Source: Thermoplasmata archaeon
Lineage (GTDB): Archaea; Thermoplasmatota; Thermoplasmata; Thermoplasmatales; Thermoplasmataceae
Direction of reading: 5' to 3'
Length of the DNA stretch: 64,000 nucleotides
Assembly: GCA_021806235.1 (NCBI GenBank)
Contig: JAJZXU010000017.1
Span: forward strand, 62,001 to 126,000
Below the pieces are notes generated by a model, which saw nothing but the letters and a program-made list of their open reading frames with translations, was not told the origin of the DNA and made no database searches. A program made the position numbers and the translations under genes. This document shows, one piece after another, positions 1-64,000 of the stretch; within the stretch, counting starts at the first letter, position 1, and every line of letters starts with the position of its first letter.

Positions 1-287
1 ACCAGAAAATATATAAAAAACATATAAAGACCACTGATTTATTGAGACATTCCCTAAGAAAAAAGAAGATAAGCAAACTACAATTTGAAAATGAAACACC
101 TGAAGAATTTGTTGAATCGTGGAATTATGTTGTGGATATTAAAAGTTTTAAGAAAGTGAATATAGAAAGGAGCAGTTATATAATAAATGGATTAAAGGAA
201 GAAATAAATGAAAATGAAAACAGGAAAATAATATGCATAACCGATTATGATTTTTATGATGATATTGTTGAGTCCTTTAAGGATTAA
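1..287 (+). CDS. C-terminal end of an unrecognised protein, cut by the window edge
   Basis: The reading frame is open from the first complete codon at position 3 to a TAA at 285-287, so this is the last ~95 codons of a longer gene. A TTG at 42 could start a short protein, but the open frame upstream makes a truncated gene more likely. The visible part is charged and Lys/Glu-rich, ends in an acidic stretch (ITDYDFYDDIVESFKD) and has no membrane segment. I do not recognise the family. It converges on rlmE with a 4-base overlap. Confidence 0.5.
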   Translation, partial: QKIYKKHIKTTDLLRHSLRKKKISKLQFENETPEEFVESWNYVVDIKSFKKVNIERSSYIINGLKEEINENENRKIICITDYDFYDDIVESFKD

Positions 288-868
288 CGCTTATTTTTAA
301 ACAGTATATATATCTCTTTGCTGTGTGCCCTTGATGCATGTGGTTTTGTTATTTTATAAAAATTAAAATTGCCCTTCCATTTATCTAAAAATCCGTTTGT
401 CATATCTCCCTGAAATTGTTTCAGTAACATATTGCCATTTTTTGATAATAAATCTACTGATAATTTCATTACGTTTTCACACAGTTCATATGAACGGTAA
501 TGGTCCATTTCACCATTGCCACTGGTTTTTACCATGGCATCGGATACCACTGTATTAAATGATTTTATACCGTTTGAAACCATTATTTCATTTATCTTAT
601 CATGCAGGGATCCATCATTGATATTGCCCTGAATAAATATTACATTATCCAGTGGTGCCATTCTGTTTAAATCAACTGAAACTACAGGCATATCTGTATA
701 TTCCCTTATAATCTGCGTCCATCCTCCCGGTGAGGAACCGAACTCGAGGATATAATCATCTCTGCCTATTACATTATATTTTTTCTCTATTTCTATTAAT
801 TTGAATGCAGCCCTGCTTCTATATTTTTCTTTCTTTGCCCTGGTATAATATTTATCCTTTCTATCCAT
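284..868 (-). CDS. rlmE: 23S rRNA (uridine 2'-O) methyltransferase RlmE/FtsJ family
   Basis: This 194-residue protein has the usual length of the FtsJ/RlmE family, which transfers a methyl group from S-adenosylmethionine to a ribose 2'-OH in 23S rRNA. The N-terminus has the family's YRSRAAFKL motif with the first catalytic Lys. It is followed by the SAM-binding FGSSPGGWTQ loop, the catalytic Asp in VVSDAM, Lys in LLKQFQG and Glu in SKEIYI, which completes the K-D-K-E tetrad. gcvH lies 18 bases upstream on the same strand, so the two may be co-transcribed. It acts in the cytoplasm on the large ribosomal subunit. Confidence 0.95.
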   Translation of the reverse strand: MDRKDKYYTRAKKEKYRSRAAFKLIEIEKKYNVIGRDDYILEFGSSPGGWTQIIREYTDMPVVSVDLNRMAPLDNVIFIQGNINDGSLHDKINEIMVSNGIKSFNTVVSDAMVKTSGNGEMDHYRSYELCENVMKLSVDLLSKNGNMLLKQFQGDMTNGFLDKWKGNFNFYKITKPHASRAHSKEIYILFKNKR

Positions 869-886
869 GTTATCATTCTTATAAAG

Positions 887-1261
887 TTATTCACCAATAT
901 ATTCCTTATATTTTTTAGAATCCATGGATTCAAACCTGTCATCGGATAATTCTATTCTTACCAGCCAGTATTTATAAGAATCAGAATTAACAAGTTCGGG
1001 TTTATCATTCAATTCATTGTTTATTTCCACTACCTTTCCATTTACCGGAGAATATACATCCTCAGCTGATTTAACCGATTCTATCGTCAGTAAAATGTCC
1101 TTAATTTTTTTTTGATCCCCTATTTTTGGCATATCAATATAAACGATATCTGTTAACTGATTCTGGGCAAAATCAGTTATTCCTACTGTGGCTATATTAT
1201 TCTCTATAACAAACCATTCATGGTTTTTTGTATAATTTAAATTTTCAGGTATTGTGGACAT
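887..1261 (-). CDS. gcvH: Glycine cleavage system H protein (lipoyl carrier)
   Basis: The 124-residue product matches the H protein in length and layout. It carries the lipoyl attachment motif IESVKSAEDVYSPV with the modified Lys at about residue 64, followed by the typical PVNGKVVEIN strand. H protein shuttles the aminomethyl group between P, T and L proteins, and in some organisms serves as a lipoate relay. No gcvP or gcvT is in the window. A lipoamide-dehydrogenase-like gene lies about 4 kb away, beyond the bacteriocin-like array, and could be an L-protein partner. A TATA-like stretch near 1281-1290 fits a leaderless start. Confidence 0.95.
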   Translation of the reverse strand: MSTIPENLNYTKNHEWFVIENNIATVGITDFAQNQLTDIVYIDMPKIGDQKKIKDILLTIESVKSAEDVYSPVNGKVVEINNELNDKPELVNSDSYKYWLVRIELSDDRFESMDSKKYKEYIGE

Positions 1262-1280
1262 AATAGGGTATAAAAATTTA

Positions 1281-1290
1281 ATATAAAAAT
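1281..1290 (-). promoter_or_regulatory. Probable TATA box of gcvH
   Basis: An A/T-only stretch (ATTTTTATAT on the minus strand) lies about 25 bases upstream of the gcvH ATG at 1261. That is the spacing expected for an archaeal promoter driving a leaderless mRNA. Confidence 0.4.
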
Positions 1291-1326
1291 AGTATGATTT
1301 TTAAGATGTGTTATTTATTAATTTTT

Positions 1327-1557
1327 TCATTTATCTAAAACATTGTGCCTGTTTTTTACAATGTATACAAATATTACTACAATAATTACCAATATTATAA
1401 GAAGTATATAAAGCAAGATATTTATATGAAATGTGAGGTATAAGAATCCAACAGCATCAAAAATAATCCATAACAAAATAGCAATTATTCTTAATCTTTC
1501 AATTTTTTTTCTGCTTATTTTATTTTTTTCTATGCTTTTATTACTGATCTTATTCAT
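1327..1557 (-). CDS. Small two-helix membrane protein, putative immunity partner of a decayed bacteriocin-like gene
   Basis: The 76-residue protein has a Lys/Arg-rich N-terminus (about residues 1-22) and two hydrophobic helices (about 23-44 and 46-67), and ends in a basic tail. The same plan is seen in the partners at 2771, 3537, 38604 and 39277. Its ATG directly follows GGAGGCTGGTAA, the string that ends the intact precursor at 3793 (Gly-Gly-Trp-stop). The remainder of that upstream precursor has been replaced by an IS200 fragment. I infer it is the surviving partner of a fourth cassette. Sequence similarity among the partners is low, so the call rests on size, topology and position. Confidence 0.55.
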   Translation of the reverse strand: MNKISNKSIEKNKISRKKIERLRIIAILLWIIFDAVGFLYLTFHINILLYILLIILVIIVVIFVYIVKNRHNVLDK

Positions 1558-1558
1558 T

Positions 1559-1735
1559 TACCAGCCTCCAATACAGGAATTTTGCAGTCTATCCTGCCTG
1601 ATTTTCCCTTTATTAGTTCCTTTAGCCATTGACCCATTTTACTAATAAATATTTTTTTCCGTATTTTAGGCACAACGTAGAATGACACCCCATGAAATGA
1701 ACACTTGTTTCCGATGTGTTACACACTTTTGGCAT
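1559..1735 (-). pseudogene. 5' fragment of an IS200-type transposase (TnpA), frameshifted
   Basis: Reading the minus strand from an ATG at 1735, a 37-residue frame contains HFMGCHSTLCLKYGKKYLL. This resembles the start of IS200/IS605 TnpA (HYHFVF-TKYRRKVL). It stops and continues one frame over as GQWLKELIKGKSGRIDCKIP, which matches the next TnpA segment (ERLKELI...). The reading ends at the point where TnpA would read EVMPDHVH. About 60 of the usual ~140 residues remain, so the catalytic Tyr and HUH residues are lost. The call is from recognition of motifs, not an alignment. Confidence 0.6.
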
Positions 1736-1783
1736 ACTTATTGTATAAATATATTCTTATATATACCTATTGCCATTACTACG

Positions 1784-1811
1784 GTTCACTCTTATCTCAC
1801 CCATAAATGGC
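1784..1811 (-). repeat. IS200/IS605 left-end fragment
   Basis: These 28 bases on the minus strand match plus-strand 6751-6778 at 24 of 28 positions, with the shared core CCATTTATGGGTGAGAT. Here the segment lies just upstream of the TnpA relic. At 6.75 kb it is joined to a TnpB-type right end. It is therefore best read as the left end of the same element family. Confidence 0.5.
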
Positions 1812-1850
1812 GCGGTATTTCCAGTTCATATTGTTAAATATAGATTTTAT

Positions 1851-1898
1851 TTAAATTCCCATCACGTTTGTAAATTCAAACATACTATTCATTGCTGT
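1851..1898 (-). pseudogene. Relic of a bacteriocin-like precursor (conserved module fragment)
   Basis: The minus strand reads TAMNSMFEFTNVMGI followed by a stop. It matches TAMNSMLGFTNNNIK of the precursor at 38838, and shares 18 bases (ACAGCAATGAATAGTATG) with that family. It sits just downstream of the partner gene at 1889 and overlaps its last codons out of frame. It is therefore what is left of a further precursor copy, whose C-terminal part was displaced by an IS200 fragment. Confidence 0.6.
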
Positions 1899-2335
1899 AG
1901 CCCGAATTGGGATTTCATAACTCTTTTACTTATTATTATTTCATCCAATATAAATATAATAAACCCAATTACTTCATACAGTGTAAAATAGAAGATATTT
2001 TTTGTTATTATAAAGATTAATGGTGACATTATAAAATATATTATAGCAGGTATAATAAGATATATTGCTCTATATTTTATAGCATTTTTATAGTTTATAC
2101 TATTATACTTATATATCCTATATTTTATTAGGTTTTTGTTATATTTATATGAAATAACACTAATTATGGCCGGTATATATGCTAGTGATGAAAGTGCTTT
2201 CCAGTATATATTATTATATGGATCTATAATTAAAATTGTGGGCATTTCAGCTTCCAGTATCATTAATATTGTAAATAATTTTAATTTTTTATATTCTGTT
2301 TTTAAATTTATATTTAAAGATATATTATTTACCAT
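1889..2335 (-). CDS. Membrane protein, putative immunity partner of the cassette at 2337
   Basis: The ATG at 2335 lies one base after the TAA of the precursor at 2337-2762, the same coupling as in the other cassettes, so I chose it over a longer frame reaching into that gene. The 148-residue product is longer than the other partners and has about four hydrophobic segments (roughly 25-45, 50-68, 95-115 and 117-138) with basic loops. Its last residues (FGLQQ) are encoded by the start of the precursor relic at 1851-1898, so its C-terminus was probably altered by recombination. The family is not recognised. Confidence 0.55.
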   Translation of the reverse strand: MVNNISLNINLKTEYKKLKLFTILMILEAEMPTILIIDPYNNIYWKALSSLAYIPAIISVISYKYNKNLIKYRIYKYNSINYKNAIKYRAIYLIIPAIIYFIMSPLIFIITKNIFYFTLYEVIGFIIFILDEIIISKRVMKSQFGLQQ

Positions 2336-2336
2336 T

Positions 2337-2762
2337 TTACCACCCGCATGCGTGTGCAACTCCAGCTAATACAACGGTACTTAGCATAAAAATGGAAAAT
2401 AACCACGCTCCTGCTAACAAGCCAAGTGTTGCAGGTATACCAAGTGCACTAATTATTTGAACAATCCAAGCTCCGATATATCCTATAAGGGCAAGAACAT
2501 ACCACCAATTTGCATCTATTGATATGGCATTTGTTTTATTTATTTCTATATTCTTAATATTATTATTTGTATTCTTAAGCATATTACCCATTGCTAATCC
2601 TATATATCCATACTCTATCCCGAACTTATGCATTGTACTGTTACTGGAACCCATATAATTCATAGATATTAATTCAATAGAATTTATTAATGTTTTCATC
2701 TGGTTGCCATATGATGATTTATAGTTTAAATTAAATTGTTGCTGCAAGTTCCGGTACATCAT
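2337..2762 (-). CDS. Orphan C-terminal half of a bacteriocin-like precursor (cassette A)
   Basis: The 141-residue product begins inside the conserved module (NYKSSYGNQMKTLINS, then ELISMNYMGSS) at about residue 13. It has no signal peptide and none of the ~150 N-terminal residues of the full-length copy at 3793. After the module comes NAISIDANWWY and a hydrophobic Gly/Ala-rich domain of about 65 residues ending in HACGW. This domain differs clearly from those of its neighbours, while the module is nearly identical in protein and DNA. It looks like a silent, swappable toxin end rather than a protein exported by itself. A partner gene follows one base after the stop. Confidence 0.6.
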   Translation of the reverse strand: MMYRNLQQQFNLNYKSSYGNQMKTLINSIELISMNYMGSSNSTMHKFGIEYGYIGLAMGNMLKNTNNNIKNIEINKTNAISIDANWWYVLALIGYIGAWIVQIISALGIPATLGLLAGAWLFSIFMLSTVVLAGVAHACGW

Positions 2763-2770
2763 TTATGCAA

Positions 2771-3028
2771 TCACCTTCTCAATCTATTATCATTGATTAT
2801 TTTGTGGCGTAGTTTAAAAATATATCTAATTATCATAACCTCCGCTATAAGTGGTATTAATGCTATGGATTCTACAATAATTCTTATATTAACCGGGCGG
2901 ATATAATTACTAATTATCAGTATTAAACCAAAAATGCCTGGCATAAAAAAATTGATAACAATAAGTTTTGTAAGTTTTTGTTGATCTCGACCACTTTTAT
3001 ATAAATCTTTATTTTTATTATTTTCCAT
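2771..3028 (-). CDS. Small two-helix membrane protein, putative immunity partner of cassette B
   Basis: The 85-residue protein starts with an ATG directly abutting the TAA of the precursor at 3029 (TAAATG), which implies coupled translation. It has a charged N-terminus with many Lys and Asn (residues 1-22), two hydrophobic helices (about 23-44 and 48-70) and a basic tail ending LRR. That predicts both ends facing the cytoplasm. It shares topology but little sequence with the other partners, as expected if each partner recognises a different toxin end. No known family was recognised. Confidence 0.55.
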   Translation of the reverse strand: MENNKNKDLYKSGRDQQKLTKLIVINFFMPGIFGLILIISNYIRPVNIRIIVESIALIPLIAEVMIIRYIFKLRHKIINDNRLRR

Positions 3029-3571
3029 TTACCAACCTCCAAAGCAGGCATTGCCTGCATGATAAACTGCACCCATTGTAAGACCAATAGATATGCCTGT
3101 ACCGATTAAAAACGCTATGCCTATCAATACACTTGTACCCCCTGTTAATGGAGCAACACTAAATAGTGCAGAAGCTATAAACCACGCAATAATAGTTCCT
3201 GCAAGTGATAGTATAGCATTTATGCAACCCCAGTTCCAGTCTATTATTATTGATTCAGTATGACTAACCTCTATATTCTTAACATTACTGTTTGTATATC
3301 CCAGCATATTACCCATTGCCAATGCTATATAGCCATACTCTATTCCGAATTTATGCATCGTGTTATTACTGGAACCCATATAATTCATGGATATTAATTC
3401 AATAGAATTTATTAATGTTTTCATCTGATTGCCATATGATGACTTATAGTTTATATTAAACTCATTGCCGAATAATATTTTAGAGGAATTTACTGTTACT
3501 ATGTTTGCATAGATGTATGATGTATTCTTGCTGTTATTACTGAATTTTAGAATTATCATTTTTTTGATCAT
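3029..3571 (-). CDS. Orphan C-terminal half of a bacteriocin-like precursor (cassette B)
   Basis: The 180-residue product joins the family alignment at NNSKNTSYIYANIV, equivalent to residue ~141 of the full-length copy at 3793, and lacks a signal peptide. It then has the conserved module (SSYGNQMKTLINSIELIS; HKFGIEYGYIALAMGNML), the junction DWNWGC, and a hydrophobic domain with TGGTSVLIG ending in NACFGGW. The C-terminal end resembles that of the 3793 copy (NNCFGGW), so these two toxin ends are cousins. Its first codons overlap the end of the upstream partner gene. Two Cys, one at the junction and one near the C-terminus, could form a disulfide. Confidence 0.6.
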   Translation of the reverse strand: MIKKMIILKFSNNSKNTSYIYANIVTVNSSKILFGNEFNINYKSSYGNQMKTLINSIELISMNYMGSSNNTMHKFGIEYGYIALAMGNMLGYTNSNVKNIEVSHTESIIIDWNWGCINAILSLAGTIIAWFIASALFSVAPLTGGTSVLIGIAFLIGTGISIGLTMGAVYHAGNACFGGW

Positions 3572-3791
3572 CTAAATTCTGTTTTTTCATGAACTTAAAA
3601 ATAATTATAAAAAGTATAACCAGTGTGGCAAGCATGATAGATAGTATTAAGCTAATAATTTCTACTTCTCTCTTAATAAAAAAATCATATAAAAATGTTA
3701 TAAGGTATAAAACCGATGCCGATGATTCAAAAATTACTGCAAGAATAAAAAGTTTCCATTGCCTCTTTAATCGTTTAACAGTGTCCAGCAT
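3537..3791 (-). CDS. Small two-helix membrane protein, putative immunity partner of the full-length precursor
   Basis: I chose the ATG at 3791, one base after the TAG of the precursor at 3793 (TAG-G-ATG). The upstream part of the longer open frame only shadows that gene. The 84-residue product has a basic N-terminus (MLDTVKRLKRQWK), two hydrophobic helices (about 14-35 and 44-67) and a polar tail. Its last ~35 bases overlap the start of the next cassette. Its position and topology match the partners at 2771, 38604 and 39277. Function as an immunity protein is inferred from the arrangement only. Confidence 0.55.
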   Translation of the reverse strand: MLDTVKRLKRQWKLFILAVIFESSASVLYLITFLYDFFIKREVEIISLILSIMLATLVILFIIIFKFMKKQNLDDQKNDNSKIQ

Positions 3792-3792
3792 C

Positions 3793-4716
3793 CTACCAGC
3801 CTCCAAAGCAATTATTTCCATCATGGTAAACAGATAATGCCAGTGAACCAAGCCCAATACCCAAACTAGCTAAGATTCCCAATCCAAGAAGCACACTTGT
3901 ACCTCCAGTTGCAGCACCAAAAATCACTAATCCGATAGTTATCCCCGCTAATACCAAAATAGTTCCTATCATGCTTAAAATGCAATTCCAGTTATAGTCT
4001 ATTATTATTGATTCGGTGTGATTGATTTCTATGTTTTTAATATTTTTATTTGTATCCTTAAACATATTACCCATTGCCAATGCTATATAGCCATATTCTA
4101 TCCCGAATTTATGCATCGTATTATTACTGGAACCCATATAATTCATAGATATTAATTCAATAGAATTTATTAATGTTTTCATCTGGTTGCCGTATGTAGA
4201 TCTATAATTCAGGTTGAATTCATTGCCCAGCAATATCTTGGATGAGTTTAGGGGAACTATATTTGCATAGATGTATGAGGTATTCTTGCTATTGTTACCG
4301 GATATTATATCTGCTATTTCCACCTTGTAATTATTAAACCTCTCTGTAAATGCAATGGAATATCTTATATTAGAATTGTTATAGTACTGCACTAAATAAT
4401 TTGTGCTGTTTGTTTTTATATAATTTGATTTGTATGGTGTAACATTATTATTACTGGCATTATCCTTATATGAGTATATGCTGTTTATTGATGTTTTATT
4501 GATACTGTTAAAATTTATAGCTCCACTCTTGGATACAGCATAATTGTGCATGAATGTAATATTATTTATTTTTACAGATTTATCTGTATCATTATTTGAA
4601 GCGGTTTTTTCATCTATACGGTTAATATTATTTAATGGTGCGGTATTAAAGGATATCATGATAAACATTGTAACTACTAAAATGGATATGGCTATTACTA
4701 TATTACTTCTCCTCAT
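3793..4716 (-). CDS. Full-length secreted bacteriocin-like precursor
   Basis: This 307-residue protein has an uncleaved-looking signal segment (residues 3-25, VIAISILVVTMFIMISF), an Asn/Ser/Thr-rich extracellular region (26-140), a conserved module (141-240, with TLINSIELISMNYMGSS and HKFGIEYGYIALAMGNM), the junction DYNWNC (240-245), and a hydrophobic Gly-rich C-terminal domain (246-300) that ends NNCFGGW. The N-terminal 240 residues align with the copy at 39507. By analogy with halocin C8, whose precursor combines a long N-terminal part with a Cys-containing toxin end, the C-terminal ~65 residues may be released as a membrane-active peptide. That is inference. A partner gene follows one base after the stop, and a TATTA repeat abuts the ATG. 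Confidence 0.65.
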   Translation of the reverse strand: MRRSNIVIAISILVVTMFIMISFNTAPLNNINRIDEKTASNNDTDKSVKINNITFMHNYAVSKSGAINFNSINKTSINSIYSYKDNASNNNVTPYKSNYIKTNSTNYLVQYYNNSNIRYSIAFTERFNNYKVEIADIISGNNSKNTSYIYANIVPLNSSKILLGNEFNLNYRSTYGNQMKTLINSIELISMNYMGSSNNTMHKFGIEYGYIALAMGNMFKDTNKNIKNIEINHTESIIIDYNWNCILSMIGTILVLAGITIGLVIFGAATGGTSVLLGLGILASLGIGLGSLALSVYHDGNNCFGGW

Positions 4717-4742
4717 AATATAATATAATATAATATAATATA
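4717..4742 (-). repeat. TATTA pentanucleotide repeat abutting a start codon
   Basis: On the minus strand about five copies of TATTA run straight into the ATG of the precursor at 4716, the last copy supplying the A of ATG. The same arrangement, with six copies, precedes the G1 peptidase start at 61590. The repeat replaces any Shine-Dalgarno site and could change promoter or leader length by slippage. Confidence 0.7.
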
Positions 4743-4882
4743 TAAATATTTCTATGCATTTAATAATAGATGATGTTCTGAAATTGATTTACATAAAAAG
4801 TTACATATAGGTACAAAATTGTTATCAAAATCAGTAAAAAAAGACAGTTACAAATAAGGGTTTAAAAAAATATCAGTCCCTG

Positions 4883-5071
4883 TTATGTAAAATGGACGGG
4901 GTTAAGAATTGAAGTAATATTATTAATGTTTATATAACTGCTTTTAACGTTGTTTTTAACATTATTGGCATTGTTTATATCATTATGATTGACAGGAGAA
5001 TAAGCAATCATTATAAACATGGCAACAACAATTAACGATGCTATTATTATGTATAATTGACCTCTCCGCAT
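4883..5071 (-). pseudogene. N-terminal remnant of a bacteriocin-like precursor
   Basis: From the ATG at 5071 the 62-residue product begins MRRGQLYIIIASLIVVAMFI, a signal segment like those at 4716 and 40463. It continues through an Asn-rich stretch to ININNIT, which matches VKINNITFM of the two full-length copies. After that the family sequence is lost and the frame stops. It is therefore the broken 5' end of another copy upstream of the array. It could still produce a short signal-anchor peptide, but nothing suggests that it does. Confidence 0.6.
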
Positions 5072-5177
5072 GTGCCAGTAGATCACTTATATTGGATTAA
5101 CCTGTGACGTTAATGGAAAGAATTACGATCAGAGTATGAATTAACTTAACTGTATGTTACAGTAGAATCTTTTACGC

Positions 5178-5309
5178 CCCCTGTTTGGCAACTTGATCCC
5201 TGTAATGGATGAGGAGCCCTCAACATAACTGTTTGTCGTGGAAACAGGCATAATGGTCCTGAAGGTGAGTTACCCACTTCGTGATTTTCCAAATCCAGTA
5301 GCACTGTAA
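5178..5309 (+). pseudogene. Possible decayed IS605 OrfB/TnpB 3' end
   Basis: The stretch is richer in G and C than its surroundings. On the plus strand it reads PLFGNLIPVMDEEPST, a stop, then LFVVETGIMVLKVSYPLRDF ending at a TAA at 5307. Tails containing VVETG are common at the C-terminus of archaeal TnpB proteins, so this may be the end of a decayed copy. It also contains a CTGTTT/AAACAG hairpin. The match is from memory and weak. The adjacent 5087-5177 shows nothing I can name. Confidence 0.3.
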
Positions 5310-5320
5310 AGTAAATGCCT

Positions 5321-6706
5321 TCAGTACAGTTTCCTTGCAGCAGTATCAAGACCTTCAAAGGTCATAGGGTGCTGATGTGACATTTCTGCAAAATCCCTTG
5401 CAGTTAAGCCTTTTTCTATTCCAAGTGCTATTTCATTTATTATATTGCCCGCATCATTGCCTATTATATATCCTCCCAGAATTTTCATGGAATTTTCCTC
5501 AAAAAATAGATCTATTTCACCATACATTTCATTGTATGCCTCTGCAAGTGAGTCGCCTTTGATGTCATATGTAGTCCGTATATAGTTTATTCCCCTTCTA
5601 TTTAATTCGTCTGGCAATAAACCCACAAATGCCATCTGTGGTATGGTAAACAGTGTAAACGGAACAGCGAATGGATCGAAATAATCCGTTAATTTATCAC
5701 CATTCATTATATTGTGTGCTGCAATTAAAGACTGCCTCTTTGCTGCATGAAATAGTGGTGCGATACCGTTTACATCTCCTGCTGCATAGATATTTTTAAT
5801 ATTTGTCTGCATTCCAGAATTTACCCTTATTCCTTTCCTATCATATTCAATTCCGAGATCCTTGATACCATCAGGTATTACAGGAGACCTGCCCGTAGCC
5901 ATTAAAACCTTATCAACAATTACATTATCACTTTTATTGTCCTTATCCATTATATTTACCTTAAATTTATCACCATGTTTTTCTATTGATTGAACGCTAT
6001 TATTCAGGTGCAAATTCATTTCAGGCAGCAATGGCAATAGTTTATTCACGGCCTCAATGTCCATGCCCTTTAATACACTGTCCATTATCTCTATTAATTC
6101 AACCCTTACACCAAGAATGGATAGAAACGATGCTGTTTCTATACCGATATATCCAGCACCTATAATTGCTATTGATTCTGGCAGTTCATCCATAGAATGC
6201 CTGAATGCATAGAGATCTTTACTGGTAATACAGTATTGATAGCCTTCTATTTTTAGTACCGACGTGGTGGCTCCGGAACCTATTATTAAATGCTTATAAT
6301 GGAATCTTTCCTTACTGTTAATATCATTGTTTATGCTTACCTCTACTGTATTTTTATCGATTATTGATGCTGTACCCTTCAATACTTCCAGATTAGCAAT
6401 ATTTAATTCTTCATTATGACTTTTATACCTTATATCCTGTACATAGTCCTTTCTTTTTATTATATCACTGTAATTTATTCTAAAATTATAAAACTCCTTC
6501 ATTCTTTTGTAATTATGCACCGTTTCTATAATTGTTTTTGATGGTACACAACCCTCTGATAAACAATTACCTGACATAACACCCTTTTCATCCACCATTA
6601 AAACATTATAATCAGATTGCCTTAACCTGAATGCTGCCGGATAACATGCACCACCGGCACCTATAGTTATCACATCGTATTCTTTCATAGTAATAAAGTA
6701 ATCCAT
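5321..6706 (-). CDS. FAD-dependent pyridine nucleotide-disulfide oxidoreductase (dihydrolipoamide dehydrogenase/mercuric reductase-like)
   Basis: The 461-residue protein has the full class I layout: an FAD-binding GxGxxG segment (VITIGAGGACYPAA), the redox-active pair in CLSEGCVPSK, an NAD(P)-binding GAGYIGIETASFL segment near 180, an ATGRSP and AAGDV FAD contact, and the C-terminal dimer interface HQHPMTFEGLD with the active-site His. The active site is usually CLNxGCIPSK in lipoamide dehydrogenases. The C-terminus lacks the extra Cys pair of mercuric reductases. It could be the E3/L partner of GcvH about 4 kb away, or reduce another disulfide. An in-frame ATG at 6688 is an alternative start nearer the FAD motif. 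Confidence 0.85.
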   Translation of the reverse strand: MDYFITMKEYDVITIGAGGACYPAAFRLRQSDYNVLMVDEKGVMSGNCLSEGCVPSKTIIETVHNYKRMKEFYNFRINYSDIIKRKDYVQDIRYKSHNEELNIANLEVLKGTASIIDKNTVEVSINNDINSKERFHYKHLIIGSGATTSVLKIEGYQYCITSKDLYAFRHSMDELPESIAIIGAGYIGIETASFLSILGVRVELIEIMDSVLKGMDIEAVNKLLPLLPEMNLHLNNSVQSIEKHGDKFKVNIMDKDNKSDNVIVDKVLMATGRSPVIPDGIKDLGIEYDRKGIRVNSGMQTNIKNIYAAGDVNGIAPLFHAAKRQSLIAAHNIMNGDKLTDYFDPFAVPFTLFTIPQMAFVGLLPDELNRRGINYIRTTYDIKGDSLAEAYNEMYGEIDLFFEENSMKILGGYIIGNDAGNIINEIALGIEKGLTARDFAEMSHQHPMTFEGLDTAARKLY

Positions 6707-6734
6707 TTGATAAGAACGTTTTTATTAACACAGT

Positions 6735-6953
6735 GAGCGAGAAATCCCACACCATTTATGGGTGAGATGAAAGCGAACATTTATAAAGGAATAAGTGCCT
6801 ACATGCTTGAGTACCCACGGACAGTGGGGATTTGAAGCCTGATAAACCACCCAAAAAGGGTGGCGGGAGATGGAGTAAGACCTCTGGAATACATGAAAGA
6901 GGCACTGTCGATGAAGCAGGAAGCCCACGGCTTTAGTCGTGGGAGGATGTCAC
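6735..6953 (+). mobile_element. IS200/IS605-derived miniature element (left end joined to TnpB right end)
   Basis: The segment holds no full gene. Its left part (6746-6778, CCATTTATGGGTGAGAT with a CACC/GGTG hairpin) matches the IS left end at 1784-1811. Its right part reads VAGDGVRPLEYMKEALSM and KQEAHGFSRG on the plus strand, the usual C-terminal tail of archaeal TnpB. It ends in the typical right-end hairpin CCCACG-loop-CGTGGG at 6924-6943. Because the TnpB 3' end overlaps its omega-RNA, the piece may keep an omega-RNA scaffold without tnpA or tnpB, as palindrome-associated elements do. The exact ends are uncertain. Confidence 0.65.
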
Positions 6954-6971
6954 CTGAAAATAATCAAGTCA

Positions 6972-8975
6972 TTAAAATATCTGGTCTATTTTATGGTTCT
7001 CGATTTCATTTTTTATATTACTTATAAATTCCTCTATCTCGAATTCTTTTGTTTTATCCTTTCTATTACGCACAGATAGTGTGTTTGAGTTTTTCTCCCT
7101 TTCACCCACAACTATAATGTAGGATGGCCTCATTTTTCTGATAAGTTTTATCTTTTTTGATATGGTTTCTCCGGATAAGTCTATTCTTGACCTTAGATTA
7201 TTTTTATTTAATAATTCATTTATTTTAACGGCATAATCATTATAATTTTCGGATACCGGGATAACATATGTCTGTAATGGTGACAGCCATAGAGGTAACT
7301 TACCATTAAAATGCTCCAGCAGTATTGCAATAAACCTTTCATAACTACCATATATAGCTCTGTGTATTATTATTGGTCTTACCCTTTTATCATCCCTATC
7401 TATATAGTATAAATCAAAATTTACTGGCATAAAGAAATCCAGCTGTATTGTTGATAACTGCCATGACCTGCCCAGAGCGTCTTTAATGTGTATATCTATT
7501 TTGGGTCCGTAAAAAGCAGCCTCGCCTGGATATTCAGTATATTTTAAATTTAAATTTTTCAATGCCTCCCTTAAATTATCCGTGGCATTATCCCACATGG
7601 AAAAATCTACCCTTAAATCACTGGAGCCACAGTTATAGCACTTTAGTTCATCCACTGCGGCACGCATTTCAAATTTTGCATTGCAATTATTGCATATATA
7701 TGATACCAGGTAATTTTCAGGATTATTTTTATCCATAATACTCAGATCATACGAGATCTCATCTGTACCGAGTACTGTTTTAAAAATTTCTGGAACCATT
7801 TTTAATAATGAAACTGTCTCTTCCAGAACCTGATCTGGTCTTACAAATCCATGGCCATCATCTATTGTAAAACCCCTTGGCCTTGTTAATCCCCCCATTT
7901 CTCCAGATTTTTCATATCTGTATACCGTGCCTGGCTCAGAATATTTTACAGGCATATCCCTGTAACTGTAAACATTTCTCTGAAATATTGTGATATGACC
8001 AGGGCAATTCATGGGCTTTAAACCATAATTATCTCCATTCTGTAACTGAAACAGGAACATATCGTTCTTATATTTACCATAATGGCCGGATTGTTTCCAT
8101 ATTATATCCTTAAAAACGTGTGCCGTCCATACTTCTTCCCATCCATGGCTTTTGTTTATTTCCTTCATGTAATTTATCAGTTCATTCCGTATAATTGCAC
8201 CGTTTGGTGTATAGAATGGCATGCCAGGTGCCCTTTCGTTGTCAAACATAAATAAATCCATTTCCGTGCCTATTTTTCTGTGATCCCTTTTTATTGCCTC
8301 TTCCCTTCTAATTAAAAATGCATTCAGTGCTTTTTTATCTGGAAAAGCCGTACCGTAGATTCTTATCATTTTTTCTTTATTAATGTCGCCTTCATAATTG
8401 GTACTTGAAATTGATAATAATTTAAATGCCATTATATATCCTGTTGATGGCACGTGTGGACCCTTACAGAATTCTATATAGTTACCCTGTCTGTATATCG
8501 ATGATTTATCATTATCATTTACATTAGTGTTTATTTTATCAATCTTATATTTATTATTTTTAAATATTTCTAGGATCTCACTTTTGTTCAGGATTGATTT
8601 TTCTATTTTTACATTACTTTTTACAATTTCTTCCATTCTTTTTTCTATTAATGGAAAATCTTCAATGGATATCGGATCCATTTTAAAATCATAATAAAAT
8701 GTATCCTCTCCCTCATTACTTGTATTTGGCAGGGCATCCTTATGTATGTCCGTAATTGCATTGGCAAGTAAATGTGCTGCACTGTGCAATAAAATTTTTT
8801 CACCATCGCCTGAATGTATATCTATAAGTTCAGCATCATTATTTTCCGGTGCTGTATCAAATAGATCGTATAATTTATCATTCATCTTTGCTGCTATTAT
8901 TCTATCCTTAAGTTTTTCAGGAACAATGTCATTGAATTTCCCTCCTTTTTTAATTTTAATAGTAATATTATCCAT
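6972..8975 (-). CDS. thrS: Threonyl-tRNA synthetase with an extra zinc-ribbon insert
   Basis: The 667-residue enzyme attaches Thr to tRNA-Thr. It has an N-terminal TGS-like domain (1-60), an editing domain with HSAAHLL and the CKGPH motif, and a class II core (motif 2 around TVYRYEKSGEMGGLTRPRGF; motif 3 around RAIYGSYERF). A C-terminal anticodon-binding domain follows (PLQTYVIPVSE...SYIIVVGE). Between motifs 2 and 3, at about residues 440-480, lies an extra Cys4 segment (YICNNCNAKFEM ... LKCYNCGSSDL) that looks like a zinc ribbon and is absent from typical bacterial ThrRS. The catalytic-core zinc ligands, including the Cys of MNCPGH, are present. Confidence 0.95.
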   Translation of the reverse strand: MDNITIKIKKGGKFNDIVPEKLKDRIIAAKMNDKLYDLFDTAPENNDAELIDIHSGDGEKILLHSAAHLLANAITDIHKDALPNTSNEGEDTFYYDFKMDPISIEDFPLIEKRMEEIVKSNVKIEKSILNKSEILEIFKNNKYKIDKINTNVNDNDKSSIYRQGNYIEFCKGPHVPSTGYIMAFKLLSISSTNYEGDINKEKMIRIYGTAFPDKKALNAFLIRREEAIKRDHRKIGTEMDLFMFDNERAPGMPFYTPNGAIIRNELINYMKEINKSHGWEEVWTAHVFKDIIWKQSGHYGKYKNDMFLFQLQNGDNYGLKPMNCPGHITIFQRNVYSYRDMPVKYSEPGTVYRYEKSGEMGGLTRPRGFTIDDGHGFVRPDQVLEETVSLLKMVPEIFKTVLGTDEISYDLSIMDKNNPENYLVSYICNNCNAKFEMRAAVDELKCYNCGSSDLRVDFSMWDNATDNLREALKNLNLKYTEYPGEAAFYGPKIDIHIKDALGRSWQLSTIQLDFFMPVNFDLYYIDRDDKRVRPIIIHRAIYGSYERFIAILLEHFNGKLPLWLSPLQTYVIPVSENYNDYAVKINELLNKNNLRSRIDLSGETISKKIKLIRKMRPSYIIVVGEREKNSNTLSVRNRKDKTKEFEIEEFISNIKNEIENHKIDQIF

Positions 8976-9061
8976 TTTATATGCAATATTTAACAGTTAT
9001 ATTAATTTATTTTTATGCCATATAAAAGTTAAATAGATATATTTTAAAATGATTATTAAGG

Positions 9062-9397
9062 ATGTACAGGGTAATAGTAAATGGAAACGATATAAAAATG
9101 ATGGAAATAATTTTAAAACAGATAAAAAATTTAAAAAATGCAATGCCCGATGCCGAAATAGATGTTGTATTTACAAGGTCTGCTGTAAAAGCTTTATTAA
9201 AAAATTCCTGGTATGGGGATACAATTAAGGAGCTTATAAATTCCGGCGTAAAAATGAATGCGTGTGTAAATACGTTGAGGGGAATGAAATTATCGAAGGA
9301 TGATGTAGATACATCTATCGGAATAGGTTTTGTTAATGCCGGCGTGGAGGAAATAGTTAAAAAACAGGCCGAGGGCTATTCGTATTTACAGTTATAA
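9062..9397 (+). CDS. DsrE-family protein
   Basis: The 111-residue protein has the small alpha/beta fold of the DsrE/YchN group: an N-terminal strand VIVNGNDIKM, DVVFTRSAV, a mid-protein Cys in VKMNACVNTLRGM, and a final IGFVNAGVEEIVKKQAEGYSY. DsrE-like proteins carry or relay sulfur through a conserved Cys. This one has a single Cys at about residue 71, in the position typical of the group, so a sulfur-carrier role is plausible but not shown. It is divergently placed from thrS with a short A/T-rich intergenic, and its 3' end abuts the next gene on the other strand. Confidence 0.75.
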   Translation: MYRVIVNGNDIKMMEIILKQIKNLKNAMPDAEIDVVFTRSAVKALLKNSWYGDTIKELINSGVKMNACVNTLRGMKLSKDDVDTSIGIGFVNAGVEEIVKKQAEGYSYLQL

Positions 9398-9655
9398 CTA
9401 TTTTTTTGGTTTTGGATTTAAATAATTTTTTATTGATGCTATGGCTTTTTTTGGATCCTTTGTATTTCTAAGTTTTGCTGCCAATTTTTTCTCATCTATG
9501 TAATTTAACCAGTTGTATATATCCTTATTCGCAACATGATATTTTAAGCTTTCAGGGTTGCTGCTGGACAATTTTTCCATTGCATCTAACAATTCATTAA
9601 CATTGTTTGCCGTTGCTATAATTTTATCATAGCTTCTAAAATAAAATGATTCCAT
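9398..9655 (-). CDS. Small DUF5752-like protein
   Basis: The 85-residue protein starts MESFYFRSYDKIIATANNV and contains YHVANKDIYNWLNYIDEKKL. This resembles the FxF...NxxELL and H-x4-DFxxWI pattern of the archaeal DUF5752 family, although the assignment is from memory. It is charged, has no membrane segment and ends in a Lys/Pro tail. Its function is unknown. It converges on the DsrE-like gene with no gap. Confidence 0.55.
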   Translation of the reverse strand: MESFYFRSYDKIIATANNVNELLDAMEKLSSSNPESLKYHVANKDIYNWLNYIDEKKLAAKLRNTKDPKKAIASIKNYLNPKPKK

Positions 9656-10014
9656 AAAAAGTAAACTATATTACCAATATATACTTTTCGTTTATTAAAG
9701 ATACACCCATATATTAACGGTATCCACCACCGTATATTTTTGTATGTGTTACAACTAAATTATTTCATAACTAAATTCGTAATAACTACAGGAGACATAA
9801 GGCAGCTGTTAATAGCTGGAACATAGCTATTTATCCTTAATTCCATATTATTTCCATTGGAAGGCGCAGAGAAATGTGTTGTCTGCATCATATTAAGGGT
9901 ATCTTAAAATTATATAATATTATTTTTATATTATAAAACAGGATCGTGAATGCATAAATAAAAGCAATGGCAGAAAAACTTTAACAGATATTTGCATTGA
10001 ATTTTTATAATAAT
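9656..10014. other. Gene-free interval
   Basis: No credible reading frame is seen here. The stretch holds a CAGCT/AGCTG hairpin (about 9802-9818) and A/T-rich tracts that would serve as the promoter of the gene at 9655. It ends at the tRNA gene. I see no repeat shared with other parts of the window. Confidence 0.4.
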
Positions 10015-10086
10015 GCAGGTGCCGGGATTTGGACCCGGGTCGAAAGCTTGGAAGGCTTCCGTGCTACCAGGCTACACCACACCTGC
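10015..10086 (-). tRNA. tRNA-Gly (anticodon UCC)
   Basis: The minus strand folds as a 72-base tRNA. The acceptor stem is GCAGGTG/CACCTGC, the D arm contains AGCCTGGTAG, and the anticodon arm is GAAGC-CTTCCAA-GCTTT with TCC at the anticodon position. The T arm is CCGGG-TCCAAAT-CCCGG. The anticodon UCC reads GGA/GGG Gly codons. No CCA is encoded at the 3' end and no intron is visible. Confidence 0.93.
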
Positions 10087-10178
10087 TTGATATTGCATTA
10101 CAAATTAATTAATGTATTTTTCTCTTTTGGTTAAGAATGAAATTCATTTTAAATTTATAAAAGTGTTTATATTATTTA

Positions 10179-10838
10179 TTATGAGTATAATGTAAATTTT
10201 TTTGTTGTTGTCACATGTGTTGAATTCTCTGTTATTGTAAGTGTATTTGAGCCTTGAGCACGTAATCCGGTAACGTTGAAATATACATATCCACTGTTTC
10301 TGTTATAATGGTACGGTAAAGTATGACTATTTTCGGTTATGTGTATTCCTGTTATATTGTATTTATATTCTGTATAATAACGCATTTGATCAGTGCCATT
10401 ACTACTTAGCGGTATGTTATAATGCCCACTTGTTGCTGTAACAATCTTCCAGCCACTGCTATGATAAACTGATAAATCTATCACCTCAGGACCGGAAGCA
10501 ACATGTAATGGTGGATTTAATGCAATTATCCAGAACACAAACCATGCAATAACCAGTTCACTATAAATCAAAAACTTATGTGTTGTCCTCTTGGGTATTG
10601 CTATTTTGAATAACATTATAAGCCTTCTTAAAAAATATATTACTGCTATAATAAGCAATATTGCCAGATACCAGTAACCAAATATTTCGAGATAGCCTGA
10701 AAATAAACCAACCAGTGCCCCTGTTATAAAAACAAGTATTATGGCTTTTGCCCTTTCCCTTTCATAAGATAAATATTCACGTTTATCGAATTTTGGCTCT
10801 TCAAATATAGGTTCTTCTTGCTTTTTTGGATTAACCAT
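10179..10838 (-). CDS. Membrane protein with N-terminal helices and an extracellular C-terminal domain
   Basis: The 219-residue protein has an acidic, Lys-containing N-terminus, three hydrophobic helices (about 31-50, 54-76 and 88-108) and then a 110-residue polar domain rich in Thr, Asn and Tyr. That domain has a beta-sandwich look (YKYNITGIHI, GYVYFNVTGL, NTLTITENSTH). The C-terminal part is probably outside the cell. No enzyme motif is visible and the family is not recognised. It lies 4 bases after tpiA on the same strand, so the two are probably co-transcribed. Confidence 0.65.
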   Translation of the reverse strand: MVNPKKQEEPIFEEPKFDKREYLSYERERAKAIILVFITGALVGLFSGYLEIFGYWYLAILLIIAVIYFLRRLIMLFKIAIPKRTTHKFLIYSELVIAWFVFWIIALNPPLHVASGPEVIDLSVYHSSGWKIVTATSGHYNIPLSSNGTDQMRYYTEYKYNITGIHITENSHTLPYHYNRNSGYVYFNVTGLRAQGSNTLTITENSTHVTTTKKFTLYS

Positions 10839-10842
10839 AGAT

Positions 10843-11490
10843 TTACCTTGTATGAGTTAATGAGATTAACTTATTTATTGGTTTCGGGTCTCTGATAATT
10901 CCTGATGCAATTAAAACACCATATGCACCTAAATCCATTGACCTGTCAATATCTTCCTTTGTTTTTACTCCAGCACCAACAAGTAATTTTGTTCTATTTT
11001 TACATATTTTGCCTGCTTCTTCTATTATTTCTGGTTTTGCATTTGATACGGAAATGTTACCACCTATTAGTTCCGGTGGTTCGTATGCTATATAATCCGG
11101 TTCAAATTTTGAATATTTTTTTATTTCCTCAATATTTTCTGCGCATAAAACAATGGTAAAATTGTTATTTTTAGATTTTTCCAGTATCTTTATTATGTTT
11201 TCTTCGTTTATTCTGTTTTCTGAATGGTTCAGTAATGATCCGTGTATACCTATACTCATTAAAGACTCCATTGAAACTGATCCTGTAAAGGCACCATAAT
11301 CATTTACATCAACGGATTGGGAGAATATATTAAGACTATTAAATTTGGAGTTTAACCTCAAATCTATGTATGATAGACAGTAATATATGTTATTATCTTT
11401 TAAACTGTTGAAATCATTTAACAATTTTTCACAGTTATTGCCCACCGCATTTTCATAATGCTTAAAATTTATAAATATTTCCGGTTCCAT
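10843..11490 (-). CDS. tpiA: Triosephosphate isomerase, archaeal type
   Basis: The 215-residue length fits the short archaeal TIM, which interconverts dihydroxyacetone phosphate and glyceraldehyde 3-phosphate. The catalytic Lys is in NFKHYENAVG, His in GIHGSLLNHSENR, and Glu in IAYEPPELIG. The phosphate loop is near LLVGAGVKTKEDI and the C-terminal GVLIASGIIRDPKP. All three catalytic residues are present. A membrane protein of unknown function follows 4 bases downstream. Confidence 0.95.
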   Translation of the reverse strand: MEPEIFINFKHYENAVGNNCEKLLNDFNSLKDNNIYYCLSYIDLRLNSKFNSLNIFSQSVDVNDYGAFTGSVSMESLMSIGIHGSLLNHSENRINEENIIKILEKSKNNNFTIVLCAENIEEIKKYSKFEPDYIAYEPPELIGGNISVSNAKPEIIEEAGKICKNRTKLLVGAGVKTKEDIDRSMDLGAYGVLIASGIIRDPKPINKLISLTHTR

Positions 11491-11611
11491 GGAACTATAT
11501 TATAATTATGTATAATATATTTTTACATATTAATTTAACGACATTTATAATATTATACACTTATAATTAATGCAAAAGAATAATAATTCGGGAATAGATT
11601 AATGATATACC

Positions 11612-12265
11612 ATGTATAATTTTGATCGGATAAGCACATCATATGATAGAATAACAGCTATAGAAACCCTTGGTCTTGATAATTACTGGAGAAGATATAT
11701 GATAAAGAATATAAAACTTGATAATAATTGCAAAGTTCTTGATGCGGGTGCTGGAACCGGTAAGTTAACCGGTATACTTTATAATAGATTCAAAAATTGT
11801 AATGTTTATGCTATAGACCGGAGCGAGGAAATGCTGGATAAGATAAACAATAAAAATATAATAAAGATCAACGGTAATGTTCTGGATACAAAATTTAATG
11901 ATAATTATTTCGATTTAATCACATCATCATTTCTGATAAGACCATTGAATAAGAGTTTGAATGAGTATTTTTCTGAAATGAACAGGATTGCTAAAAAGAA
12001 TGGTCATCTAATTATTATGGAGATATATGAGCCTGAAAATGCATATTTTAAAATATTTTTTGATGTGTATTTTCATAGAATACTGAAATATACTGGCGAT
12101 AAAATCACAAAAAGCTCGGCATTTACATATTTCTCAGAATCAGTTAAAAATTTTTATGATTACCGGTATATATCTAAATTGTTATTAAAAAATAATTTTC
12201 AGATAATAAAAATTAAAAAATTTCTGGCGGGTACGGTTATTATCCATAATTCAATAAAAGCATAA
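11612..12265 (+). CDS. UbiE/MenG-like SAM-dependent methyltransferase
   Basis: The 217-residue protein has the class I methyltransferase motif I VLDAGAGTGKLTGIL, an acidic post-I residue in YAIDRSEEML, a motif II region FDLITSSFLIR, and motif III NGHLIIMEIYEP. The N-terminal FDRISTSYDRI and the later FxYFxESVxNF resemble UbiE/MenG quinone methyltransferases, which methylate demethylmenaquinone. The family also contains many enzymes with other substrates, so the quinone role is likely but unproven. It stands alone between tpiA and the trp operon. Confidence 0.75.
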   Translation: MYNFDRISTSYDRITAIETLGLDNYWRRYMIKNIKLDNNCKVLDAGAGTGKLTGILYNRFKNCNVYAIDRSEEMLDKINNKNIIKINGNVLDTKFNDNYFDLITSSFLIRPLNKSLNEYFSEMNRIAKKNGHLIIMEIYEPENAYFKIFFDVYFHRILKYTGDKITKSSAFTYFSESVKNFYDYRYISKLLLKNNFQIIKIKKFLAGTVIIHNSIKA

Positions 12266-12334
12266 TAAATACAAACATCGTTTATATGTTATATTTTATC
12301 AATATATAATTATACATAAATAATAATCAGTAAT

Positions 12335-12345
12335 GCTTATATATT
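12335..12345 (+). promoter_or_regulatory. trp operon promoter: Probable TATA box of the trp operon
   Basis: GCTTATATATT lies about 25 bases before the ATG at 12365. It fits a leaderless start for trpB2 and therefore for the eight-gene transcript that follows. No attenuator or operator-like inverted repeat stands out nearby. Confidence 0.5.
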
Positions 12346-12364
12346 GTGTATTAATATGTGCATT

Positions 12365-13618
12365 ATGATTTCATCAATAAATAAGGATATAATGCCAGAG
12401 AACTGGTACAACGTCGTGCCTGATTTACCAGAACCGTTAGCACCACCTAAGGATTCTAAAAGTGAGTTTTCATCAATAAATTTATTAAATAAAATACTGC
12501 CCAAGGAGATTTTGAAACAGGAATTTACATTCAGGAGATATGAAAAAATACCGGATGAGGTAATTGAACAGTATAAACAGATAGGCAGGCCAACCCCATT
12601 AATAAGGGCAAAAAACCTTGAAAAATTTTTGAACTATAATGGCAAAATATTCTATAAATATGAGGGTGCAACTGCCACAGGTTCACATAAGATAAATACT
12701 GCCATTCCGCAGGCATATTATGCCAGAAATGAGGGGGTCAATGGTGTAACAACAGAAACAGGTGCCGGACAGTGGGGATCGGCAACTGCCCTGGCCGCGT
12801 CATTATATAAATTGCCAGCACAGATATTTATGGTAAGGATAAGTTTTGAACAGAAACCATTAAGGAAAATTGTCATGAATTTATATAATGGCAATGTTGT
12901 TCCAAGTCCATCAAATTTAACCGAATACGGCAGGAGAGTGTTGAAGGAGCATCCGGATACCCCTGGAACTCTGGGTATAGGCATAAGCGAGGCTATTGAA
13001 TACGCACTGGACCATGATTATAGATACATGGTTGCAAGTGTAATGAATGTTGCATTAACGCATCAGAGTGTAGTGGGCCAGGAAGCCAAAAAGCAGCTGG
13101 AGCTGTTAGGTGAGCATGCCGATGTTCTGATAGGCTGTGTTGGTGGTGGCAGTAACTTTGGTGGATTTACATTCCCATTTATTCCTGATAATCCCGATAC
13201 GGAAATAATAGCTACAACAGCGGATGAAGTACCCAAATTTTCAAAGGGTGAATATAAATATGATTTAATGGATACCGCCGGTGTTTTACCCGAAATGAGA
13301 ATGTACTCACTTGGTGCAGATTTTGTACCACCGACAATATATGCCGGTGGCCTGAGATACCATGGTGCTTCCCCATCATTATCATTACTGATAAATAAGG
13401 GAAGGATAAAAAGTGATGAGGTAACACAGGAGGAGGTTACGGAGGCGCTGAGAATATTTGCAAATACCCAGGGTATAATTGCGGCACCAGAATCAGGTCA
13501 TGCAATTGCAACAATGTTAAAATATGTTAAAGAACATAAAAATGATAAAAAAACAATAGTGGTAAATGTAAGCGGCCATGGTTTACTGGATATGTCAATT
13601 TTCGGTGATAAGCCATGA
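12365..13618 (+). CDS. trpB: Tryptophan synthase beta chain, TrpB2 type
   Basis: The product (417 residues from the ATG at 12365; TTG 12344 and ATG 12356 are upstream alternatives) is the longer, N-terminally extended TrpB2 form rather than the usual TrpB1. It has the PLP Lys in GSHKINTA, the ETGAGQWG motif, the phosphate-binding CVGGGSNFGG loop and SGHGLLD near the end. TrpB2 condenses indole and Ser to Trp and binds TrpA weakly or not at all in the cases studied. No TrpB1 gene is in the operon. Its stop overlaps trpA by four bases (ATGA). Confidence 0.93.
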   Translation: MISSINKDIMPENWYNVVPDLPEPLAPPKDSKSEFSSINLLNKILPKEILKQEFTFRRYEKIPDEVIEQYKQIGRPTPLIRAKNLEKFLNYNGKIFYKYEGATATGSHKINTAIPQAYYARNEGVNGVTTETGAGQWGSATALAASLYKLPAQIFMVRISFEQKPLRKIVMNLYNGNVVPSPSNLTEYGRRVLKEHPDTPGTLGIGISEAIEYALDHDYRYMVASVMNVALTHQSVVGQEAKKQLELLGEHADVLIGCVGGGSNFGGFTFPFIPDNPDTEIIATTADEVPKFSKGEYKYDLMDTAGVLPEMRMYSLGADFVPPTIYAGGLRYHGASPSLSLLINKGRIKSDEVTQEEVTEALRIFANTQGIIAAPESGHAIATMLKYVKEHKNDKKTIVVNVSGHGLLDMSIFGDKP

Positions 13619-14349
13619 AAAATTTAATTCCATATTTTACATTAGGATATCCTGATAATGAGACTTTAATGAAATTTTTAAAAGTAATACCCGTAAATAA
13701 AATAAACTATCTGGAATTTGGATTCCCATCGAATGATCCGAGATACGATGGCCCTGTAATAAGGGAAACACACAAAATAGGAAATAAAAACTTCAGGGAT
13801 GATTTATACGATGAATTCTTTTCATATTTCCATAAAAACGGAATAAAAATGTATTCACTATCATATTATTCTGATATAAAACCAAGATTTAGTGAATTTA
13901 TAGATTATTTACAGACAAGAAATTTCTCTGGAATTATAATACCGGATTTAATTATAGATTACTATTCTGAGGCTAAAGATACTATAGATTATTTAAATAA
14001 AAATGGTTTTGAATATATACCATTTTTTTCACCTGCCACACCGGATAAAATTATAACCGGTATATCAGAATTAACGGATTCATGGATTTATTACGGATTG
14101 CAGCCATCAACGGGAATAGATATACCATACGAACTGGATTATACAACGGAGAGAATAAATTCATTGCTGCCCGGCAGGGAAATAACATATGGCTTTGGAA
14201 TAAAAACAGAGGAAGATATCAAATCATTGATGAGAAATGGAGGTTCCGGGGTTGCAATAGGTACGTATCTTGAAAAAATGCTTGAGAAAAACGATGAGGG
14301 TGGATTTCTGGGATATATAGATAAAATGAGGGGTGTTCTTGATGCGTGA
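13615..14349 (+). CDS. trpA: Tryptophan synthase alpha chain
   Basis: The 244-residue TIM-barrel enzyme cleaves indole-3-glycerol phosphate to indole and glyceraldehyde 3-phosphate. The two catalytic acids sit in YLEFGFPSNDPRYDGPVI (Glu and the Asp after Arg-Tyr). The phosphate loop is TYGFGIKTEEDI ... GVAIGTYLEK. It is slightly short compared with bacterial TrpA (~265). Its start overlaps trpB2 and its end overlaps trpD, so translation is probably coupled. TrpA here must work with TrpB2, which is an unusual pairing. Confidence 0.93.
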   Translation: MKNLIPYFTLGYPDNETLMKFLKVIPVNKINYLEFGFPSNDPRYDGPVIRETHKIGNKNFRDDLYDEFFSYFHKNGIKMYSLSYYSDIKPRFSEFIDYLQTRNFSGIIIPDLIIDYYSEAKDTIDYLNKNGFEYIPFFSPATPDKIITGISELTDSWIYYGLQPSTGIDIPYELDYTTERINSLLPGREITYGFGIKTEEDIKSLMRNGGSGVAIGTYLEKMLEKNDEGGFLGYIDKMRGVLDA

Positions 14350-15322
14350 CCTGGAATTTGTATATGATAATATGTCAAGGGAAGATGCAAAAAATGCAAT
14401 GATAAAAATAATGGATATGCACGATGATTATAAAATTTTATTTCTGACAGAGCTACATTCCAGGGGAGAAACACCGGAAGAAATAACAGGTTTTGCAGAG
14501 GCATTAAGAGAAAACTCAAAAATAAAATTCAGATATAGTAATCTAACAGATATAGTCGGTACCGGCGGGGATAAAAAGAATACAGTAAATGTAAGCACTG
14601 CATCAAGTATATTATTATCATCCATGGGGGTAAAGGTAGCAAAACATGGCAATTTTGGCATAACAGGAAAGCATGGCAGTGCAGATTTTATGAAATACTT
14701 AAATTATAATTTTAATATGACCTGCAATGAAATAAAACATGATCTGGATAAAAAAAATTATGTGTATCTTTTAGCACCACAGTATAATGATAATTTTAAA
14801 AAATTTGCAGATGCAAGAAAAAAAATAAATTCCAGAACCGTATTCAATATTTTAGGGCCATTAACCAACCCGTTAAATCCCGGTAATGTTGTTTTAGGTT
14901 CATTCAGTGATGAAATTGCAAAATTGTATTCAGAGGTGATACTAAGGGAGAATAAGAAAGGATTTATAATAACTTCTGAGGATGGCATGGATGAAATATC
15001 ACCGTTTTCAGAGAATTCCATATATTTTGTTGATAAGAAAATCCATAAATATACCATAGACCCACATAATATAATAGACGATAAAATTAATTTAAATGAT
15101 ATAGCAACAGAGGACCCGGTAAGAAGTTTTGAAATGGCACTTGACGGATTAAAGGGCATTAATAAAAAAACTGAAGAATTCATTGCAATAAATGCTGCAC
15201 CGGCATTAATTTTAAATGGGCTTTCAAATGATATTTTAACAGCATATAATATGATAATAGAACATATAGATAATAAAGGGGTTATACCGAAACTCAGGGA
15301 GGTTTTTAATTATGAAAATTAA
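14342..15322 (+). CDS. trpD: Anthranilate phosphoribosyltransferase
   Basis: From the ATG at 14342 (GTG 14333 is an alternative) the 326-residue enzyme transfers phosphoribose from PRPP to anthranilate. It has the signature DIVGTGGDKKNTVNVST, KHGNFGITGKHGSADF, and a TVFNILGPLTNPLNPG segment, all standard for TrpD. The N-terminal helical domain and C-terminal alpha/beta domain are both complete. It overlaps trpA by 8 bases and trpF by 11 bases. Confidence 0.95.
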   Translation: MRDLEFVYDNMSREDAKNAMIKIMDMHDDYKILFLTELHSRGETPEEITGFAEALRENSKIKFRYSNLTDIVGTGGDKKNTVNVSTASSILLSSMGVKVAKHGNFGITGKHGSADFMKYLNYNFNMTCNEIKHDLDKKNYVYLLAPQYNDNFKKFADARKKINSRTVFNILGPLTNPLNPGNVVLGSFSDEIAKLYSEVILRENKKGFIITSEDGMDEISPFSENSIYFVDKKIHKYTIDPHNIIDDKINLNDIATEDPVRSFEMALDGLKGINKKTEEFIAINAAPALILNGLSNDILTAYNMIIEHIDNKGVIPKLREVFNYEN

Positions 15323-15911
15323 AATATGCGGGATAACAAATATTGATGATGCCATGTATTCCATTAAAAAGGGTGCTGATTTTATAGGCGTAATACTTGA
15401 TTATACTGTTAAAAGACACGGTACAGAGGATTTAATAGTGGAAATAAAAAATAAAAGCCCTGAAACAAAGGTTGTTGGTGTATATACTAAATTTCCTGAT
15501 AATGAACTGAATGAAGATTATGTACAGTTACATTTTCCACATAATAAAAATGATATTAATTATATCAAAAATAAATTGAATAAAAATGTAATATCTGTAA
15601 TAAATATTGATAATGAGGATTATAGAAAGAAAATAAATGAATATATGGAGGCAGGGTCTGATTATATACTGTTAGAGGATAAAAATGGTATCTATAAGGA
15701 TGGCGATATAATTAATGGAATAAATAAATATCATATAGGCCTCGCCGGGAAAATCTCGCCGGATAATGTGAAAAATGTACTGGCTATGGAACCGGAACTG
15801 ATAGATGTAAGCAGTTCACTGGAAGAGTGTGTGGGTAAGAAATCGCTGGAAAAGATAGATCTTTTCTTTAAAAATGCAGGTGATTGCAATGCTATTAAAC
15901 AGTATAAATGA
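15312..15911 (+). CDS. trpF: Phosphoribosylanthranilate isomerase
   Basis: The 199-residue TIM-barrel protein starts MKIKICGITNIDDAMYSIK, the TrpF signature with its catalytic Cys. It later has IGLAGKISPDNV and IDVSSSLEECVGKKSLEKI, the phosphate-binding and C-terminal motifs. The general acid Asp is expected in YILLEDKNGIY, and the loop that usually reads SPR is replaced by DYTVKRHG, so the copy is divergent. Its place between trpD and trpE supports the call. It converts PRA to CdRP in the fourth step of Trp synthesis. Confidence 0.88.
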   Translation: MKIKICGITNIDDAMYSIKKGADFIGVILDYTVKRHGTEDLIVEIKNKSPETKVVGVYTKFPDNELNEDYVQLHFPHNKNDINYIKNKLNKNVISVINIDNEDYRKKINEYMEAGSDYILLEDKNGIYKDGDIINGINKYHIGLAGKISPDNVKNVLAMEPELIDVSSSLEECVGKKSLEKIDLFFKNAGDCNAIKQYK

Positions 15912-17028
15912 TTTTAAGGATAAAAATTTTGCATATTTCTGTAAATTTGATGAGAAGAGGATAGACGGAGATGAATACCTGTTTGTATCAGATAAAAAGG
16001 CAGTAAATATTTATAATAATGCAGTAGAACATTTAAATAAACTAAAACTTGATAATAAATTAATTCCACTGTATTTATCATATGATTTTATTGATGATAT
16101 ATATCCAGACGTTAAAATAAAAAGATCATCATGGCCAGAACTGTCATATATAATTCCAGATAAAATTTATACATCAAAAATAAAGAGGGACAATAAAAAA
16201 TTAAACATAAAAAACGAGGGTATAGTAGATGATAAATTATCTAAAAAAATAGGTACTCTGATAGATAGAATAAAAAGGGGGGATTTATTGCAGATAGTTA
16301 TTTCAAAAAGATTTGATCTGGATGATTATGATGTAATTAATCTACTGAAGAAATTTATATTCTATGATAAATCCCTGTACGTTTACTATTATAAATTTGA
16401 CGATTATGAAATAATAGGCAGTTCCCCTGAAAATTTATTCACGGTGAATGGCAATAGTATATCAATAGACCCCATAGCAGGAACAAGAAAGATCGGTAAA
16501 ACAGAAATTGAGGATAAAAAACTGGAAAACGAATTGAAAAATGATGAAAAAGAATTGCTGGAACACAGGATGCTGGTTGATCTGGCAAGAAACGATATTG
16601 GCAAAATATGTATTCCTGGAACTGTAAGGGTAACAAAATCCATGGAAATCCAGAAATTTTCAACTGTACAGCATATGGTAAGCAATGTCACTGGAATTTT
16701 AAGGGATAATAATACAGGGAATATATTTAAGGCAGTATTTCCTGCAGGCACAGTAAGTGGTGCACCAAAGAAAAAGGCTATTACACTGATAGATGAAAAC
16801 GAGGATTTACCGAGAGGTGCATATGCAGGATCACTTGGAGTAATAAGCAGGGATTATATTGATATGGCACTGTTGATAAGGTCACTGTACAGAAATGAAA
16901 ATGAAAATTATACACAGGCCGGTGCTGGAATAGTTAAGGATTCTATACCGGAAAATGAGGTAAATGAAATGTACTCAAAAGTATTGAGTGTTACGGGTGA
17001 TTTATATGAAAAGATTATTGATTATTGA
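15889..17028 (+). CDS. trpE: Anthranilate synthase component I
   Basis: From the ATG at 15889, which overlaps trpF by 23 bases, the product has 379 residues, short for the family. The missing length is in the N-terminal part. The chorismate-binding core is complete: DPIAGTRKIGKT, ELLEHRMLVDLARNDIGKI, VQHMVSNVTG, FPAGTVSGAPKKKAI and the final QAGAGIVKDSIPENE. Anthranilate synthase makes anthranilate from chorismate with ammonia from TrpG. The N-terminal LLxS feedback motif that binds Trp may be represented by MLLNS at the very start. Confidence 0.93.
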   Translation: MLLNSINDFKDKNFAYFCKFDEKRIDGDEYLFVSDKKAVNIYNNAVEHLNKLKLDNKLIPLYLSYDFIDDIYPDVKIKRSSWPELSYIIPDKIYTSKIKRDNKKLNIKNEGIVDDKLSKKIGTLIDRIKRGDLLQIVISKRFDLDDYDVINLLKKFIFYDKSLYVYYYKFDDYEIIGSSPENLFTVNGNSISIDPIAGTRKIGKTEIEDKKLENELKNDEKELLEHRMLVDLARNDIGKICIPGTVRVTKSMEIQKFSTVQHMVSNVTGILRDNNTGNIFKAVFPAGTVSGAPKKKAITLIDENEDLPRGAYAGSLGVISRDYIDMALLIRSLYRNENENYTQAGAGIVKDSIPENEVNEMYSKVLSVTGDLYEKIIDY

Positions 17029-17569
17029 TAATTATGATTCCTTTGTTTATAATATATACCAGTATGTAAGTTCTCTTGGAATAACGGTAGACATAGCCGA
17101 AAATAATAAATTAAAGGATATTAATAATAAGTATGATGGGTATATAATATCTCCAGGTCCGGGGAATCCAGAGAATGCAGATGACCGTGGAAATTTATTT
17201 GAATTTATAGGTGATAATATAGATAAAAAATTTTTAGGCATATGTTTCGGCAATCAGATTTTAGGTTACTATCTTGGATCAAAAATTGAAATAGCGAAAA
17301 AATTGATGCACGGGCAAACCGATAAAATCATTCATAACGATTCATTATTATATAGAGGCATACCCGAGGAATTCATAGCAACAAGATACCATTCACTGGT
17401 TATAACAGAAAACAGCAACATTATTGTGGATGCCTATTCATTAACCGATAAAAGTATAATGGGATTCCATTCAAAAAATAATAATATTTTTGGTGTACAG
17501 TTTCATCCAGAAAGCTATTATTCTCAATACGGAGAATTATTACTGAAAAATTTTGTTGATGCCCTATGA
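17006..17569 (+). CDS. trpG: Anthranilate synthase component II (glutamine amidotransferase)
   Basis: The ATG at 17006 begins MKRLLIIDNYDSFVYNI, the classic TrpG N-terminus, and lies inside the end of trpE (23-base overlap). The 187-residue class I amidotransferase has the nucleophile Cys in GICFGNQILG and the His/Glu pair in VQFHPES. The oxyanion motif SPGPGNPENADDRG is present. It supplies ammonia to TrpE. It overlaps trpC by four bases. Confidence 0.95.
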   Translation: MKRLLIIDNYDSFVYNIYQYVSSLGITVDIAENNKLKDINNKYDGYIISPGPGNPENADDRGNLFEFIGDNIDKKFLGICFGNQILGYYLGSKIEIAKKLMHGQTDKIIHNDSLLYRGIPEEFIATRYHSLVITENSNIIVDAYSLTDKSIMGFHSKNNNIFGVQFHPESYYSQYGELLLKNFVDAL

Positions 17570-18291
17570 TAGTTGATAATATCTATAATAATAACAGTAA
17601 GAGAAAACTTATACTTAACAATATGCGGGAACGCAGCGTTTTAAGCCTTAAAGCTTCATTAAAAGACTGCAGAGATTTTCCTGGCATAATAGCGGAATAC
17701 AAAAAAAAATCACCATCTGGTTTCAACAATATTGCAAATAGTGATATGCTTAAATACTTTAATTTGATAAGGGATAACATAGCTGGAATCAGTATTTTAA
17801 CAGAGCCACAATATTTCAATGGAAACCCATTAGACGCCATATCCGTGCAATGCTATAACAAGCCAATACTGATAAAAGATTTCATATCTAACATGGATAT
17901 GATAAAATCATCATATATGATAGGGGGGGATGTATATCTCTTAATAGCAGATTTCCTTGAATACAGCAAAATAAGGGAACTGGTAAAATATGGGAAATCT
18001 TTGGGCATGGAGGCTCTGGTAGAGGTACATGATAAAAACAGAATAGAAAATATATACAATGATGAAAATGTACTGATAGGATACAACAGGAGAAATCTAA
18101 AAACACTGAAAATGGAAGATGAGTCAGGGGAAATCTATGATAAACTGAGGTCCTTTGGTTCACCATTGATACTGGAGAGTGGAATATCAGTAGATAATGC
18201 AAAAACATTAAACCTGAAAAAGTATGATGGCCTCCTGATAGGAACAGCACTACTTTCCGGCGAAAATATAAATAAATTAAAGGATGATTAA
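17566..18291 (+). CDS. trpC: Indole-3-glycerol phosphate synthase
   Basis: The 241-residue TIM-barrel enzyme closes CdRP to indole-3-glycerol phosphate. It has IIAEYKKKSPSGF with the substrate-binding Lys, ILIKDFI with the catalytic Lys, MEALVEVHD with a catalytic Glu, IGYNRRNL, and ILESGISV near the end. The usual NNRNL motif is NRRNL here. It begins inside trpG and is followed two bases later by the DAHP synthase. Confidence 0.93.
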   Translation: MIVDNIYNNNSKRKLILNNMRERSVLSLKASLKDCRDFPGIIAEYKKKSPSGFNNIANSDMLKYFNLIRDNIAGISILTEPQYFNGNPLDAISVQCYNKPILIKDFISNMDMIKSSYMIGGDVYLLIADFLEYSKIRELVKYGKSLGMEALVEVHDKNRIENIYNDENVLIGYNRRNLKTLKMEDESGEIYDKLRSFGSPLILESGISVDNAKTLNLKKYDGLLIGTALLSGENINKLKDD

Positions 18292-18293
18292 AA

Positions 18294-19076
18294 ATGATAG
18301 ATATAAAAATAAATGATGAACTGTCGCTGAACAAAGAAAATTTCATGGTTATAGCAGGACCATGCTCTGTTGAAGACAGAGAGCAGATAGTGGGCGTTGC
18401 GAAGAGCTTAAAGAAGATGGGAGTTAATGTTCTGAGAGGCGGAGCATACAAACCCAGAACATGCCCAGATTCATTCCAGGGCCTTGGGGAAGAAGGATTA
18501 AAATTACTGGTGAAAGCAAGGGAAGAAACAGGAATGGCAATAATAACCGAGGTAATGGATACTGAAACATTGCCACTTGTGGAAGAATATGCGGATATAA
18601 TACAGATAGGTTCAAGAAATTCACAGAATTTTTCACTGCTAAAGGCCGTAAGTAAATACGATAAACCCATAGTATTAAAAAGAGGTTTTGGGAATACAAT
18701 AGGCGAATTAATAAGTGCAACAAAATATTTATCAATGAATGGAAACAATAAAATTATTTTAGTGGAAAGGGGAATAAGAACATTTGAAACAACTACAAGA
18801 TTTACCTTAGATGTTTCGGCTGTTCCAGTTTTGCATGAAAAAACTGAATACCCTGTAATTATAGATCCCAGTCACCCGGCAGGTGTAAACAGATATGTTG
18901 AACCTCTGGCCATGGCGGGTACAGCTGCAGGATCGGATGGCTTAATGATTGAGGTACACCCAGAACCAGAAAACGCTTTAAGTGATTCAGCACAGCAGTT
19001 GACAATACCACAATTCCAAGAGTTATATAAAAAGGTTAAAATGATAGCACAGATAAATAATAAAAATGTAGTATAA
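18294..19076 (+). CDS. aroF: 3-deoxy-D-arabino-heptulosonate 7-phosphate synthase, type I-beta (KDO8P-like)
   Basis: The 260-residue enzyme joins phosphoenolpyruvate and erythrose 4-phosphate in the first step of the shikimate pathway. It has the motifs VIAGPCSVED, LRGGAYKPRT, QIGSRNSQNF, VLKRGFGNT, ERGIRTFETTTR and IIDPSHPAG of the I-beta class. It lacks the N-terminal regulatory ACT-like extension found in some members. Its place at the end of the trp operon, two bases after trpC, suggests that its expression follows tryptophan demand. Confidence 0.93.
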   Translation: MIDIKINDELSLNKENFMVIAGPCSVEDREQIVGVAKSLKKMGVNVLRGGAYKPRTCPDSFQGLGEEGLKLLVKAREETGMAIITEVMDTETLPLVEEYADIIQIGSRNSQNFSLLKAVSKYDKPIVLKRGFGNTIGELISATKYLSMNGNNKIILVERGIRTFETTTRFTLDVSAVPVLHEKTEYPVIIDPSHPAGVNRYVEPLAMAGTAAGSDGLMIEVHPEPENALSDSAQQLTIPQFQELYKKVKMIAQINNKNVV

Positions 19077-19083
19077 AATTTAT

Positions 19084-20802
19084 TTACTGTTGCTTTTTGT
19101 TATGTTTATTATATTTACTTTTATCCATATTAGCTGCCTTATCCTTATTGCCCTCTATTTTTTTCTGTTCTGTATTATCCACACTTTTAGTCTCGGGTTT
19201 AGTGGCGACTTTTCTCTGTCTCGGATGCAGTGACCTGCGTTTTGATGCCTCAAAGTATACAACACCTATTACTATTATGGCTGCAACAACAGCACCTATT
19301 ATTATTGGTATTTCATACGGATACCTGTTTATTGTTACGGATGCTGTATGCTGGCTGGATGTAAAAAATGATGAGGGCTCATTTGAATTAAATGCTTTTG
19401 CAGTTACTGTATACTTTCCAGTTACACCGGGAGTAAATGTAAATGATAAATTCTTATGTGCTGAGGGGTCTATAGGTGTTGTATATGATTGGGAATATGT
19501 TTTGCCATCAATTATAACATATAATTTATAGGAATTTGCTGTTACAGTCCCATCGTTTGAAACGTTTAAATGAATGGTGGATTTTATTCCCTCAGAAAGA
19601 TTGCCCGGTATATAAATATTGTTTACCACAAGTCTTGGGGTTGTAACTACAGGTGTATATGTTTTATTTAAGTAAGCAGATACATTTAATGGATTTGTAA
19701 CCTTTAATGATAAAAGAACTGATTTATATGTATATATTTTTAATGTTATATTCCTGGCCGAGGAATTGCCCTTGGTAATCTCATATGTGTTTGTTGATTG
19801 ATTCATTTTTGTACCGTTGGAGTACATTATAGACCATTTATATGTTACGTTATGGGCATAATATTTATCATATGACCCATTTGCAGAGAATACTGCTGGA
19901 GACCCTACTGTCGGGTTTTTCACTGTTACACCGGTTGCGTTTGTTAATGTAAGCACCGGAACAGGTGGTGTTGTATCCTTTATATAAAAGGTCAATTTTG
20001 TAGAGTTTGTATTTGCTGTACTGCTACCTGTGACACCGGTTACATTGAGATGTAATGTAACATTTGTAAACGGTTTTTCAAATGTGTATGTTAAATTTGA
20101 ACCTATATACGTAGAATTGTTTACCGTCCAGTTTAATGTTAGTGGTACATTATAATCCGTATTATATACCTTTAATGATGAATTATAACCATAAACACAT
20201 GTAAATTGACCCTGATCAACTCTATATTTACCGCTTGTTTCATTTACTATTTTTGAATACTGTTCAACAGTTGTATTTATTACCGGCTTAACCGATGGGT
20301 TTATAATATAAACATGGAATGTTGTATTATCATAACCATTTGATGCGGTTGCATTGATACTTATATTTGCCTCTTTACCGGTATACTTTGAGAAATTTAC
20401 CGATGCATTATAACCAGTGTCATTATAAATTTTGATACCACTGCTATACCACTTATAACTTGCATCCTTATATGTTATTGATGAATTTAAGTCATAAAAT
20501 GCACTGGAAACATTAAATGATACATTGGTATAAGGTGCTACAAATACTGTATTATTTACTGATGTGTTGACTGCATAATTATTTGATATCATATTTTTCC
20601 AGTATAAATTTATCTGTGGGTCAGTTACGCTAACATTTTTATTAACTGACTGGGAATTAAAAGGTGTGTTATGAACACCATTTAAAATTGGGTTATTTGC
20701 AGACGTGCCATTGGAATTTCCATCTATACTGGCAGTTGCAATAGCCATTGAGCTGATTATCATGATCATAGTTACTATAAATACAAGCAATGTTCTTTTC
20801 AT
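19084..20802 (-). CDS. Membrane-anchored surface protein with PKD/CARDB-like domains
   Basis: The 572-residue protein has a signal peptide (1-25), a long Asn/Thr/Ser/Tyr-rich extracellular part and one transmembrane helix near residues 505-527 (IPIIIGAVVAAIIVIGVVYF). A Lys-rich cytoplasmic tail follows. Inside the extracellular part are beta-sandwich repeats: a PKD-like segment (GSYDKYYAHNVTYKWSI) and a CARDB-like segment (LSEGIKSTIHLNVSNDGTV). It carries many N-glycosylation sequons. It resembles cell-surface proteins of wall-less Thermoplasmatales; the ligand is unknown. It converges on the trp operon. Confidence 0.7.
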   Translation of the reverse strand: MKRTLLVFIVTMIMIISSMAIATASIDGNSNGTSANNPILNGVHNTPFNSQSVNKNVSVTDPQINLYWKNMISNNYAVNTSVNNTVFVAPYTNVSFNVSSAFYDLNSSITYKDASYKWYSSGIKIYNDTGYNASVNFSKYTGKEANISINATASNGYDNTTFHVYIINPSVKPVINTTVEQYSKIVNETSGKYRVDQGQFTCVYGYNSSLKVYNTDYNVPLTLNWTVNNSTYIGSNLTYTFEKPFTNVTLHLNVTGVTGSSTANTNSTKLTFYIKDTTPPVPVLTLTNATGVTVKNPTVGSPAVFSANGSYDKYYAHNVTYKWSIMYSNGTKMNQSTNTYEITKGNSSARNITLKIYTYKSVLLSLKVTNPLNVSAYLNKTYTPVVTTPRLVVNNIYIPGNLSEGIKSTIHLNVSNDGTVTANSYKLYVIIDGKTYSQSYTTPIDPSAHKNLSFTFTPGVTGKYTVTAKAFNSNEPSSFFTSSQHTASVTINRYPYEIPIIIGAVVAAIIVIGVVYFEASKRRSLHPRQRKVATKPETKSVDNTEQKKIEGNKDKAANMDKSKYNKHNKKQQ

Positions 20803-20894
20803 AATTTCACTTATAACGGTTAAATGAATTGAGTAATATAAATATTTTCTTTAATTTACCCATGTTATTATATTTAAATAATTTAACCCATCTT

Positions 20895-22322
20895 TTAACC
20901 CTTCATAACGCCTAATGGTACCATCCTTACAACTGGTTTTGCTATATCTGCACCGTTAACAACGTTTATTACCTCATCTATATCCTTATAACTGTTCGGT
21001 GATTCCTCCGTTATTACCTTTTTTGTAGTTGCCCGTAAATATATATTTTTGCCTGTTAATTTATTTAAAACCTCATTGCTTTGGAAATATTCATTTGATT
21101 TCTTCCTGCTTAAAACCCTGCCAGAACCATGGCATGAACTGCCAAATGTATTGTTAATGTTGTTTTCTGTTCCGGCAAGAACATATGATGCCGTACCCAT
21201 TGAACCGGGTATTATAACTGGATGACCTGTATCATGAAAATATCCATCAATATGATTCTTCGGAAATGCCCTTGTGGCACCTTTCCTGTGAACAATTAAT
21301 TTCATTTTTTTGCCATCAATGATGTGCTCTTCGGTTCTTGCCATATTGTGTGCTAAACTGTAAACTATTTTAATATCCATGGATTCAAAATCCCTATTGA
21401 AGATGTTTTCAAAGACTTTTCTTATTTTATACACAATTATCTGCCTGTTATTAAAACCAAAATTGGCTGCAGCATTCATTGCATTTATATAATTATTACC
21501 GTTCCTGCTTCCTATATATGTGGATATTAACTGCTTATCATTCCCGTTTTTAACGCTATCAGCGGATTCATTCAGTATATTCATAAAATCCGTTGCAACC
21601 TGATGACCCAGCCCCCTTGAACCGGTATGTACCATTATCATTATCTGGTCATTATCATCTATTCCAAATTTTTTTGCTATTCCACTATCATAGATTTTAT
21701 CCACCCTCTGTATTTCAAGAAAATGGTTGCCGGCCCCCAGTGTGCCAACCTCATTTATTCCCCTTTTCACTGCCTTTTCACTAACATTAGAGTAATCGCA
21801 TTCCAGTTTTCCATTTTCCTCTGTCCTGATTTTATCATCCTCTATTGCATACCCTTTGTTATATGCCCAGTCTATTCCGGATGATAATATATCATTCAGG
21901 TTATCGCTGTTTATTTGAAAACCACCCTTAATATCAATGCCGGATGGTACTTTTTTATATATTTCATCAATTAAATCCCTTATTTTACCCTTTATATCAC
22001 TGTAAGTAAATGATGTTTTTATTAATGTTACACCGCAGTTTATATCATAACCAACACCACCCGGAGATATTATACCATTATCGTAATCAAATGCAGCAAC
22101 ACCACCTATTGGGAAACCATAACCCAGGTGTATATCAGGCATTGCTATTGAATTTTTTACTATGCCTGGCAATGATGCTACATTTGAAACCTGTTTTAAT
22201 GGCTCATCGTCACTGAGGGCACTTAAAAGTTTTTCACTGATATAAATTTTGCCTGGAACCCGCATATTACCTGTTTTGGGCAACTCGTATTCATAATCAT
22301 TAATTTTCTTTAAATTGAACAT
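20895..22322 (-). CDS. rtcB: RNA-splicing ligase RtcB
   Basis: The 475-residue protein joins tRNA exons after intron removal using GTP and Mn2+. The key residues are visible: the metal Cys in YDINCGVTLI, His in GAGNHFLEIQRV, HTGSRGLGHQ, the guanylated His in SLAHNMARTEEH, HRKGATRAFP, and SSCHGSGRVLSRKK. The length is the standard intein-free form. No Archease gene is beside it. Its start lies next to a gene-free, hairpin-bearing interval that must hold its promoter. Confidence 0.97.
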   Translation of the reverse strand: MFNLKKINDYEYELPKTGNMRVPGKIYISEKLLSALSDDEPLKQVSNVASLPGIVKNSIAMPDIHLGYGFPIGGVAAFDYDNGIISPGGVGYDINCGVTLIKTSFTYSDIKGKIRDLIDEIYKKVPSGIDIKGGFQINSDNLNDILSSGIDWAYNKGYAIEDDKIRTEENGKLECDYSNVSEKAVKRGINEVGTLGAGNHFLEIQRVDKIYDSGIAKKFGIDDNDQIMIMVHTGSRGLGHQVATDFMNILNESADSVKNGNDKQLISTYIGSRNGNNYINAMNAAANFGFNNRQIIVYKIRKVFENIFNRDFESMDIKIVYSLAHNMARTEEHIIDGKKMKLIVHRKGATRAFPKNHIDGYFHDTGHPVIIPGSMGTASYVLAGTENNINNTFGSSCHGSGRVLSRKKSNEYFQSNEVLNKLTGKNIYLRATTKKVITEESPNSYKDIDEVINVVNGADIAKPVVRMVPLGVMKG

Positions 22323-22703
22323 GTTACAGCAATTGCATACTAAAAGATAACTTTTTATAATTGCATATTTAATGGAATCCAGAAAAATAAACGTATTTTA
22401 GTCGCCGGTATGCCACAATACCGGTAAAATGTCTGTAATTTTTTGTATTACGTTCATTTCAGGAACAGATAGTAACCGGCAAATACTGTGTATATGGGAA
22501 AAATTAAACCCTTTACGCGATACCGTATTTTAACAGTTTTATATGGTATTTCCCTGCCGTGAGGTGATAAACCTGATGCGATATGTTTCTACCCATAAAA
22601 ACTCCAGCAGGAACTGAATTTATAATGATATGGCACTTCATATTCCAGTGACCGGTTACAGTAAATAAAAAGGTTAATAAAATAATAAAGTAATGTGGTA
22701 TGA
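22323..22703. other. Gene-free interval with hairpins
   Basis: No convincing gene was found. The stretch is less A/T-rich than its surroundings and holds a CCGGTA/TACCGG hairpin at about 22411-22432 and an imperfect TACCGTA/TATGGTA hairpin near 22520-22550. It should contain the promoters of rtcB and of the gene at 22704. A small RNA is possible, but I could not recognise box C/D or H/ACA features. Confidence 0.3.
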
Positions 22704-22937
22704 ATGGCAAAAGTTTTTGATATAAATTCATTCGATGAGAGAAAAAAATTTGAGATAAAACTGCAGATAGCGCTTTTAAACAATACCATAAAAATAAAAG
22801 AAAATTCAAATAATCCGGAAAAATATGATGAATATATAATTGAAAGGATACAGAAATTAAGGGATATACTTAACACCACAGCCAGATTTGTTATAGAGGA
22901 AGATGGTGCGGTAATATATGATAGGGATAAAAAATGA
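22704..22937 (+). CDS. Hypothetical small charged protein
   Basis: The 77-residue protein is rich in Lys, Glu and Ile and predicted largely helical (residues 10-60), ending in a short beta-like RFVIEEDGAVIYD. No membrane segment or known motif is seen. The frame is intact, codon use matches the neighbours, and it precedes a winged-helix gene on the same strand, which supports its being real. Confidence 0.5.
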   Translation: MAKVFDINSFDERKKFEIKLQIALLNNTIKIKENSNNPEKYDEYIIERIQKLRDILNTTARFVIEEDGAVIYDRDKK

Positions 22938-23000
22938 TTGTGATTAGCACAGTAAAGTATGCATTAAAAAATAATAAATAATCCATTGATATATATTATC

Positions 23001-23321
23001 ATGAATGAATATTCAATATTCAAGGAAGTAAATGAAGACATAGAAACGCTGGAAAGGCATATAATAATTATAAAAACGTTACTCAAGGAACAGCCCATGG
23101 GAATAATTAAAATGTCCCAGCAAACAGGGATTCCCGAGCATAAAATCAGGTATTCATTGCGGATTCTTGAGCATGAGGAGATAATAGAGGCATCCAGGGA
23201 AGGTGCAATATTAACATCAAATTTTATGACAAATAAAGATAGTATACTTGCTTCAGGTAAAAAGATGTATGAAGGCCTTGAAAACATATATAAGGAATTA
23301 AAAAACATACTTGAAAATTAA
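23001..23321 (+). CDS. Winged-helix DNA-binding regulator
   Basis: The ATG at 23001 gives 106 residues. A helical N-terminus (EVNEDIETLERHIIIIKTLL) is followed by a helix-turn-helix of winged type: PMGIIKMSQQTGIPEHKIRYSLRILEHEEIIEAS, then a wing GAILTSNF and a C-terminal helix. It resembles small archaeal transcriptional regulators that control a neighbouring gene. The GNAT gene nine bases downstream is the obvious operon partner. The effector and target are unknown. Confidence 0.7.
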   Translation: MNEYSIFKEVNEDIETLERHIIIIKTLLKEQPMGIIKMSQQTGIPEHKIRYSLRILEHEEIIEASREGAILTSNFMTNKDSILASGKKMYEGLENIYKELKNILEN

Positions 23322-23329
23322 TATTTGAA

Positions 23330-23881
23330 ATGATTGATATGCAAAATAAATTCAGGGATATATTTCTGGGAAAAAAAATAGATAAGAAATATAAAATAAG
23401 GAAGGCAGTGCCTGTAGATGCCAGGGGCATTATAAACTGCATGCAGAGTGTAATGAATGAAAAAATATACCTTGTAAGTGAATATTACCTGTTAACGGAA
23501 CGTGGGGAACGGGAAAGATTGAAAAATACGGAAGACCTTACACTGGTCTGTGAGGTCAGTTATGATATAGTTGGAGTTTTAACAATTCAGAGGGGTATGT
23601 ATAAAAAAAATAGGCACACAGCAAATCTGGGCATAGCAGTAAAAAGTAATTACAGAAATAATAAAATAGGCACAAATATGATTAAGGAAGCATTAATCTG
23701 GTGCAGGGATCAGGGTATACTTAAGGTAAATCTCGAAGTATTTTCAGTAAATGTTAATGCAATAAAAATGTATAGAAAACTTGGATTTCAGTATGAGGGC
23801 GTCAGAAAAAACCAGTTTATGATAAATGGAAAATATGTAGATGATATACTTATGACATTTTTTACGAATATATTACTTTAA
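23330..23881 (+). CDS. GNAT-family N-acetyltransferase
   Basis: The 183-residue protein has the GNAT fold: KIRKAVPVDARGIINCM at the N-terminal strand-helix, the acetyl-CoA loop in VKSNYRNNKIGTNMIKEALIWC, and the C-terminal SVNVNAIKMYRKLGFQYEG typical of RimI/RimJ-like enzymes. The substrate cannot be told from sequence; protein N-termini or small amines are both possible. It is co-directional with, and nine bases from, a winged-helix regulator. Confidence 0.85.
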   Translation: MIDMQNKFRDIFLGKKIDKKYKIRKAVPVDARGIINCMQSVMNEKIYLVSEYYLLTERGERERLKNTEDLTLVCEVSYDIVGVLTIQRGMYKKNRHTANLGIAVKSNYRNNKIGTNMIKEALIWCRDQGILKVNLEVFSVNVNAIKMYRKLGFQYEGVRKNQFMINGKYVDDILMTFFTNILL

Positions 23882-23910
23882 TAATGCAATTTAGACTGTC
23901 TGACAAAAAA

Positions 23911-23924
23911 ATTTAAATTTAAAT
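23911..23924 (+). promoter_or_regulatory. Probable TATA box of the Opp-like permease operon
   Basis: ATTTAAATTTAAAT is centred about 27 bases before the ATG at 23944, after an A-rich stretch that could serve as the BRE. It fits a leaderless archaeal promoter. Confidence 0.5.
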
Positions 23925-23943
23925 GTTATATTAAGTTCTTATA

Positions 23944-24960
23944 ATGTTTAAGGGTATCCCAAAAATAATAACAAAATATGCTGGCATATTTATCAGTATA
24001 ACGGTTCTGCTTTTTATTATAATAAAATTCATACCGGAAAATATTATTATAAGCAATTACGGTGCCGGTGCATATAATGGGCTGGGATTAAAAGAACCAG
24101 TTTTCATTCAATATTTCTATTTTCTGTTTGACCTTATCACGGGAAATATGGGGAGTGTAAACATCAAAATTTACACTGGAAATACACTGGGTATAGTTGG
24201 TATGTTACTTCCTGAAACGATGGAATTTTTACTCATAAGCTTTCTCGCATCGCTGGCCATATCGTATGAGGTTGGTGTGTTTATAGGCACAAAATACAGG
24301 AATACAAACAACATTAATGTAAACGTATTTCCATTTCTTATATTATACCTTATCACGGGTTTAATTTTATTAACCATTTTTAGCGGTTTGCTTGGAATAT
24401 TCCCCCTTAGATACATAATACCTAATAGGTTTGCAACAGGTTATTCATGGATCGGTTATGCCGGCAATGGAATTTTTATAACAAAACCAACCAATATAAT
24501 AATGCTTGATAGCATAATAAATGGTAATTATACTGTGTTAATAGATTATGTTAAGGGATTTATTTTGCCCTTCATAGCCCTTATAATACCATCAACAATC
24601 TATCTGTGCATATATATAAGCAGGTTAACATCGATTGAATATAATAAAGATTACCTCAAAATTGCATTTATAAGGGGTTTGTATGGAAATGATTATATAA
24701 AGCATATAAAAAGAAACATAGATTCAACAATTATAAGGGAGATGAAGCCAGTATTCATACTTTTTATTGGGGGTATGATAATAATAAGCTATATATATTC
24801 GTATATGAACATCGGTGAGTTTGTAGTATATTCGTTTTTAAATTATAATGGTGGCCTTATGGGCGCGATATATGGTATTTTTATATTAATAGTGATTATT
24901 CTTATATTTGATTTTATTATTGACCTAGCTATGAGGGGTAAAAAATATGTATTACATTAA
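23944..24960 (+). CDS. ABC transporter permease, OppB/DppB-like
   Basis: The 338-residue protein has about six hydrophobic helices and the large extracellular loop between helices 1 and 2 that is typical of OppB. Near residues 230-255 it carries the cytoplasmic EAA-like segment YLKIAFIRGLYGNDYIKHIK, which contacts the ATPase. It would form half of an oligopeptide- or nickel-type import channel. It overlaps the next permease by 14 bases. The only ATPase-like gene beside it lacks catalytic motifs, so how the transporter is powered is unclear. Confidence 0.8.
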   Translation: MFKGIPKIITKYAGIFISITVLLFIIIKFIPENIIISNYGAGAYNGLGLKEPVFIQYFYFLFDLITGNMGSVNIKIYTGNTLGIVGMLLPETMEFLLISFLASLAISYEVGVFIGTKYRNTNNINVNVFPFLILYLITGLILLTIFSGLLGIFPLRYIIPNRFATGYSWIGYAGNGIFITKPTNIIMLDSIINGNYTVLIDYVKGFILPFIALIIPSTIYLCIYISRLTSIEYNKDYLKIAFIRGLYGNDYIKHIKRNIDSTIIREMKPVFILFIGGMIIISYIYSYMNIGEFVVYSFLNYNGGLMGAIYGIFILIVIILIFDFIIDLAMRGKKYVLH

Positions 24961-25750
24961 ATTGCTTATTAAAAATAAATTATCATTATTCAGTATTATT
25001 ATAATAATTTTATATTTCGTGGGTTTCATACTTGATATAATATACCCGGAATATCTTGGCGTTAAAAATATTAATAGCATACTTGCTTTCAGGTTTAAAA
25101 GCGATTTAATCCCGGTTGCCCCATCAATAAAATCATGGCGCCTGTATATGGGTACAACATACTATGGGATTGAAATATTTCCAGCTATGCTTGCTACATT
25201 AAAAATAGATTTTACGATACTTTTGGCATCACTTACACTGTCTATTGTAACCGGTTTTACTCTGGGTTATATTGGGGTAATATCGAAAAGCAAAATTTAC
25301 AGGAGTTCAGTGCTGTATATAAATAAGGTTTTTTTTGATATACCGTATATAATTATGGCACTGCTCATACTTTTTGTTGTAAGGCCATCCATATATGGCA
25401 TAATAATTGCAATATACATAGCATGGTTCCCATTTTATATAAACAGGTCATGCAAAACAAACCGTAAGGAAATAAAATATGCCTTTACAGAAATTATACC
25501 ATATATAATATCTGATATGGGAAGTATGTTTGGGCTTATAACAATAATAACATTCTTAGGATTTTACTACAGTAACCCGTTTATTGTTGATTTAGGCAAT
25601 ATCATGAATGTTAATGGAAATGTTTCAGAATACATATCGTTTGGGGACTGGTGGATTGTAATTTTCCCACTTATTTTTATCATTGTGTTTTTATTATTCA
25701 CATCTATACTGAGTTATAAAATAAAGGTGATTTTAAATGATAAAAAATGA
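24947..25750 (+). CDS. ABC transporter permease, OppC/DppC-like
   Basis: The 267-residue protein has an N-terminal helix (IIIILYFVGFILDII) followed by a five-helix core with the DppC-type start of the core domain (YGIEIFPAMLATLKIDFTILLASLTLSIVTG). The usual Gly-rich EAA loop is poorly preserved (SCKTNRKEIKYAFTEIIPYI), so the copy is divergent. It overlaps the OppB-like gene upstream and the ATPase-like gene downstream by 14 bases each, which points to one operon. Confidence 0.75.
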   Translation: MYYIKLLIKNKLSLFSIIIIILYFVGFILDIIYPEYLGVKNINSILAFRFKSDLIPVAPSIKSWRLYMGTTYYGIEIFPAMLATLKIDFTILLASLTLSIVTGFTLGYIGVISKSKIYRSSVLYINKVFFDIPYIIMALLILFVVRPSIYGIIIAIYIAWFPFYINRSCKTNRKEIKYAFTEIIPYIISDMGSMFGLITIITFLGFYYSNPFIVDLGNIMNVNGNVSEYISFGDWWIVIFPLIFIIVFLLFTSILSYKIKVILNDKK

Positions 25751-27065
25751 TGATGATTTTAGATTTAAAATAGATAATTTCTCATTAAAAACGGATAACC
25801 CGGTAGTTAACAGTTTAAATATAAAAATAAATCCTGATAAAAGCCTTTTAATATTTTCAAATCATAAAAACATATCGGAGTTTTTATCAATTTTTATGCT
25901 TAAAATCCTTAATAAGAATTGCTATTCCGGTGATATTTTCTATGATAATACAGATATTATACAGATTCTAAAAAAAATAAAGAAGTTCAATATAAGGAAT
26001 AAAAATATGTTAATTTTATCAAATATTATGCGTAATGTATTTGTTATCCCTGAAAATGCTATGGATATATTTGATGAATCATTAACAGTATCCGATCAGA
26101 TTCTTAATTTTTTAACCTATAATACAAGAATAAGAATGCTAAATTCAATAATAAGAAGGGAGATGATAAGCCATGATGATATTGAATATCTAATAAAAAA
26201 CTACAGTAATTCCGATAATAAAGATAATTTTCTCATATACTGGGCAACTGAATATGGTGTGCCAAATATCCTTGATGATCTTGATAAAATTTTAAAAACC
26301 GGTGAAAACTTAAATGAAAAACTTATGCGTGTGTTATTATACCAGAAAACTGGGGTCAACCTTGCGGATATCGTGAACTTAAGGGATTATTATAAATATA
26401 AAACAAAAAATAATAACTCAGGGGTTAACAGGCGTGGCAATAATAAGGTTATTGTGGAAGATGAACTGAACTTTATCGATGTTAAATTAAAAAGGAAGGG
26501 CAATGAAGAACTGTTAAAAAATGAAATGAGCAAGCATATAACAGAGTATCTGAAGTTTTTAGATGTAAATGATGGGATTTATATATTAAACAAAAAACCC
26601 GGAGAAATTGAAAAACCGATATTAAAGGAAATATTACTTGTTATAATGATTTTTTCCAATGCTGATATTTTAATTCTTGATAACCCCGGCATAACAGATG
26701 AGGCAAAAAAATTTATGAACAATGTGTATAGAATTCACAAAATATTTAATTTTGCCTATATATGTACTGCATATAATAGCAATGTTATAAAATCTTATTA
26801 TAAATTATTTGATGATGTTAAAATTTTATATGATAGTAATACCGTTGAAGAATGTTCAGTGGAGGAGTTTATTAAAAACCCGTTACATCCATATTCTAAA
26901 TATATATTAAAAAATAATGATAATCCTGATAGTTCTATGGAAAACGGATGCAGCTACTATGATCTGTGTAAATTTGCCATGGCAATATGCAGAAAAAAGA
27001 TACCTGAAGATCATGAAGTAATAAAAAATCATTCTGTGGCATGCTTTCTTTATGATAATAAATAA
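25737..27065 (+). CDS. Degenerate OppD/OppF-like ATPase (pseudo-ATPase)
   Basis: The 442-residue protein can be matched to an Opp ATPase from both ends. The N-terminus NFSLKTDNPVVNSLNIKI fits the first strand. The C-terminus NPLHPYSKYIL followed by a Cys motif (C-x5-C-x6-C ... C, NGCSYYDLCKFAMAICRKK) is the Opp-type tail. Yet the Walker A loop is gone (FSNHKNISE replaces GxxGxGKS), the LSGGQ signature is absent, Walker B reads ADILILDNPG with Asn for the catalytic Glu, and the switch His is replaced (TAYN). The frame is intact over 442 codons, so the loss of catalysis seems to be tolerated or used. Confidence 0.7.
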   Translation: MIKNDDDFRFKIDNFSLKTDNPVVNSLNIKINPDKSLLIFSNHKNISEFLSIFMLKILNKNCYSGDIFYDNTDIIQILKKIKKFNIRNKNMLILSNIMRNVFVIPENAMDIFDESLTVSDQILNFLTYNTRIRMLNSIIRREMISHDDIEYLIKNYSNSDNKDNFLIYWATEYGVPNILDDLDKILKTGENLNEKLMRVLLYQKTGVNLADIVNLRDYYKYKTKNNNSGVNRRGNNKVIVEDELNFIDVKLKRKGNEELLKNEMSKHITEYLKFLDVNDGIYILNKKPGEIEKPILKEILLVIMIFSNADILILDNPGITDEAKKFMNNVYRIHKIFNFAYICTAYNSNVIKSYYKLFDDVKILYDSNTVEECSVEEFIKNPLHPYSKYILKNNDNPDSSMENGCSYYDLCKFAMAICRKKIPEDHEVIKNHSVACFLYDNK

Positions 27066-27073
27066 ATAATTAA

Positions 27074-30000
27074 TTAATTTATTAAATTAAACATTACTAT
27101 ACTTTCTTCTGTTATGGCATTATTCAGTTTTATATGTTTATTATAGGAAAACATAAACTTATTACTTCCTGAGTTTATGTACAGGTGTAGTTTATTAAGA
27201 TCTTTTACTGTATTATTTAGATTGGTGCTATTATATTTTTCATTAAGTTCCGTTATATTTTGTTCCAGATATTTCATGTAAATTGACTGGTTCTTATCTG
27301 TTATATTGAGACTATATGTGCTAAACCCATTGTTATACAGGTGCGTGTAGTTTAATGTTGATCCCAGATATGTATAATACTGTGTTTTATTCATATTGCT
27401 ATTTATTAACATATTGTATATGGGCATCGGATTCGATCCGTATTTTTCGTTATCTGCCATGAAAGCAGAGTTTTCGGTAATTATGGGATAACTTGACCCG
27501 TTTATAATATGCTCAAGATTTGTGGTAAACGCTGTTATATTTTTCATATTGCTTATCTGGTTTACAAAAATCGGCATTACAATATTATTTCCCTTATACT
27601 TATAATCTTTAGTAGCATTATCATATTTTATACCGTATTTACTGCCATCATTGTTTACAAATGATTTCCATAGATCCCTGGACTTGGTTAAATTATAATT
27701 ATTGCCAAAGGCATAATAAAAAGCCTCCCTTACAGTGGCATTTGAAAACAAATTGTAGGGCATATTTGAATATGAATACTTATTCAATTCTTTTATGCTT
27801 ACATTTGCATTGAAATTATAGAGTTCTGTATAATTAATGGTGTTGGCATATGAATTTACATCGCTCAGCTGTTTTATATATGGAGCGTATATGGATGGGA
27901 ATTCCGCTATCTGGGTTACATTTAATCTTAGGTCCTGATAAATTTCAGATAGGGCGCTTTTATAGGTTATCATTACCATATTTACTTTTGGAACTGGATC
28001 TCCTGGTCTACCTTCAAAATATGGATTTTTAATTAAAGTCACTGAGGAATTTTTTACAGATGAATAGATTTCGTATGGACCATTGGATATTACATTATTT
28101 AAAGAGTACTGATTATATGTGCCATTTTTAAATTCGTTAAAACCCTTTTCCGACCATGTAAGATTTCCATATTTTGCTATATATGAACCTGAAGTAATAA
28201 ATGCACCGGGAGATGATAATATATTAAAAACCAGATTCCTGCTCATGGGCCTATTGAAATGCAGTGTTATATTATCTGTTGAATTATTTACCGTTATTGC
28301 ATTAGCAATGTTTGTATAATTATTCGTTTTATAATAGTTGCCCGGCAACAAATACTGTGCCAGGAGCCACCCTGGAGTCTGTGGTGTTTTATTAACCAGT
28401 AATAAATCAGCGGCTATTGAATATGCGGCATCCCACGCATTTACCTTATTACCATTCTGGAAAAATGCCTTATTATAAATGTGGAATGTATAATCTTCGC
28501 GGTTGCCTGAAATGCCACCGTTGGAACTGGATGGCAGATAGGCCGCAATTTCAGGTGTGTATGATGTGTTATTATGGTATACCAGGAACTGCTCTGTATT
28601 CATCAATATCTGTAAATCGGATTTTGAGTATGCAAGTCCGGGATTCAGGGTATTATACGGTGATGTTGAACTATATGTTATTGATTCTACATTATTATTT
28701 ATGTAAAGGCTTCCATTGCTGTATACCGGTATATCCATATAGTAATTGGTTCTGTATATGCCATTTGATGCATTTATATCGCCGGTTATCCCCGCATTAA
28801 TTGCTCCGTTAATACTAACTGCTATTGTTGCATTTGTAGAATTTAAATATTTTATTTTTAAATTATTTTCATATAATAATTTTGAATTGGGATAAATTAA
28901 AAATTTTGAACTGTTAATAGATATTGAATCACCCTTATTATAAAGTATAGAGGCATTGATATAATTAAAATATGTGCTGTTAAGGGTTTTTACAGGGACT
29001 GATGATGTAAAGTTAATTACATCAGTTTTATTCAGTTTCAGTATTGTTGTACCTGTTGCATTATGTGATTTGTGATTTAGAATATATGAACCACCGAAGG
29101 GCAGTTCAATAGATGTGTTTTTTAATACCCTTATCGTGGAACCGTTTGAAATATAAAAATTATCACCCTTAGCTGAGAAAACATTAGAATTGCTGTAATG
29201 TATAGTAGATGTTCCTGCAAAGAAGATAGAATGATTATTTATATCCATAGCTTCCGTATAGTTTTTATATTTTATATACTCTATTTCATGGCCATTGTAT
29301 GTGTTATTGTAAATATGAGTACCACTTTTATATGTAACATTATTATAATCTGTTACATTGACATTTATGTATTTATTCAGCAGTGATGCTGAATATGTAA
29401 CAAGTTTTAATGTATACATGCCGCCGGATAAATTTTTCAGTGCAAAACTATTATTTTTGTTCACATATAACCGGGATGATGGGTTAAATTTATATGGTAA
29501 ATTATATGTTTTTACCAGAGATCCGTTTTTGTATACAAACATTGTCTGTGCTATAACCTGATAACTGCTATTCTGTGGTTCACTGGAATATGAGGCTGAA
29601 AGATTAATATCTGTACCTGACAAGAAAATATTGGAATTTGGCACACTTGGTGCCCGTGAGTAGTTGTTTATATATATTATTCCACTGGCCGTCTTATTAT
29701 TATTTAATGATGCGACATATACAGGGATAAAGGTATTGTTTTTGTAAAACGAATTTCCAAAATTAATAGAGTAGCGGATATAATATATGCCTGGATTATT
29801 ATAAATATGGCTGGCAAATATTTTATCACCTGATGATTTTATCAGGCTTTCAGAATTATCACCCCAGTGTATTTCCGCATATTTAAACGGTTCATTGGTA
29901 TGTAATGTTATATTATATGTATCGCCCGCTGTTATATAATTTGCAGCAGAATCAATTTTAGCACTGGGAACTGTATTTGAGGGGTGAAAAATAGACAGGG

Positions 30001-30112
30001 CAGCAAATGATGATAATAATACTATTAAGATAATAATTATGGCATACCATTTATTTTTTGTTGATTTGGGTTTGCTCGGTGATGTTTTTGGCTCTGGTAT
30101 GTCATAATCCAT
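27074..30112 (-). CDS. Membrane-anchored extracellular solute-binding protein, family 5-like
   Basis: From the ATG at 30112 the product has 1012 residues. A short cytoplasmic Pro/Ser/Lys-rich segment precedes one transmembrane helix (about 23-45). Next comes a PKD-like beta domain (IHWGDNSESLIKSSGDKIFASHIYNN), a long Asn/Ser/Tyr-rich region, and then from about residue 500 a solute-binding family 5 domain (TEQFLVYHNN, EIAAYLP, NAWDAAYSIAADLLL, NGPYEIYS, LIKNPYFEGRPGD, FSNATVREAFYYAFG). Family 5 proteins feed Opp/Dpp transporters with peptides. Its gene converges on the Opp-like permease operon, so it is the likely receptor. An N-terminal anchor replaces the bacterial lipoprotein anchor. Confidence 0.75.
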   Translation of the reverse strand: MDYDIPEPKTSPSKPKSTKNKWYAIIIILIVLLSSFAALSIFHPSNTVPSAKIDSAANYITAGDTYNITLHTNEPFKYAEIHWGDNSESLIKSSGDKIFASHIYNNPGIYYIRYSINFGNSFYKNNTFIPVYVASLNNNKTASGIIYINNYSRAPSVPNSNIFLSGTDINLSASYSSEPQNSSYQVIAQTMFVYKNGSLVKTYNLPYKFNPSSRLYVNKNNSFALKNLSGGMYTLKLVTYSASLLNKYINVNVTDYNNVTYKSGTHIYNNTYNGHEIEYIKYKNYTEAMDINNHSIFFAGTSTIHYSNSNVFSAKGDNFYISNGSTIRVLKNTSIELPFGGSYILNHKSHNATGTTILKLNKTDVINFTSSVPVKTLNSTYFNYINASILYNKGDSISINSSKFLIYPNSKLLYENNLKIKYLNSTNATIAVSINGAINAGITGDINASNGIYRTNYYMDIPVYSNGSLYINNNVESITYSSTSPYNTLNPGLAYSKSDLQILMNTEQFLVYHNNTSYTPEIAAYLPSSSNGGISGNREDYTFHIYNKAFFQNGNKVNAWDAAYSIAADLLLVNKTPQTPGWLLAQYLLPGNYYKTNNYTNIANAITVNNSTDNITLHFNRPMSRNLVFNILSSPGAFITSGSYIAKYGNLTWSEKGFNEFKNGTYNQYSLNNVISNGPYEIYSSVKNSSVTLIKNPYFEGRPGDPVPKVNMVMITYKSALSEIYQDLRLNVTQIAEFPSIYAPYIKQLSDVNSYANTINYTELYNFNANVSIKELNKYSYSNMPYNLFSNATVREAFYYAFGNNYNLTKSRDLWKSFVNNDGSKYGIKYDNATKDYKYKGNNIVMPIFVNQISNMKNITAFTTNLEHIINGSSYPIITENSAFMADNEKYGSNPMPIYNMLINSNMNKTQYYTYLGSTLNYTHLYNNGFSTYSLNITDKNQSIYMKYLEQNITELNEKYNSTNLNNTVKDLNKLHLYINSGSNKFMFSYNKHIKLNNAITEESIVMFNLIN

Positions 30113-30131
30113 TCTTACACTAATGTAAAAG

Positions 30132-30146
30132 CAAATATTTAAATTT
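30132..30146 (-). promoter_or_regulatory. Probable TATA box of the solute-binding protein gene
   Basis: AAATTTAAATATTTG on the minus strand lies about 25 bases upstream of the ATG at 30112. It resembles the ATTTAAATTTAAAT element of the convergent permease operon, so the two halves of the transporter may share control. Confidence 0.45.
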
Positions 30147-30218
30147 TCTTTAACCACAAAAGGGAGATTTACTTATATGTGATATCATAACCGGGGATCA
30201 AAATCTGTGCGTGTAAAA

Positions 30219-30230
30219 GGTTCCGGAACC
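30219..30230. promoter_or_regulatory. Perfect 12-base palindrome, possible operator
   Basis: GGTTCCGGAACC is a perfect palindrome inside the 200-base interval between two divergent genes. It stands out for its G/C content in an A/T-rich region and is followed by CCCGGG. A protein-binding site is possible; nothing else supports it. Confidence 0.3.
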
Positions 30231-30354
30231 CGGGTTGTAGATTAAATTGTGAAAGGACACTGGAATAATGCTATATTATGATACCCCAGAGTATCTATTG
30301 AAGAATGTTTAATATCCAGACTAAGCCAAAATAATATTAACATGTTCATTATTT

Positions 30355-31443
30355 ATGTTTATGACTATTAAGGCTGTTGTAATGGCTGGCGGTAAGGGAA
30401 CAAGACTCAGGCCTATAACGTATTCAATACCGAAACCAATAGTCCCCATAGCGGGTAAAGCATGTATATCATATTTACTGGATTCTTTTTATAATGCGGG
30501 CATAAAAAATAATATTATTACAACCGGTTATAAATTTGATTCACTGATAAGTAAAATAATAGAAAATAAATATAATGACCAGAGCATACTGTTCTCTGTT
30601 GAAAAAGAGCCCGCAGGAACAGCTGGTGGCATAAAAATAATTTCAGAGTTCCTGGATGATACGTTTATAGTTGGCAGTGGCGATATATTATCTGATTTTA
30701 ATATAAAGGATATACTGAATTTCCATAAAAATAATAACTCTAAAATAACGGTAGTATTAACCGAGGTAAAGGATCCCAGCCAGTTTGGAATTGTGGAATT
30801 AAAGGATAATAAGATAGTAAGATTCCTGGAGAAACCGTCTGCAGGCGAAAAATTTTCAAATCTGGCCAATACCGGAATATACGTAATTGAACCGGAAATA
30901 CTGAAATATATAAGTGAAATACCGTATGATTTTGCCAGGGATTTATTTCCAAGATTATTAAGAAAAAATATATGTATATACGGTTATTTAGGCAAGGGAA
31001 TATGGCTCGATACGGGCAGGCCGAATGATTTAATAAAAGCCAACCAGGTAATGATAGATAAATACGGAAAAGACTATAATGAGGAGTTTATAAAGGGCAA
31101 AAATATAATTGCAACAATGTCAAAATTTGATGGTAATTTTATAGGTGAAAGTTACATAGGCAATGGCATTCAGATGAAAAAAAATATTAAGATATATGAT
31201 TCGGCAATTTATGATAATGTTAATATTGGGGACAATGTTGAAATAGATAACTCAATACTCATGGAAAACGTTACAGTTAAAAATAATACAAAAATAAAAA
31301 ACTCTGTTATAATGAGAAACTGTATAATTGGAGAGGATTCAGAAATAGTTGATAGTATAATTTCTCCTGATTTATCATTGCAGGGCAAATCCAGAATTTA
31401 TAATGTATCCCTGGCATCAAAGATTATAGAAAGTGATATATAA
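30355..31443 (+). CDS. Sugar-phosphate nucleotidyltransferase with left-handed beta-helix tail
   Basis: The 362-residue protein (ATG 30361 is an alternative start) has the nucleotidyltransferase signature MAGGKGTRLRPITYSIPKPIVPIAGK, the metal/substrate motif VGSGDILSDFN, LEKPSAGEKFSNLANTGIYV, and GIWLDTGRPNDL. From about residue 265 it has hexapeptide repeats (NVNIGDNVEIDNSILMENV) of a left-handed beta-helix. This fits mannose-1-phosphate guanylyltransferase or glucose-1-phosphate thymidylyl/uridylyltransferase, which supply sugar donors for surface glycans. The base specificity cannot be fixed here. Confidence 0.88.
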   Translation: MFMTIKAVVMAGGKGTRLRPITYSIPKPIVPIAGKACISYLLDSFYNAGIKNNIITTGYKFDSLISKIIENKYNDQSILFSVEKEPAGTAGGIKIISEFLDDTFIVGSGDILSDFNIKDILNFHKNNNSKITVVLTEVKDPSQFGIVELKDNKIVRFLEKPSAGEKFSNLANTGIYVIEPEILKYISEIPYDFARDLFPRLLRKNICIYGYLGKGIWLDTGRPNDLIKANQVMIDKYGKDYNEEFIKGKNIIATMSKFDGNFIGESYIGNGIQMKKNIKIYDSAIYDNVNIGDNVEIDNSILMENVTVKNNTKIKNSVIMRNCIIGEDSEIVDSIISPDLSLQGKSRIYNVSLASKIIESDI

Positions 31444-31834
31444 ATATAATATATAATATAATTATTACCAGTGCGATAATCATTGAAATATAAACAAGTT
31501 TTTTATTATTGCCAAATATTATCGGTACGGGTCCTATCATTACAATGCCACCAAAATTTGATTTTTTTTCTGCGTTGTCTTTATTATAATCATTTACGTT
31601 CTGATCTGGTTCATTATTATAATCATTATCCGGTATACCTTGAAAGGGTGAAATAAAGAGAAGTATAAAACCAATAAAAATTATTAATGCGGGAATAACA
31701 GATAATGCATTATTGCTTATTATAAATGGAAATATGAAAAATATGCCTACCTTTGCTATGCCCAGAAATCCAAAAATAATAAAAATAATAAACCCGACGA
31801 AAATAAGGTACAGCCCAATTTTATAAGTTTTCAT
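31424..31834 (-). CDS. DUF131-family membrane protein
   Basis: The 136-residue protein has two N-terminal hydrophobic helices (about 5-25 and 43-62), a charged Asn/Asp-rich loop, the signature FGGIVMIGPVPIIFGNNKK near residues 93-111 and a final helix. The GGxxxIGPxPIxFG motif is characteristic of the small archaeal DUF131/TIGR00304 family of unknown function. It converges on the nucleotidyltransferase with a 20-base overlap and follows the coiled-coil gene by 7 bases. Confidence 0.75.
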   Translation of the reverse strand: MKTYKIGLYLIFVGFIIFIIFGFLGIAKVGIFFIFPFIISNNALSVIPALIIFIGFILLFISPFQGIPDNDYNNEPDQNVNDYNKDNAEKKSNFGGIVMIGPVPIIFGNNKKLVYISMIIALVIIILYIIFIYHFL

Positions 31835-31841
31835 AATACAG

Positions 31842-32726
31842 TTATAGGAAACCAGCTTTCTGTAATGTTAATAAATCTTCTGTAGTTAGTTGTTCACCGG
31901 CCTTAAATTTCTCATATAAAGCTGATGCTTTTTCCTGCAATTCAGATTCTTTCTCCTTCTTTTTTGTTACCTTAGTTTTATTTCTGATAGAATATATAGC
32001 CTTTTCAAGATCCCTTAAATCATTTTTGGATTTAATAAAAGCTGCATGCTCTGACTCAGATTCTTTACTGTGTTTTATAAATATTTCGTGGTTTTCATCT
32101 GCTTCTTTCCTTACATTATCAAGCTGCTGCAACTCCTCGTTTATTTCATCACTCAGTTTTGATATCTGATTTGATAAATCCTCTATTTCCTTTTTAAGTG
32201 ATTCACCAAGGGCTCTTTCACTGGTTGTTTTGTCCGTTAACTCTTTTATATCCTTATTCTTTAAAAGTTCCTCTTCTCTCTGAGTTTTTGCTTTCTTGAT
32301 TTCATTAGTTAACCTTCTTATGTCAACAATAATCTTATTCTCATCTTCCTTTGTAAGCTCAGTTGTTTGCTGTCTTTTTTCAAGGTACTGAAGTTCCTTT
32401 TCCTTCATTTTTATATCCTTTAATCCAAGGCCAGCACCAAAACCAGATTTGAGTTCTCTTAAATTCTTCTTAAGGTCTGATAAATTTTTGTAATGCTCTT
32501 CTTTTTCGTCTCTCAAAACTTTTATTTTGTCTATTAACTCATTTTTCTCAGCTATCTTTTCTTTCGCATGTTCACGCATATCGTGTGTTTTCTGATTAAG
32601 TTCATCACGTTTTTTTGCATATTCCTGCGCTTTGGCATTGGCTTCATCTCGCTTTTTAATGTGGAGTTCTACCTCATCTCTGATAGTTTCCTTTTTTGTT
32701 TCAAAATCTTCTAAAAGGTCGGTCAT
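31842..32726 (-). CDS. Archaeal coiled-coil protein (COG1340-like)
   Basis: From the ATG at 32726 the 294-residue product is almost wholly coiled coil: heptad-rich Glu/Lys/Leu sequence over residues 5-255, with a short Gly-rich break (SGFGAGLGLKDIKMKEKEL) near 95. A C-terminal segment EKFKAGEQLTTEDLLTLQKAGFL is conserved in this archaeal family. The function is unknown; these proteins are cytoplasmic and have been compared to SMC-like or phosphatase-linked helices. An IscB element has inserted right in front of the start codon, so the original promoter has been moved or replaced. Confidence 0.75.
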   Translation of the reverse strand: MTDLLEDFETKKETIRDEVELHIKKRDEANAKAQEYAKKRDELNQKTHDMREHAKEKIAEKNELIDKIKVLRDEKEEHYKNLSDLKKNLRELKSGFGAGLGLKDIKMKEKELQYLEKRQQTTELTKEDENKIIVDIRRLTNEIKKAKTQREEELLKNKDIKELTDKTTSERALGESLKKEIEDLSNQISKLSDEINEELQQLDNVRKEADENHEIFIKHSKESESEHAAFIKSKNDLRDLEKAIYSIRNKTKVTKKKEKESELQEKASALYEKFKAGEQLTTEDLLTLQKAGFL

Positions 32727-33616
32727 CAGGATACCTCCAAGGATACCCACCTATTCAGGGGTGGGAGGAATTGAAGGTTAAAGTTCAGCCCCTTGCCATA
32801 CTTCCTTAGCTGTACCTTTTTTACGTTTACATCCATCTTTTTTCCCCCTTTTTTAATAATCACTTGTTTGCCAACACTATGGATTCCCACTACGTCCCAT
32901 TCCTCTTTCTGGAATAGAACAGGAGCCCCCAGTTGCAATGAATACATTCTCTTCCGTATAGAAGGTTTAAAGCCCTTCCTGTTCAGCTGCAGGCAGCGGT
33001 TGTTCCTTCTTCTCTGGCTTACCATAAACAGTGATGTTCTCTTCTGTGTTGATCCACCGGCTATGATAAATGCATCATTAGTATGTGTTTTCTCTATTCC
33101 AAGGGAAATACGGTTTTTCTTTGTTATGGACCCAGGAGTGGTTTCACATCCCCGGAGCCATGCTATTTTTTGCTTTACAACATTCATAAATGGTGCTTCC
33201 TTATCTCCAGAGAGGAGTTCTGATCTTTCTGTCACCACTGAGAAATCTGTGTACTTAGAGCCGGGATCTGTTCCAAGTTTAACCTGCTGTTTTGCCTCTC
33301 CTGTTGCATAGAGTAGCTGTATAGTGAATGGTGATCTCTGGATAACCTTTGCTCTGCCTTTCTTCAGAAGTTTTCTTGCCTTGGTTGGTGCTGCTGGCAT
33401 TAATGGTTGGTTTCGCATGTTTAAAACGGGAACTCTCAGGTCCCGTACAGTCATGCCTGACTGTAGGTCCACATCGGGATTGTTAGAAGAGGTTTTTAAA
33501 CCCGGCACACTGAGAGTTTTCTCTCTGTTTAATGCATGGTCACAGTTGCCACGGGTTTGTGGAGCATCCGTAGGTGTGTATGTATTTCTCCGATCTAACT
33601 TCTGCTTTTCTTTCAT
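32726..33616 (-). CDS. iscB: Internally deleted IscB (PLMP + RuvC-I + RuvC-III, no HNH)
   Basis: The 296-codon frame (the IscB homology starts at a second ATG, 33454) has the PLMP domain (VPVLNMRNQPLMP ... ARKLLKKGRAKVIQRSPFTI), RuvC-I with Asp117 in LGTDPGSK, then jumps at about residue 138 to the post-HNH part (FMNVVKQKIAW). It continues into RuvC-III (LGIEKTHTNDAFIIAGG, His178/Asp181) and the C-terminal domain (NRCLQLNRKGFKP ... WDVVGIHSVG). The bridge helix, RuvC-II Glu and whole HNH are missing, against 400-500 residues in active IscB. It should be unable to cut DNA, yet the frame is intact. The last codons are read through the right-end hairpin, and its TGA shares a base with the next gene's ATG. 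Confidence 0.8.
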   Translation of the reverse strand: MKEKQKLDRRNTYTPTDAPQTRGNCDHALNREKTLSVPGLKTSSNNPDVDLQSGMTVRDLRVPVLNMRNQPLMPAAPTKARKLLKKGRAKVIQRSPFTIQLLYATGEAKQQVKLGTDPGSKYTDFSVVTERSELLSGDKEAPFMNVVKQKIAWLRGCETTPGSITKKNRISLGIEKTHTNDAFIIAGGSTQKRTSLFMVSQRRRNNRCLQLNRKGFKPSIRKRMYSLQLGAPVLFQKEEWDVVGIHSVGKQVIIKKGGKKMDVNVKKVQLRKYGKGLNFNLQFLPPLNRWVSLEVS

Positions 33617-33695
33617 ATTTTCAAAGCCCCCTAATCAACTCTTGCGTTGCCCTCATGGGACAAGCCAACCCCTAAAGAGGTTGGTAGTTGACACT
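32735..33695 (-). mobile_element. IscB-type IS element (IS200/IS605 superfamily ends)
   Basis: The left end is at about 33695 (GTCAACTACC then the hairpin CCAACCTCTTTAGGGGTTGG, plus-strand 33665-33684). The right end is near 32735 with the hairpin CCCACCCCTGAATAGGTGGG. There is no tnpA, as is usual for IscB elements that move in trans. The right end abuts the start codon of the coiled-coil gene. A second copy of the left-end region lies at 47.5 kb. Confidence 0.7.
33440..33695 (-). ncRNA. Probable IscB omega-RNA
   Basis: IscB elements encode their guide RNA just upstream of the gene. This stretch aligns closely with 47520-47647: shared words include CATGAGGGCAACGCA, GTTGATTAG, GGGCTTTGAA and GCAGAAGTTAGAT. 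It contains several hairpins, including CTACAGTCAGGCATGACTGTA. The guide would be the ~16 bases just beyond the left end (plus-strand 33696-33711). The conserved scaffold overlaps the 5' part of the longer iscB frame, which supports ATG 33454 as the real start. Confidence 0.55.
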
Positions 33696-34145
33696 AACAC
33701 TTCTATATCTTTATGTAAGAACAATGATAAAGTATGATACAGTTATCATTGCTCTCACAATTAAAATTCGTATTTAAAGAAACTATATAAGTATTACTAT
33801 AAACCGTAACTGGTCAGTCTGACGTACCAATAGTTATTATAACATATAGTGTTAATGCCCTATTCAACAGTTCCTCCGGCTATTTCCATAGAAATAAATT
33901 GTTGCTGTTATTAACATATGTTATTTTTGGTAATTTTTCATATTTTTTTTAGGCAATTTTTATCGGGTGGAGATTAATACATGCACATGAGACTCCCACG
34001 TTACTAATACCAGATACTGGAAATTCTGAATTGCAAAGGGTATTTATGGAAATGGTGTTAAATTTTCTTATATTCATCCTGATAGGGAAAAAATACCCCT
34101 GGCCTTAAATGCTGCTAAAACTGAAAATTTTATTCGGCCCGTTTA
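33696..34145. other. Interval without intact genes
   Basis: Between the IscB left end and vapC no complete gene is seen. The stretch has a homopolymeric T run near 33945 and an isolated protein-like frame at 34030-34167, listed separately. The rest is A/T-rich and featureless to me. Confidence 0.35.
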
Positions 34146-34167
34146 CTACCCCTGGCGCAGGGTATAA
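34030..34167 (+). pseudogene. Protein-like fragment of unknown origin
   Basis: After a stop at 34027 the plus strand reads 45 codons, beginning IAKGIYGNGVKFSYIHPDR and continuing EKIPLALNAAKTENFIRPVY, to a TAA at 34165. There is no start codon near the beginning and the end overlaps vapC antisense. The composition looks like a real protein, so I read it as a gene remnant, but I cannot name the family. Confidence 0.3.
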
Positions 34168-34601
34168 ATATTTTCAAGGGGATTTATAATTTTAATATCA
34201 TACAATCCTGTGAAATCTTTAACGTTTTCGGTATAAATTTTCTTTACACCATTTTCAATAGCGGTTTCAATTATCAACGTATCCCAGAATGGCTTATTCA
34301 CTTTGGTGCACATTTCTATTGCCCTGCCAACTGTATTATGTGTATAATTAACTTTCTCCCACCTGCTGGAATATATAAGATCGTTTACTATTGCATACGC
34401 ATCAATGTCTGGCAATTTATGCCTTACCTTAGAGGTAATCACAAAAAAAAATTCTCCGATAATCTGATTGGATATAACTCCGGTTATATTGCCATTTTCT
34501 ACCTCCATGAAAAGAGATGCTGCCTTTCTATTCTTATCTGGCTCATGCGTATCAAAGGCATAAACCAGAATATTGGTATCAAATAAAATTCTATCTTTCA
34601 T
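34146..34601 (-). CDS. vapC: PIN-domain toxin VapC
   Basis: From the ATG at 34601 the 151-residue product is a PIN-domain ribonuclease. The acidic metal-binding residues are in ILFDTNILVYAFD, NQIIGEFF, and PFWDTLIIETA, with a final TENVKDF. The ATG overlaps the end of vapB by 11 bases, the normal coupling of such toxin-antitoxin pairs. Free VapC cleaves RNA (often initiator tRNA or rRNA) until bound by VapB. The upstream portion of the longer frame only shadows vapB. Confidence 0.88.
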   Translation of the reverse strand: MKDRILFDTNILVYAFDTHEPDKNRKAASLFMEVENGNITGVISNQIIGEFFFVITSKVRHKLPDIDAYAIVNDLIYSSRWEKVNYTHNTVGRAIEMCTKVNKPFWDTLIIETAIENGVKKIYTENVKDFTGLYDIKIINPLENIYTLRQG

Positions 34602-34833
34602 GAAGTTCATCTCTGGTATTATATATAACACCACCAAGATCGTATCCCTTATTTAACCTATTTAATAAATCAATATCTGCATTTTTTGAATTTATGTTGT
34701 CAATTAATAATTTGAATGCATCCTCAACAGCTTTGCCTATATTCCCTTTCTTGTTTCCATATGCTTTTATTATAGCCTCTCTGAATTTTTTGTCGATCTC
34801 TTCGTCTATATTTACTGTAAGTGTTCTTGTCAT
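34591..34833 (-). CDS. vapB: Antitoxin VapB
   Basis: The 80-residue protein has an N-terminal ribbon-helix-helix-like segment (RTLTVNIDEEIDKKFREAIIKAYGNKKGNIGKAVEDAFKLLI) and a C-terminal tail that would wrap the toxin (LNRLNKGYDLGGVIYNTRDELHER). It overlaps vapC and should autoregulate the pair. The pair sits between the IscB element and the cobalamin operon, a typical setting for a mobile toxin-antitoxin pair. Confidence 0.82.
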   Translation of the reverse strand: MTRTLTVNIDEEIDKKFREAIIKAYGNKKGNIGKAVEDAFKLLIDNINSKNADIDLLNRLNKGYDLGGVIYNTRDELHER

Positions 34834-34994
34834 AATTAATTTATTAAAATAGAATATTTAAATGTTTTTAATTTATAAATTTTATCTATATTTAAATAAT
34901 CTCTGAATAGGCATTCAATTCGGATAACATATAATTTTAAAAACTGTATATTAACAACAATAAAAAATTAAATAATCATATATTATTAACAAAA

Positions 34995-36026
34995 ATGCAT
35001 GGCGGAAATATTTACAGTGTTTCTAAAAATAATAATATAAAATTGAAAAAAATACTTGATTATTCAGCAAATATGAATGATTTCATAAAAATAAATAATA
35101 TAACAGTAAAATCTGAATATATAGAAAATTACCCGGAAATAGATCTGGATAAATATAAAAAAATTTTATCAAACAATGAATTTGATATAGAATATATATC
35201 AATGGTACCGGGATTAACCTATTTTATACATAAATTTATTTCAACATTAAAGAATAATATAATAATAATATCTCCATCCTTTACAGAATATATATATTCA
35301 AAATATAATTATAATAAAATAATAATAAATTATGATACAGTGGTTAAAAATCCGGATATTATAAAAAATTATGATTTCACCGCAATTTTTTTGATTTACC
35401 CTGATAACCCTCTCGGTAATTTAATCAGTAAGGACATACTGTTTAAATTAATAGATATATCATATAAAAAAAATGCATATTTTTTCATTGATGAATCCTT
35501 TATTTATTTTGTTAAAAACCGGGAAATCAATGAGAATGAGATGATAAATAATTATAACAATATAATAATAGGGAGATCATTAACAAAGATATTTTCAATA
35601 CCGGGTTTGAGATTGGGCTATATAATATCGGATAAGAATAATATAAGCAATATGGAAAAATATCTGGAGCCATGGAGAATATCAGAAATAACGTTGAAGT
35701 ATATGGAAGAACTGGATTTTGACAGCATAAAATACACACCTGAAAAAACTGAAATTGAGAGGAATTATATGGTTAAACAGCTGTCAAAGTTAAATTTTAC
35801 ACTGGTAGGCAGGCCAGAGGCAAATTTTATAACATTAAAATTAGATGATAATTATAACGGTTCTGAATTAAAAAAATATCTGGAAAATAGAGGAATAATG
35901 ATAAGGTTACTGGAAGATTATGATTTATTCAATAAAAACTATATAAGGTTAAACGTTAAAAGGCATTATAAAAATAAGATATTAATAAACAGTATAAGAG
36001 ATTTTATGGTGAATGAAAATGAATAG
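34995..36026 (+). CDS. cobD: PLP-dependent aminotransferase-fold enzyme, probable threonine-phosphate decarboxylase (CobD-like)
   Basis: The 343-residue protein begins HGGNIYSVSK, as CobD proteins do. It has the type I PLP fold with IYPDNPLGNLIS, FFIDESFIYF and the Schiff-base Lys in GRSLTKIFSIPGLRLGYI. CobD makes (R)-1-amino-2-propanol phosphate for the nucleotide loop of cobalamin. HisC-type histidinol-phosphate aminotransferase is the main alternative by sequence, but the gene overlaps cbiP and the operon contains only cobalamin genes. It is very A/T-rich. Confidence 0.82.
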   Translation: MHGGNIYSVSKNNNIKLKKILDYSANMNDFIKINNITVKSEYIENYPEIDLDKYKKILSNNEFDIEYISMVPGLTYFIHKFISTLKNNIIIISPSFTEYIYSKYNYNKIIINYDTVVKNPDIIKNYDFTAIFLIYPDNPLGNLISKDILFKLIDISYKKNAYFFIDESFIYFVKNREINENEMINNYNNIIIGRSLTKIFSIPGLRLGYIISDKNNISNMEKYLEPWRISEITLKYMEELDFDSIKYTPEKTEIERNYMVKQLSKLNFTLVGRPEANFITLKLDDNYNGSELKKYLENRGIMIRLLEDYDLFNKNYIRLNVKRHYKNKILINSIRDFMVNENE

Positions 36027-37440
36027 GATAATCCAGATTTTAGGAACCTCTTCTGATTCGGGTAAAACAACTATGGCAATGGTGTTATGCAGGCATTTTT
36101 CCGATAATGGGTATAATGTGGCCCCATTTAAAGCAATTAATATGTCATTGAATTCCATATCATTAAATGATGGGTCAGAAATATCCAGAGCCCAGTGGTT
36201 GCAGGCCATAGCGGCGAGAACTGATCCCTCAAAATACATGAATCCATTTTTAATTAAACCGGAGGGAAATAAAAAATCACAGTTAATAGTTTTGGGCAAG
36301 GCTATAGGGTCATTAACAGTTGATAATTATTATGGCTACATTAAAAAAAATGCTGGCAGGATTATAAAAAAATCACTGGATGAATTATTAAAAAAATATG
36401 ATATAATAATAGCCGAAGGGGCAGGTTCTGCGGCCGAAATAAATATGTATGATAGGGATTATGCAAATACTTTTGTTTCAAATATATATAAAACTCCGGC
36501 AATTTTAATATCCGATATTGATAAGGGTGGTGTTTTCGCATCCTTATATGGAACAGTGAAACTGATGAAACACAAAAATTTATTGAAATACATGGTAATA
36601 AATAAAATGAGGGGCGATAAAACATTACTGGATAGCGGTATACAGAAACTTGAAAAATTATTAAATAAAAGGGTTATAGGTGTAATACCTTATTCTAATA
36701 TTTCACTGCCGGGAGAGGATTCGTTAAATTATAATATTGATAGATTAAAAAATAATAAAATATGTATTATAAAATATCCGTATATGGAGAATTACAGTGA
36801 TTTTGACCCATTTTATCTGTATAATATTGGCTTTAATTATATTACAGAGAAGAATATTGATGATTTAAACAACTGTGATGTGATAATATTACCGGGTTCA
36901 AAAATGGTCTCCTATGATATTGACTATATAAAAAAATCAGGCATATATAATAAAATTATAGAATTATCCGGTGATAAAAAAATAATAGGTATATGCGGTG
37001 GTTATCAGATGCTTGGAAAATATATAATAGATAAAAATAAAATAGAATCAAATGAGGATAAAATAAAAGGCATGGGACTGCTAAATATTGAAACTTTATA
37101 TAATAATGTTAAAGAAACATATGAAATATCATATAAATTAAATGATAATATATTTGGTATTAATAATGAAAATAAGGGTTATGAAATCCACTATGGCAGT
37201 ATAATAAATAACAATGAAAAACCCATGAATTATAAAAATAATATGCCTGAGGGATCTATAAAAGGTAATATAATGGGAACAAACATACATGGAATATTTG
37301 AAAATATAGATTTTTTAAGATATTTGTTTAATATCGATTTTAATAAATATGATGGTGTATTGAATAATAATATAAATAAAACAACAGAACTGTTTACAGA
37401 TAATATGAATATGAAATTAATAGAAGAACTGATAAAATGA
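36013..37440 (+). CDS. cbiP: Cobyric acid synthase
   Basis: The 475-residue enzyme amidates adenosylcobyrinic acid diamide at four positions using glutamine and ATP. The N-terminal dethiobiotin-synthetase-like domain has the P-loop GTSSDSGKTTMAM and IIAEGAGSAAEIN. The C-terminal glutamine amidotransferase domain has the nucleophile Cys in IIGICGGYQMLG and His in NIHGIFEN. ATG 36019 is a second possible start. It overlaps the CobD-like gene by 14 bases and cbiB by 4. Confidence 0.93.
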   Translation: MKMNRIIQILGTSSDSGKTTMAMVLCRHFSDNGYNVAPFKAINMSLNSISLNDGSEISRAQWLQAIAARTDPSKYMNPFLIKPEGNKKSQLIVLGKAIGSLTVDNYYGYIKKNAGRIIKKSLDELLKKYDIIIAEGAGSAAEINMYDRDYANTFVSNIYKTPAILISDIDKGGVFASLYGTVKLMKHKNLLKYMVINKMRGDKTLLDSGIQKLEKLLNKRVIGVIPYSNISLPGEDSLNYNIDRLKNNKICIIKYPYMENYSDFDPFYLYNIGFNYITEKNIDDLNNCDVIILPGSKMVSYDIDYIKKSGIYNKIIELSGDKKIIGICGGYQMLGKYIIDKNKIESNEDKIKGMGLLNIETLYNNVKETYEISYKLNDNIFGINNENKGYEIHYGSIINNNEKPMNYKNNMPEGSIKGNIMGTNIHGIFENIDFLRYLFNIDFNKYDGVLNNNINKTTELFTDNMNMKLIEELIK

Positions 37441-38384
37441 TTGTAATATTTTATCCATTTATATTATTAATTTTTTCCATTATTTTTGATATTCTGCTTG
37501 GAGAGCCACCTGATAGGGTTCATCCTGTTGTTTTTACAGGAAATACCATATATAGATTTAATAAATATTTCAGGAAAATCAGAAATAAAAAATTTGGAGG
37601 TTTGATATTTTTAAGTTTTATAATAATTATAAACACCTTACCTGTAATAATAATTTTATATCTATTATTTTTAATGGATAATATTATTTCAGATATAGTT
37701 TTTATAATAATTTATATATACTTTTTAAAAAGTACATTCTCAATAAAAGCCATGAAGAAACATATAAAGAAAATTATTGAATCTTTAGATAAAAAAAATA
37801 TCAGTGAGGCGAGGATTAATACATCCATGGTTGTTAGAAGGGATACTAAAAATATGGATGAGGGGCACATATCGTCGGCCGCAATAGAAACCGTATCAGA
37901 GGGGTTTGTTGATGGTTATTTAACACCTCTGTTTTTTTATTCACTTTTTAATATTGCCGGTGCATTAATCGTTAGAATTATAAACACAATGGATTCAAAT
38001 ATAGCGTATAAGGACAAAAAAAACTATGAATTTGGTAGATCAACTGCAATAGCAGATACATTAACGAATTATATACCTTCAAGAATCACACCATATGTTT
38101 TTAAAATAAGTGCTTTTATACTGCATTATAAGTATAAAAAATTTAAAATTATTAACACAACAGATAGTTTAAATGCAGGTTATAGCATAAATTCAATGGC
38201 ATTTATTTTAAATACAAGATTGGAGAAGATCGGTGAATATATAGTAAATGAAAATGGTAATCTGCCCGGTGTAAATGATATAAAAAAAGCACTTAATATA
38301 TATTATTTATCATGCTTTATATCACTATTTACTGTTGTTCTGCCTCTGAGTATTATTACAGCCTTTCTGCTTATTTATGTTTAA
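37437..38384 (+). CDS. cbiB: Adenosylcobinamide-phosphate synthase
   Basis: The 315-residue membrane protein attaches aminopropanol phosphate to adenosylcobyric acid. It has the family N-terminus FDILLGEPPDRVHPVVFTGN, the VVRRDTKNMDEGHISSAAIETVSEGFVDGYLTPLFFY core and several hydrophobic helices. The start codon overlaps the cbiP stop (ATGA). The operon would naturally continue into cobT, but the second bacteriocin-like array now lies between them. The first copy of the 95-base direct repeat begins at the cbiB stop codon. Confidence 0.93.
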   Translation: MIVIFYPFILLIFSIIFDILLGEPPDRVHPVVFTGNTIYRFNKYFRKIRNKKFGGLIFLSFIIIINTLPVIIILYLLFLMDNIISDIVFIIIYIYFLKSTFSIKAMKKHIKKIIESLDKKNISEARINTSMVVRRDTKNMDEGHISSAAIETVSEGFVDGYLTPLFFYSLFNIAGALIVRIINTMDSNIAYKDKKNYEFGRSTAIADTLTNYIPSRITPYVFKISAFILHYKYKKFKIINTTDSLNAGYSINSMAFILNTRLEKIGEYIVNENGNLPGVNDIKKALNIYYLSCFISLFTVVLPLSIITAFLLIYV

Positions 38385-38477
38385 AAATATTTCACTGAAA
38401 ATAAAGGAATTTTAACGATAAAGTTTATTTTTAGCCTTTAATAATCATATAATGGAAGTTATAAATGGAAATAAAAT
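38383..38477 (+). repeat. 95-base direct repeat, left copy
   Basis: This stretch is identical to 40565-40659 except at one base (T at 38450, C at 40632). It holds the promoter region and the first eight or nine codons of cobT. The two copies are exactly 2182 bases apart and bracket the second bacteriocin-like array. It is too long for an ordinary transposon target duplication. Confidence 0.93.
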
Positions 38478-38598
38478 TATTGATATTTTTAATTATTGGG
38501 GCTATTTATTTTATGTGCCCCTTCTTATAACCATCCAGATAATAAAAATTAATATATTATATGGCATACCATCCTTGCTTCAAGTAAAAAATACATAA
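38452..38598 (+). pseudogene. Fragment with the duplicated 5' end of cobT
   Basis: The 48-codon frame begins MEVINGNKI, identical to the start of CobT at 40634, then continues with unrelated hydrophobic sequence (IIDIFNYWGYLFYVPLL) to a TAA. It arises from the left copy of the direct repeat and is probably not a functional protein. Confidence 0.7.
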
Positions 38599-38603
38599 TG
38601 TTT

Positions 38604-38828
38604 TTAAATTTTACCATTGTGATGATGGTTAAATTTGTGGGAAAACATAATAATTGCGAATATAATCCCACCTGTTATAATAAATATGGTTGCATATATT
38701 TCAATATAGTTATGATATATTACACCTACAGTTATATAGAATATTGATGCTATGCTTATTAATATTATTTCTATGATAGCCAGAATCTTGCGTTTTGAAC
38801 TATATATTTTAAACTTTTTATTATCCAT
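38604..38828 (-). CDS. Small two-helix membrane protein, putative immunity partner of cassette D
   Basis: The ATG at 38828 gives 74 residues; a GTG at 38837, directly after the TAG of the upstream precursor, is also possible. The protein has a Lys-rich N-terminus (MDNKKFKIYSSKRK), two hydrophobic helices (about 15-35 and 43-62) and a His-rich basic tail (HKFNHHHNGK). It repeats the pattern of the 1.3-5 kb array. The call rests on position and topology. Confidence 0.55.
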   Translation of the reverse strand: MDNKKFKIYSSKRKILAIIEIILISIASIFYITVGVIYHNYIEIYATIFIITGGIIFAIIMFSHKFNHHHNGKI

Positions 38829-38837
38829 AATAACCAC

Positions 38838-39248
38838 CTAACACGATAAAATTATGCCACCCGGGCCTATGTCCATGCCTATTAACAATAAACTTAAACC
38901 TAGTATTGCCCAGTCCACAGGTCCCCCGAAAACTAAAAACATAAGCAAAGCTAATTCAAATGAAGACACCGCTAAAACTGTACCGAGAAAACTGAAAATA
39001 CAAACCAGATTATAGTCTATTACTATACTCTCGGTTCCATTTATTTGCATATTCTTAATATTGTTATTTGTAAATCCTAGCATACTATTCATTGCTGTGG
39101 TTATATATGAATATTCTATACCGAATTTATTTAATGTACTATTAGAATTCATATAACCAAATGATATTGATTCTATACTATTTATTAATGTTTTCATTTC
39201 ATTGTTATACATTTGTTCTCCAAGATACAATAAATTTTGTGATGCCAT
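38838..39248 (-). CDS. Orphan C-terminal half of a bacteriocin-like precursor (cassette D)
   Basis: The 136-residue product starts just before the conserved module (NNEMKTLINSIESISFGYM; NKFGIEYSYITTAMNSMLGF) and lacks a signal peptide. Its module is nearly identical to that of the full-length copy at 39507. The C-terminal domain after DYNLVC is unrelated in detail: hydrophobic, with FGGPVDWAILGL and a C-terminal Cys (ILSC). The stop codon is followed at once by the partner gene. It has the layout of a silent cassette. Confidence 0.6.
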   Translation of the reverse strand: MASQNLLYLGEQMYNNEMKTLINSIESISFGYMNSNSTLNKFGIEYSYITTAMNSMLGFTNNNIKNMQINGTESIVIDYNLVCIFSFLGTVLAVSSFELALLMFLVFGGPVDWAILGLSLLLIGMDIGPGGIILSC

Positions 39249-39276
39249 TATTATTCTTAAAATAAATGCATAAATT

Positions 39277-39498
39277 TTATTTTTTTATTTTTCTATATAT
39301 GTACTTATTCGGTATTATTCTGAATAATAAAAGTATAAATGTTATCAATGAAAATACAGATAAAGAAATAGAAAGATACATCATAGAATAGTTAAAATAA
39401 CTTCTATTTTCGCCCATGTAATAAGAAATAAAAACAGTGAAAAAAACAAAGGAGGCGACACCAAAGTAAAATGTCATATATTTTTTAGCATCTACCAT
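39277..39498 (-). CDS. Small two-helix membrane protein, putative immunity partner of the second full-length precursor
   Basis: I use the ATG at 39498 (73 residues). A GTG at 39510 would overlap the precursor stop by four bases (GTGA), giving 77 residues. The product has two hydrophobic helices (about 8-26 and 38-60) separated by a short polar loop with GENRSYFNYS, and a strongly basic tail ending YIYRKIKK. It matches the other partners in size, topology and coupling. Confidence 0.55.
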   Translation of the reverse strand: MVDAKKYMTFYFGVASFVFFTVFISYYMGENRSYFNYSMMYLSISLSVFSLITFILLLFRIIPNKYIYRKIKK

Positions 39499-39506
39499 AA
39501 TATAAA

Positions 39507-40463
39507 TCACACCCCGTCGATTATGATATTGGGATTAACATAACCGCATGCCAAAATCATATTTATAGTCCCTGTCATCTCAAAAAATCCCGAGAAACCA
39601 AAAGCCACATATGACGCTATTACAAATATGAGTGCCATGCCTCCAGTGGCAATTACAAGACTAATAATAGATAATGCCAGAAGGAAACTAAGCATGCCTA
39701 ATTCTATTACTCTGTATATACAATTCCAATTGTAATCTATTAATATACTCTCGGTTCCATTTATTTGCATATTCTTAATATTGTTATTTGTAAACCCTAG
39801 CATACTATTCATTGCTGTGGCTATATATGAATATTCTATACCGAATTTATTTAATGTATTATTATTAGAATTCATATAACCAAATGATATTAGTTCTATA
39901 CTATTTATTAATGTTTTCATTTCATTATTGTATGATGATTTATAGTTTAGAGTAAACTCATTCCCCAATAATATCTTAGAAGAATTTAATGGTACAATGT
40001 TGGCATAAATATCCGATATATTTTCATTGTTGTGTTTGAATATTATATCTGCAATCTGAACCTTATAGTCATTGAATTTCTCGGTAAATGTCATTGCGTG
40101 TGTTATATTGCTATTTTTATCGAAATTGAATGATGTATAATTCATATAATTATTCTTTGTGATATTTTTATGTATTGAAGTGTATGATGTTATGTTGTTT
40201 GTAATATTATCATTACTTTTTATATTATTTTTATATGCATAAATATTGTTTATGGAAGTTTTATTTATGTTGTTTGTTTTTATTATGCCATTATTGGAAA
40301 CATTAAAATTATTCATGAATGTAATATTATTTATTTTTACATAATTATTATTTTTGTTATAATTGATATTATTGATATTATTATCAACAGGCGATGAATA
40401 TGCAATCATTAAAAACATTGTAGCAATCACTATCGATATTATCATTATATATCTCTGTTTCAT
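39507..40463 (-). CDS. Second full-length secreted bacteriocin-like precursor
   Basis: The 318-residue protein has a signal segment (MIISIVIATMFLMIAYSS), an extremely Asn-rich region (residues 28-140), then FTEKFNDYKVQIADII and DIYANIVPLNSSKILLGNEF, which match the copy at 3793 almost word for word. The conserved module (NNEMKTLINSIELISFGYM) follows. After DYNWNC comes a hydrophobic domain (LSFLLALSIISLVIATGGMALIF) and, unlike its relatives, an extra polar tail after ACG (YVNPNIIIDGV). A partner gene and an orphan cassette follow. Membrane-active toxin release from the C-terminus is inferred. Confidence 0.65.
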   Translation of the reverse strand: MKQRYIMIISIVIATMFLMIAYSSPVDNNINNINYNKNNNYVKINNITFMNNFNVSNNGIIKTNNINKTSINNIYAYKNNIKSNDNITNNITSYTSIHKNITKNNYMNYTSFNFDKNSNITHAMTFTEKFNDYKVQIADIIFKHNNENISDIYANIVPLNSSKILLGNEFTLNYKSSYNNEMKTLINSIELISFGYMNSNNNTLNKFGIEYSYIATAMNSMLGFTNNNIKNMQINGTESILIDYNWNCIYRVIELGMLSFLLALSIISLVIATGGMALIFVIASYVAFGFSGFFEMTGTINMILACGYVNPNIIIDGV

Positions 40464-40564
40464 AATATATATATATAAAGTTTGCTATATATAATAATAT
40501 AGCATTATATACTAATATTAAGTTAATTTTAAATATTTAAATACCAAATTTATAATATTTTATA

Positions 40565-40659
40565 AAAAATATTTCACTGAAAATAAAGGAATTTTAACGA
40601 TAAAGTTTATTTTTAGCCTTTAATAATCATACAATGGAAGTTATAAATGGAAATAAAAT
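40565..40659 (+). repeat. 95-base direct repeat, right copy (cobT promoter and first codons)
   Basis: This is the second copy of 38383-38477, one mismatch in 95 bases. It includes AAAGTTTATTTTTA, a likely TATA region about 25 bases before the cobT ATG, so the array insertion left cobT with its own promoter. Confidence 0.93.
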
Positions 40660-41647
40660 ATATGAAAAGATAAATGATAAAGATGATATTTTATATATAT
40701 TACTGGCAGGTACAACAAAAATTTCAGCGATAAATGGAATATCTGCGGCTGGGGAATCACCGGAATTAACAGAATTAACACCAACTTTAGATTCAGAGAT
40801 AATACACTCTGGAAAATGCATAAGTTACAATGTTATTCCCATGACCTCCGGTGGTATACCTACACCGGCAATAATTACAAGAGCCTCAAATGAAATTTCT
40901 AAGATAAACACATTAATAATAGATTCAGGTTTAACAGAGTATCCCAAAATACCATTTTTATATACAGGATTAAGAGAGGCCAGAAACTTTTCCGAAGAAA
41001 CAGCATTAAAAAATTATGAAAATGCAATAAATTATGGAGAGTATATAGGAAAATTGATAGATAATAAATATAAATATATATTTATTGCCGAGAGTGTTCC
41101 CGGCGGTACAACAACTGCATATGCTGTTTTAAAAGCCCTTGGCTATGATTATATGACGAGCAGTTCATTGAAGGAAAACCCGGATAGCGTTAAGAATGAT
41201 TTAATTGATAGGGCATTTAAAAGGGTTAAATTAAACAGAAATGATTATAATAACATTATAAGGGAATATGGCGATTATATGATGGCTTTATCTGCAGGAA
41301 TAAGCAGAAATGTTAAAAAATCAAATATAATTTATTCGGGTGGTACACAGATGGCAAATGTTTATTTACTGGATAAATTAATAAATAAATCACGGAATAG
41401 ATATGTTTTTACAACAAAGTATGTAATGAATGACAGAAATGATTTAATGAGAAATATAGTAAATGATAATATAATATATTCAAACACAGATTTCTCAAAT
41501 ATAAACGGGTTAAATTACTATGAAAAAGGTTATGTAAAAGAGGGTACAGGCTTTGGGGCAGCTTTTGGTTTATCATATATACTGACAGAAAATGAAAAGG
41601 AAATATATAGCAATATTAAAAGGGTTTATAACTCATTTTTAAATTAG
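40634..41647 (+). CDS. cobT: Archaeal CobT-like nicotinate-nucleotide:base phosphoribosyltransferase (UPF0284/TIGR00303)
   Basis: The 337-residue protein belongs to the archaeal CobT-like family, which activates the lower ligand base (alpha-ribazole phosphate) for cobalamin. Visible blocks are LLAGTTKISAINGISAAGESPELTELTPTLDSE, MTSGGIPTPAIITRAS, AESVPGGTTTAYAVLKALGY and YEKGYVKEGTGFGAAFG. It belongs with cbiB upstream but is now separated from it by 2.2 kb. Its gene converges on sppA with a 4-base overlap. Confidence 0.88.
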   Translation: MEVINGNKIYEKINDKDDILYILLAGTTKISAINGISAAGESPELTELTPTLDSEIIHSGKCISYNVIPMTSGGIPTPAIITRASNEISKINTLIIDSGLTEYPKIPFLYTGLREARNFSEETALKNYENAINYGEYIGKLIDNKYKYIFIAESVPGGTTTAYAVLKALGYDYMTSSSLKENPDSVKNDLIDRAFKRVKLNRNDYNNIIREYGDYMMALSAGISRNVKKSNIIYSGGTQMANVYLLDKLINKSRNRYVFTTKYVMNDRNDLMRNIVNDNIIYSNTDFSNINGLNYYEKGYVKEGTGFGAAFGLSYILTENEKEIYSNIKRVYNSFLN

Positions 41648-42366
41648 AATTTTTTCATTGCCTCAATAAAGCTTTCAAATGATACTGAGATAAACCTTGA
41701 CATAAATGGTTTCCTCGGTGTTAAATTTTTTATTCTGTTATCGTTTGTTTCCCTTTTTAGTTCATCCAGTGTGGAATTTAAATCACCTATATCATCGATT
41801 AAATGGTTCTCTTTTCCCATTTTAGCTGAAAATACTAAACCAGTTGCGATATTATCTATTTCCTCATCGCTGTAATTTCTTCTTTCTTTTACCTCATTTT
41901 TGAATTTTAAAAATATGTCGTTCATGAGATTATTATAGATTTCCTGCTCTTCATCCGTCATTTTCCTGAAAGGTGAATTAATATCCTTATATTTTCCTAT
42001 TTTGTTTGTTCTCATTTTTATTCCTATTTTATCCATGAAGTCCGATAAATCTGGGGAAAAACTGATTACACCTATTGATCCGACTATTGATGTTCCCATC
42101 GCAAAAATTTTTTTTGCAGAGCATGATAGCCAGTAAGCGCCTGAAGCTCCAATGCCCTCAATTAATGCGTATATTGTTTTATTTTTACCAATCTCCATTA
42201 ATTTGTTGTATAAAATTTCTGTTGAATTGGCATCACCACCACCGGAATTTATTATTAATAAAAGCCCTCTTATTTTCTTTTTTTTATTTATATAATCAAG
42301 AACAGGCATATACCTTGACAACATAGAATTATTTATGGTACCATTGAAATTTAAGGTTGCTATCAT
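41644..42366 (-). CDS. sppA: Signal peptide peptidase SppA (S49 family)
   Basis: The 240-residue protein is an S49 Ser/Lys peptidase. The nucleophile Ser lies in GIGASGAYWLSCSAKKIFA, the GGGDANS loop precedes it, and GSIGVIS and the expected catalytic Lys in KIGKYKDINSPF follow. The family degrades leftover signal peptides. Unlike many members it has no N-terminal membrane helix, so it may be cytoplasmic or associated with the membrane only peripherally. It is followed downstream by cobT in the opposite direction. Confidence 0.9.
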   Translation of the reverse strand: MIATLNFNGTINNSMLSRYMPVLDYINKKKKIRGLLLIINSGGGDANSTEILYNKLMEIGKNKTIYALIEGIGASGAYWLSCSAKKIFAMGTSIVGSIGVISFSPDLSDFMDKIGIKMRTNKIGKYKDINSPFRKMTDEEQEIYNNLMNDIFLKFKNEVKERRNYSDEEIDNIATGLVFSAKMGKENHLIDDIGDLNSTLDELKRETNDNRIKNLTPRKPFMSRFISVSFESFIEAMKKF

Positions 42367-42382
42367 ATATAATGTATAAATA

Positions 42383-43018
42383 TTAGATATTAAAACTATT
42401 CCTTATGCTATTATTGAAGTCGCTTAATGTTTTTTCAGGATTATCAGAATTATAAATGGATCTACCGATAATAACATAGTCCGATCCGAGCAACAGTGCA
42501 TTTAAAATATCTCCACCCTGTGATCCAGCACCCGGAGATATTATCTTCAAATTGCCGGATAATTCCTTAACCTTTTTTAAATATAATGGCCTGTTAGCTG
42601 GAGCTACCAAACCGTAAACACCAGCCTTTTTAGATGTTTCTATTAATTTGTCAGTAATATCATCCACATATGATTCCTGTGACATTGAAACAACTGAAAA
42701 TACCTTTGTATTTTTTGCAGAATCAACAACTGCTTTTAATGATTTATAACCGGTAAATGCGTGTGCTATAATCCCCCATGCATTGTATTCATTTACCTTT
42801 TCTGTTATCAATTTATCAGTATTATCTATATCTGCAAGCTTAAAATCGCATATTATTTTGGAATATTTTGATAATTCTCTGATAATTTTAATACCGTTCT
42901 CTAAAATTATAGGCCAGTTAACCTTTATTGCAAATACCTTATCTCCCAGGTTTTTTGCAAGATTTATAGCCTCGTCATGATCATAAATATCCAGGGCAAA
43001 TATTATTTTATTTTCCAT
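42383..43018 (-). CDS. pyrF: Orotidine 5'-phosphate decarboxylase
   Basis: The 211-residue TIM barrel has the N-terminal FALDIYDHDEA, a catalytic Lys in VFAIKVNWP, and the signature IICDFKLADIDNT with the DxKxxD tetrad. The phosphate-binding SPGAGSQGG and the VIIGRSIYNSDNPEKTL end are present. It makes UMP from OMP. It stands divergently from pyrE, which makes its substrate, across a 330-base interval. Confidence 0.95.
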   Translation of the reverse strand: MENKIIFALDIYDHDEAINLAKNLGDKVFAIKVNWPIILENGIKIIRELSKYSKIICDFKLADIDNTDKLITEKVNEYNAWGIIAHAFTGYKSLKAVVDSAKNTKVFSVVSMSQESYVDDITDKLIETSKKAGVYGLVAPANRPLYLKKVKELSGNLKIISPGAGSQGGDILNALLLGSDYVIIGRSIYNSDNPEKTLSDFNNSIRNSFNI

Positions 43019-43059
43019 TGTTGGCTATTTATATTTCATTAATAAATTTAATTAATAAC

Positions 43060-43330
43060 CTGAATTTCGCAAGAAAACTTGTGTAAAACTATCAGTTAGA
43101 CCTGTGAATCTGGGAACACTCTGAATATTTTAATGTCCCTCTGGTAGTGCACCAGTGAGGAACCGATCGGGTAGATTTATCTTCATCCACTTTCGGATAA
43201 CAAAACTGCTGTAGAAAGCCTAGATGTGGTGTTGGGATTGATGTAAGCCTGATTCGGATAGCAGAAGAAGGTCTCGGGAAAGGTCTACACGCTTTAGCGG
43301 TGATGAATGCCACGGTAACATATATTATAT
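43060..43330. other. G/C-enriched interval with inverted repeats between pyrF and pyrE
   Basis: No intact gene is present, but the stretch is clearly richer in G and C than its surroundings, which in an A/T-rich genome marks either a structured RNA or a young insertion. It contains CTGGT-AGTGC-ACCAG (about 43140-43154), CTGCT ... AGCAG pairing and an ACACGCTTTAGCGGTG end. The last looks like a degenerate IS605 right-end hairpin. One plus frame reads IRIAEEGLGKGL, loosely TnpB-like. I favour a decayed IS605 remnant. It does not match SRP RNA or RNase P RNA. Confidence 0.35.
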
Positions 43331-43351
43331 AAATGAAAGGGATTAAGTTTT

Positions 43352-43861
43352 ATGCTTGGTCAGGATTTAATAAAAAGTGGATCCATAAAGTTCGGTGATT
43401 TTGTATTAACTTCCGGAAAAAAATCTGATTATTACGTTGATATAAAAGAAGGCGCTACAAAACCAGAATTATTAAATGAAATTTCCGTGGAATTATCAAA
43501 GAAATTAACTGCAAAAAAAATAGCTGGCATGGAACTTGGTGCAGTTCCATTAATTGTTGCAACTTCACTGAAAGCAAATATTCCCTATATAATAGTAAGA
43601 AAAGAAGAGCGTGAGCATGGAACAAAGAAGAGGATAATAGGAGAAATCAATAAAAATGAGGAAATAGATTTAATAGAGGATGTTGTTACAACTGGCAATT
43701 CATTATTAAAAACAGCAGATATACTGAGAAAGAATGGTGCGGTAATAAGGCATGCAATATGTGTTGTAGACCGTGAATCAGGTGGTTATGATTTACTAAA
43801 ATCAAATGGCATAGAACTGGAATCACTGGTTAAAATATCAGATATACTAAAATCAAGATAA
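43352..43861 (+). CDS. pyrE: Orotate phosphoribosyltransferase
   Basis: The 169-residue enzyme makes OMP from orotate and PRPP. It has FVLTSGKKSDYYVDIKEG, MELGAVPLIVATSL, the flexible loop RKEEREHGTKKRI, and the PRPP motif IDLIEDVVTTGNSLLKTA. The short length is usual for archaeal PyrE. It converges on the aIF6 gene with a 9-base overlap. Confidence 0.95.
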   Translation: MLGQDLIKSGSIKFGDFVLTSGKKSDYYVDIKEGATKPELLNEISVELSKKLTAKKIAGMELGAVPLIVATSLKANIPYIIVRKEEREHGTKKRIIGEINKNEEIDLIEDVVTTGNSLLKTADILRKNGAVIRHAICVVDRESGGYDLLKSNGIELESLVKISDILKSR

Positions 43862-44509
43862 TGTATCATCTATTCTTCCAAGTTCTATTGATGTTGTGGC
43901 ATTTCCTACTAAAATACCATTAGAATTTGTTATTATTGATGAACCTATATAATAGCTTCCATAATTTGCAGTTCCGGTATTTACATTTATACCAAACAGT
44001 TCCTTTAAATTTTTCATTTCTTCATCTGTTGCTTCAGGTGATACTAACATGCCCTTATCATTTAAAACGGCAACACTGCCCACGGTTTTTACCCCTGCTA
44101 TACTTGATTTTATTACCTCAACACCCAGTGTATCAGCTATTGCCTTTTCTGATGATTCCGTAAATGATGGGTGTATTACTGCAGCCTTATCATTTGTTAT
44201 CACATTATTGCCTATTGCATTTAATCTATCCTTTAAAAATAATATATTCCTGCCACCTGTATCCAGGCCGGCAAACTCATCAGGGTTGGATAAACCCGAT
44301 ACAACAATTCCACTGGAATTAAATGCAATCATTGTACCTATTAAACTGAAATTATCTATGATAACATGTAATGTGTTTACCTTGAGTATATCTTTTATTA
44401 TATCCTCTGTTTCTGGACTTATATTTTTAGGTACAAACGCTGTGTCTTTATAGGCTTTTATATAAACACCTATAAAATCACTATCAAAAATCGAAAATTG
44501 TTTTATCAT
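43853..44509 (-). CDS. eif6: Translation initiation factor 6 (aIF6)
   Basis: The 218-residue protein has the pentein repeats typical of aIF6: FIGVYIKAYKDTAFVPKN, GTMIAFNSSGIVVSGL, NNVITNDKAAVIHPSF, VKTVGSVAVLNDKGMLVSP and NGILVGNATTSIELGRID. It binds the large ribosomal subunit and keeps it from joining the small one. It follows the L31e gene by a few bases, as in many archaea. Confidence 0.95.
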   Translation of the reverse strand: MIKQFSIFDSDFIGVYIKAYKDTAFVPKNISPETEDIIKDILKVNTLHVIIDNFSLIGTMIAFNSSGIVVSGLSNPDEFAGLDTGGRNILFLKDRLNAIGNNVITNDKAAVIHPSFTESSEKAIADTLGVEVIKSSIAGVKTVGSVAVLNDKGMLVSPEATDEEMKNLKELFGINVNTGTANYGSYYIGSSIITNSNGILVGNATTSIELGRIDDTLS

Positions 44510-44514
44510 AATTA

Positions 44515-44787
44515 TTATGGAAGTAATATTTCCGTTGTTCCATCCTCTAATTTTATTATCTTTAAACTTATTTTTGTTTTTATATGCTTTCTGCTCCTGT
44601 CCCAGAGCATTTCATTAACCTTATTATCCATCCATATTTTATCCATATCGGATTTTGTATATTTGGATACACTATCCTTAATTATCTGCACTGCCGTATC
44701 TGCTCTTCTTGACTTTGATGAAAATCTTGCTTTTCTCAAAGATATATTTATTAACTCTTCATTTGTTAGTTCCTGGTTTTCAACCAT
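44515..44787 (-). CDS. rpl31e: Ribosomal protein L31e
   Basis: From the ATG at 44787 the 90-residue product reads NISLRKARFSSKSRRADTAV, VSKYTKSDMDKIWMDNKVNEMLWDRSRK and KISLKIIKLEDGT, the standard L31e blocks. It lies 10 bases after L39e, in the conserved archaeal order S19e-PDCD5-L39e-L31e-aIF6. Confidence 0.95.
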   Translation of the reverse strand: MVENQELTNEELINISLRKARFSSKSRRADTAVQIIKDSVSKYTKSDMDKIWMDNKVNEMLWDRSRKHIKTKISLKIIKLEDGTTEILLP

Positions 44788-44797
44788 TATAAACACC

Positions 44798-44953
44798 TCA
44801 TAATTTTAGATGTGACCTTCTCCAGTTCCTTCTCCTGGGATTCTGTGTCATTTTCCTGTCAGTTTTTAACATTACCCAACCCGGTACTCTTCTATTGGAT
44901 TTTACCTGTTTCATCAATCTTATTTTTTTGCCCAGTGGCTTATTTCTACTCAT
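44798..44953 (-). CDS. rpl39e: Ribosomal protein L39e
   Basis: The 51-residue frame starts [18 protein letters not shown] and ends with the Arg/Trp-rich [14 protein letters not shown], the invariant L39e tail that lines the peptide exit tunnel. The frame is too short for usual gene-length cut-offs but is unambiguous. It lies two bases downstream of the PDCD5-family gene and 10 bases upstream of L31e. Confidence 0.96.
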
Positions 44954-44955
44954 TT

Positions 44956-45297
44956 CTATCTCCTCTCTATTTTTGTTTCATGCTGATTTCCGATTAATCT
45001 GGAAAGTATATTCTTTAATTCCTCATCGCCTATAACCCTATTTATTCTTCCCATACCTGCAAGCTGTATCAATTGATTCTCCACATTATCAACAAGGTCA
45101 GGTCTTACAAGTTTTAATGTGTTCAGTCTTTCCCTTGCCTCTGAAGAAAGTATCTGACGTAGAACCTGCTGCCTTCTGGCCTCTTCATGGTCAGACTGCT
45201 TTCTGTTCTCTTCTTCCATTTGATTTTCCTGAGCTGACCTCTGCATTTCCTCAAGTTTACGTCTCCTTATCCTCTCTAACTCATCGTCGTCGCTCAT
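44956..45297 (-). CDS. PDCD5-family DNA-binding protein
   Basis: The ATG at 45297 gives 113 residues. The N-terminal helix is charged ([16 protein letters not shown]), and the core [40 protein letters not shown] is the PDCD5/TFAR19 signature, forming a three-helix bundle. Archaeal members bind DNA or associate with translation genes, and the precise role is unsettled. Its place between S19e and L39e is conserved. Confidence 0.93.
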
Positions 45298-45343
45298 AGA
45301 TATCTTCTCCATATATTCTTATAATATTCATAAAATTTTTTAT

Positions 45344-45793
45344 TTACAAATATTTTTCAAATGTTTTATCCTTTTCGCTTAACCCTTTCATTACTTCTTT
45401 TGATGCCTTATCAAGTAATGATTGACCTGCAGGTGTTATTATTCTGCCTGTTTTATCCTTTTTCACATAGTTCATGGATTCCAGTGTCTGTAATATATTT
45501 CTTATTATAAACCTGCTACCTGAAACAGGATGGTATCTCTTTGTTCCCCTATCCTGCCTGCTCCCGTATTCCTGGCTTAATCTTGATATGCCTATATTGC
45601 CCTTAAGGTATACCTTTCTGAGCACGGATGCTAATCTCGTATAATACCAGTCGTCCTGGGTCCACGCTTTTTCCCTTCCTATTCCATCCTTAACATATTT
45701 TGTCCAGTCTGGAATGGGTACATTTTTTTCCTTAAATTCCGATGCAATTTTATTTATTAATAAATCTGCAGGTACTTCTTTTACATCTACCAT
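45344..45793 (-). CDS. rps19e: Ribosomal protein S19e
   Basis: The 149-residue protein has the S19e blocks VPADLLINKIASEFKEKN, WTQDDWYYTRLASVLRKVYLKGNIGISRLSQEYG and RGTKRYHPVSGSRFIIRNILQTLESMNYV. It is a small-subunit protein needed for 16S rRNA maturation. It heads the S19e-PDCD5-L39e-L31e-aIF6 operon. Confidence 0.96.
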   Translation of the reverse strand: MVDVKEVPADLLINKIASEFKEKNVPIPDWTKYVKDGIGREKAWTQDDWYYTRLASVLRKVYLKGNIGISRLSQEYGSRQDRGTKRYHPVSGSRFIIRNILQTLESMNYVKKDKTGRIITPAGQSLLDKASKEVMKGLSEKDKTFEKYL

Positions 45794-45821
45794 TTTATCA
45801 CGATGGGGGTTTATTTATAAA

Positions 45822-47429
45822 CTATTTATAAGATTTTCGTATTTTAAAAAAATTTTTATTCGGAACAGTTATTATAAATATAATTATATTTATAAAAATA
45901 TTAATTGAAACGAATGAAAATAGTGAATGGTAAATGTTATGATATAAAATATATGATATACCGAGAACCGGCAATATTGATGCTACAAGTACTATAATGG
46001 AAATTATAAATATGGGCAGTAAGGGGTATTTGCCAAATGAATAATAATTCAGATTTGAAACCCCTGCAGGTAGTTTTTTAATTAATTTCCTGATATTTGT
46101 ATATAGGATAATATAAAATAATAATATTATATCAATAAATTCTATTATATCTATTACTCCGAGATTTCTGGCCAGTAATGATAAAATTATTATAACTGCT
46201 ACTGCTATGACAGAAAAAATTATGAGGCCAAATATGCTTTTATAATACGATATCTGGTTTCTGGTTACTGGCAATGAGTTTAATATTTCTATTCCCTTTC
46301 CCTCTATTACAAGTAAGAATAGTGAATAGAAGGATGAGACAAATATTGTAAGATATATCAGTAATACAAGTGTAGATGAAAAAACACCGGTGCCTATTTC
46401 CAGAAATAGTGGTATTGTAAATAATATAGGCAAAAATATATACGTTAAATTCTGCGATTTTCTAAATGTGCTTTTTATATCCTTTTTTAGAAAACCTTTG
46501 TATAATTTATCCGATTTTATTTTTGATAATATTATCTCACTTGAACTATTTTCCTCTGAGGTCATTAAAACATTATATAGCTTATACCTTATTTTTGAAT
46601 ATATAAATAAAAAGGCAAGGAGAATTATAATTGATACAGTAATTTCAATTAACCTTAAAAACAGTGGTGCATTATAATTTAAATATATCAAATATTCAAG
46701 GTTTACTGGGAATATTAAATATTTTACATCGTATGGCAGTGAGTTAAGTGCTACTGTCACATGGGAGAATATAGCTGGATTTTCCAGTATGGAATAAAAA
46801 ACTCCAAGAAATATGAATAAGGATAATATTTTTATCACATTTTTAACCGATGAATGCTTCTTTGATCTCTGTCCTCCGTATATAAATATTACAGATGAGA
46901 TAATAAAGCTTAATAGCAGTATTGCAAAGGAGAATAATAATCCTAAAAATACTGTCTGGTAATCAAATTTTAATAAAAAGAAGAATATTATTGATGGCAT
47001 TATAATGAATATATATGATGATGCATTGTATATGAACCATGAGATAAAGGGAACATTAACATTAACCTTTATTGGTACGGATTTTAATGGGCTCATAATA
47101 TTATTTACATATATTGAATTTAAGAATACCAGTGAATTATAAATGCCCAGTATAAACAGGTATATGTAAAATATTAAACCTAATGATGCTATAGATGCGT
47201 AATTTTTTTCCCCAAAGTACACGGAATTTAATAAAACCGAAAATAATGAAAAGGTCATTGCATTCATTGCATATGATGTTGATATATACCTTGAAAAATA
47301 CTGATTTTTGTTTTCATATTCCATTCTTCTCTGGAACTGCGGAGAATCTTTCAATGCAAGGTAACGCTGCTCCACCATTATAACCTTGCTTAAGAACATT
47401 ATATTATTCTTTTTATCCAATGCAAACAC
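45822..47429 (-). CDS. ABC-2-like permease, multi-helix membrane protein
   Basis: The 535-residue frame (ATGs at 47399 and 47378 are later alternatives; the last begins MVEQRYLALKDSPQFQ) encodes about twelve hydrophobic helices arranged as two halves around a central charged loop (KIRYKLYNVLMTSEENSSSE). It has no catalytic motif. The ABC ATPase gene at 47629 lies just upstream on the same strand, so the two probably form an exporter. A 170-base omega-RNA-like insertion now separates them. The substrate is unknown. Confidence 0.7.
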   Translation of the reverse strand: MFALDKKNNIMFLSKVIMVEQRYLALKDSPQFQRRMEYENKNQYFSRYISTSYAMNAMTFSLFSVLLNSVYFGEKNYASIASLGLIFYIYLFILGIYNSLVFLNSIYVNNIMSPLKSVPIKVNVNVPFISWFIYNASSYIFIIMPSIIFFFLLKFDYQTVFLGLLFSFAILLLSFIISSVIFIYGGQRSKKHSSVKNVIKILSLFIFLGVFYSILENPAIFSHVTVALNSLPYDVKYLIFPVNLEYLIYLNYNAPLFLRLIEITVSIIILLAFLFIYSKIRYKLYNVLMTSEENSSSEIILSKIKSDKLYKGFLKKDIKSTFRKSQNLTYIFLPILFTIPLFLEIGTGVFSSTLVLLIYLTIFVSSFYSLFLLVIEGKGIEILNSLPVTRNQISYYKSIFGLIIFSVIAVAVIIILSLLARNLGVIDIIEFIDIILLFYIILYTNIRKLIKKLPAGVSNLNYYSFGKYPLLPIFIISIIVLVASILPVLGISYILYHNIYHSLFSFVSINIFINIIIFIITVPNKNFFKIRKSYK

Positions 47430-47474
47430 CTTCAGTTAATGCAATAAATACTAATCTGTTATAATTATAATATT

Positions 47475-47647
47475 TCATCTGATCATCCCAGGGATTCAGG
47501 CCACAGGCCTGTGGAATACCGGTGAGTGTACCTCTCCTATCTAACTTCTGCCCTTCTTTTATATTTTTCATGCCTTCAAAGCCCTCTAATCAACCCCTGC
47601 GTTGCCCTCATGTAATAAACCCACGGCTTTAGTCATGGGTAGTTGAC
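47475..47647 (-). mobile_element. Solo IscB omega-RNA element (miniature insertion)
   Basis: On the minus strand this stretch starts GTCAACTACCC with an ACCCATGACTAAAGCCGTGGGT hairpin (plus-strand 47619-47640). It continues through CATGAGGGCAACGCA, GTTGATTAG, GGGCTTTGAA and GCAGAAGTTAGAT, matching the region upstream of the IscB gene at 33.6 kb, and ends near the perfect palindrome CCACAGGCCTGTGG. It contains no iscB. It is inserted between an ABC ATPase and its permease, and its left end supplies the last codons and stop of the ATPase. Confidence 0.7.
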
Positions 47648-48417
47648 TTTATTGTATCCTTCAGTGAATTAAGGAGATTATCCAGATCTTCATCACCGGT
47701 TAATTTCAGGAAAACATCCTCCAGATCACTATTGCTTGAACCGGCTTCCTGCCTCAATGCCTCAAGATTTCCCGTTCCTGCAATGTTTCCATTATATAAT
47801 ATAGAAATATTATCGCAGACAGTTTCAGCGATTTCCATTATGTGTGTGGAAAATATTACAGTTTTGCCCTTTTCTGTAAGGCTTTTTAATAATTCCTTTA
47901 TAATCTTTGATGATTTCGGGTCAAGGCCATTCATGCCCTCATCCATTATTATTAATTCAGGATCGTGTATTAATGCAGATATTATTGCAACTTTCTGCTT
48001 TGTGCCGAAGGATAATGAACCTATAAATTCATTGAGATACTTTGTTAGTTCCAGTGCTGATGTAAATGCATTGATTCTCTGCTTTAAATCCTTATCATCA
48101 ATATGGAATACAGACCCTATAAAGTTAAAAAATTCTACGGGTGTTAATGATTCATAAAGTGCTGGAGTTTCAGGTATATAGCCAATAATATTTTTTATTT
48201 TATCAGGATTGTCATATGTTTTTATATCATTTATATATACACTGCCGGTAGTCGGTGCAAGTATCGCTGCCATGATCTTCAGTAATGTTGTTTTGCCTGA
48301 ACCGTTAGGACCAAGAATACCATAAATTTGACCTGATTCTATATTCAGGTTTATGCCATTAAGTGCTGTTGTTTCACCGTATCTTTTATATAAATCCTTA
48401 ATTTCTATAAAGCTCAA
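47629..48417 (-). CDS. ABC transporter ATP-binding protein (C-terminus replaced by an insertion)
   Basis: The 262-residue protein has Walker A GPNGSGKTTLLK, the Q-loop around IGYIPETPALYESL, the signature SFGTKQKVAI (LSxGxxQ variant), Walker B ELIIMDEGMNGLD and the switch His in IFSTHIMEI. It energises an ABC-2-type exporter, probably with the permease at 45822. Its last residues (STTHD) and stop are encoded by the left end of the solo omega-RNA element, so the original tail is lost, but all catalytic motifs are intact. Confidence 0.9.
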   Translation of the reverse strand: MSFIEIKDLYKRYGETTALNGINLNIESGQIYGILGPNGSGKTTLLKIMAAILAPTTGSVYINDIKTYDNPDKIKNIIGYIPETPALYESLTPVEFFNFIGSVFHIDDKDLKQRINAFTSALELTKYLNEFIGSLSFGTKQKVAIISALIHDPELIIMDEGMNGLDPKSSKIIKELLKSLTEKGKTVIFSTHIMEIAETVCDNISILYNGNIAGTGNLEALRQEAGSSNSDLEDVFLKLTGDEDLDNLLNSLKDTIKSTTHD

Positions 48418-48449
48418 TGTATTAGTAATGAAATATATTATATATAATT

Positions 48450-49664
48450 TTATATGGTACTACCGTTTATTTTTCTTTCCTTATTTAATGCGATTAATAT
48501 TATTATGCCTGCTATTATGGAAACAAAGCCTGCATATGTGTATGAATATGATGGCCTTAATTCATATAATGCACCCATAATTATATTTGCTATAAAAAAG
48601 CCCATTGACCTTGATGAGGATAGTATTCCCATTCCAGATCCCATTTTATCAGAACTTACAATTTTTGATATTATTGATGGTTCAAAGGTTTCTGTTATGC
48701 CAAAAGCTATTGCCACAACCGCAACTGATGCATAAAAACCTGTAAGGCCAAGGGAGTATATTATGCTCAGTGCAAAACCTAAGGTACCCAGACCTGCCAG
48801 TATATAACCATATAACCCCAGTGATAGGGTTTCATTTTTAATTGCCCTTTTACTTAATGCAAATCCAGTTAATGATGATATGCCCAAGAATATGCCATAT
48901 GAAATTACTCCTGACATAATTCTCAGTGCTAATGAATTGCCGGGATTCTCGGCTATTGTTATTATTGGGAACCCCATAGTGTATGATCCGAAGCCAAACA
49001 GTAGTGTACCTATAATAATGCCCTCAAAAACAAATTTGCCTTTTGTATTTTTTTTCTCTGTATTTTTTTTCTCTGTATTTTTATTACTGCCATTATTATC
49101 TACCCTGGTGTGTTTTTTGCCCTTTACGGATGCAATAATAATGGTTGATATTATCAGTGGAAATATTGAAAAAAAGAACAGGTATTTATATGAAAAATGT
49201 AGGAGGATGAGTATAACTAAAATTATTATGGATACTATGCCGCCACCAACATCCAGACCGTGTAAAACGCCAAAAGCAGAGGTTCTCTCACCTGTATCAA
49301 CATTTTCGGCTAAAAATGACCTCCTTGTGGGTGATCTTAAATTACGCATCCACCATCCAAAGGAGAATAGGGGAATTGCTATAAACGGTATATAACTGAA
49401 GGCTGTAAATGATAATAATGGTATTAAACTGTTGCCAAAAACCGTAATTTTTTTACTGCCATATTTATCGGCTAATTTTCCACCCATGTATGAAAACAGA
49501 GCACCAAAACCAAAAATAAATGCCTCTACCACACCAAAAACGAAAAAATTCAGTTTTAAAACAAAAATTAAAAATATTGGTAATATTGCCATAGCACCCT
49601 GATATCCCATATCCGCAAAAAATGCTGAAAAACCTATATAATATGATATTTTTGGTGCTTTCAT
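48450..49664 (-). CDS. Major facilitator superfamily transporter
   Basis: The 404-residue protein has about twelve hydrophobic helices, an MFS motif A-like loop GGKLADKYGSKKITV between helices 2 and 3, and a Lys/Asn-rich cytoplasmic central loop with a short tandem repeat (EKKNTEKKNT). The second half has FALSKRAIKNETLSLGLYG in the position of the repeated motif A. The substrate cannot be assigned; drug or sugar export families are possible. It lies 33 bases upstream of the ABC ATPase on the same strand. Confidence 0.85.
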   Translation of the reverse strand: MKAPKISYYIGFSAFFADMGYQGAMAILPIFLIFVLKLNFFVFGVVEAFIFGFGALFSYMGGKLADKYGSKKITVFGNSLIPLLSFTAFSYIPFIAIPLFSFGWWMRNLRSPTRRSFLAENVDTGERTSAFGVLHGLDVGGGIVSIIILVILILLHFSYKYLFFFSIFPLIISTIIIASVKGKKHTRVDNNGSNKNTEKKNTEKKNTKGKFVFEGIIIGTLLFGFGSYTMGFPIITIAENPGNSLALRIMSGVISYGIFLGISSLTGFALSKRAIKNETLSLGLYGYILAGLGTLGFALSIIYSLGLTGFYASVAVVAIAFGITETFEPSIISKIVSSDKMGSGMGILSSSRSMGFFIANIIMGALYELRPSYSYTYAGFVSIIAGIIILIALNKERKINGSTI

Positions 49665-49694
49665 TATATGATATTAATTTATATTATTAATATT

Positions 49695-50681
49695 TTATAG
49701 TAATGATATGTGAAATATTATATGGAAAATTTCTCCAACTATAAACGTTACTCCTGCAGCACCCAGTGCAAGAAATGCTGCTCTTAAACCGGATTTTAGC
49801 ATTTTTGTATTCAGTGATAATGCAACTATTGCGTTGGATATTCCCTGTGCAAAGAATACTAAAATAACCGCAAGTATTACTGCTGTATATTTTTCAAAAA
49901 ATAGAAACGGCAGTATGGGTATTATTGCACCTGTTACATATGATAATGCAGTGTTCAGTGCTGAGGTTGAAGCTTCTCCTGAATATTTATTGATTAGATT
50001 ATCAATAGATGGACTTTTTGAGAATATATGCTTTCTGTTTAATAGTGCTATTTTATATTCTGATTCTGACTTCTGTGCCAGATATGACCCTAATGTCATG
50101 CTAAATGTGCCACTTATACCCACCACGGCACCGCTCAATGCAATATATAAATGTGGTGTTATAATTGCCGTTAAACCTGCTAAAGTTGCCAGAACCTCTA
50201 CAAGGCCATCACTCATGCCGTATAGAAAATCCCTGCTCTGCTTAACATTTTTATCACTATTAGATATCTTATTTGCAAATATTTCTTCATGCTGCATTTC
50301 CTCTGTTATAAGTTCATTTACCCCTCTCCTGTATTCATCATCGCTTGTATAGTAATCAAGATATGATTTGTATTTTATTATTGACTCATTTTCAGCGTGC
50401 TCAAGTAAATTTATTATTAAACTTTTTCCAACAAAAAACCTTATCACCTTAAAAATGTTATATTTTATTTTTCTGTAGTTAACCTTATTCACATTTATGC
50501 TGGATGACTTTAATGCATTACCCCAGAAATTGGCATGCTCGCTTTCAATGGTTGCCAGTTTTTTAAAGTTCTCTTTAAGATCATTATCCCTGTATTTTCT
50601 GTATAAATAAGTATATATCACCATATCCGTTAATTCATCCCTTAAAAACTTTAACTGATAATTTGAATTTTTATCCATCAT
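49695..50681 (-). CDS. Ferritin-like domain fused to a VIT1/CCC1 iron or manganese transporter
   Basis: The 328-residue protein has an N-terminal rubrerythrin/ferritin-like four-helix segment (1-150) with Glu/His metal ligands (IESEHANFWG; AENESII; EEMQHEEIF). From 150 it has a VIT1/CCC1 membrane domain (DFLYGMSDGLVEVLATLAGL, GTFSMTLGSYLAQKSE). This fusion, known from MbfA-type proteins, exports or sequesters Fe2+ or Mn2+, with the ferritin part sensing or oxidising iron. It suits an organism of iron-rich acid water. Confidence 0.85.
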   Translation of the reverse strand: MMDKNSNYQLKFLRDELTDMVIYTYLYRKYRDNDLKENFKKLATIESEHANFWGNALKSSSINVNKVNYRKIKYNIFKVIRFFVGKSLIINLLEHAENESIIKYKSYLDYYTSDDEYRRGVNELITEEMQHEEIFANKISNSDKNVKQSRDFLYGMSDGLVEVLATLAGLTAIITPHLYIALSGAVVGISGTFSMTLGSYLAQKSESEYKIALLNRKHIFSKSPSIDNLINKYSGEASTSALNTALSYVTGAIIPILPFLFFEKYTAVILAVILVFFAQGISNAIVALSLNTKMLKSGLRAAFLALGAAGVTFIVGEIFHIIFHISLL

Positions 50682-50765
50682 CGGTGATTAATAACTCTAT
50701 TATAAATAATATTTCCTATACGTTTTTATGAAAAAGTATATATTAAAACGTACATTATATTTAAC

Positions 50766-52118
50766 ATGAAAGAGTTAAATGCTATTAATAAAGTAAAAAT
50801 TGTGACTGAATTACCCGGACCAAAGGCAAGGGAAATTATAAAAAGGGATGAAAAATATCTTGCAACATCAACAAAAGTTTTACCAGTTGTTGCATATAAA
50901 GGATCTGGATGTTATATAGAGGATGTTGATAAAAATGTATTCTTGGATTTCTCAAGCGGGATAAGTACCACAAACGTTGGTTATTCAAATGAGTATTTAA
51001 TTTCTAAAGTTGAGGAACAGTTACACAAATTATGGCATTTTGCAGGAACAGATTTCTATTATGAGGAGCAGGTTAATGCTGCTGAGGCTTTGATAAATAT
51101 AATGCCAGGAAGCAGGGATAAAAAGGTATTTTTTACAAACAGTGGTACGGAGAGCAATGAGGCGTCATTAAAATTTGCCAGAAGTTATACAAAAAGGCCA
51201 AAGTTTATAGGATTTATAGGGGGTTTTCACGGAAGAACAATGGGCTCTCTAGCATTTACAGCTTCCAAGGCTGGACAGCACGAGAATTTCTTCCCTGAAA
51301 TGGATGGTGTTACCCACATACCATACCCAGATCCATATAGAAACCCATTTAATATTGATGGCTATGAGAATCCTGATGATTTAACCAATGCTGTTCTTGA
51401 TTATTTAGATGAGTACGTATTTGATAAATTTGTACCATCAAACAGTGTGGCAGGCATACTTGTAGAGCCTATTCAGGGAGAGGGGGGATACATAGTACCA
51501 CCCGGGGATTTCCATAAGAAACTGATGGAAATGGCACATGATAATGATATTTTATACATTATGGATGAGGTTCAGACAGGCTTTGGAAGAACAGGCCATT
51601 TCTTTGCATCCGAATACTTCGGTGTGGACCCGGATATAATGTCTATAGCAAAATCAATTGCGTCCGGTATACCTATGGGTGCTTCAGTAGTAAAGGACAA
51701 GTATAACTTTGAAAAATCTGGTCTGCATTCCAATACCTTTGGTGGAAATCTATTGGCATCCGTGGCAAGTATGGCAACAATAGAGGAAATTAAGAAAAAG
51801 GATATGATAAAAAATTCAAAGGAAAATGGTGATTATTTAAATAAAAGATTGAGGGAATTGCAGGAAAAATACGATGCTATTGGAGATGTCCGTGGACTTG
51901 GGTTAATGCAGGCAATAGATTTCGTAAAAAACAGAAAAACAAAAGCCCATTTTGCATCATTAAGGAACAAGATTGAAGAAAATGCTTACCATAATGGCTT
52001 AATATTACTTGGAGCTGGAGAAAGCGCAATAAGGTTTATACCTCCACTGATAATTAAAAAGGAAGAAATAGATAATGCAATGGAAATACTTGATAGAGCT
52101 ATAAAAGATAGTTTATAG
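50766..52118 (+). CDS. Class III PLP-dependent aminotransferase (4-aminobutyrate/ornithine type)
   Basis: The 450-residue enzyme has the class III signatures FFTNSGTESNEASLKFAR, GFHGRTMGSLAFTASK, VEPIQGEGGYIVPP, YIMDEVQTGFGRTG and the PLP Lys in SIAKSIASGIPMGA. The length and the motifs fit GABA, acetylornithine or related omega-amino-acid aminotransferases. No arginine or GABA genes lie nearby to decide. Codon use is less A/T-rich than in the cobalamin genes. A TATA-like ATTATATTT lies shortly before the ATG. Confidence 0.85.
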   Translation: MKELNAINKVKIVTELPGPKAREIIKRDEKYLATSTKVLPVVAYKGSGCYIEDVDKNVFLDFSSGISTTNVGYSNEYLISKVEEQLHKLWHFAGTDFYYEEQVNAAEALINIMPGSRDKKVFFTNSGTESNEASLKFARSYTKRPKFIGFIGGFHGRTMGSLAFTASKAGQHENFFPEMDGVTHIPYPDPYRNPFNIDGYENPDDLTNAVLDYLDEYVFDKFVPSNSVAGILVEPIQGEGGYIVPPGDFHKKLMEMAHDNDILYIMDEVQTGFGRTGHFFASEYFGVDPDIMSIAKSIASGIPMGASVVKDKYNFEKSGLHSNTFGGNLLASVASMATIEEIKKKDMIKNSKENGDYLNKRLRELQEKYDAIGDVRGLGLMQAIDFVKNRKTKAHFASLRNKIEENAYHNGLILLGAGESAIRFIPPLIIKKEEIDNAMEILDRAIKDSL

Positions 52119-52628
52119 ATTTATATAATCTATAAATTTTATCAGTGGTAAACCATTATTCCATCTCAATATAAAATTACCACTTTTTGTTATGTCCTGT
52201 TTCGGTAATATTTCATATAAACCACGCATTTTACCCTTATATTCATAATTGCTTTCAATTGAAAAAAATCTCCAGAAATCACCCCTGAAACCTTTTAACC
52301 TGTACGCATATGTTATAAATAAACCCGATAACACGCATTTATTATGCAATTTTATCGCCTGATCCTGCTTATTTCCTGAGGCTTCGCTGAAGGATAACTG
52401 ATCCCTTTCTGAGGATTTTACCTCTATCACCAGTGAAAAATCATCTCTCAATGCAACCAGATCCGCACCGAATGAACCGGCTGCCCTTGCAACATAAAAT
52501 GGTTTTTCAGTGAGTGTATACAGTATATCCCTTGATAATGGATCTATGTTCTTGCCCATTCTTTCTATGGTATTCTTATTCCCTGATAGTATATTTGCCA
52601 GTTCCCTTTCATAAATACTTCCATTCAT
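52113..52628 (-). CDS. Hjc-like Holliday junction resolvase
   Basis: The 171-residue protein starts YERELANILSG and has PFYVARAAGSFGADLVALRDDFSLVIEVKSS. This is the Hjc nuclease pattern with Glu at the N-terminus, RAxGS, the metal Asp and the E-x-K pair. Hjc cuts four-way DNA junctions during recombination. It is longer than most Hjc (~130), with an extra C-terminal segment FRGDFWRFFSIESNYEYKG ... LPKQD. It converges on the aminotransferase with a 6-base overlap. Confidence 0.78.
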   Translation of the reverse strand: MNGSIYERELANILSGNKNTIERMGKNIDPLSRDILYTLTEKPFYVARAAGSFGADLVALRDDFSLVIEVKSSERDQLSFSEASGNKQDQAIKLHNKCVLSGLFITYAYRLKGFRGDFWRFFSIESNYEYKGKMRGLYEILPKQDITKSGNFILRWNNGLPLIKFIDYINL

Positions 52629-52664
52629 GCTATAACCACCATAAATTATGTGAAAATATAATTT

Positions 52665-53168
52665 TTATTTCCCCGTGTTTCCATTTTGTTTCAGACTTTC
52701 TTTGGTTTCCTTCAGTGATTTTAATCTATTTTCATGTCTTAATAAACCATTATCAAATCTTTTCTTTTCCTCATCATTACTGAGAATTAATCCCGGCACT
52801 TCCGATGGTTTACCATTATCATCAATGGCAACATATGTAAAAAAGGCTTTTGTTGTTAACTGCTTTTCACCTGTGGTCAGATCTTCTGACGATACATCAA
52901 TTTCTATTTCCATTGTAGACCTTGTTACATATGTAATAAAGGAACGTATATGTACTATGAAACTTAACTTTATCGGCGATAAAAAGAATAAATTATCTAT
53001 ACTCCCGGTGACAATTTTTTTCCTGCAGTGTTTAAACGCTGTTATGCTGGCAATATTGTCCATCCATTCCAGAAGCCTTCCACCATACAGATTATTAAAC
53101 ATATTTGTATCTTCAGGCAATACTAACCTGCTCAATTCTGCCTCAGATTCCTTAACAGTTTTATCCAT
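52665..53168 (-). CDS. Acyl-CoA thioesterase, hotdog fold
   Basis: The 167-residue protein has the BACH/YciA-type thioesterase features: SRLVLPEDTNMFNNLYGGRLLEWMDNIASITAF with the hotdog helix and catalytic Asp/Asn, then FLSPIKLSFIVHIRSFITYVTRSTMEIEIDV. A charged C-terminal helix follows. It hydrolyses acyl-CoA, with unknown chain-length preference. It lies 36 bases from the Hjc-like gene on the same strand. Confidence 0.85.
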   Translation of the reverse strand: MDKTVKESEAELSRLVLPEDTNMFNNLYGGRLLEWMDNIASITAFKHCRKKIVTGSIDNLFFLSPIKLSFIVHIRSFITYVTRSTMEIEIDVSSEDLTTGEKQLTTKAFFTYVAIDDNGKPSEVPGLILSNDEEKKRFDNGLLRHENRLKSLKETKESLKQNGNTGK

Positions 53169-53246
53169 TATGGTTAATGGTGGCTAAATTAATAATACTA
53201 TCATAAATCTGTTCCCTATATTAATTTTATATTCCTAAATAATATA

Positions 53247-54122
53247 ATGAAATGTGATAACTTGGAAAGAATTATAATCGCACTTGGAGGTAATTCAATA
53301 GATACTGGCAATAGCACAAATAATGACCGGATAAAATACATAGAGAATACATTCAAAAAACTTGGAAAAATAATTTCAGAAAACGAGGTTGTGCTGACAT
53401 ACGGTAATGGGCCACAGGTGGGCAATATATATGATAGGATGAAGGAAGAATACAGTATAAACCTGTGCGATTCCATGTCACAGGGATTATTATCATATAT
53501 TATTGCAAATGGGTATGATAAAATAAAATATGAATATGGTTTATCCAGGGATATAATTCCAGTATTTACAAGAACTGTAATAGATGAAAATAATTATTCA
53601 TTAAAACCAATAGGGAAATATTATAATGAGAAATTAAATAATAATATGGTAAAACTGATAAATAAGGGATATAGATTTGCGGTAAAATCCCCTGAACCAC
53701 TGGATATACTTGAAAAATCAGCTATTTCATCATTACTGGCAGATGGATATCTACCACTTGCAATTGGTGGGGGTGGCGTACCTGTTGTTAAGAACCTTGG
53801 TTATTATAAAAACTTTTATGGCGTAGTGGATAAGGATCTGGCATCATCATTACTGGGCACATTAATAGATGCGAACAGGCTTATAATAATAACCGGTGTA
53901 AATAATGTTTATATTAACTATGGTAAAAACAATCAGAGAGCATTAAAAAAAATAAATTACGATCAATTACTGAATTATTATAATGAGAACCAGTTTGAGG
54001 AGGGTACAATGAAGCCAAAAATAAGGGCAGCATTAAATTTTATCCGGAAGGGTGGAAAAAAAGTAAATATTACATCAATAGAAAATGTAGATAGATTAGA
54101 CGAGGGAACCACGGTTTATTGA
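53247..54122 (+). CDS. arcC: Carbamate kinase-like protein
   Basis: The 291-residue protein has the amino-acid-kinase fold with IIIALGGNSIDTG, VVLTYGNGPQVGNIYDRM, PVFTRTVIDEN, LPLAIGGGGVPVV, VVDKDLASSLLGT and EEGTMKPKIRAALNF, all standard for carbamate kinase. It transfers phosphate between ATP and carbamate. It is slightly shorter than bacterial ArcC (~310). No ornithine transcarbamylase or arginine deiminase gene is nearby. Its end overlaps the thymidine kinase gene on the other strand by 7 bases. Confidence 0.9.
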   Translation: MKCDNLERIIIALGGNSIDTGNSTNNDRIKYIENTFKKLGKIISENEVVLTYGNGPQVGNIYDRMKEEYSINLCDSMSQGLLSYIIANGYDKIKYEYGLSRDIIPVFTRTVIDENNYSLKPIGKYYNEKLNNNMVKLINKGYRFAVKSPEPLDILEKSAISSLLADGYLPLAIGGGGVPVVKNLGYYKNFYGVVDKDLASSLLGTLIDANRLIIITGVNNVYINYGKNNQRALKKINYDQLLNYYNENQFEEGTMKPKIRAALNFIRKGGKKVNITSIENVDRLDEGTTVY

Positions 54123-54727
54123 CCCATGAACCTTTTTATTTCCTCTGTGGTTGGAGGGTTAAAGCAATTTCTGCATCTTGGCTCATAGCTCTCCTTACCA
54201 CCTATTTTTATGGTCTCACCAAATGTTTCTTTTCCATTTAAAATCCGCTGTGTAAATGTTGCGTCTTCACCACATTTTGCACAGACTGCGGTTAATGAAT
54301 ATACCTGATCTGCCCTTGATAGTATTTCCATTGAAGTTTTAAATGGCAGTCCAAGATTGTTTTTGTTTAATGCAGCAACATATACTATTTTATTTTCCCT
54401 TGCCATTTTATCAGCAATTTCCGGCAATATTGAATTGTGATTCCAGAACTGTGCCTCATCTATTCCAATAACATCAACATTTTTTGATAACCCGTAAATC
54501 TTATCTACACCACTGTTATCGGTGCTAACTACAATTGCAGGTAATTTTATTCCCTTATGCGTTGTAACGGAATTATTATCATATCTAGTATCAATCTCAG
54601 GCTTGAATAGCAGTGTGTTTCTACCCGCCAGATTTTCACGCTCAAGCAATTCTATTAACCTTGATGTTTTACCTGAAAACATAGGTCCGGTTATTACTAT
54701 TAATTTGCCTATAATTATATTCTTCAT
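54116..54727 (-). CDS. tdk: Thymidine kinase
   Basis: The 203-residue type II enzyme phosphorylates thymidine. It has the P-loop VITGPMFSGKTSRLI, the DEAQFW motif (VIGIDEAQFW), the lasso region with YEPRCRNCFNP, and a second Cys pair in CAKCGEDATFTQR, which together form the structural zinc site. The substrate Tyr and Phe positions are present. It converges on arcC. Confidence 0.95.
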   Translation of the reverse strand: MKNIIIGKLIVITGPMFSGKTSRLIELLERENLAGRNTLLFKPEIDTRYDNNSVTTHKGIKLPAIVVSTDNSGVDKIYGLSKNVDVIGIDEAQFWNHNSILPEIADKMARENKIVYVAALNKNNLGLPFKTSMEILSRADQVYSLTAVCAKCGEDATFTQRILNGKETFGETIKIGGKESYEPRCRNCFNPPTTEEIKRFMGQ

Positions 54728-54861
54728 TTATTTCGTATTATTAACATGTATAATATTTTAACACATGAAGAATATGTGCTTACCATCTTTTATATTGCTT
54801 AAAGTTATATTAGAAAATATTATGTGTTTTGATAATATTAGGTATCAATCCGGGTGAATTG

Positions 54862-55161
54862 ATGGAAGCTGAGATAACAAATTTCAAGGAATATTATGAT
54901 AATAGGATAGTTACAGCGTTAATAGGTCTTGAAGTCGACATAAATAAGGTTGAAATAATAGGAAAAGAAATAGCTAAAAATAAAAATGTTGAGGAGACCT
55001 TTATTGTAACCGGTGAATATGACATAATAATAAAGGTTAGATTCCCGGATTATATTTCCCTCGAAAAATTCATAGTTAACAACCTGAATTCCATAGAAGG
55101 AATGAGAAAATCCAAAACAATGATGGTTTTATCCATCTTGAAGGATATTTATATGAGGTGA
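54862..55161 (+). CDS. Stand-alone Lrp/AsnC ligand-binding (RAM) domain protein
   Basis: The ATG at 54862 has a good GGTGA site four bases upstream, so I prefer it to a TTG at 54829. The 99-residue product is the alpha/beta RAM fold of Lrp regulators (TALIGLEVDINKVEIIGKEI, EETFIVTGEYDIIIKVRF) without any DNA-binding helix-turn-helix. Such proteins bind amino acids and may modulate full-length Lrp partners. It precedes UPF0147 by four bases, a likely two-gene operon. Confidence 0.8.
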   Translation: MEAEITNFKEYYDNRIVTALIGLEVDINKVEIIGKEIAKNKNVEETFIVTGEYDIIIKVRFPDYISLEKFIVNNLNSIEGMRKSKTMMVLSILKDIYMR

Positions 55162-55165
55162 GAAA

Positions 55166-55423
55166 ATGGACGAAAGATTATATGGTGAAGTTCTGGCTTT
55201 GATGGATGACCTTGCAGAAGATACTTCTATACCAAGGAATATAAGAAAGATGTCATCTGATTCAAAGGAAAAAATGCTTAATGAGAAAGAGAGTTTAGAT
55301 TTGAGATGTGCCACAGTTATATCAGAACTTGATGATATATCCAATGACCCAAATGTACCATCACATGGAAGGGCTGCAATATATACAATAATAAGTAAAC
55401 TTGAATCGCTTTCAAAATCCTGA
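55166..55423 (+). CDS. UPF0147 family protein
   Basis: The 85-residue helical protein reads LMDDLAEDTSIPRNIRKMSSDSKEKM, LDLRCATVISELDDISNDPNVPSHGRAAIYTIISKLE, the signature of the archaeal UPF0147 family. A helical-bundle fold is expected; function is unknown. It follows the RAM-domain gene and is preceded by a GGTGAG ribosome-binding site. Confidence 0.9.
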   Translation: MDERLYGEVLALMDDLAEDTSIPRNIRKMSSDSKEKMLNEKESLDLRCATVISELDDISNDPNVPSHGRAAIYTIISKLESLSKS

Positions 55424-55516
55424 ATTTTTTTATTGAAAACGTCATAAAACATTATATTAATTTTATTTTAAACAGTTAAATATATATAATATTATATAAT
55501 TATTATATTGATAATT

Positions 55517-55873
55517 ATGGCACTCTCTGAAGAGATTAATAAAGTAGCTAAGTACCTGATGGTATCAGAAATACCAAGAAGCGTTACATATACACTGGTA
55601 TATATAAAGGATAAGGGTGAAATAACATCCGTTGAAATAGAGAGAGAAACGGGTTTAAGACAGCCCGAAGTATCAATAGCGATGCAATGGCTGAGAAGGA
55701 AAGGCTGGATTGTAAAACGCAATATGAAGAAGGAAGGAAAAGGAAGACCAATACACGGTTACAAGTTATCCAAGGATTTCAACGAAATACTGGAAGAAAT
55801 AATAAATGAAAGGGAAAAGAAAATAGAAGAAATAAACAGTACAATAAGGGAATTAAAAAATTTTAAGAGATAA
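55517..55873 (+). CDS. Winged-helix transcriptional regulator (archaeal MarR/ArsR-like)
   Basis: From the ATG at 55517 the 118-residue product has a winged helix (RSVTYTLVYIKDKGEITSVEIERETGLRQPEVSIAMQWLRRKGWIV), a basic wing (KRNMKKEGKGRPIHGYKLS) and a C-terminal coiled coil (EILEEIINEREKKIEEINSTI) for dimerisation. Similar short regulators are widespread in archaea. Its target is unknown. A strong A/T-rich promoter with TATATATAATATTATATAATT lies upstream. Confidence 0.85.
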   Translation: MALSEEINKVAKYLMVSEIPRSVTYTLVYIKDKGEITSVEIERETGLRQPEVSIAMQWLRRKGWIVKRNMKKEGKGRPIHGYKLSKDFNEILEEIINEREKKIEEINSTIRELKNFKR

Positions 55874-56076
55874 AGTTAAATATTTTTAAATAAATTTTTT
55901 ATACAGCATGGTAACGCTGTTAATTATGTACATAGTATTTCTATAGGGTTTGAAATGCACTATGTATTTATTTTATTATATTTTTAATGAATATACTGCT
56001 TATTAAGTGACTTACCGGTTATTGTAATATAACATTGAATTGATAAAATATTAATTTTATGGAATAATTATGGTAT
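55874..56076. other. Gene-free interval with a hairpin
   Basis: The 200 bases after the regulator contain an ACAGC-ATGGTA-ACGCTGT hairpin (about 55902-55920) downstream of T/A tracts, which could end transcription. The rest is A/T-rich and probably holds the promoter of the next gene. Confidence 0.3.
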
Positions 56077-56565
56077 ATGGGTGCAATTAAAAATGGGATA
56101 AAATCAGGATTATTATCGGGTTTCATATATTTTCTGATAAATTCTATTATTAATTTTGTTATAATAATATTCTTCATAGGTGAAATTGTTATTGCTGAGG
56201 GGGTTCCAGAAACAACCAGGGATCTGTCAATATTTCTAACCCTGCTTATAAACCATCAGATAGAGACAATTTTCATAACCGGTTTATTATCCGGTGTCTT
56301 ATTCTCAATACTGTTATTGAAATACTATGAAACCATACCTGGAACAACACTGAAAGGAAAGACAAATTTTTTTATTATAATATACTGGATTGCCTTTTTC
56401 ATTATAATACCAGTATACGAACTGGGATTTTCAATAATTATTGCGTTGCCATACCTAATAACATACATTGTTGCTAATTTTTTAACCTCACTGTTCTTTG
56501 GTTACCTTATTGCAAGGTATAATTCAAAATATATTACTCAGGATAAAAATAATCATCCTTTATAA
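56077..56565 (+). CDS. Multi-helix membrane protein of unknown function
   Basis: The 162-residue protein has about five hydrophobic helices (roughly 11-35, 58-80, 97-113, 114-131 and 132-150), a Gly-rich start (NGIKSGLLSGFIYFLI) and a polar C-terminus. The pattern resembles small archaeal membrane proteins without known role. It overlaps the next gene on the opposite strand by 32 bases at its 3' end. Confidence 0.55.
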   Translation: MGAIKNGIKSGLLSGFIYFLINSIINFVIIIFFIGEIVIAEGVPETTRDLSIFLTLLINHQIETIFITGLLSGVLFSILLLKYYETIPGTTLKGKTNFFIIIYWIAFFIIIPVYELGFSIIIALPYLITYIVANFLTSLFFGYLIARYNSKYITQDKNNHPL

Positions 56566-57706
56566 TCATTTTTTTATTTGTGTTAAACCATTCATCATTT
56601 TTTATGTAGGTATCGTATAATAAATATGATGGCATCTGATCTGATTTAATTAACATCACATCATTTTCAAATCTACAATTTACATTGCTCAGTATAAGAC
56701 CTATTGAATTATCCCTTATATCATAAAATGGATTCATGTGGCTTGTTATAATTTCATCCATTGAAAAACCACTTATTAAATCCTTATCAGCGTATGTTTT
56801 TATGCTGTTAAATATTTCACTGTCATGATATGGTGAGATTAAATAATTTATATCATTTAAATCCATTTTTTTCTTTATGATAGAATCATATAATATTGAA
56901 TCCCCTATTATAAAATCAGGGTCGTTTCTATTTAAATGTTTAAGATCATCGACTATAATTGTACCAGAAAATGTTACCGGTAAAAGCAATGAATAAATAA
57001 ATCCAATAGGAGTTGACGTGGATAAACCTGAAAAAAAATACGGCCTTTTGTCAATCTTTGGAAGCCAGTAGTTTAGCGTAATCGCAGATGAGATAAGATT
57101 TTTCTCTGTAAATGCAAGTATTTTTTCATTGCTGATAAATAATATTCTTGGGTCTGTAATTGAAAAGACATCCTTTATATTATTATCTGAATATATGAAA
57201 TCATAGAATTTTAATGTATTTTTATTATATTTGATTTTTGTATGATTATGTATACTGTTTTTTATTGCTTTCCCCAGGGTTAGAAAGTCATTTATATCGG
57301 ATATTATATACTTTATATTATTATAATTAAATTTATTATAATACTTTTTACAGGTAATAAACAGTTTTATATTATATTTTATTATTATGTCATTTAATTT
57401 ATCATATGGTATATCATTATCTATTATTAAGGCAACAGCATTTATTTTTATCAGTGAAAATACAGATATTATAAATTCCGGTGAATTATCCAGCATTATT
57501 AATATAATATCATTTTCTGATGTGTTTAAATCACTTTTAAGTTTGAATGCCATTGAATTAATGTATGATAAAAATCTATGGTATGTTATATACTTATTAT
57601 AAAACACCATTAAAGGCTGGCTCTTGCGTATCTCCGCATTTTTTAATAAGAGGGAATAAAGTGGAAGTTCCGGTATTTTTATATTGCCTTTGAGAGGATT
57701 AAACAT
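56534..57706 (-). CDS. Degenerate acyl-CoA synthetase-like protein (AMP-binding fold remnant)
   Basis: The 390-residue protein begins like an acyl-CoA synthetase N-domain: LPLYSLLLKNAEIRKSQPLMVFYNKYITYHRFLSYIN, then ENDIILIMLDNSPEFIISVFSLIKINAVALIID. The ATP-binding loop TSGTTGxPKG is replaced by FISNEKILAFTEKNLISS. The later GYGxTE and TGD motifs and the C-terminal Lys domain are absent, so it is about 120 residues short of the family. The frame is intact, hence a pseudoenzyme rather than a fresh pseudogene. It lies 25 bases from nnr on the same strand. Confidence 0.65.
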   Translation of the reverse strand: MFNPLKGNIKIPELPLYSLLLKNAEIRKSQPLMVFYNKYITYHRFLSYINSMAFKLKSDLNTSENDIILIMLDNSPEFIISVFSLIKINAVALIIDNDIPYDKLNDIIIKYNIKLFITCKKYYNKFNYNNIKYIISDINDFLTLGKAIKNSIHNHTKIKYNKNTLKFYDFIYSDNNIKDVFSITDPRILFISNEKILAFTEKNLISSAITLNYWLPKIDKRPYFFSGLSTSTPIGFIYSLLLPVTFSGTIIVDDLKHLNRNDPDFIIGDSILYDSIIKKKMDLNDINYLISPYHDSEIFNSIKTYADKDLISGFSMDEIITSHMNPFYDIRDNSIGLILSNVNCRFENDVMLIKSDQMPSYLLYDTYIKNDEWFNTNKKMIIKDDYFYPE

Positions 57707-57730
57707 TAAAGTAATAATCGTAAATTACTT

Positions 57731-59104
57731 TTAAATTTTATTGTTTAATATTTTTGGTATGTTTGACAGCATGTCGTTTATATTATAATAATAACCATTA
57801 TCATTAAATGATAATTCACCAGATCTTTTGTTTATGTATGTACCGATTAAACCACATTTAAATAAATCTATCTTCTTAGATGATAACGCCGATATTATTC
57901 CGGATAATAAATCTCCAGTACCGCCCATTGTCATTCTGGCATTTCCTCCTGCTGTGTACATTGTTTTATTACCATCTGTTATTATATCTGTAGGCCCCTT
58001 TAAAACTGTGATAATATTATACTTTTTTGAAAACTTTACTGCATTTTCTTCATTTGCGTCCATACCTGTAAAAGTTTTAAATTCCATTTTATGCGGGGTT
58101 ATCAAAACCTTTTTATTCCTTAAATCTTCAGGTTTTAATAATTTTAATGCATCGGCATCTAAAATTATATTGTTATTGTAACTGTCTATAATTTTTTTCA
58201 GTAATAATTTATATTCATCATTTAAACCGAGACCCGGACCAATTAATAAAGAATCACTTTTGTTTATTTCATTTAAATCTATTTCGTCTATATCCCTTAC
58301 TATTATACTGTAATCGTATGATGAGATGATATTGTAATTATATTTTTTTGTGTAAACTTTAACTAAATCTATTCCAAGTTTATATGCACCAAGAGCAGAA
58401 ATAATGGAGGAGCCATAATATGTAAAACCGCCTATAATATTTAAAGTGCCATTCATCCCCTTGTGCGAATCAATATCCGGCTTTTTAATATATATCAAAT
58501 CACCCGGGCCTGAATATTTTAATACATCTTCCGGTATACCTATATCAGAGACAGTAATTTCACCACTATTGCTGGAATCCATGCCGGTCTTTATATCCGT
58601 AAACGTTATGGTATAATCCGGTTTGATGGATATATCTGATGGAAAACCTGATGGTACATCAACAGCTATTATTTTTTTATTGCTTTTGTTTATTTTGTTT
58701 ATTATTTCATTATAGGGTTCTCCTGGTTCCCCCTTTATTCCAATTCCAAATATTGCATCTATTATAACATCTGCTTCATGAATTAAATTATCAAGGGAAT
58801 TAATATCATAATATTTACCATTATATTCATTAAACGCCCTTCTCGCCTCATATGTTTTTATACCCTCTATTCCCTTTATCAGAAGAATGTTTATACTGTA
58901 TTCATTACTTAACAGCGAACCTGCATAAATTGCATCCCCACCATTATTACCGGTACCACATACTATCAGTATATTTGTTTTTGTACTGAATTTGCCTTTT
59001 ATAAATTTATATATGGCATTGCCTGCGTTTTTCATTAAATTATATGTATCTTTATACTTATATAAATAATTTATATCATCCCTTTTTACTTCCAGATAAT
59101 CCAT
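57731..59104 (-). CDS. nnr: Bifunctional NAD(P)HX epimerase/dehydratase
   Basis: The 457-residue protein repairs hydrated NADH and NADPH. The N-terminal YjeF_N epimerase domain (1-205) has ILIVCGTGNNGGDAIYAGSLL and VDVPSGFPSD. The C-terminal ADP/ATP-dependent dehydratase domain (from ~215) has HKGMNGTLNIIGG, LLIGPGLGLND, LITPHKMEF and GGTGDLLSGIISAL. Both active sites look complete. Confidence 0.95.
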   Translation of the reverse strand: MDYLEVKRDDINYLYKYKDTYNLMKNAGNAIYKFIKGKFSTKTNILIVCGTGNNGGDAIYAGSLLSNEYSINILLIKGIEGIKTYEARRAFNEYNGKYYDINSLDNLIHEADVIIDAIFGIGIKGEPGEPYNEIINKINKSNKKIIAVDVPSGFPSDISIKPDYTITFTDIKTGMDSSNSGEITVSDIGIPEDVLKYSGPGDLIYIKKPDIDSHKGMNGTLNIIGGFTYYGSSIISALGAYKLGIDLVKVYTKKYNYNIISSYDYSIIVRDIDEIDLNEINKSDSLLIGPGLGLNDEYKLLLKKIIDSYNNNIILDADALKLLKPEDLRNKKVLITPHKMEFKTFTGMDANEENAVKFSKKYNIITVLKGPTDIITDGNKTMYTAGGNARMTMGGTGDLLSGIISALSSKKIDLFKCGLIGTYINKRSGELSFNDNGYYYNINDMLSNIPKILNNKI

Positions 59105-59265
59105 AGATTTAAATTAATTCTAAATACTTAAATATAGCCATTTAGGAATTTATATAGTTTAATATTATATTCGGGAAACATCTTTTTCCAGGCAGTAAAT
59201 AACAGCATGTGTGGATTTTAATGAACAAAATTGTAAATCAAAAACAAGGACATGTAAAACATCAG

Positions 59266-59748
59266 TTAAGGCTGCTTCCGGTCAGGACTCTTCTCCTTCC
59301 TTATGTAGGTACCCGGTATTGCTCTAAAAGCAACGTTAAGTCTGTTCCATGAGTTTATGGCAACCACGGCAGCAGTAAGGACCACAAGTCCCGATGCACC
59401 GAATTCCGCAATTGCCCTGTCATAAAGATCATCACTCACATCCTGCTGTGATATCCTTGTGACTACTTCGCACCATTCCAACGCTATTTTTTCCCTTTCG
59501 CTGAACTGGGGTGCCTCTCTCCACGAACTGACCAGAAAAAGTCTCTGGGGTTCTTCACCTTCGGCTATTGCATCCTTTGTATGCATATCTATGCACCAGC
59601 CGCAGCCGTTTATCTGTGAAGCCCTGAGTGTTATGAGATTAAGGATTCTGGAATCCAGTCCAGATGAATGCACAAACCTCTCTAGGTGAAGTAAAGATCT
59701 GTATAATTCAGGGGAAATTTTTGTATAATCAAGCCGCTTGCTGTCCAT
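59266..59748 (-). CDS. AhpD-like carboxymuconolactone decarboxylase-family protein
   Basis: The 160-residue protein has the CMD/AhpD fold with the redox motif NGCGWCIDMHTKDA (Cys-x2-Cys-x3-His) at about residues 48-58. It also has RILNLITLRASQ and the WNRLNVAFRAIPGTY ending of the peroxidase-related subgroup. These proteins reduce peroxides using the Cys pair. The gene is visibly richer in G and C than its neighbours and its codons look bacterial, which suggests recent transfer. It stands alone. Confidence 0.88.
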   Translation of the reverse strand: MDSKRLDYTKISPELYRSLLHLERFVHSSGLDSRILNLITLRASQINGCGWCIDMHTKDAIAEGEEPQRLFLVSSWREAPQFSEREKIALEWCEVVTRISQQDVSDDLYDRAIAEFGASGLVVLTAAVVAINSWNRLNVAFRAIPGTYIRKEKSPDRKQP

Positions 59749-59811
59749 ATCTCTAAAATGTGCATGGCATACTTAACATTTTGTAAATAGGAGTAACAGT
59801 ACACATAAATA

Positions 59812-61098
59812 CTACAGACTAACTGGATAAACTATTAACAACCATTTCCACAGTGGCATTACGTTTATTGTTGCACCATCTATTTTTATGGTGCGCTCAG
59901 CATCCCAGGTAAGAATTAATAAATCGTTGCAGTTCACTTCTATGGACGCCTTGAGTAAAGATATTACCTCTCTGCGATAATTTTCATCCGTAAGTTCATA
60001 TGAAACCTGCACTAACTGAATTACTTTATCTGCACTCTTAAGTAAAAAATCAACTTCAGTACCCCCCTCGTTAAAATAATACACGTCAAGTAAGGGGTCG
60101 ATATTCTTTCTTCTCAGTAATTCAAGAAATACCACATTTTCTAATAACCTGCCCCTGTCCTCCGAAAATCTCTGTGTTTTTGATAGCCCTGTATCTGCTA
60201 TATAGATTTTTTTAGGCCATGAAGCTCTAAGATGTACTTTTTTTGAATATCTATCCACAAAGAAGAACAGCGATGTATCCTGTAGTTTGTCGATGTAGTC
60301 GTATACTGTATTGTTAGATATATTTATCCCGGAACTTTTGGCTTTTTCAAAGAACGACCTGATAGACGCTTCACTAGAGAAGTTCTGTATCATAGTCTGG
60401 TGTAAATACCTGGCAAGACCTATATTCTTTACTCCCTGCCTTTCTATGAACTCTCTAAAGAGTGCAAGTTCAGAATATTCTTTGAGAATCTTTATTTTGT
60501 CTTCGTTGAGAACAACCTCTGGAAAACCACCGAATTCTAAATATTCAGATAGAAGTTTACGCAATTTTGCTTCATCATCTTTTGTCTGGTATTTTTTAAC
60601 TGTTATTTTTTTTGCATTTAGAAATTCCCTGAAACTGAACGGAAGCATTAAATAAGAGAGTGTATGTCCCCTTAATTGCGTGGCTATTTCTCTCGCCATA
60701 AGTTTTGAAGAGGAGCTGGTTATAAATATGCCATATTTTTTGATATCGTGAAGTTCCCTGACCATAATTTCCCAGCCAGTCACATTTTGAATTTCATCTA
60801 ACAGGATGTTTTGTGGCTCCACACCAAAGTTTTCTATGTATATTCTGATTACATCCCTTATTTCACCTACTTTTATACCATAAAACCGGGAATCTTCAAA
60901 ATTCAAATAAAGCGATTTTTTAAGCACCTTTTCAAGCTGAAAAAAATAATAGGTTTTTCCCGCTCTTCTTGGCCCAAAAAGTGATATAATAAATCTCGTA
61001 TTCGTTGGTACTTTTAGCTCTCTATCAAGTATGGCCGGCTTCAGGTGCAAATACTCATTAAAGTAATCTATTATTCCATCTCTATCCATAGTAGTCAT
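59812..61098 (-). CDS. AAA ATPase with DUF4143 domain
   Basis: The 428-residue protein has the AAA_14 Walker A SLFGPRRAGKTYYFFQLE, Walker B NILLDEIQNVTGWE, a sensor FITSSSSKLMARE, the QLRGHTLSYLMLPFSFREFL arginine-bearing segment, and a DUF4143 nuclease-like C-terminus with YYFNEGGTEVDFLLKS ... VIQLVQVSYELTDENYRREVISLL. Such proteins are patchily distributed and often mobile; their function is unknown. It lies in the accessory right part of the window with the AhpD-like gene. Confidence 0.88.
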   Translation of the reverse strand: MTTMDRDGIIDYFNEYLHLKPAILDRELKVPTNTRFIISLFGPRRAGKTYYFFQLEKVLKKSLYLNFEDSRFYGIKVGEIRDVIRIYIENFGVEPQNILLDEIQNVTGWEIMVRELHDIKKYGIFITSSSSKLMAREIATQLRGHTLSYLMLPFSFREFLNAKKITVKKYQTKDDEAKLRKLLSEYLEFGGFPEVVLNEDKIKILKEYSELALFREFIERQGVKNIGLARYLHQTMIQNFSSEASIRSFFEKAKSSGINISNNTVYDYIDKLQDTSLFFFVDRYSKKVHLRASWPKKIYIADTGLSKTQRFSEDRGRLLENVVFLELLRRKNIDPLLDVYYFNEGGTEVDFLLKSADKVIQLVQVSYELTDENYRREVISLLKASIEVNCNDLLILTWDAERTIKIDGATINVMPLWKWLLIVYPVSL

Positions 61099-61589
61099 AA
61101 TGAAGATAATATTTATAAATATTATCTTTATAATAGAGACAATTTAACAATAACCATTAAATCCTAAATGATTTAACGGTTTTCTAGAAATAGATTCAGT
61201 AGAATCCGGGTGTGAGCTATATCACAAAAACCCTGACACTTTGTGACCAATTTTAATGGGTACTTTCCATTACTTTTTTATTTTTTTATACCTTCTATGC
61301 TTTCTTTCAATTTTTTTAAATAGAACCTGTATTCTTCCCTGAAACATACAAACCAGACCCGATTGAAGATTATAGTGAGATGCCAGCGAAATAATATTAC
61401 CTAAAACCCTTATAATCAATATTATTAAAATTGATATTTAACAGATAACTAAATATAAAAAGCATAATTTAGACATTAATTCTATGAATCTACTTACAAT
61501 TATCATTAATAAACAATAATTATGTATCAATTTAATATTAACTATATAATAATATTTATATATTATATTATATTATATTATATTATATT
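61099..61589. other. Gene-free interval with a possible gene remnant
   Basis: No intact gene is visible. The minus strand at about 61280-61370 reads NRVWFVCFREEYRFYLKKLK to a nearby stop, protein-like but without a start. Runs of T at 61270-61310 and the A/T-rich 61480-61589 stretch, which leads into the TATTA repeat, probably contain the promoter of the peptidase gene. Confidence 0.3.
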
Positions 61590-61590
61590 A
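61561..61590 (+). repeat. Six TATTA repeats abutting the peptidase start codon
   Basis: Six perfect copies of TATTA end at 61590, where the last A begins the ATG. The bacteriocin-like precursor at 4716 has the same design with about five copies. Variation in copy number could tune expression. Confidence 0.8.
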
Positions 61591-62519
61591 TGAAGAGAAG
61601 TAATATAATAATAACCATAACCATTCTGATAGTTACAATGTTTGTTATGATGGCATTTAATACAATCCCGTTAAATAACTTCAGTGTGCCTTCTGAAAAT
61701 AGTATAACCAATACAGGTATGGTCAATACAGTACCTTCCTTGGCCAAAAGTTCAGCAACGTATGGACATGCAAAAAGAATGGAAGTGTATAATGGCGGAA
61801 ATAACAATGTTGCAAAGTATAGTACTGACGGTAACTGGGCGGGGTATGTTCTTACATCCAGTAATCCAGATTTCCAAGCAATTTGTGGCTCATGGATTGT
61901 TCAGACTGTTTCTTCTTCACCCTATGGTAACTCTGCCCAGTGGATAGGCATTGGAGGAGTTGGCAACAGTAAATTAATACAAACCGGTACAGCTTCAGAT
62001 GCAGGATCTGGTGACATAAGCTATCAGGCATGGTATGAACTTCTTCCAAATGCACCGGTATATTTATCCCTGAATGTAAAACCTGGAAATATCATGTCTG
62101 CATCCATTTCTGATAATACAGTAAATGGCAATTCCTGGACCATTTTCATAAAAGATGTAACATCGGGCAAATCATATACTACTACTGTATCTTACAACCC
62201 GTGCATGAAGTCTGCTGAGTGGATAGAGGAAAGACCTAACATGAGCCCCTACACTCTTGCCAACTTTGGGACAGCCAAATTTGGATCCTATTACACTGGA
62301 GGTACAGCCAATCAGGTAATTTACGGATCCAGTGGATCAGAAAAACCAAAGACCACACAGACCGAACCAGATAGGGTTCCACTTCCTCCAAAATATTATA
62401 TAGGGCAACTTTCCTATACAATGTATAATATAGAATACAATGGACTACTTACCTCAACGTCATCACTGGATGGTACCCCCTGCAGTAGCTTTACGGTAAC
62501 GTGGGAAGGCTCAGGATAA
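61590..62519 (+). CDS. Secreted G1-family (eqolisin) glutamic peptidase
   Basis: The 309-residue protein has a signal segment (IIITITILIVTMFVMMAF), a short pro-region and a G1 peptidase domain: NWAGYVLTS, GSWIVQTV, the catalytic Gln in AQWIGIGG, AWYELLPNAP, and the catalytic Glu in KSAEWIEERP. G1 peptidases use a Gln/Glu pair and work at very low pH, fitting an acidophile that digests protein outside the cell. The first ~30 residues are nearly the same as those of the bacteriocin-like precursor at 4716. G/C content is higher than in that precursor. Confidence 0.88.
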   Translation: MKRSNIIITITILIVTMFVMMAFNTIPLNNFSVPSENSITNTGMVNTVPSLAKSSATYGHAKRMEVYNGGNNNVAKYSTDGNWAGYVLTSSNPDFQAICGSWIVQTVSSSPYGNSAQWIGIGGVGNSKLIQTGTASDAGSGDISYQAWYELLPNAPVYLSLNVKPGNIMSASISDNTVNGNSWTIFIKDVTSGKSYTTTVSYNPCMKSAEWIEERPNMSPYTLANFGTAKFGSYYTGGTANQVIYGSSGSEKPKTTQTEPDRVPLPPKYYIGQLSYTMYNIEYNGLLTSTSSLDGTPCSSFTVTWEGSG

Positions 62520-62589
62520 TAAATTACTTTAAATAATTTGTAATATTATTTTATTATAGTGATAAATGAAATATATAGGGTAATGAGCA

Positions 62590-63489
62590 ATGATAGAGTT
62601 TAGAAATGTGTCCAGGAGATTCGGAAAGATAAGAGCATTAGATTCAGTTAATCTTATAGTTAACAATGGTGAGATAATGGGCCTTGCAGGTATTAACGGT
62701 GCTGGTAAGAGCACGGCCATTAAAATAGCTACAGGCGTAATAAGTCCGGACAGCGGGGATGTACTTATCGATGGTATGAGCATTGTGAGTCAGAGAAGGA
62801 ATGCTATACAGAGTGTTGCATGGATTCCAGAATATCCTGTTCTGGAGAATCTTGACAACCCACGTATTGTATTTTCTGAATTTGGGTCAATGTTCGGTTA
62901 TAATGGGGAGCAGATAAAGGAGAGATCAGAATTAACTTTAAATAAGGTAGGGCTTTCTGAACAGTACAGAGATAGATTTTCATCATTCTCAAACGGAATG
63001 AAAAAGAGGTTCCTGATTGGACTTGCACTCTTTCAGGATCCTGGAACATATCTATTCGACGAATCATTTTCAGGTCTTGATCCTCTGGGGATAAGGTTAC
63101 TTAAAGATATTCTTCTTAATCTCAGAGAAAGAGGAAAATCGGTAATACTATCATCGCATATCCTCTCAGAAATAGAAGAAACCGCAGACAGGGTAGCGAT
63201 ACTGCATCACGGCACAATACTTGATGTAACCAGTATAAGGGAAATAACAAACACAAACAATGTCATAATAAAATGCATGGATAACTCTGAAATGGTGATA
63301 AATATACTTAAGAAAATTGGAAATGTGCACCATAGAAATGATATATACAGAATAAAGGTCACAGATGACACAATCAGAAATGCCAGCGACTTCATGGAAT
63401 ATCTTTCTGGGAAAGAGCTTAAAATAGAGTCTATGAATTATGGGGGTGACACTCTTGAAGAATATTTCCTCAGGAAGATTGGTGCCTAA
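62590..63489 (+). CDS. ABC transporter ATP-binding protein
   Basis: The 299-residue protein has Walker A GINGAGKSTAIK, Q-loop WIPEYPVLENLD, the signature SFSNGMKKRFLIGLAL (variant of LSGGQ), Walker B YLFDESFSGLD and the switch His in LSSHILSEIEE. A C-terminal domain as in CcmA-type exporters follows. It overlaps the next gene by 8 bases. With the peptidase 70 bases upstream on the same strand, it may export or support the secreted products of this locus. Confidence 0.92.
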   Translation: MIEFRNVSRRFGKIRALDSVNLIVNNGEIMGLAGINGAGKSTAIKIATGVISPDSGDVLIDGMSIVSQRRNAIQSVAWIPEYPVLENLDNPRIVFSEFGSMFGYNGEQIKERSELTLNKVGLSEQYRDRFSSFSNGMKKRFLIGLALFQDPGTYLFDESFSGLDPLGIRLLKDILLNLRERGKSVILSSHILSEIEETADRVAILHHGTILDVTSIREITNTNNVIIKCMDNSEMVINILKKIGNVHHRNDIYRIKVTDDTIRNASDFMEYLSGKELKIESMNYGGDTLEEYFLRKIGA

Positions 63490-64000
63490 AAATATTATTT
63501 CTACCCTTAAGCCATTATTCATGAAGGCAAGGGTTATAGCAGTGGTGATAATACTATCCAGTGTATTTATAACTCTGGCCATTGCTGAGGCCCCATCAGT
63601 TGCACCAACTGTGCCTGGCATGCAACCGAAAATACTTTCCATCTGCTACTATAACAATAATACTACCCATTTTGTTAATTTCTACTATGACCAGTACGGA
63701 CAACCAATGAAGGGTGCACGGGTAGCAGATACTATAACCAATAATACAACAGAGCTGAATATTACAAAATGTGCAACAATAAATTCTAATGGATACGCTC
63801 TTATTAACGTGACCGGCAATCTTACAGGTGATCATTATTATTACAGGGTGCCTCCTATACCTCCTGTAAACGCCAGTGCAATAGCTCATACTAACTATGG
63901 TAGATTACGTATTTCCCATGTACCGGTAACAAACAATTTTACCGTTTCCGGTATTGATATGGTGCAGGGTCTTCGCTCCTATGAGAATGCAATACTTTTT
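63482..64000 (+). CDS. ABC-2-type permease with extracellular domain, cut by the window edge
   Basis: From GTG 63482 (ATG 63521 is in frame) the reading is open to the window end, 173 codons. It has one hydrophobic helix (VIAVVIILSSVFITLAIAEA), then an extracellular-looking segment rich in Asn and Thr (FYYDQYGQPMKGARVADTI), with carboxypeptidase-regulatory-like beta structure. The further membrane helices expected of a permease lie beyond the window. The role is inferred from overlap with the ATPase gene. Confidence 0.6.
   Translation, partial: MPKNIISTLKPLFMKARVIAVVIILSSVFITLAIAEAPSVAPTVPGMQPKILSICYYNNNTTHFVNFYYDQYGQPMKGARVADTITNNTTELNITKCATINSNGYALINVTGNLTGDHYYYRVPPIPPVNASAIAHTNYGRLRISHVPVTNNFTVSGIDMVQGLRSYENAILF

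Follow-up and report, generated by a model that had tools for sequence, protein, structure and literature searches.

A catalytically dead but selectively maintained DppD, lacking its DppF partner, suggests that the Dpp complex of three acidophilic archaeal genera has ceased to be an ATP-driven importer

Degenerate ATP sites are well known among ABC proteins, where they usually lie beside a working site. Transport without ATP by the membrane part of an ATPase-less ABC-type system is exemplified by solitary BioY, and importers that share an ATPase are expected to have coupling helices on both of their permeases. MsmK is one ATPase that serves several sugar importers (PMC4519317). A closer counterpart of the locus considered here is E. 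coli DppBCDF: according to the published account (PMC12136057), DppB docks DppD, with a salt bridge between K243 and E114, and DppC docks DppF; each dock is a coupling helix located between TM4 and TM5; and the DppD residues just after the Q-loop face the DppB coupling helix. The same account reports that loss of the Cys ligands of either [4Fe-4S] cluster disassembles the complex. In this analysis the E. coli subunits (L108) are aligned with their archaeal counterparts using a residue numbering that matches that of PMC12136057. Among the titles and abstract openings listed by searches of open-access literature, nothing was found on the gene described below, nor on any Opp or Dpp importer that has a dead, conserved DppD and no DppF.

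The gene in question lies within a 64,000-nucleotide stretch of archaeal DNA (the whole of which is termed here the window) from a genome of 1,929,012 bases. It occupies positions 25737-27065 of the forward strand, an open frame of 442 codons running from ATG to TAA, and encodes what profile comparison, motif alignment and dN/dS indicate is a pseudo-ATPase--that is, a catalytically dead DppD orthologue of 442 residues. Homology to DppD extends over the full length: hhalign aligns 12 dead with 6 live sequences (100%, E = 1.2e-46) over 437 columns, which take in an insert described below. Both its position and its sequence mark the frame as the orthologue of DppD from an insert-bearing Dpp transporter that occurs family-wide. 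The original prediction, made from the window alone, held that Walker A, the signature, the Walker B Glu and the switch His are all replaced while the 442-codon frame and a C-terminal HPYSKYIL/Cys motif are kept; alignment to intact orthologues bears this out and adds the Q-loop to the losses. Where intact orthologues have the Walker A sequence GESGCGKSV, the window DppD has SNHKNISEF (25857-25883); the Q-loop MIFQEP has become VIPENA (remnant VIPENAM, 26043-26063); the ABC signature ELSGGMQQR aligns with EIEKPILKE (26604-26630); the Walker B remnant DILILDNPGITD (26664-26699) has LILDNP in place of LIADEP, keeping the Asp and changing the catalytic Glu to Asn; and the switch ITHD has become CTAYN (remnant ICTAYNSN, 26760-26783). 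No Pfam match to ABC_tran (PF00005) was obtained for this protein up to an E-value of 0.1. Retained are the HPYSKYIL (oligo_HPY) motif (26886-26909), which scores 42.0 against a cut-off of 37.6 with NCBIfam TIGR01727 and 26.0, just below a cut-off of 27.1, with Pfam oligo_HPY, and a four-Cys tail (26946-27044), whose Cys 405, 411, 418 and 436 align with the [4Fe-4S] ligands C284, C290, C297 and C315 of E. coli DppD. (All of these features are on the forward strand.)

Two permease genes precede this frame on the same strand: a DppB-like permease (23944-24960), assigned by synteny, six hydropathy peaks and a weak Pfam match (24.8 bits against 26.4), and a DppC-like permease (24947-25750), assigned by profile matches, synteny and about six hydropathy peaks. 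The two permease frames overlap by 14 nucleotides, as do the frames of the DppC-like permease and the dead DppD; hence a predicted overlap with both permease genes holds for the adjacent one, while the other overlaps only its fellow permease. Further upstream on the forward strand, as identified by Pfam and synteny, are an HTH regulator (22986-23321) and a GNAT acetyltransferase (23330-23881), both of which persist in relatives that have lost the entire transporter. Downstream and convergent, on the reverse strand, is a gene for a surface protein of the SBP_bac_5 type (27074-30157, E = 4.5e-19; termed here the SBP). In intact operons (L057, L055) the order is HTH, GNAT, (radical SAM), DppB, DppC, DppD of about 520 residues, DppF of about 490 residues, a small ORF and the SBP; L053, L054 and L103 show rearrangements of it. 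The dead clade has HTH, GNAT, DppB, DppC, dead DppD and convergent SBP, with neither DppF nor the small ORF; the HTH-GNAT-B-C-D order with a convergent SBP is found both in the dead genomes and in some intact ones.

Several other genes at or near these loci may be mentioned. The small ORF of the intact operons (L057 5553-5897, L053, L055, L103) encodes about 111-136 residues, overlaps the end of DppF, is partly hydrophobic, has no Pfam match and is missing together with DppF from the dead clade. A radical-SAM gene (PF04055; L057 11051-12013 and homologues) adjoins several intact Dpp operons and occurs in 19 of 77 genomes of the family; because none of the 15 dead-clade genomes carries it, it was rejected as a partner there. 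In relatives (L099, L100, L101, L105 and L106) the HTH, GNAT, radical-SAM and RtcB genes adjoin one another without a Dpp operon at that place. Within the window, a conserved, coiled-coil-like DUF7121 gene (PF23435; 31842-32750, reverse strand) is syntenic across the three dead-clade genera, and an ORF at 32726-33616 (reverse strand) matches half of the RRXRR domain model (PF14239, E = 2.1e-22); near the latter the G+C content is raised to 38%, and we take it to be an IscB-type transposon-associated protein that is possibly truncated.

The dead form occupies the syntenic place, without a stop in frame, in all 15 genomes of three genera of acidophilic archaea: 10 of 10 in g1, 3 of 3 in g2 and 2 of 2 in g13. 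(One match row for G025 lists a TAA, the match running beyond the end of an ORF that is itself open.) When the 117 genomes of the order were searched with a profile of the dead form (A2; 12 rows, with G024, G022 and G020 left out), these 15 scored at least 229 bits and all others at most 125, the best match outside of the clade being an intact DppD. The motif survey of DppD covers 30 rows, of which 15 are dead, 9 degenerate and 6 live, the last two groups being part of the 43 genomes that have an insert-bearing match; neither the second degenerate copy of G070 (C6) nor the cut copy in G072 is among them. In the permease tree the dead-clade permeases form a single clade with 100/100 support; G009, whose DppC-class ORF is short and to which no DppB ORF is assigned, was left out. 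(Permease counts are out of 14, because the G022 contig ends before the permeases, and SBP counts are out of 13, since the contigs of G027 and G055 stop short of it.) Alignment of orthologues from relatives, which the original prediction had proposed as a check, thus finds the loss to be common to the whole clade: catalytic loss in DppD is shared and ancient. DppD length in the clade falls from about 520 residues to 442, 375-385 and 308, and no Pfam or NCBIfam model matched two of the short members.

No replacement for the lost ATPases was found. An intact insert-bearing DppD (E up to 1e-60) occurs in 0 of the 15 dead-clade genomes versus 43 of 77 genomes of the family (a figure that also counts degenerate copies), and a long DppF likewise occurs in 0 of the 15; at the window locus there is no DppF, and thus not the two ATP-binding subunits of an intact transporter. 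In the DppF search, 5 of the 15 genomes match only by way of a fused Opp ATPase of about 710 residues at about 41% identity. Three other Opp systems are encoded in the window's genome, and all six of their NBDs have complete motifs. Hence the proposed check for a second, intact Opp ATPase came out both ways: such systems are present, and none of them supplies this family's DppD or DppF. One intact Opp ATPase of this genome (L039 5969-6757, a reversed locus) has 262 residues and stops before the Cys tail; beyond it there are stop codons, yet the sequence is still oligo_HPY-like.

Selection on the dead gene was measured as dN/dS (Nei-Gojobori) in five close species pairs, all within g1 and g2, which yielded 0.150 (G000/G024), 0.158 (G000/G023), 0.189 (G021/G020), 0.144 (G028/G026) and 0.139 (G002/G003), with Fisher p-values ranging from 0.0026 to 4e-43; neighbouring genes fall in a similar range (permeases 0.07-0.18, SBP 0.09-0.17). 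In a neutral simulation of the frame, 6 of 500 copies were open at 0.06 substitutions per site and 0 of 500 at 0.12 or more, and real copies are still open at a dS of about 1. Constraint on the dead gene is real; because it changes faster than its neighbours in amino acids (between G000 and G023, 73% identity versus 87% for RtcB), that constraint is looser than theirs. Purifying selection, open frames and clade-wide sharing reject simple decay to a pseudogene: all 15 copies are dead at the same place without a stop, with dN/dS of 0.14-0.19, and the pattern that the original prediction had named as a sign of decay--intact motifs in close relatives and stop codons elsewhere--was not found.

As judged from the alignments, the weight of constraint has shifted away from the catalytic core and onto the insert. 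This insert of roughly 86 residues (residues 136-221; 26142-26399, forward strand), with the pattern N..RRE..K.G..LR..Y, harbors 9 of the 11 residues that are invariant in 12 dead rows, namely N136, R140, R141, E142, K204, G206, L215, R216 and Y219. For 9 dead rows (a thinned set) and 6 live ones, mean pairwise identity within the insert is 46% dead-dead versus 30% live-live, whereas from the signature to Walker B it is 29% dead-dead versus 85% live-live and, over the Q-loop plus about 25 residues, 49% dead versus 69% live. Because identity is inverted in this way, and because most of the invariant residues lie there, the dead DppD would seem to be conserved mainly for its insert. (AlphaFold2 gave a mean pLDDT of 43 for the insert by itself and of 33 for the whole window DppD from a two-row alignment.) The insert is kept in every dead row, whereas the Cys tail is not: four Cys are present in 6 of 15, the window's among them, and none in 8 of 15 (7 g1 genomes and G054), G055 being cut by a contig end.

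The permeases retain one dock and lack the other. In DppB the coupling-helix (EAA) segment is altered but kept (residues 232-258; 24637-24717, forward strand), the window protein having R at the E. coli K243 position and keeping H254 and N258. DppC is without its coupling helix in all 14 of the dead-clade genomes counted; a short loop marks the deletion in the window (residues 167-180; 25445-25486, forward strand), and live and full-length degenerate rows have the helix. The position of K243 is basic (R or K) in 12 of 14 dead-clade DppB sequences and that of E114 is Asp in 12 of 15 dead DppD rows (Asn in the window protein, Asp in its 96% orthologue L037); T239 is replaced in 14 of 14, D235 is kept in 4, H254 in 6 and N258 in 8 of 14; and in g13 both salt-bridge partners are lost. 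By this comparison the docking surface for the dead DppD on DppB is only partly kept; the dead DppD may nevertheless still be seated there. The joint loss of DppF and of its DppC dock is the strongest hint, as read from these alignments, at what has taken place. The missing DppF, the lost DppC helix and the high conservation of the insert all go beyond the original prediction.

Each of the 13 dead-clade loci that extend as far as the SBP has kept it, and in the window it is still detectable as SBP_bac_5. A GWxPDxxxPTDY segment, kept in 5 of 5 live SBPs, is lost in 13 of 13 readable dead-clade ones, which are missing another part of the second lobe as well. E. coli DppA carries GWTGDNGDPDNFF where this segment sits, and we take the segment to be part of the peptide site in this class of SBP. 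Of two intact control SBPs in the window's genome, one keeps GWLPDYSDP and the other (C9) lacks the motif, so that absence of the motif alone is no proof of lost binding.

These observations make it, on balance, somewhat probable that half of the motor has been deleted and that the other half has become a pseudo-ATPase scaffold on DppB, within a complex that has given up ATP-driven import. DppF would have been removed along with its dock on DppC, and DppD kept as a pseudo-ATPase on the DppB coupling helix; the remaining complex would consist of DppB, DppC, dead DppD and a surface-exposed SBP-like protein. ATP-driven alternating access is very unlikely in such a complex, because DppF and its dock are gone and the dead DppD has no standard nucleotide-binding motif. 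Because all four genes are strongly conserved, the complex presumably has a job. The dead DppD could serve as a cytosolic scaffold or cap, with the insert as a functional surface that probably binds a cytosolic partner, and the complex as a whole as a fixed receptor or anchor connecting the cytoplasm with the SBP-like protein at the surface. The four-Cys tail, kept in g2 and in the window's lineage, may hold a [4Fe-4S] cluster that stabilizes the assembly, as the cluster of E. coli Dpp does; g13 and a sublineage of g1 have dropped the tail. That an importer was converted only once, in the ancestor of the three acidophile genera, into an ATP-free, non-transport receptor or anchor with the insert as its functional part is a fuller version of this reading for which the chances appear about evenly balanced.

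The original prediction had offered two readings: either the permeases are powered by a different ATPase, this protein being an adaptor, or the complex has turned into something that is not a transporter. The latter fits better, since the SBP too has lost its GWxPDxxxPTDY segment (13 of 13), although any new role is conjectural; the former is disfavoured by the missing DppF, by the lack of an insert-bearing or long replacement in 15 genomes and by the loss of the DppC dock in 14 of 14. A static membrane complex is also judged more likely than a passive transporter. For the latter--DppB-DppC with the SBP acting as a facilitator, a proton-coupled carrier or a gated pore, and dead DppD as a plug or lid--both permeases do keep about six hydropathy peaks and are under purifying selection, the SBP is retained at the 13 loci that reach it, and solitary BioY is a precedent; but loss of the SBP segment together with the further second-lobe segment, the lack of any coupling ion indicated by the sequences and the intact Opp systems for peptides that the window's genome has kept make it unlikely. 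More doubtful still is a borrowed motor, in which an intact pair of Opp ATPases from another locus would drive the permeases in trans and dead DppD would be an adaptor or regulator. Such sharing exists (MsmK, PMC4519317), six complete NBDs in three Opp systems are at hand in the same genome, and the DppB coupling-helix segment is kept; but with the DppC coupling helix gone in 14 of 14 there is nowhere for a second ATPase to dock, the dock on DppB would already hold the dead DppD, and the genome's other ATPases lack this family's insert.

Two further explanations are considered improbable. That the [4Fe-4S] tail is the working part, as an iron-sulfur sensor or a membrane electron-transfer subunit, is suggested by the 6 of 15 dead rows, the window's among them, that have Cys at all four of the E. 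coli ligand positions, but the tail is missing from 7 g1 genomes and G054 while the insert is kept everywhere, and in E. coli the complex needs the cluster in order to assemble (PMC12136057). Least probable of all is that the operon is slowly dying and that the short forms (385, then 308 residues) are stages of loss: the fall in length from about 520 to 442, 375-385 and 308 residues, and the absence of the whole transporter from several relatives outside of the clade, are what such a process might leave, but 15 ORFs without a stop, dN/dS of 0.14-0.19, no open neutral frame among 500 at 0.12 substitutions per site, a gene order kept in three genera, and constraint on the permeases and SBP as well all speak against it.

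Milder degeneration is seen in nine genomes of three other genera (g4, g18 and g19), in which LSGGQ and the switch His are lost from both DppD (9/9) and DppF (9/9); Walker A is kept in all nine DppF and in most DppD (one ORF lacks the region and one has GESGSAKS), the Walker B residues are mostly acidic, and full-length DppC proteins keep their coupling helices. The degenerate operons are at L090 7548-10542, L092 7285-9806, L093 3790-6947, L094 5720-8727, L095 4219-7226, L096 6911-9915, L097 7275-10265 and L056; five of the seven g18/g19 loci inspected adjoin genes labelled in this analysis as 2-oxoacid:ferredoxin oxidoreductase. AU tests do not reject a single clade of dead plus g4 (p = 0.42) or of dead plus g18/19 (p = 0.083), but do reject g4 plus g18/19 (p = 0.027) and all three degenerate groups together (p = 0.010). 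Hence catalytic loss appears to have arisen at least twice, with long branches as a caveat; three independent losses (g4, g18/g19 and the dead clade), as might be read from the tree, is a number that these tests do not support. With Walker A kept and signature and His lost in both ATPases, these relatives may resemble an earlier stage.

What is unusual here is that the second ATPase has been deleted along with its dock, while both permeases, the SBP and one dead ATPase remain under selection. A single family thus offers a graded series--intact; signature and His lost in both ATPases; dead without DppF; tail lost; 308 residues--that makes the change from pump to non-pump, and the roles of ATP-free ABC complexes, directly testable. 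It also exposes a gap in annotation: the two short members that escape both Pfam and NCBIfam would be taken for hypothetical proteins, and it is the window copy, through its HPY/Cys tail, that provides the link.

Set against known systems, the dead-clade locus resembles E. coli DppABCDF (PMC12136057) in the orthology and order of DppB, DppC and DppD, in the DppB coupling-helix segment and in the four-Cys tail; unlike it, the locus has no DppF, no DppC coupling helix and no DppD catalytic motif, has an extra insert of about 86 residues and has lost the SBP segment. With the intact operons of its own family (L057, L055, L053, L054, L103) it shares synteny, the insert, the permeases and a convergent or neighbouring SBP, but those operons have a full Walker A, signature, Walker B and switch His in both DppD and DppF (6 of 6 examined) and have the DppC coupling helix. 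Importers with a shared ATPase (MsmK, PMC4519317) likewise have permease genes without a working ATPase of their own, but retain no dead one. Finally, heterodimeric ABC transporters with a degenerate site, such as TM287/288 and CFTR, also have one NBD without catalytic residues; these, however, keep a second competent site and ATP binding, whereas the dead clade has no partner ATPase gene.

What the first reader, a model, noticed from the sequence alone, without database searches (positions are those of the whole stretch)
32726..33616. Nuclease-deleted IscB with an intact frame and a preserved omega-RNA region
Seen: PLMP, RuvC-I Asp and RuvC-III His/Asp are present, but the bridge helix, RuvC-II and HNH are missing through one in-frame deletion, giving 242-296 codons without a stop. 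Known: nuclease-dead TnpB derivatives (TldR) act as RNA-guided repressors. Inference: this may be an IscB counterpart that binds but cannot cut, or an early decay product whose frame has not yet broken. The guide-adjacent left end is still present.
Basis: partly seen in the sequence, partly recalled or inferred. Interest (0 to 1): 0.82.

Follow-up and report, generated by a model that had tools for sequence, protein, structure and literature searches.

The report
Truncated IscB element docked at start codon
A cut-down copy of an RNA-guided mobile element sits exactly in front of a host gene's start codon, as nearly all its sister copies do, and its unbroken reading frame is better explained by translation running into that host gene than by a new RNA-guided repressor.

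Summary
The 296-codon ORF at 32726-33616(-) is an IscB with one in-frame 175-codon deletion (bridge helix, RuvC-II, HNH), and its HEARO/omega-RNA region is intact (97 bits, gathering 83). The TldR-like reading is not supported. The deletion occurs in no other genome of the 77 searched in the family. The insertion is absent from all nine congeners, including one whose downstream protein is 99% identical. Private substitutions look near-neutral (16 N: 10 S), and the guide has no second target in the genome. The copy is one of about 20, mostly internally deleted, in this archaeal (Thermoplasmata) genome. What stands out is family-wide. 50 of 57 readable copies abut the ATGA/GTGA start of a downstream ORF of at least 100 codons (background 13%, p about 5e-37). 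The right end brings a Shine-Dalgarno-like sequence, and the element ORF's stop usually overlaps the host start by 4 or 1 nt. Deletion derivatives keep an open frame to that overlap more often than chance (17/30 against 1/3, p about 0.006), even when almost no IscB is left. Best explanation: a non-autonomous IscB element whose ORF acts as a translationally coupled leader for the host gene. Coupling itself is inferred, not shown.

The parts
32727..33692 (-). Whole element, 966 bp, inserted between ...GTTAG(T/C) and the ATG at 32726 of the DUF7121 gene
   Evidence: Empty site in all nine congeners; G002 reads ...AGATATAGAAGTGTTAGC|ATGACCGACC. Element length.
32726..33616 (-). Truncated IscB ORF, 296 codons: PLMP, RuvC-I, RuvC-III and C-terminal region; bridge helix, RuvC-II and HNH deleted
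33463..33692 (-). HEARO / omega-RNA scaffold, overlapping the first ~50 codons of the ORF
   Evidence: Rfam RF02033, 97 bits, full model 1-211
33664..33683 (-). Left-end hairpin CCAACC-TCTTTAGG-GGTTGG; two pairs differ from the family consensus by compensatory double changes
   Evidence: 4 of 6 pairs of the helix change on both sides across copies
33694..33712 (-). Guide position: AAAGATATAGAAGTGTTAG, the native leader of the downstream gene
   Evidence: Same sequence directly precedes the ATG in the empty site of G002; no other genomic match with fewer than 3 mismatches
32726..32836 (-). Nested mini-ORF in the IscB frame: ATG at -110 with AAAAGGGGGAAAAAAG upstream, ending at the host start codon
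   Evidence: ATG in the -90 to -130 window, mostly at -110, in 45 of 58 copies
32734..32738 (-). Right-end Shine-Dalgarno-like GGAGG, 7 nt before the host ATG
   Evidence: sequence; SD-like motif in this position in 53 of 58 copies
32724..32728 (-). TGATG: element ORF stop (TGA) and host gene start (ATG) overlap by one base at 32726
31842..32726 (-). Host gene DUF7121 (coiled coil, 294 aa), conserved in all ten genomes of the genus
   Evidence: Pfam PF23435 4e-22; orthologues 79-99% identical
33770..33779 (-). Putative native promoter TATA element CTTTAAATAC upstream of the insertion, conserved in congeners
   Evidence: conserved in empty-site alleles; promoter role inferred

Best explanation
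This is a non-autonomous, internally deleted IscB (HEARO) mobile element. It inserted, after the split from the closest held relative, exactly between the leader and the start codon of the DUF7121 gene, because the element family docks at RTGA (ATGA/GTGA) and in this clade almost always at start codons. Both ends are kept, so it probably can still be moved in trans by the single full-length IscB copy and a Y1 transposase. Transcription from the native promoter would give leader-guide, omega-RNA, truncated ORF and DUF7121 on one RNA. The right end supplies a new Shine-Dalgarno, and the ORF stop overlaps the DUF7121 start (TGATG), so ribosomes translating the remnant can reinitiate on the host gene. 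Selection for that coupling, not for the truncated protein, would keep the frame open. Shown: deletion, ends, exact insertion site, overlap, family-wide rule, excess of open frames. Inferred: trans mobilisation, coupling, and the selective cause.
For: Precise empty sites for DUF7121 and nuoB. 50/57 readable copies abut the start of an ORF of at least 100 codons, against 13% of RTGA sites; including the G083/G084/G082/G072 set, 57/67. Host genes recognised from their N-termini include rpoB, rad50, nuoB, ileS, leuS and NAD kinase. Stops at +1 or -2 relative to the start give the 4- and 1-nt overlaps that support termination-reinitiation in an archaeon and in E. coli (PMC10666635). SD-like motif before the junction in 53/58 copies. 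Open frame from IscB ATG to junction in 24/37 derivatives (17/30 after collapsing), null about 0.33. Mini-ORF with its own SD, ATG mostly at -110, in 45/58. Element ORFs at two sites shared by G000 and G002 are still open in both, with weak protein constraint (0.44, 0.53) beside strongly constrained host genes (0.04-0.07). Three of four IscB copies checked in G084 and the one in G177 end with the ATGA overlap.
Against: No expression or ribosome data. The right end is also needed for transposition, so DNA constraint there cannot be separated from translation constraint. The SD-like motif alone could drive the host gene without coupling. About 43% of collapsed deletion classes have a broken IscB frame, though most still keep the mini-ORF. 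The collapsing of copies into classes was done by hand. Some copies (e.g. C5, C15c) do not abut a long ORF. Some IscB relatives in another family (G144, G164) do not show the overlap.
Confidence: 0.68

Rival explanations
1. Neutral decay: an internally deleted, dead copy whose frame happens to be still open because the deletion was a multiple of three and is recent.
For: Insertion unique to this genome and absent in a very close relative. Private substitutions 16 N: 10 S, p = 0.125 against neutral, similar to the frankly broken copy C15a. One in three deletions is in frame by chance.
Against: Frame-open derivatives are in excess across the family (p about 0.006 after collapsing), including very short ones and ones shared between two species. 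The excess says nothing certain about this single copy.
Confidence: 0.22
2. TldR-like domesticated IscB: the truncated protein binds the omega-RNA and a guide-matched DNA site and represses without cutting.
For: PLMP and C-terminal domains and the omega-RNA scaffold are retained; pairwise dN/dS with other copies is 0.17-0.34, although that mostly reflects the intact ancestors.
Against: No orthologue with this deletion; site not conserved; near-neutral private changes, several in RuvC-I; bridge helix and RuvC-II core missing, which IsrB keeps; guide has no second target; other deletions remove different parts, including PLMP.
Confidence: 0.04
3. Cis regulator: the omega-RNA and truncated protein tune their own transcript and thereby DUF7121 expression.
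For: Location in the leader of a conserved gene; published IsrB work reports that the omega-RNA terminal hairpin contains the Shine-Dalgarno and contacts PLMP (PMC9581776).
Against: No conservation of the arrangement; the shortest derivatives lack both PLMP and most of the omega-RNA.
Confidence: 0.06

Closest known systems
IscB / HEARO elements (OMEGA, IS200/IS605 superfamily; Rfam RF02033)
   Same: PLMP-RuvC-HNH protein in the full-length copy, HEARO RNA overlapping the ORF start, terminal hairpin, RTGA-adjacent insertion. From memory, unverified here: the 2009 HEARO description reports integration upstream of ATGA or GTGA.
   Different: This copy lacks bridge helix, RuvC-II and HNH. In this clade the RTGA is nearly always a host start codon, and the element's stop overlaps it.
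IsrB
   Same: Lacks HNH; PLMP, RuvC and a C-terminal domain.
   Different: IsrB keeps the bridge helix and a complete RuvC (PMC9581776); this copy does not.
TldR (nuclease-dead TnpB repressors)
   Same: Transposon-encoded RNA-guided nuclease homologue without nuclease function.
   Different: TldRs descend from TnpB, keep guide-RNA and DNA binding and show conserved gene associations (PMC13418256); none of that is seen here.
Non-autonomous internal-deletion derivatives of insertion sequences (MITE-like)
   Same: Both ends kept, variable internal deletions, several copies of the same deletion at different sites (C23/C28).
   Different: Open reading frame to the right end is retained above chance.
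Translationally coupled gene pairs (-4 and -1 nt overlaps)
   Same: Same overlap geometry (PMC10666635).
   Different: The upstream cistron is a mobile-element remnant, not a functional partner gene.

Membership tests
IscB/HEARO element | Homology to IscB protein | tested here: met
   PF14239 2e-22; PDB IscB chains 3e-12; NF040563 91 bits but below the 175-bit cut-off
IscB/HEARO element | HEARO / omega-RNA upstream, overlapping the ORF | tested here: met
   RF02033 97 bits, full model
IscB/HEARO element | Mobile: precise insertion with an empty site in relatives | tested here: met
IscB (active RNA-guided nuclease) | RuvC-I, bridge helix, RuvC-II, HNH and RuvC-III all present | tested here: not met
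   bridge helix, RuvC-II and HNH deleted
IsrB | HNH absent but bridge helix and RuvC-I/II/III present | tested here: not met
   bridge helix and RuvC-II absent
TldR-like repressor | Inactivated protein conserved as such in related genomes | tested here: not met
   no other copy with this deletion in 77 family genomes; site empty in nine congeners
TldR-like repressor | Purifying selection on the inactivated protein | tested here: inconclusive
   private 16 N: 10 S, ratio 0.58, p = 0.125 against neutral; full-length C31 4 N: 9 S; Fisher p = 0.096
TldR-like repressor | Guide complementary to a separate target site | tested here: not met
   only its own flank matches with fewer than 3 mismatches
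TldR-like repressor | RNA and DNA binding without cleavage | not testable with these tools
   structure prediction uninformative: pLDDT 39.7, and 40.3 for the full-length control
Translationally coupled gene pair | Stop and start overlap by 1 or 4 nt | tested here: met
   TGATG at 32724-32728; +1/-2 stops family-wide
Translationally coupled gene pair | Downstream translation depends on translation of the upstream ORF | not testable with these tools
   needs reporter or ribosome profiling

The most novel reading that the evidence does not exclude
A lineage of IscB elements that lives by start-codon docking: it targets the leader plus start codon of host genes, many of them probably essential, replaces the ribosome-binding site with its own, and ties the host gene's translation to its own ORF, so that even gutted derivatives are kept in frame and become hard-to-lose translational leaders.
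Probability: 0.4. Interest if true: 0.72.

Novelty: new variant of a known kind. Interest (0 to 1): 0.5.

Why it matters
It removes a tempting candidate for a nuclease-dead IscB regulator. It also shows how an RNA-guided mobile element can occupy the most sensitive position of many genes, several of them probably essential, while remaining tolerable, by bringing its own ribosome-binding site and an ORF that ends on the host start codon. If coupling is real, intact frames in remnants of such elements are not evidence for a functional protein, a warning for any search for domesticated IscB/TnpB relatives.

Tried and rejected
TldR-like reading: tested through orthologues, empty sites, private substitutions and guide targets, and rejected as the leading explanation. 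AlphaFold2 on the truncated protein gave pLDDT 39.7, but the full-length control with the same six sequences gave 40.3, so it says nothing. The p-value used a preliminary count (54/61); the corrected count is 50/57. A scan of genome contigs with the full-length protein gave one relative, a Thermoplasmata MAG. The snoR35 Rfam hit at 32075-32156 is below its gathering score and is taken as chance. Literature searches for IscB/HEARO with start codons or translational coupling found no paper on this combination; the original HEARO paper is not held.

Full report
What is there. The ORF at 32726-33616 on the minus strand encodes 296 aa and is an IscB: Pfam RRXRR 2e-22, NCBIfam guided_IscB 91 bits against a cut-off of 175, and solved IscB chains at about 3e-12. 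Aligned with the full-length paralogue on contig C31 (475 aa) it has one 175-codon gap covering C31 residues of about 141-315, which hold the bridge helix, RuvC-II and HNH. PLMP, the RuvC-I Asp and the RuvC-III His/Asp remain. Rfam's HEARO model matches 33463-33692 in full at 97 bits.

It is one of many. The same genome (1.93 Mb, 37 contigs) holds about 20 related copies: one full-length (C31), others with different internal deletions (C28 and C23 share one; C10, C15 and shorter ones have others). HEARO is detected in ten of them. IS200/IS605-type Y1 transposase genes are present, nine matches, none adjacent to this copy. The C31 protein keeps the RuvC and HNH motifs, so it is the obvious candidate to act in trans; that is inference.

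Where it sits. The downstream gene (DUF7121, PF23435) is present in all ten genomes of the genus, orthologues 79-99% identical, and none of the other nine has the insertion. In G002, whose protein is 99% identical, the empty site reads ...AAAGATATAGAAGTGTTAGC|ATGACCGACC; here it reads ...AAAGATATAGAAGTGTTAGT, then the 966-bp element, then ATGACCGACC. The boundary is uncertain by one base. nuoB shows the same...GAGGTGGATGAA|ATGAAAAATGG when empty.

The rule is family-wide. A sequence model of the right end found matches in 13 of 61 genomes. In the main set of 63 fetched copies, 57 have a readable RTGA junction, and in 50 of these at least 100 codons are open from exactly that codon. In the window only 13% of RTGA sites meet that criterion, giving p about 5e-37, or about 2e-30 after a rough collapse of shared sites. 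Adding copies from G083, G084, G082 and G072 gives 57 of 67. From their N-termini the downstream genes include rpoB, rad50, nuoB, ileS, leuS, NAD kinase, a DHH phosphoesterase and, in G002, hisS; these names are my reading of the translated N-termini.

Overlap and ribosome-binding site. The right end usually carries a GGAGG-like motif (53 of 58), and in the IscB frame a stop falls at +1 or -2 of the host start in the readable copies, giving ATGA or TGATG overlaps. In this copy the stop's last base, 32726, is the A of the host ATG. Overlaps of 4 and 1 nt are those that support termination-reinitiation in Haloferax volcanii and E. coli (PMC10666635). A nested mini-ORF with an ATG mostly at -110, usually after an SD-like sequence, is present in 45 of 58 copies.

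Frame retention. Of 37 deletion derivatives with an identified IscB start, 24 are open to the junction; after collapsing shared sites and equal architectures by hand, 17 of 30. Random deletions in the C31 ORF reach the junction in 33%, giving p about 0.006 for the collapsed set. The open ones include ORFs of 42, 64 and 69 codons with almost no IscB left, so frame retention in general cannot be about nuclease-dead guide binding. At two sites shared by G000 and G002 (ileS and a gene of unknown function) the ORF is open in both species while its dN/dS-like ratio is 0.44-0.53, against 0.04-0.07 for the host genes examined.

Selection on this protein. Outside the omega-RNA overlap, changes private to this copy are 16 nonsynonymous and 10 synonymous (ratio 0.58, p = 0.125 against neutral). 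The full-length C31 copy has 4 and 9 (0.16, p = 0.002), and the broken copy C15a 12 and 7 (0.63). The contrast with C31 is suggestive only (Fisher p = 0.096). Several private changes fall in RuvC-I (LGIDPGYKHIGFS to LGTDPGSKYTDFS). Low pairwise dN/dS (0.17-0.34) probably reflects constraint in intact ancestors.

Guide and ends. The sequence in guide position is the native leader of DUF7121. No other site in the genome matches with fewer than 3 mismatches, and the reversed control pattern gives more hits than the pattern itself. The left-end hairpin is kept by compensatory changes: 4 of 6 pairs change on both sides across copies, and this copy has two such pairs. That supports constraint on the terminus, as DNA or RNA.

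Judgement. The evidence favours a non-autonomous IscB element whose ORF is a leader coupled to the host gene. Coupling and trans mobilisation are inferred. Neutral decay of this single copy remains possible. The TldR-like reading has no support beyond the retained domains. Insertion next to ATGA/GTGA is, from memory, already reported for HEARO; the start-codon occupancy, the overlap and the excess of open frames in remnants are what may be new, and I found no paper on them in the held library.

Noticed in passing
L021 (G000:C34:54000-55500), element before a leuS-like gene: The element's interior contains a stretch resembling group II intron domain V (GAGCCGGATGCGGGAAAACCGCAAGTCCGGTTC), perhaps an intron remnant inside the mobile element.
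   Followed up: no
G002:C37 (L074:861-2231): A near full-length IscB, open over 456 codons, has lost the RuvC-I Asp (LGIGPGY), part of the bridge helix and a Cys of the HNH zinc site, yet reads through to the start codon of a hisS-like gene.
   Followed up: partly
G000:C23 (L170) and G002:C4 (L116), nuoB start: Both genomes carry an element at the nuoB start codon, but the right ends differ: independent insertions at one site, gene conversion, or an assembly break in a repeat.
   Followed up: no
G000:C15 (L171) and G002:C30 (L124), DHH-family gene start: Same insertion site in two species with different internal deletions (1037 and 452 bp elements), suggesting deletion in place after a shared insertion.
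   Followed up: partly
L162, L163, L103, L147: Several short derivatives share an internal segment encoding roughly GNAAWTGTERFHLSFLQIF that is not in the full-length IscB; origin unknown.
   Followed up: no
window 34146-34833, minus strand: PIN-domain protein (34146-34637) with a small overlapping upstream ORF (34591-34833), probably a VapBC-type toxin-antitoxin pair.
   Followed up: partly

Follow-up and report, generated by a model that had tools for sequence, protein, structure and literature searches.

The closest described counterparts of the genes analysed here belong to several systems. In archaea, halocin C8 is released from a secreted precursor with a hydrophobic C-terminal peptide. 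In Campylobacter fetus (sap) and Mycoplasma (vsa/vpma), one promoter and 5' end is put on different surface protein genes by site-specific inversion. Polymorphic toxin systems combine a constant N-terminal part with a variable C-terminal module, an adjacent immunity gene and orphan cassettes (Zhang 2012, PMC3482391). A polymorphic architecture does not necessarily denote a toxin, as illustrated by VARTIG in Thermococcales (PMC8416519). Here, we analysed a stretch of 64,000 nucleotides (hereafter the window) of a 1.93-Mb genome (G000), which we assigned to the genus Ferroplasma. The initial annotation of this window had noticed that a bacteriocin-like precursor and an acid peptidase, 57 kb apart, begin in the same way. 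Mix-and-match precursors and an imported acid protease unrelated to them carry the same promoter-plus-signal segment, suggesting that this 5' end travels between genes as a ready-made production and export module.

A 5' unit common to a peptidase and a precursor

Upstream of the peptidase gene (61590–62519, + strand), a TTTATATA box is followed by six ATATT copies (61560–61589) that lead into the ATG at 61590. The precursor gene (3793–4716, − strand) is preceded by a TTTATATA box too, with five ATATT copies (4741–4717) before its ATG at 4716; the positions had been given correctly in the initial annotation. The two core promoters, each consisting of AATATTTAT and the ATATT copies up to the start codon, cover 61551–61589 (+) and 4717–4750 (−). 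They hold the only ATATT arrays of at least three copies in the window, and each array ends exactly at the ATG. The similarity continues in the coding sequence, as codons 1–30 of the peptidase (MKRSNIIITITILIVTMFVMMAFNTIPLNN; 61590–61679, +) share 80% DNA identity with the precursor leader (72 of 90 nt, and 21 of 30 residues), and in the 15-nt blocks after codon 30 identity drops to the background level of 2 to 9 out of 15. The likeness first noticed in both DNA and protein is thus real, and it runs through residue 30 rather than ending at residue 28. When the precursor promoter and leader were compared by blastn with the whole genome, the peptidase unit was matched from −34 to codon 30 (E = 5.7e-32, 132 bits, 83% identity).

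Local alignment of the two leaders gave a score of 93, to be compared with 16 ± 2.5 (maximum 28) for dinucleotide shuffles, a maximum of 30 for codon shuffles and no more than 29 for the hydrophobic N-termini that these loci have outside the MRRSN/MKRSN leader clade. With null maxima of 28–30, a score of 93 excludes mere hydrophobic composition, which the initial annotation had set against its own proposal, and resemblance by chance was rejected on the same nulls. The peptidase and precursor 5' units almost certainly share common descent. Common control of the two genes is plausible in view of their core promoters; a TTTATATA box near −25 is an ordinary archaeal promoter, so that a shared core is no proof of shared regulation.

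ATATT arrays and probable 5' end exchange in Ferroplasma

We searched the whole 1.93-Mb genome for long arrays, defined as an exact 21-nt stretch of ATATT array; counts for the reversed pattern, which is the same array in another phase, were not used as a control. This search for further genes with array, ATG and signal sequence, as had been proposed from the window, returned six long arrays, all of them adjoining ORFs that start with a signal-like hydrophobic stretch: three precursors (contigs C8, C23 and C6), the peptidase and two unrelated secreted proteins (C10 and C13). The two-gene picture drawn initially has to be widened, the unit being a recurrent module. The genome encodes four near-identical full-length precursors, two of which (C27 and C6; L004 and L005) are without a normal start, indicating that the family is partly decaying. 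The C6 copy, behind a long array, has ATA in place of ATG, and the C27 copy has only two ATATT copies and a frameshift after the ATG.

The C10 array (six copies) precedes a 192-aa cysteine-containing secreted protein whose gene cluster includes an ABC transporter, and the C13 array precedes a 279-aa bacteriocin-like protein followed by a 4-TM protein. Compared with the precursor leader, the leader DNA of the C10 192-aa protein and of the C13/C25 proteins scored 17–20, within the background, so that with these proteins only the promoter array is shared. The C10 cluster (L121, 380–3959, −) continues after the 192-aa protein with a signal/TM protein, an ABC ATPase, a permease and a further secreted ORF; the secreted protein also occurs in the genome G007, together with part of the cluster. 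The C13 protein (L120, 2333–3577, −) belongs, with loci on C25 (L115) and on C52 of the relative G002 (L170), to another bacteriocin-like or secreted set of 279 and about 408 aa, in which a separate MKRIVVIVITLIVIVS-type leader is shared by at least two different bodies and the ATATT arrays are intact or degenerate.

In G002, arrays are found before precursors (C10, C37 and C48), a leader relic (C12) and the 408-aa secreted protein (C52), and in G005 the C12 array precedes a 696-aa secreted protein. The exceptions among the relatives are a G002 array at a contig end (C4) and a short G005 array (C10) with no leader after it. Copy numbers, taken from one assembly per species, are 2, 5, 5 and 5 for the precursors of this genome, 6 for the peptidase, 6 and 5 for the C10 and C13 proteins, 4–7 in G002 and 6 in G005, for an overall range of 2–7. 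The repeat number between promoter element and start codon differs among copies and relatives, as in phase-variable promoters. An array of five copies places the centre of the TTTATATA box about 25 nt upstream of the ATG, the distance expected for a leaderless archaeal mRNA, so that a copy number between 2 and 7 should affect expression; judging from this spacing, array length should tune or switch expression. In precursors that lack the ATATT array, its position is taken by an AT-dinucleotide run or some other AT-rich sequence. One such run, a long one, lies in G005 (L122, upstream of 1807) between a TATA-like box and the precursor ATG.

The 5' unit is also found joined to different bodies. 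The G002 C37 precursor resembles two window genes in turn: the one at 3793–4716 (P0002-type) between −10 and about +109 (77–93%), and the one at 39507–40463 from about +140 through most of the body (93–100%). The switch point lies near a 30-nt block that is almost identical in all three genes, and the 3' tip is once more a different one. Read in this way, the G002 gene is a mosaic in which this leader precedes a different body. Similarly, the 696-aa secreted protein of G005 matches the precursor leaders of that genome up to about codon 41, after which its body is a different one.

We propose that the stretch that begins with the TATA box, includes the ATATT array and ends at about codon 30–45 is probably the 5' module of a polymorphic family of bacteriocin-like secreted proteins in Ferroplasma, an expression-and-export unit moved by recombination; the sequence comparisons argue strongly for reading the 5' unit as a module. 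Scattered loci would exchange the unit through homologous recombination or gene conversion, and whichever secreted protein came to lie behind the leader would thereby acquire a functional promoter and a signal for export. It is possible, though doubtful, that it goes further and constitutes a mobile archaeal expression cassette, made up of a signal sequence and a slippage-prone ATATT array lying between TATA box and start codon. Gene conversion would have distributed this cassette among polymorphic archaeocins, other secreted proteins would have taken it up, copy-number changes would switch members of a secreted arsenal on or off, and fusion would recruit new secreted functions. If our main reading is right, extreme acidophiles would possess a cassette-based bacteriocin-like arsenal for which none of the families tested in Pfam, NCBIfam and PADLOC gives a match, and they would illustrate how an enzyme operon acquired by horizontal transfer can obtain a host promoter and an export signal in a single step.

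The peptidase operon and the source of its leader

The gene at 61590–62519 (+) is predicted to encode a secreted acid peptidase of the G1 glutamic peptidase family (Pfam Peptidase_A4, PF01828; 7e-29, 101.1 bits against a curated cut-off of 22.3). In the alignment with aspergillopepsin II, its Q131 and E214 fall on the QTG and WIVE motifs of that enzyme, whose Gln and Glu positions we take to be the catalytic pair of the family. It is followed by an ABC transporter ATPase (62590–63489, +), a conserved neighbour of the peptidase in other genera, and by a 522-aa ABC-2 permease with an extracellular domain (63440–64000, +), which runs past the window end. Comparison with the nearest relative, G002, places array, leader, peptidase and ABC genes in an inserted segment of ~3.67 kb (+), the in-window part of which spans 61479–64000 and which extends to about 65149: G002 is about 95% identical around the site and has 61 bp in place of the 3.67 kb. 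The genes flanking the insertion site adjoin directly in G004, G005, G006 and G009, and none of the nine other Ferroplasma genomes searched has the peptidase domain or the permease. The same type of ABC gene adjoins the peptidase in other genera (G015, G036, G068 and, by coordinates, G013), where peptidases of this family share at most about 50% identity and have unrelated signal sequences. The inserted genes have a GC content of 38–40%, compared with 31% for the window; since the neighbouring core gene cydA is also at 38.5%, GC alone proves nothing on the origin of the insertion. No target-site duplication or terminal repeat explaining the insertion was recognised at the site. A second insertion relative to G002 (59786–61129), with an AAA_14/DUF4143 ATPase (59812–61098), lies directly beside that of the peptidase and ABC genes.

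In the leader tree, which is weak in detail because the leader is only 90 bp long, the peptidase leader nests among the MRRSN/MKRSN precursor leaders (supports 0.91). As the peptidases of other genera have unrelated starts, this position makes a passage of the leader from precursor to peptidase the better reading of the comparison. The peptidase leader is 22–23% diverged from the intact precursor leaders of G000 and of G002 alike, which makes a recent local copy unlikely. The initial annotation had supposed that the unit was copied to a second secreted protein; its placement on an unrelated peptidase and its nesting within the precursor clade agree with this, but not with a recent copy from 57 kb away, which we rejected as the main reading on divergence and insertion data. 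The simplest reading is that the operon arrived in this genome already fused. The capture of a precursor 5' end by a G1 peptidase operon would have taken place in a lineage resembling Ferroplasma, and the pre-fused operon would then have reached this genome, the peptidase having thereby gained a working promoter and a signal or anchor sequence. The donor is hypothetical, since a peptidase operon bearing this leader was found in no other genome examined.

Other readings of the shared unit have to be weighed. Were the array an AT-rich simple repeat fixed by drift beside start codons, the leader similarity alone would be meaningful; several precursors do carry an AT-dinucleotide run at the array position and copy numbers vary from 2 to 7, as slippage would give, but each of the six long arrays stands directly before a signal-peptide-like ORF, in three cases one whose body is not that of a precursor, and we regard this explanation as rather unlikely. 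Still less probable is a duplication inside the genome that joined the precursor 5' end at 4.7 kb to a peptidase which already stood at 61.6 kb. The two genes do lie on one contig with unit and array in common; however, the peptidase leader is about equidistant from the G000 and G002 precursors, whereas local precursor copies are 95–100% alike over promoter and leader, and the peptidase belongs to an insertion, an operon that none of the other Ferroplasma genomes searched has. This distance might also have arisen if the peptidase leader had been captured locally and had then diverged quickly. The least credible reading, which builds on the cleavage suggested initially, is that peptidase and precursor form a functional pair, the one maturing the other and both having a common leader and promoter for this reason. 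Both genes share the promoter core and signal, and the peptidase keeps the Q131/E214 pair and would be expected to act at low pH. The precursor family, however, occurs in eight of the ten Ferroplasma genomes searched and the peptidase only in this one, so that seven other Ferroplasma genomes carry the family without the peptidase domain, and two sister-genus genomes with the family gave no peptidase match either. In other genera, the conserved partner of the peptidase is the ABC transporter, and the precursor is mostly absent. Cleavage of the precursor by the peptidase is thus unsupported by their distribution, and arrival of a pre-fused operon stays our preferred account of the peptidase leader.

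The precursor family and known systems

Members of the precursor family consist of a leader, an asparagine-rich constant body, a highly conserved neck (residues about 175–240) and a hydrophobic tip of about 50–75 residues, often with a cysteine near both ends. Downstream come a small membrane protein and then leaderless orphans, each with a neck, another tip and another membrane protein. In the window, the full-length precursor at 3793–4716 (−; 307 aa) comprises the leader (codons 1–30), constant body and neck, and a variable hydrophobic tip (NWNC...CFGGW), and is directly followed by an 84-aa 2-TM protein (3537–3791, −) that is its candidate cognate immunity protein. Beyond it lie a first leaderless orphan cassette with neck and a different tip (NWGC...CFGGW; 3029–3571, −), a small 2-TM candidate immunity protein (2771–3028, −), a second orphan with neck and the tip NWWY...ACGW (2337–2762, −), a 3-TM candidate immunity protein (1889–2335, −) and a 76-aa 2-TM protein (1327–1557, −) similar to immunity candidates found after CFGGW/CYGGW tips elsewhere. 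A truncated precursor relic (4883–5071, −) has the leader MRRGQLYIIIASLIVVAMFIM and ~40 residues before a stop. The second full-length precursor (318 aa; 39507–40463, −) has a MKQR-type leader and an AT-dinucleotide run with no ATATT array, and is accompanied by a candidate immunity protein (73 aa, 2 TM; 39277–39498, −) and by an orphan cassette (38838–39248, −) with its own candidate (74 aa, 2 TM; 38604–38828, −). The tip of the orphan at 3029–3571 resembles a G005 tip (0.81), the immunity candidate of which resembles the window ORF at 1327–1557 and not the ORF directly after 3029–3571, so that cassettes seem to have been inserted between partners. In G009 (L126, 3443–7081), inserted genes including a transposase-like ORF part a precursor leader from its body, and this copy is therefore probably dead; in a G002 orphan cassette (L133, 1414–1665), an internal deletion joins the neck to the last tip residues (NNTMH then DAGNVCFGGW).

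Across 32 cassettes, mean normalised similarity is 0.65 for the neck and 0.16 for the tip, and tip similarity correlates with that of the immunity candidate (Mantel r = 0.76, P = 0.0001), whereas neck similarity hardly does (r = 0.10). A small ORF lies directly after the cassette in 32 of 37 distinct cassettes. Besides the three orphan tip-immunity cassettes of the window, arrays of them occur in G002, G005, G006, G026 and G078. The family thus shows the organisation of polymorphic toxin systems: a conserved N-terminal and a hypervariable C-terminal module, a downstream tip-specific immunity candidate and orphan cassettes. The precursor matched no family in Pfam, NCBIfam or PADLOC and no known toxin domain, and Pfam and NCBIfam gave no trafficking domain (RHS, filamentous haemagglutinin or PVC-type) beyond the signal-like leader. 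No paper on this precursor system in Ferroplasma was found in the literature searched, the candidate list of Makarova 2019 lying outside this comparison. Taken together, these features make the precursor look like a polymorphic toxin of archaea that has not been described before. It would most likely deliver its hydrophobic tip as a membrane-active peptide of ~50–75 aa, the adjacent small membrane protein would protect the producer, and the leaderless orphan cassettes would form a stock from which tips and immunity genes are exchanged. An adhesin or variable surface protein, accompanied by an accessory membrane partner, would agree with the asparagine-rich N-terminal body, the lack of a known toxin domain and the VARTIG precedent (PMC8416519), but is an unlikely alternative, as tip and following membrane protein change together, independently of the neck, and the orphan tip-immunity cassettes match the organisation of polymorphic toxins (PMC3482391).

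With polymorphic toxin systems (PMC3482391), the candidate toxin has in common the constant N-terminus, the variable C-terminal module, the adjacent immunity candidate, the orphans and recombination at the neck. It differs in its tip, which is small and hydrophobic (~50–75 aa, often with two cysteines) rather than a nuclease or deaminase, in its immunity candidates, which are proteins of 2–5 TM, and in having no known trafficking domain. Like the archaeocins (halocin C8, sulfolobicins), it is archaeal, secreted and ends in a hydrophobic peptide; it is distinguished from them by candidate immunity encoded in a separate downstream gene, by the exchange of cassettes and by the absence of a Pfam or NCBIfam match for P0002. 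The peptidase shares its domain and the aligned catalytic Gln and Glu with the G1 peptidases (eqolisins) such as aspergillopepsin II, and differs from them by its precursor-type leader and its place in an ABC transporter operon. Finally, as in the sap genes of Campylobacter fetus and the vsa/vpma genes of Mycoplasma, a conserved promoter and N-terminal export part is found on different bodies; in contrast to these systems, the Ferroplasma unit appears to have been moved by homologous recombination or gene conversion, and also to have been captured by unrelated proteins.
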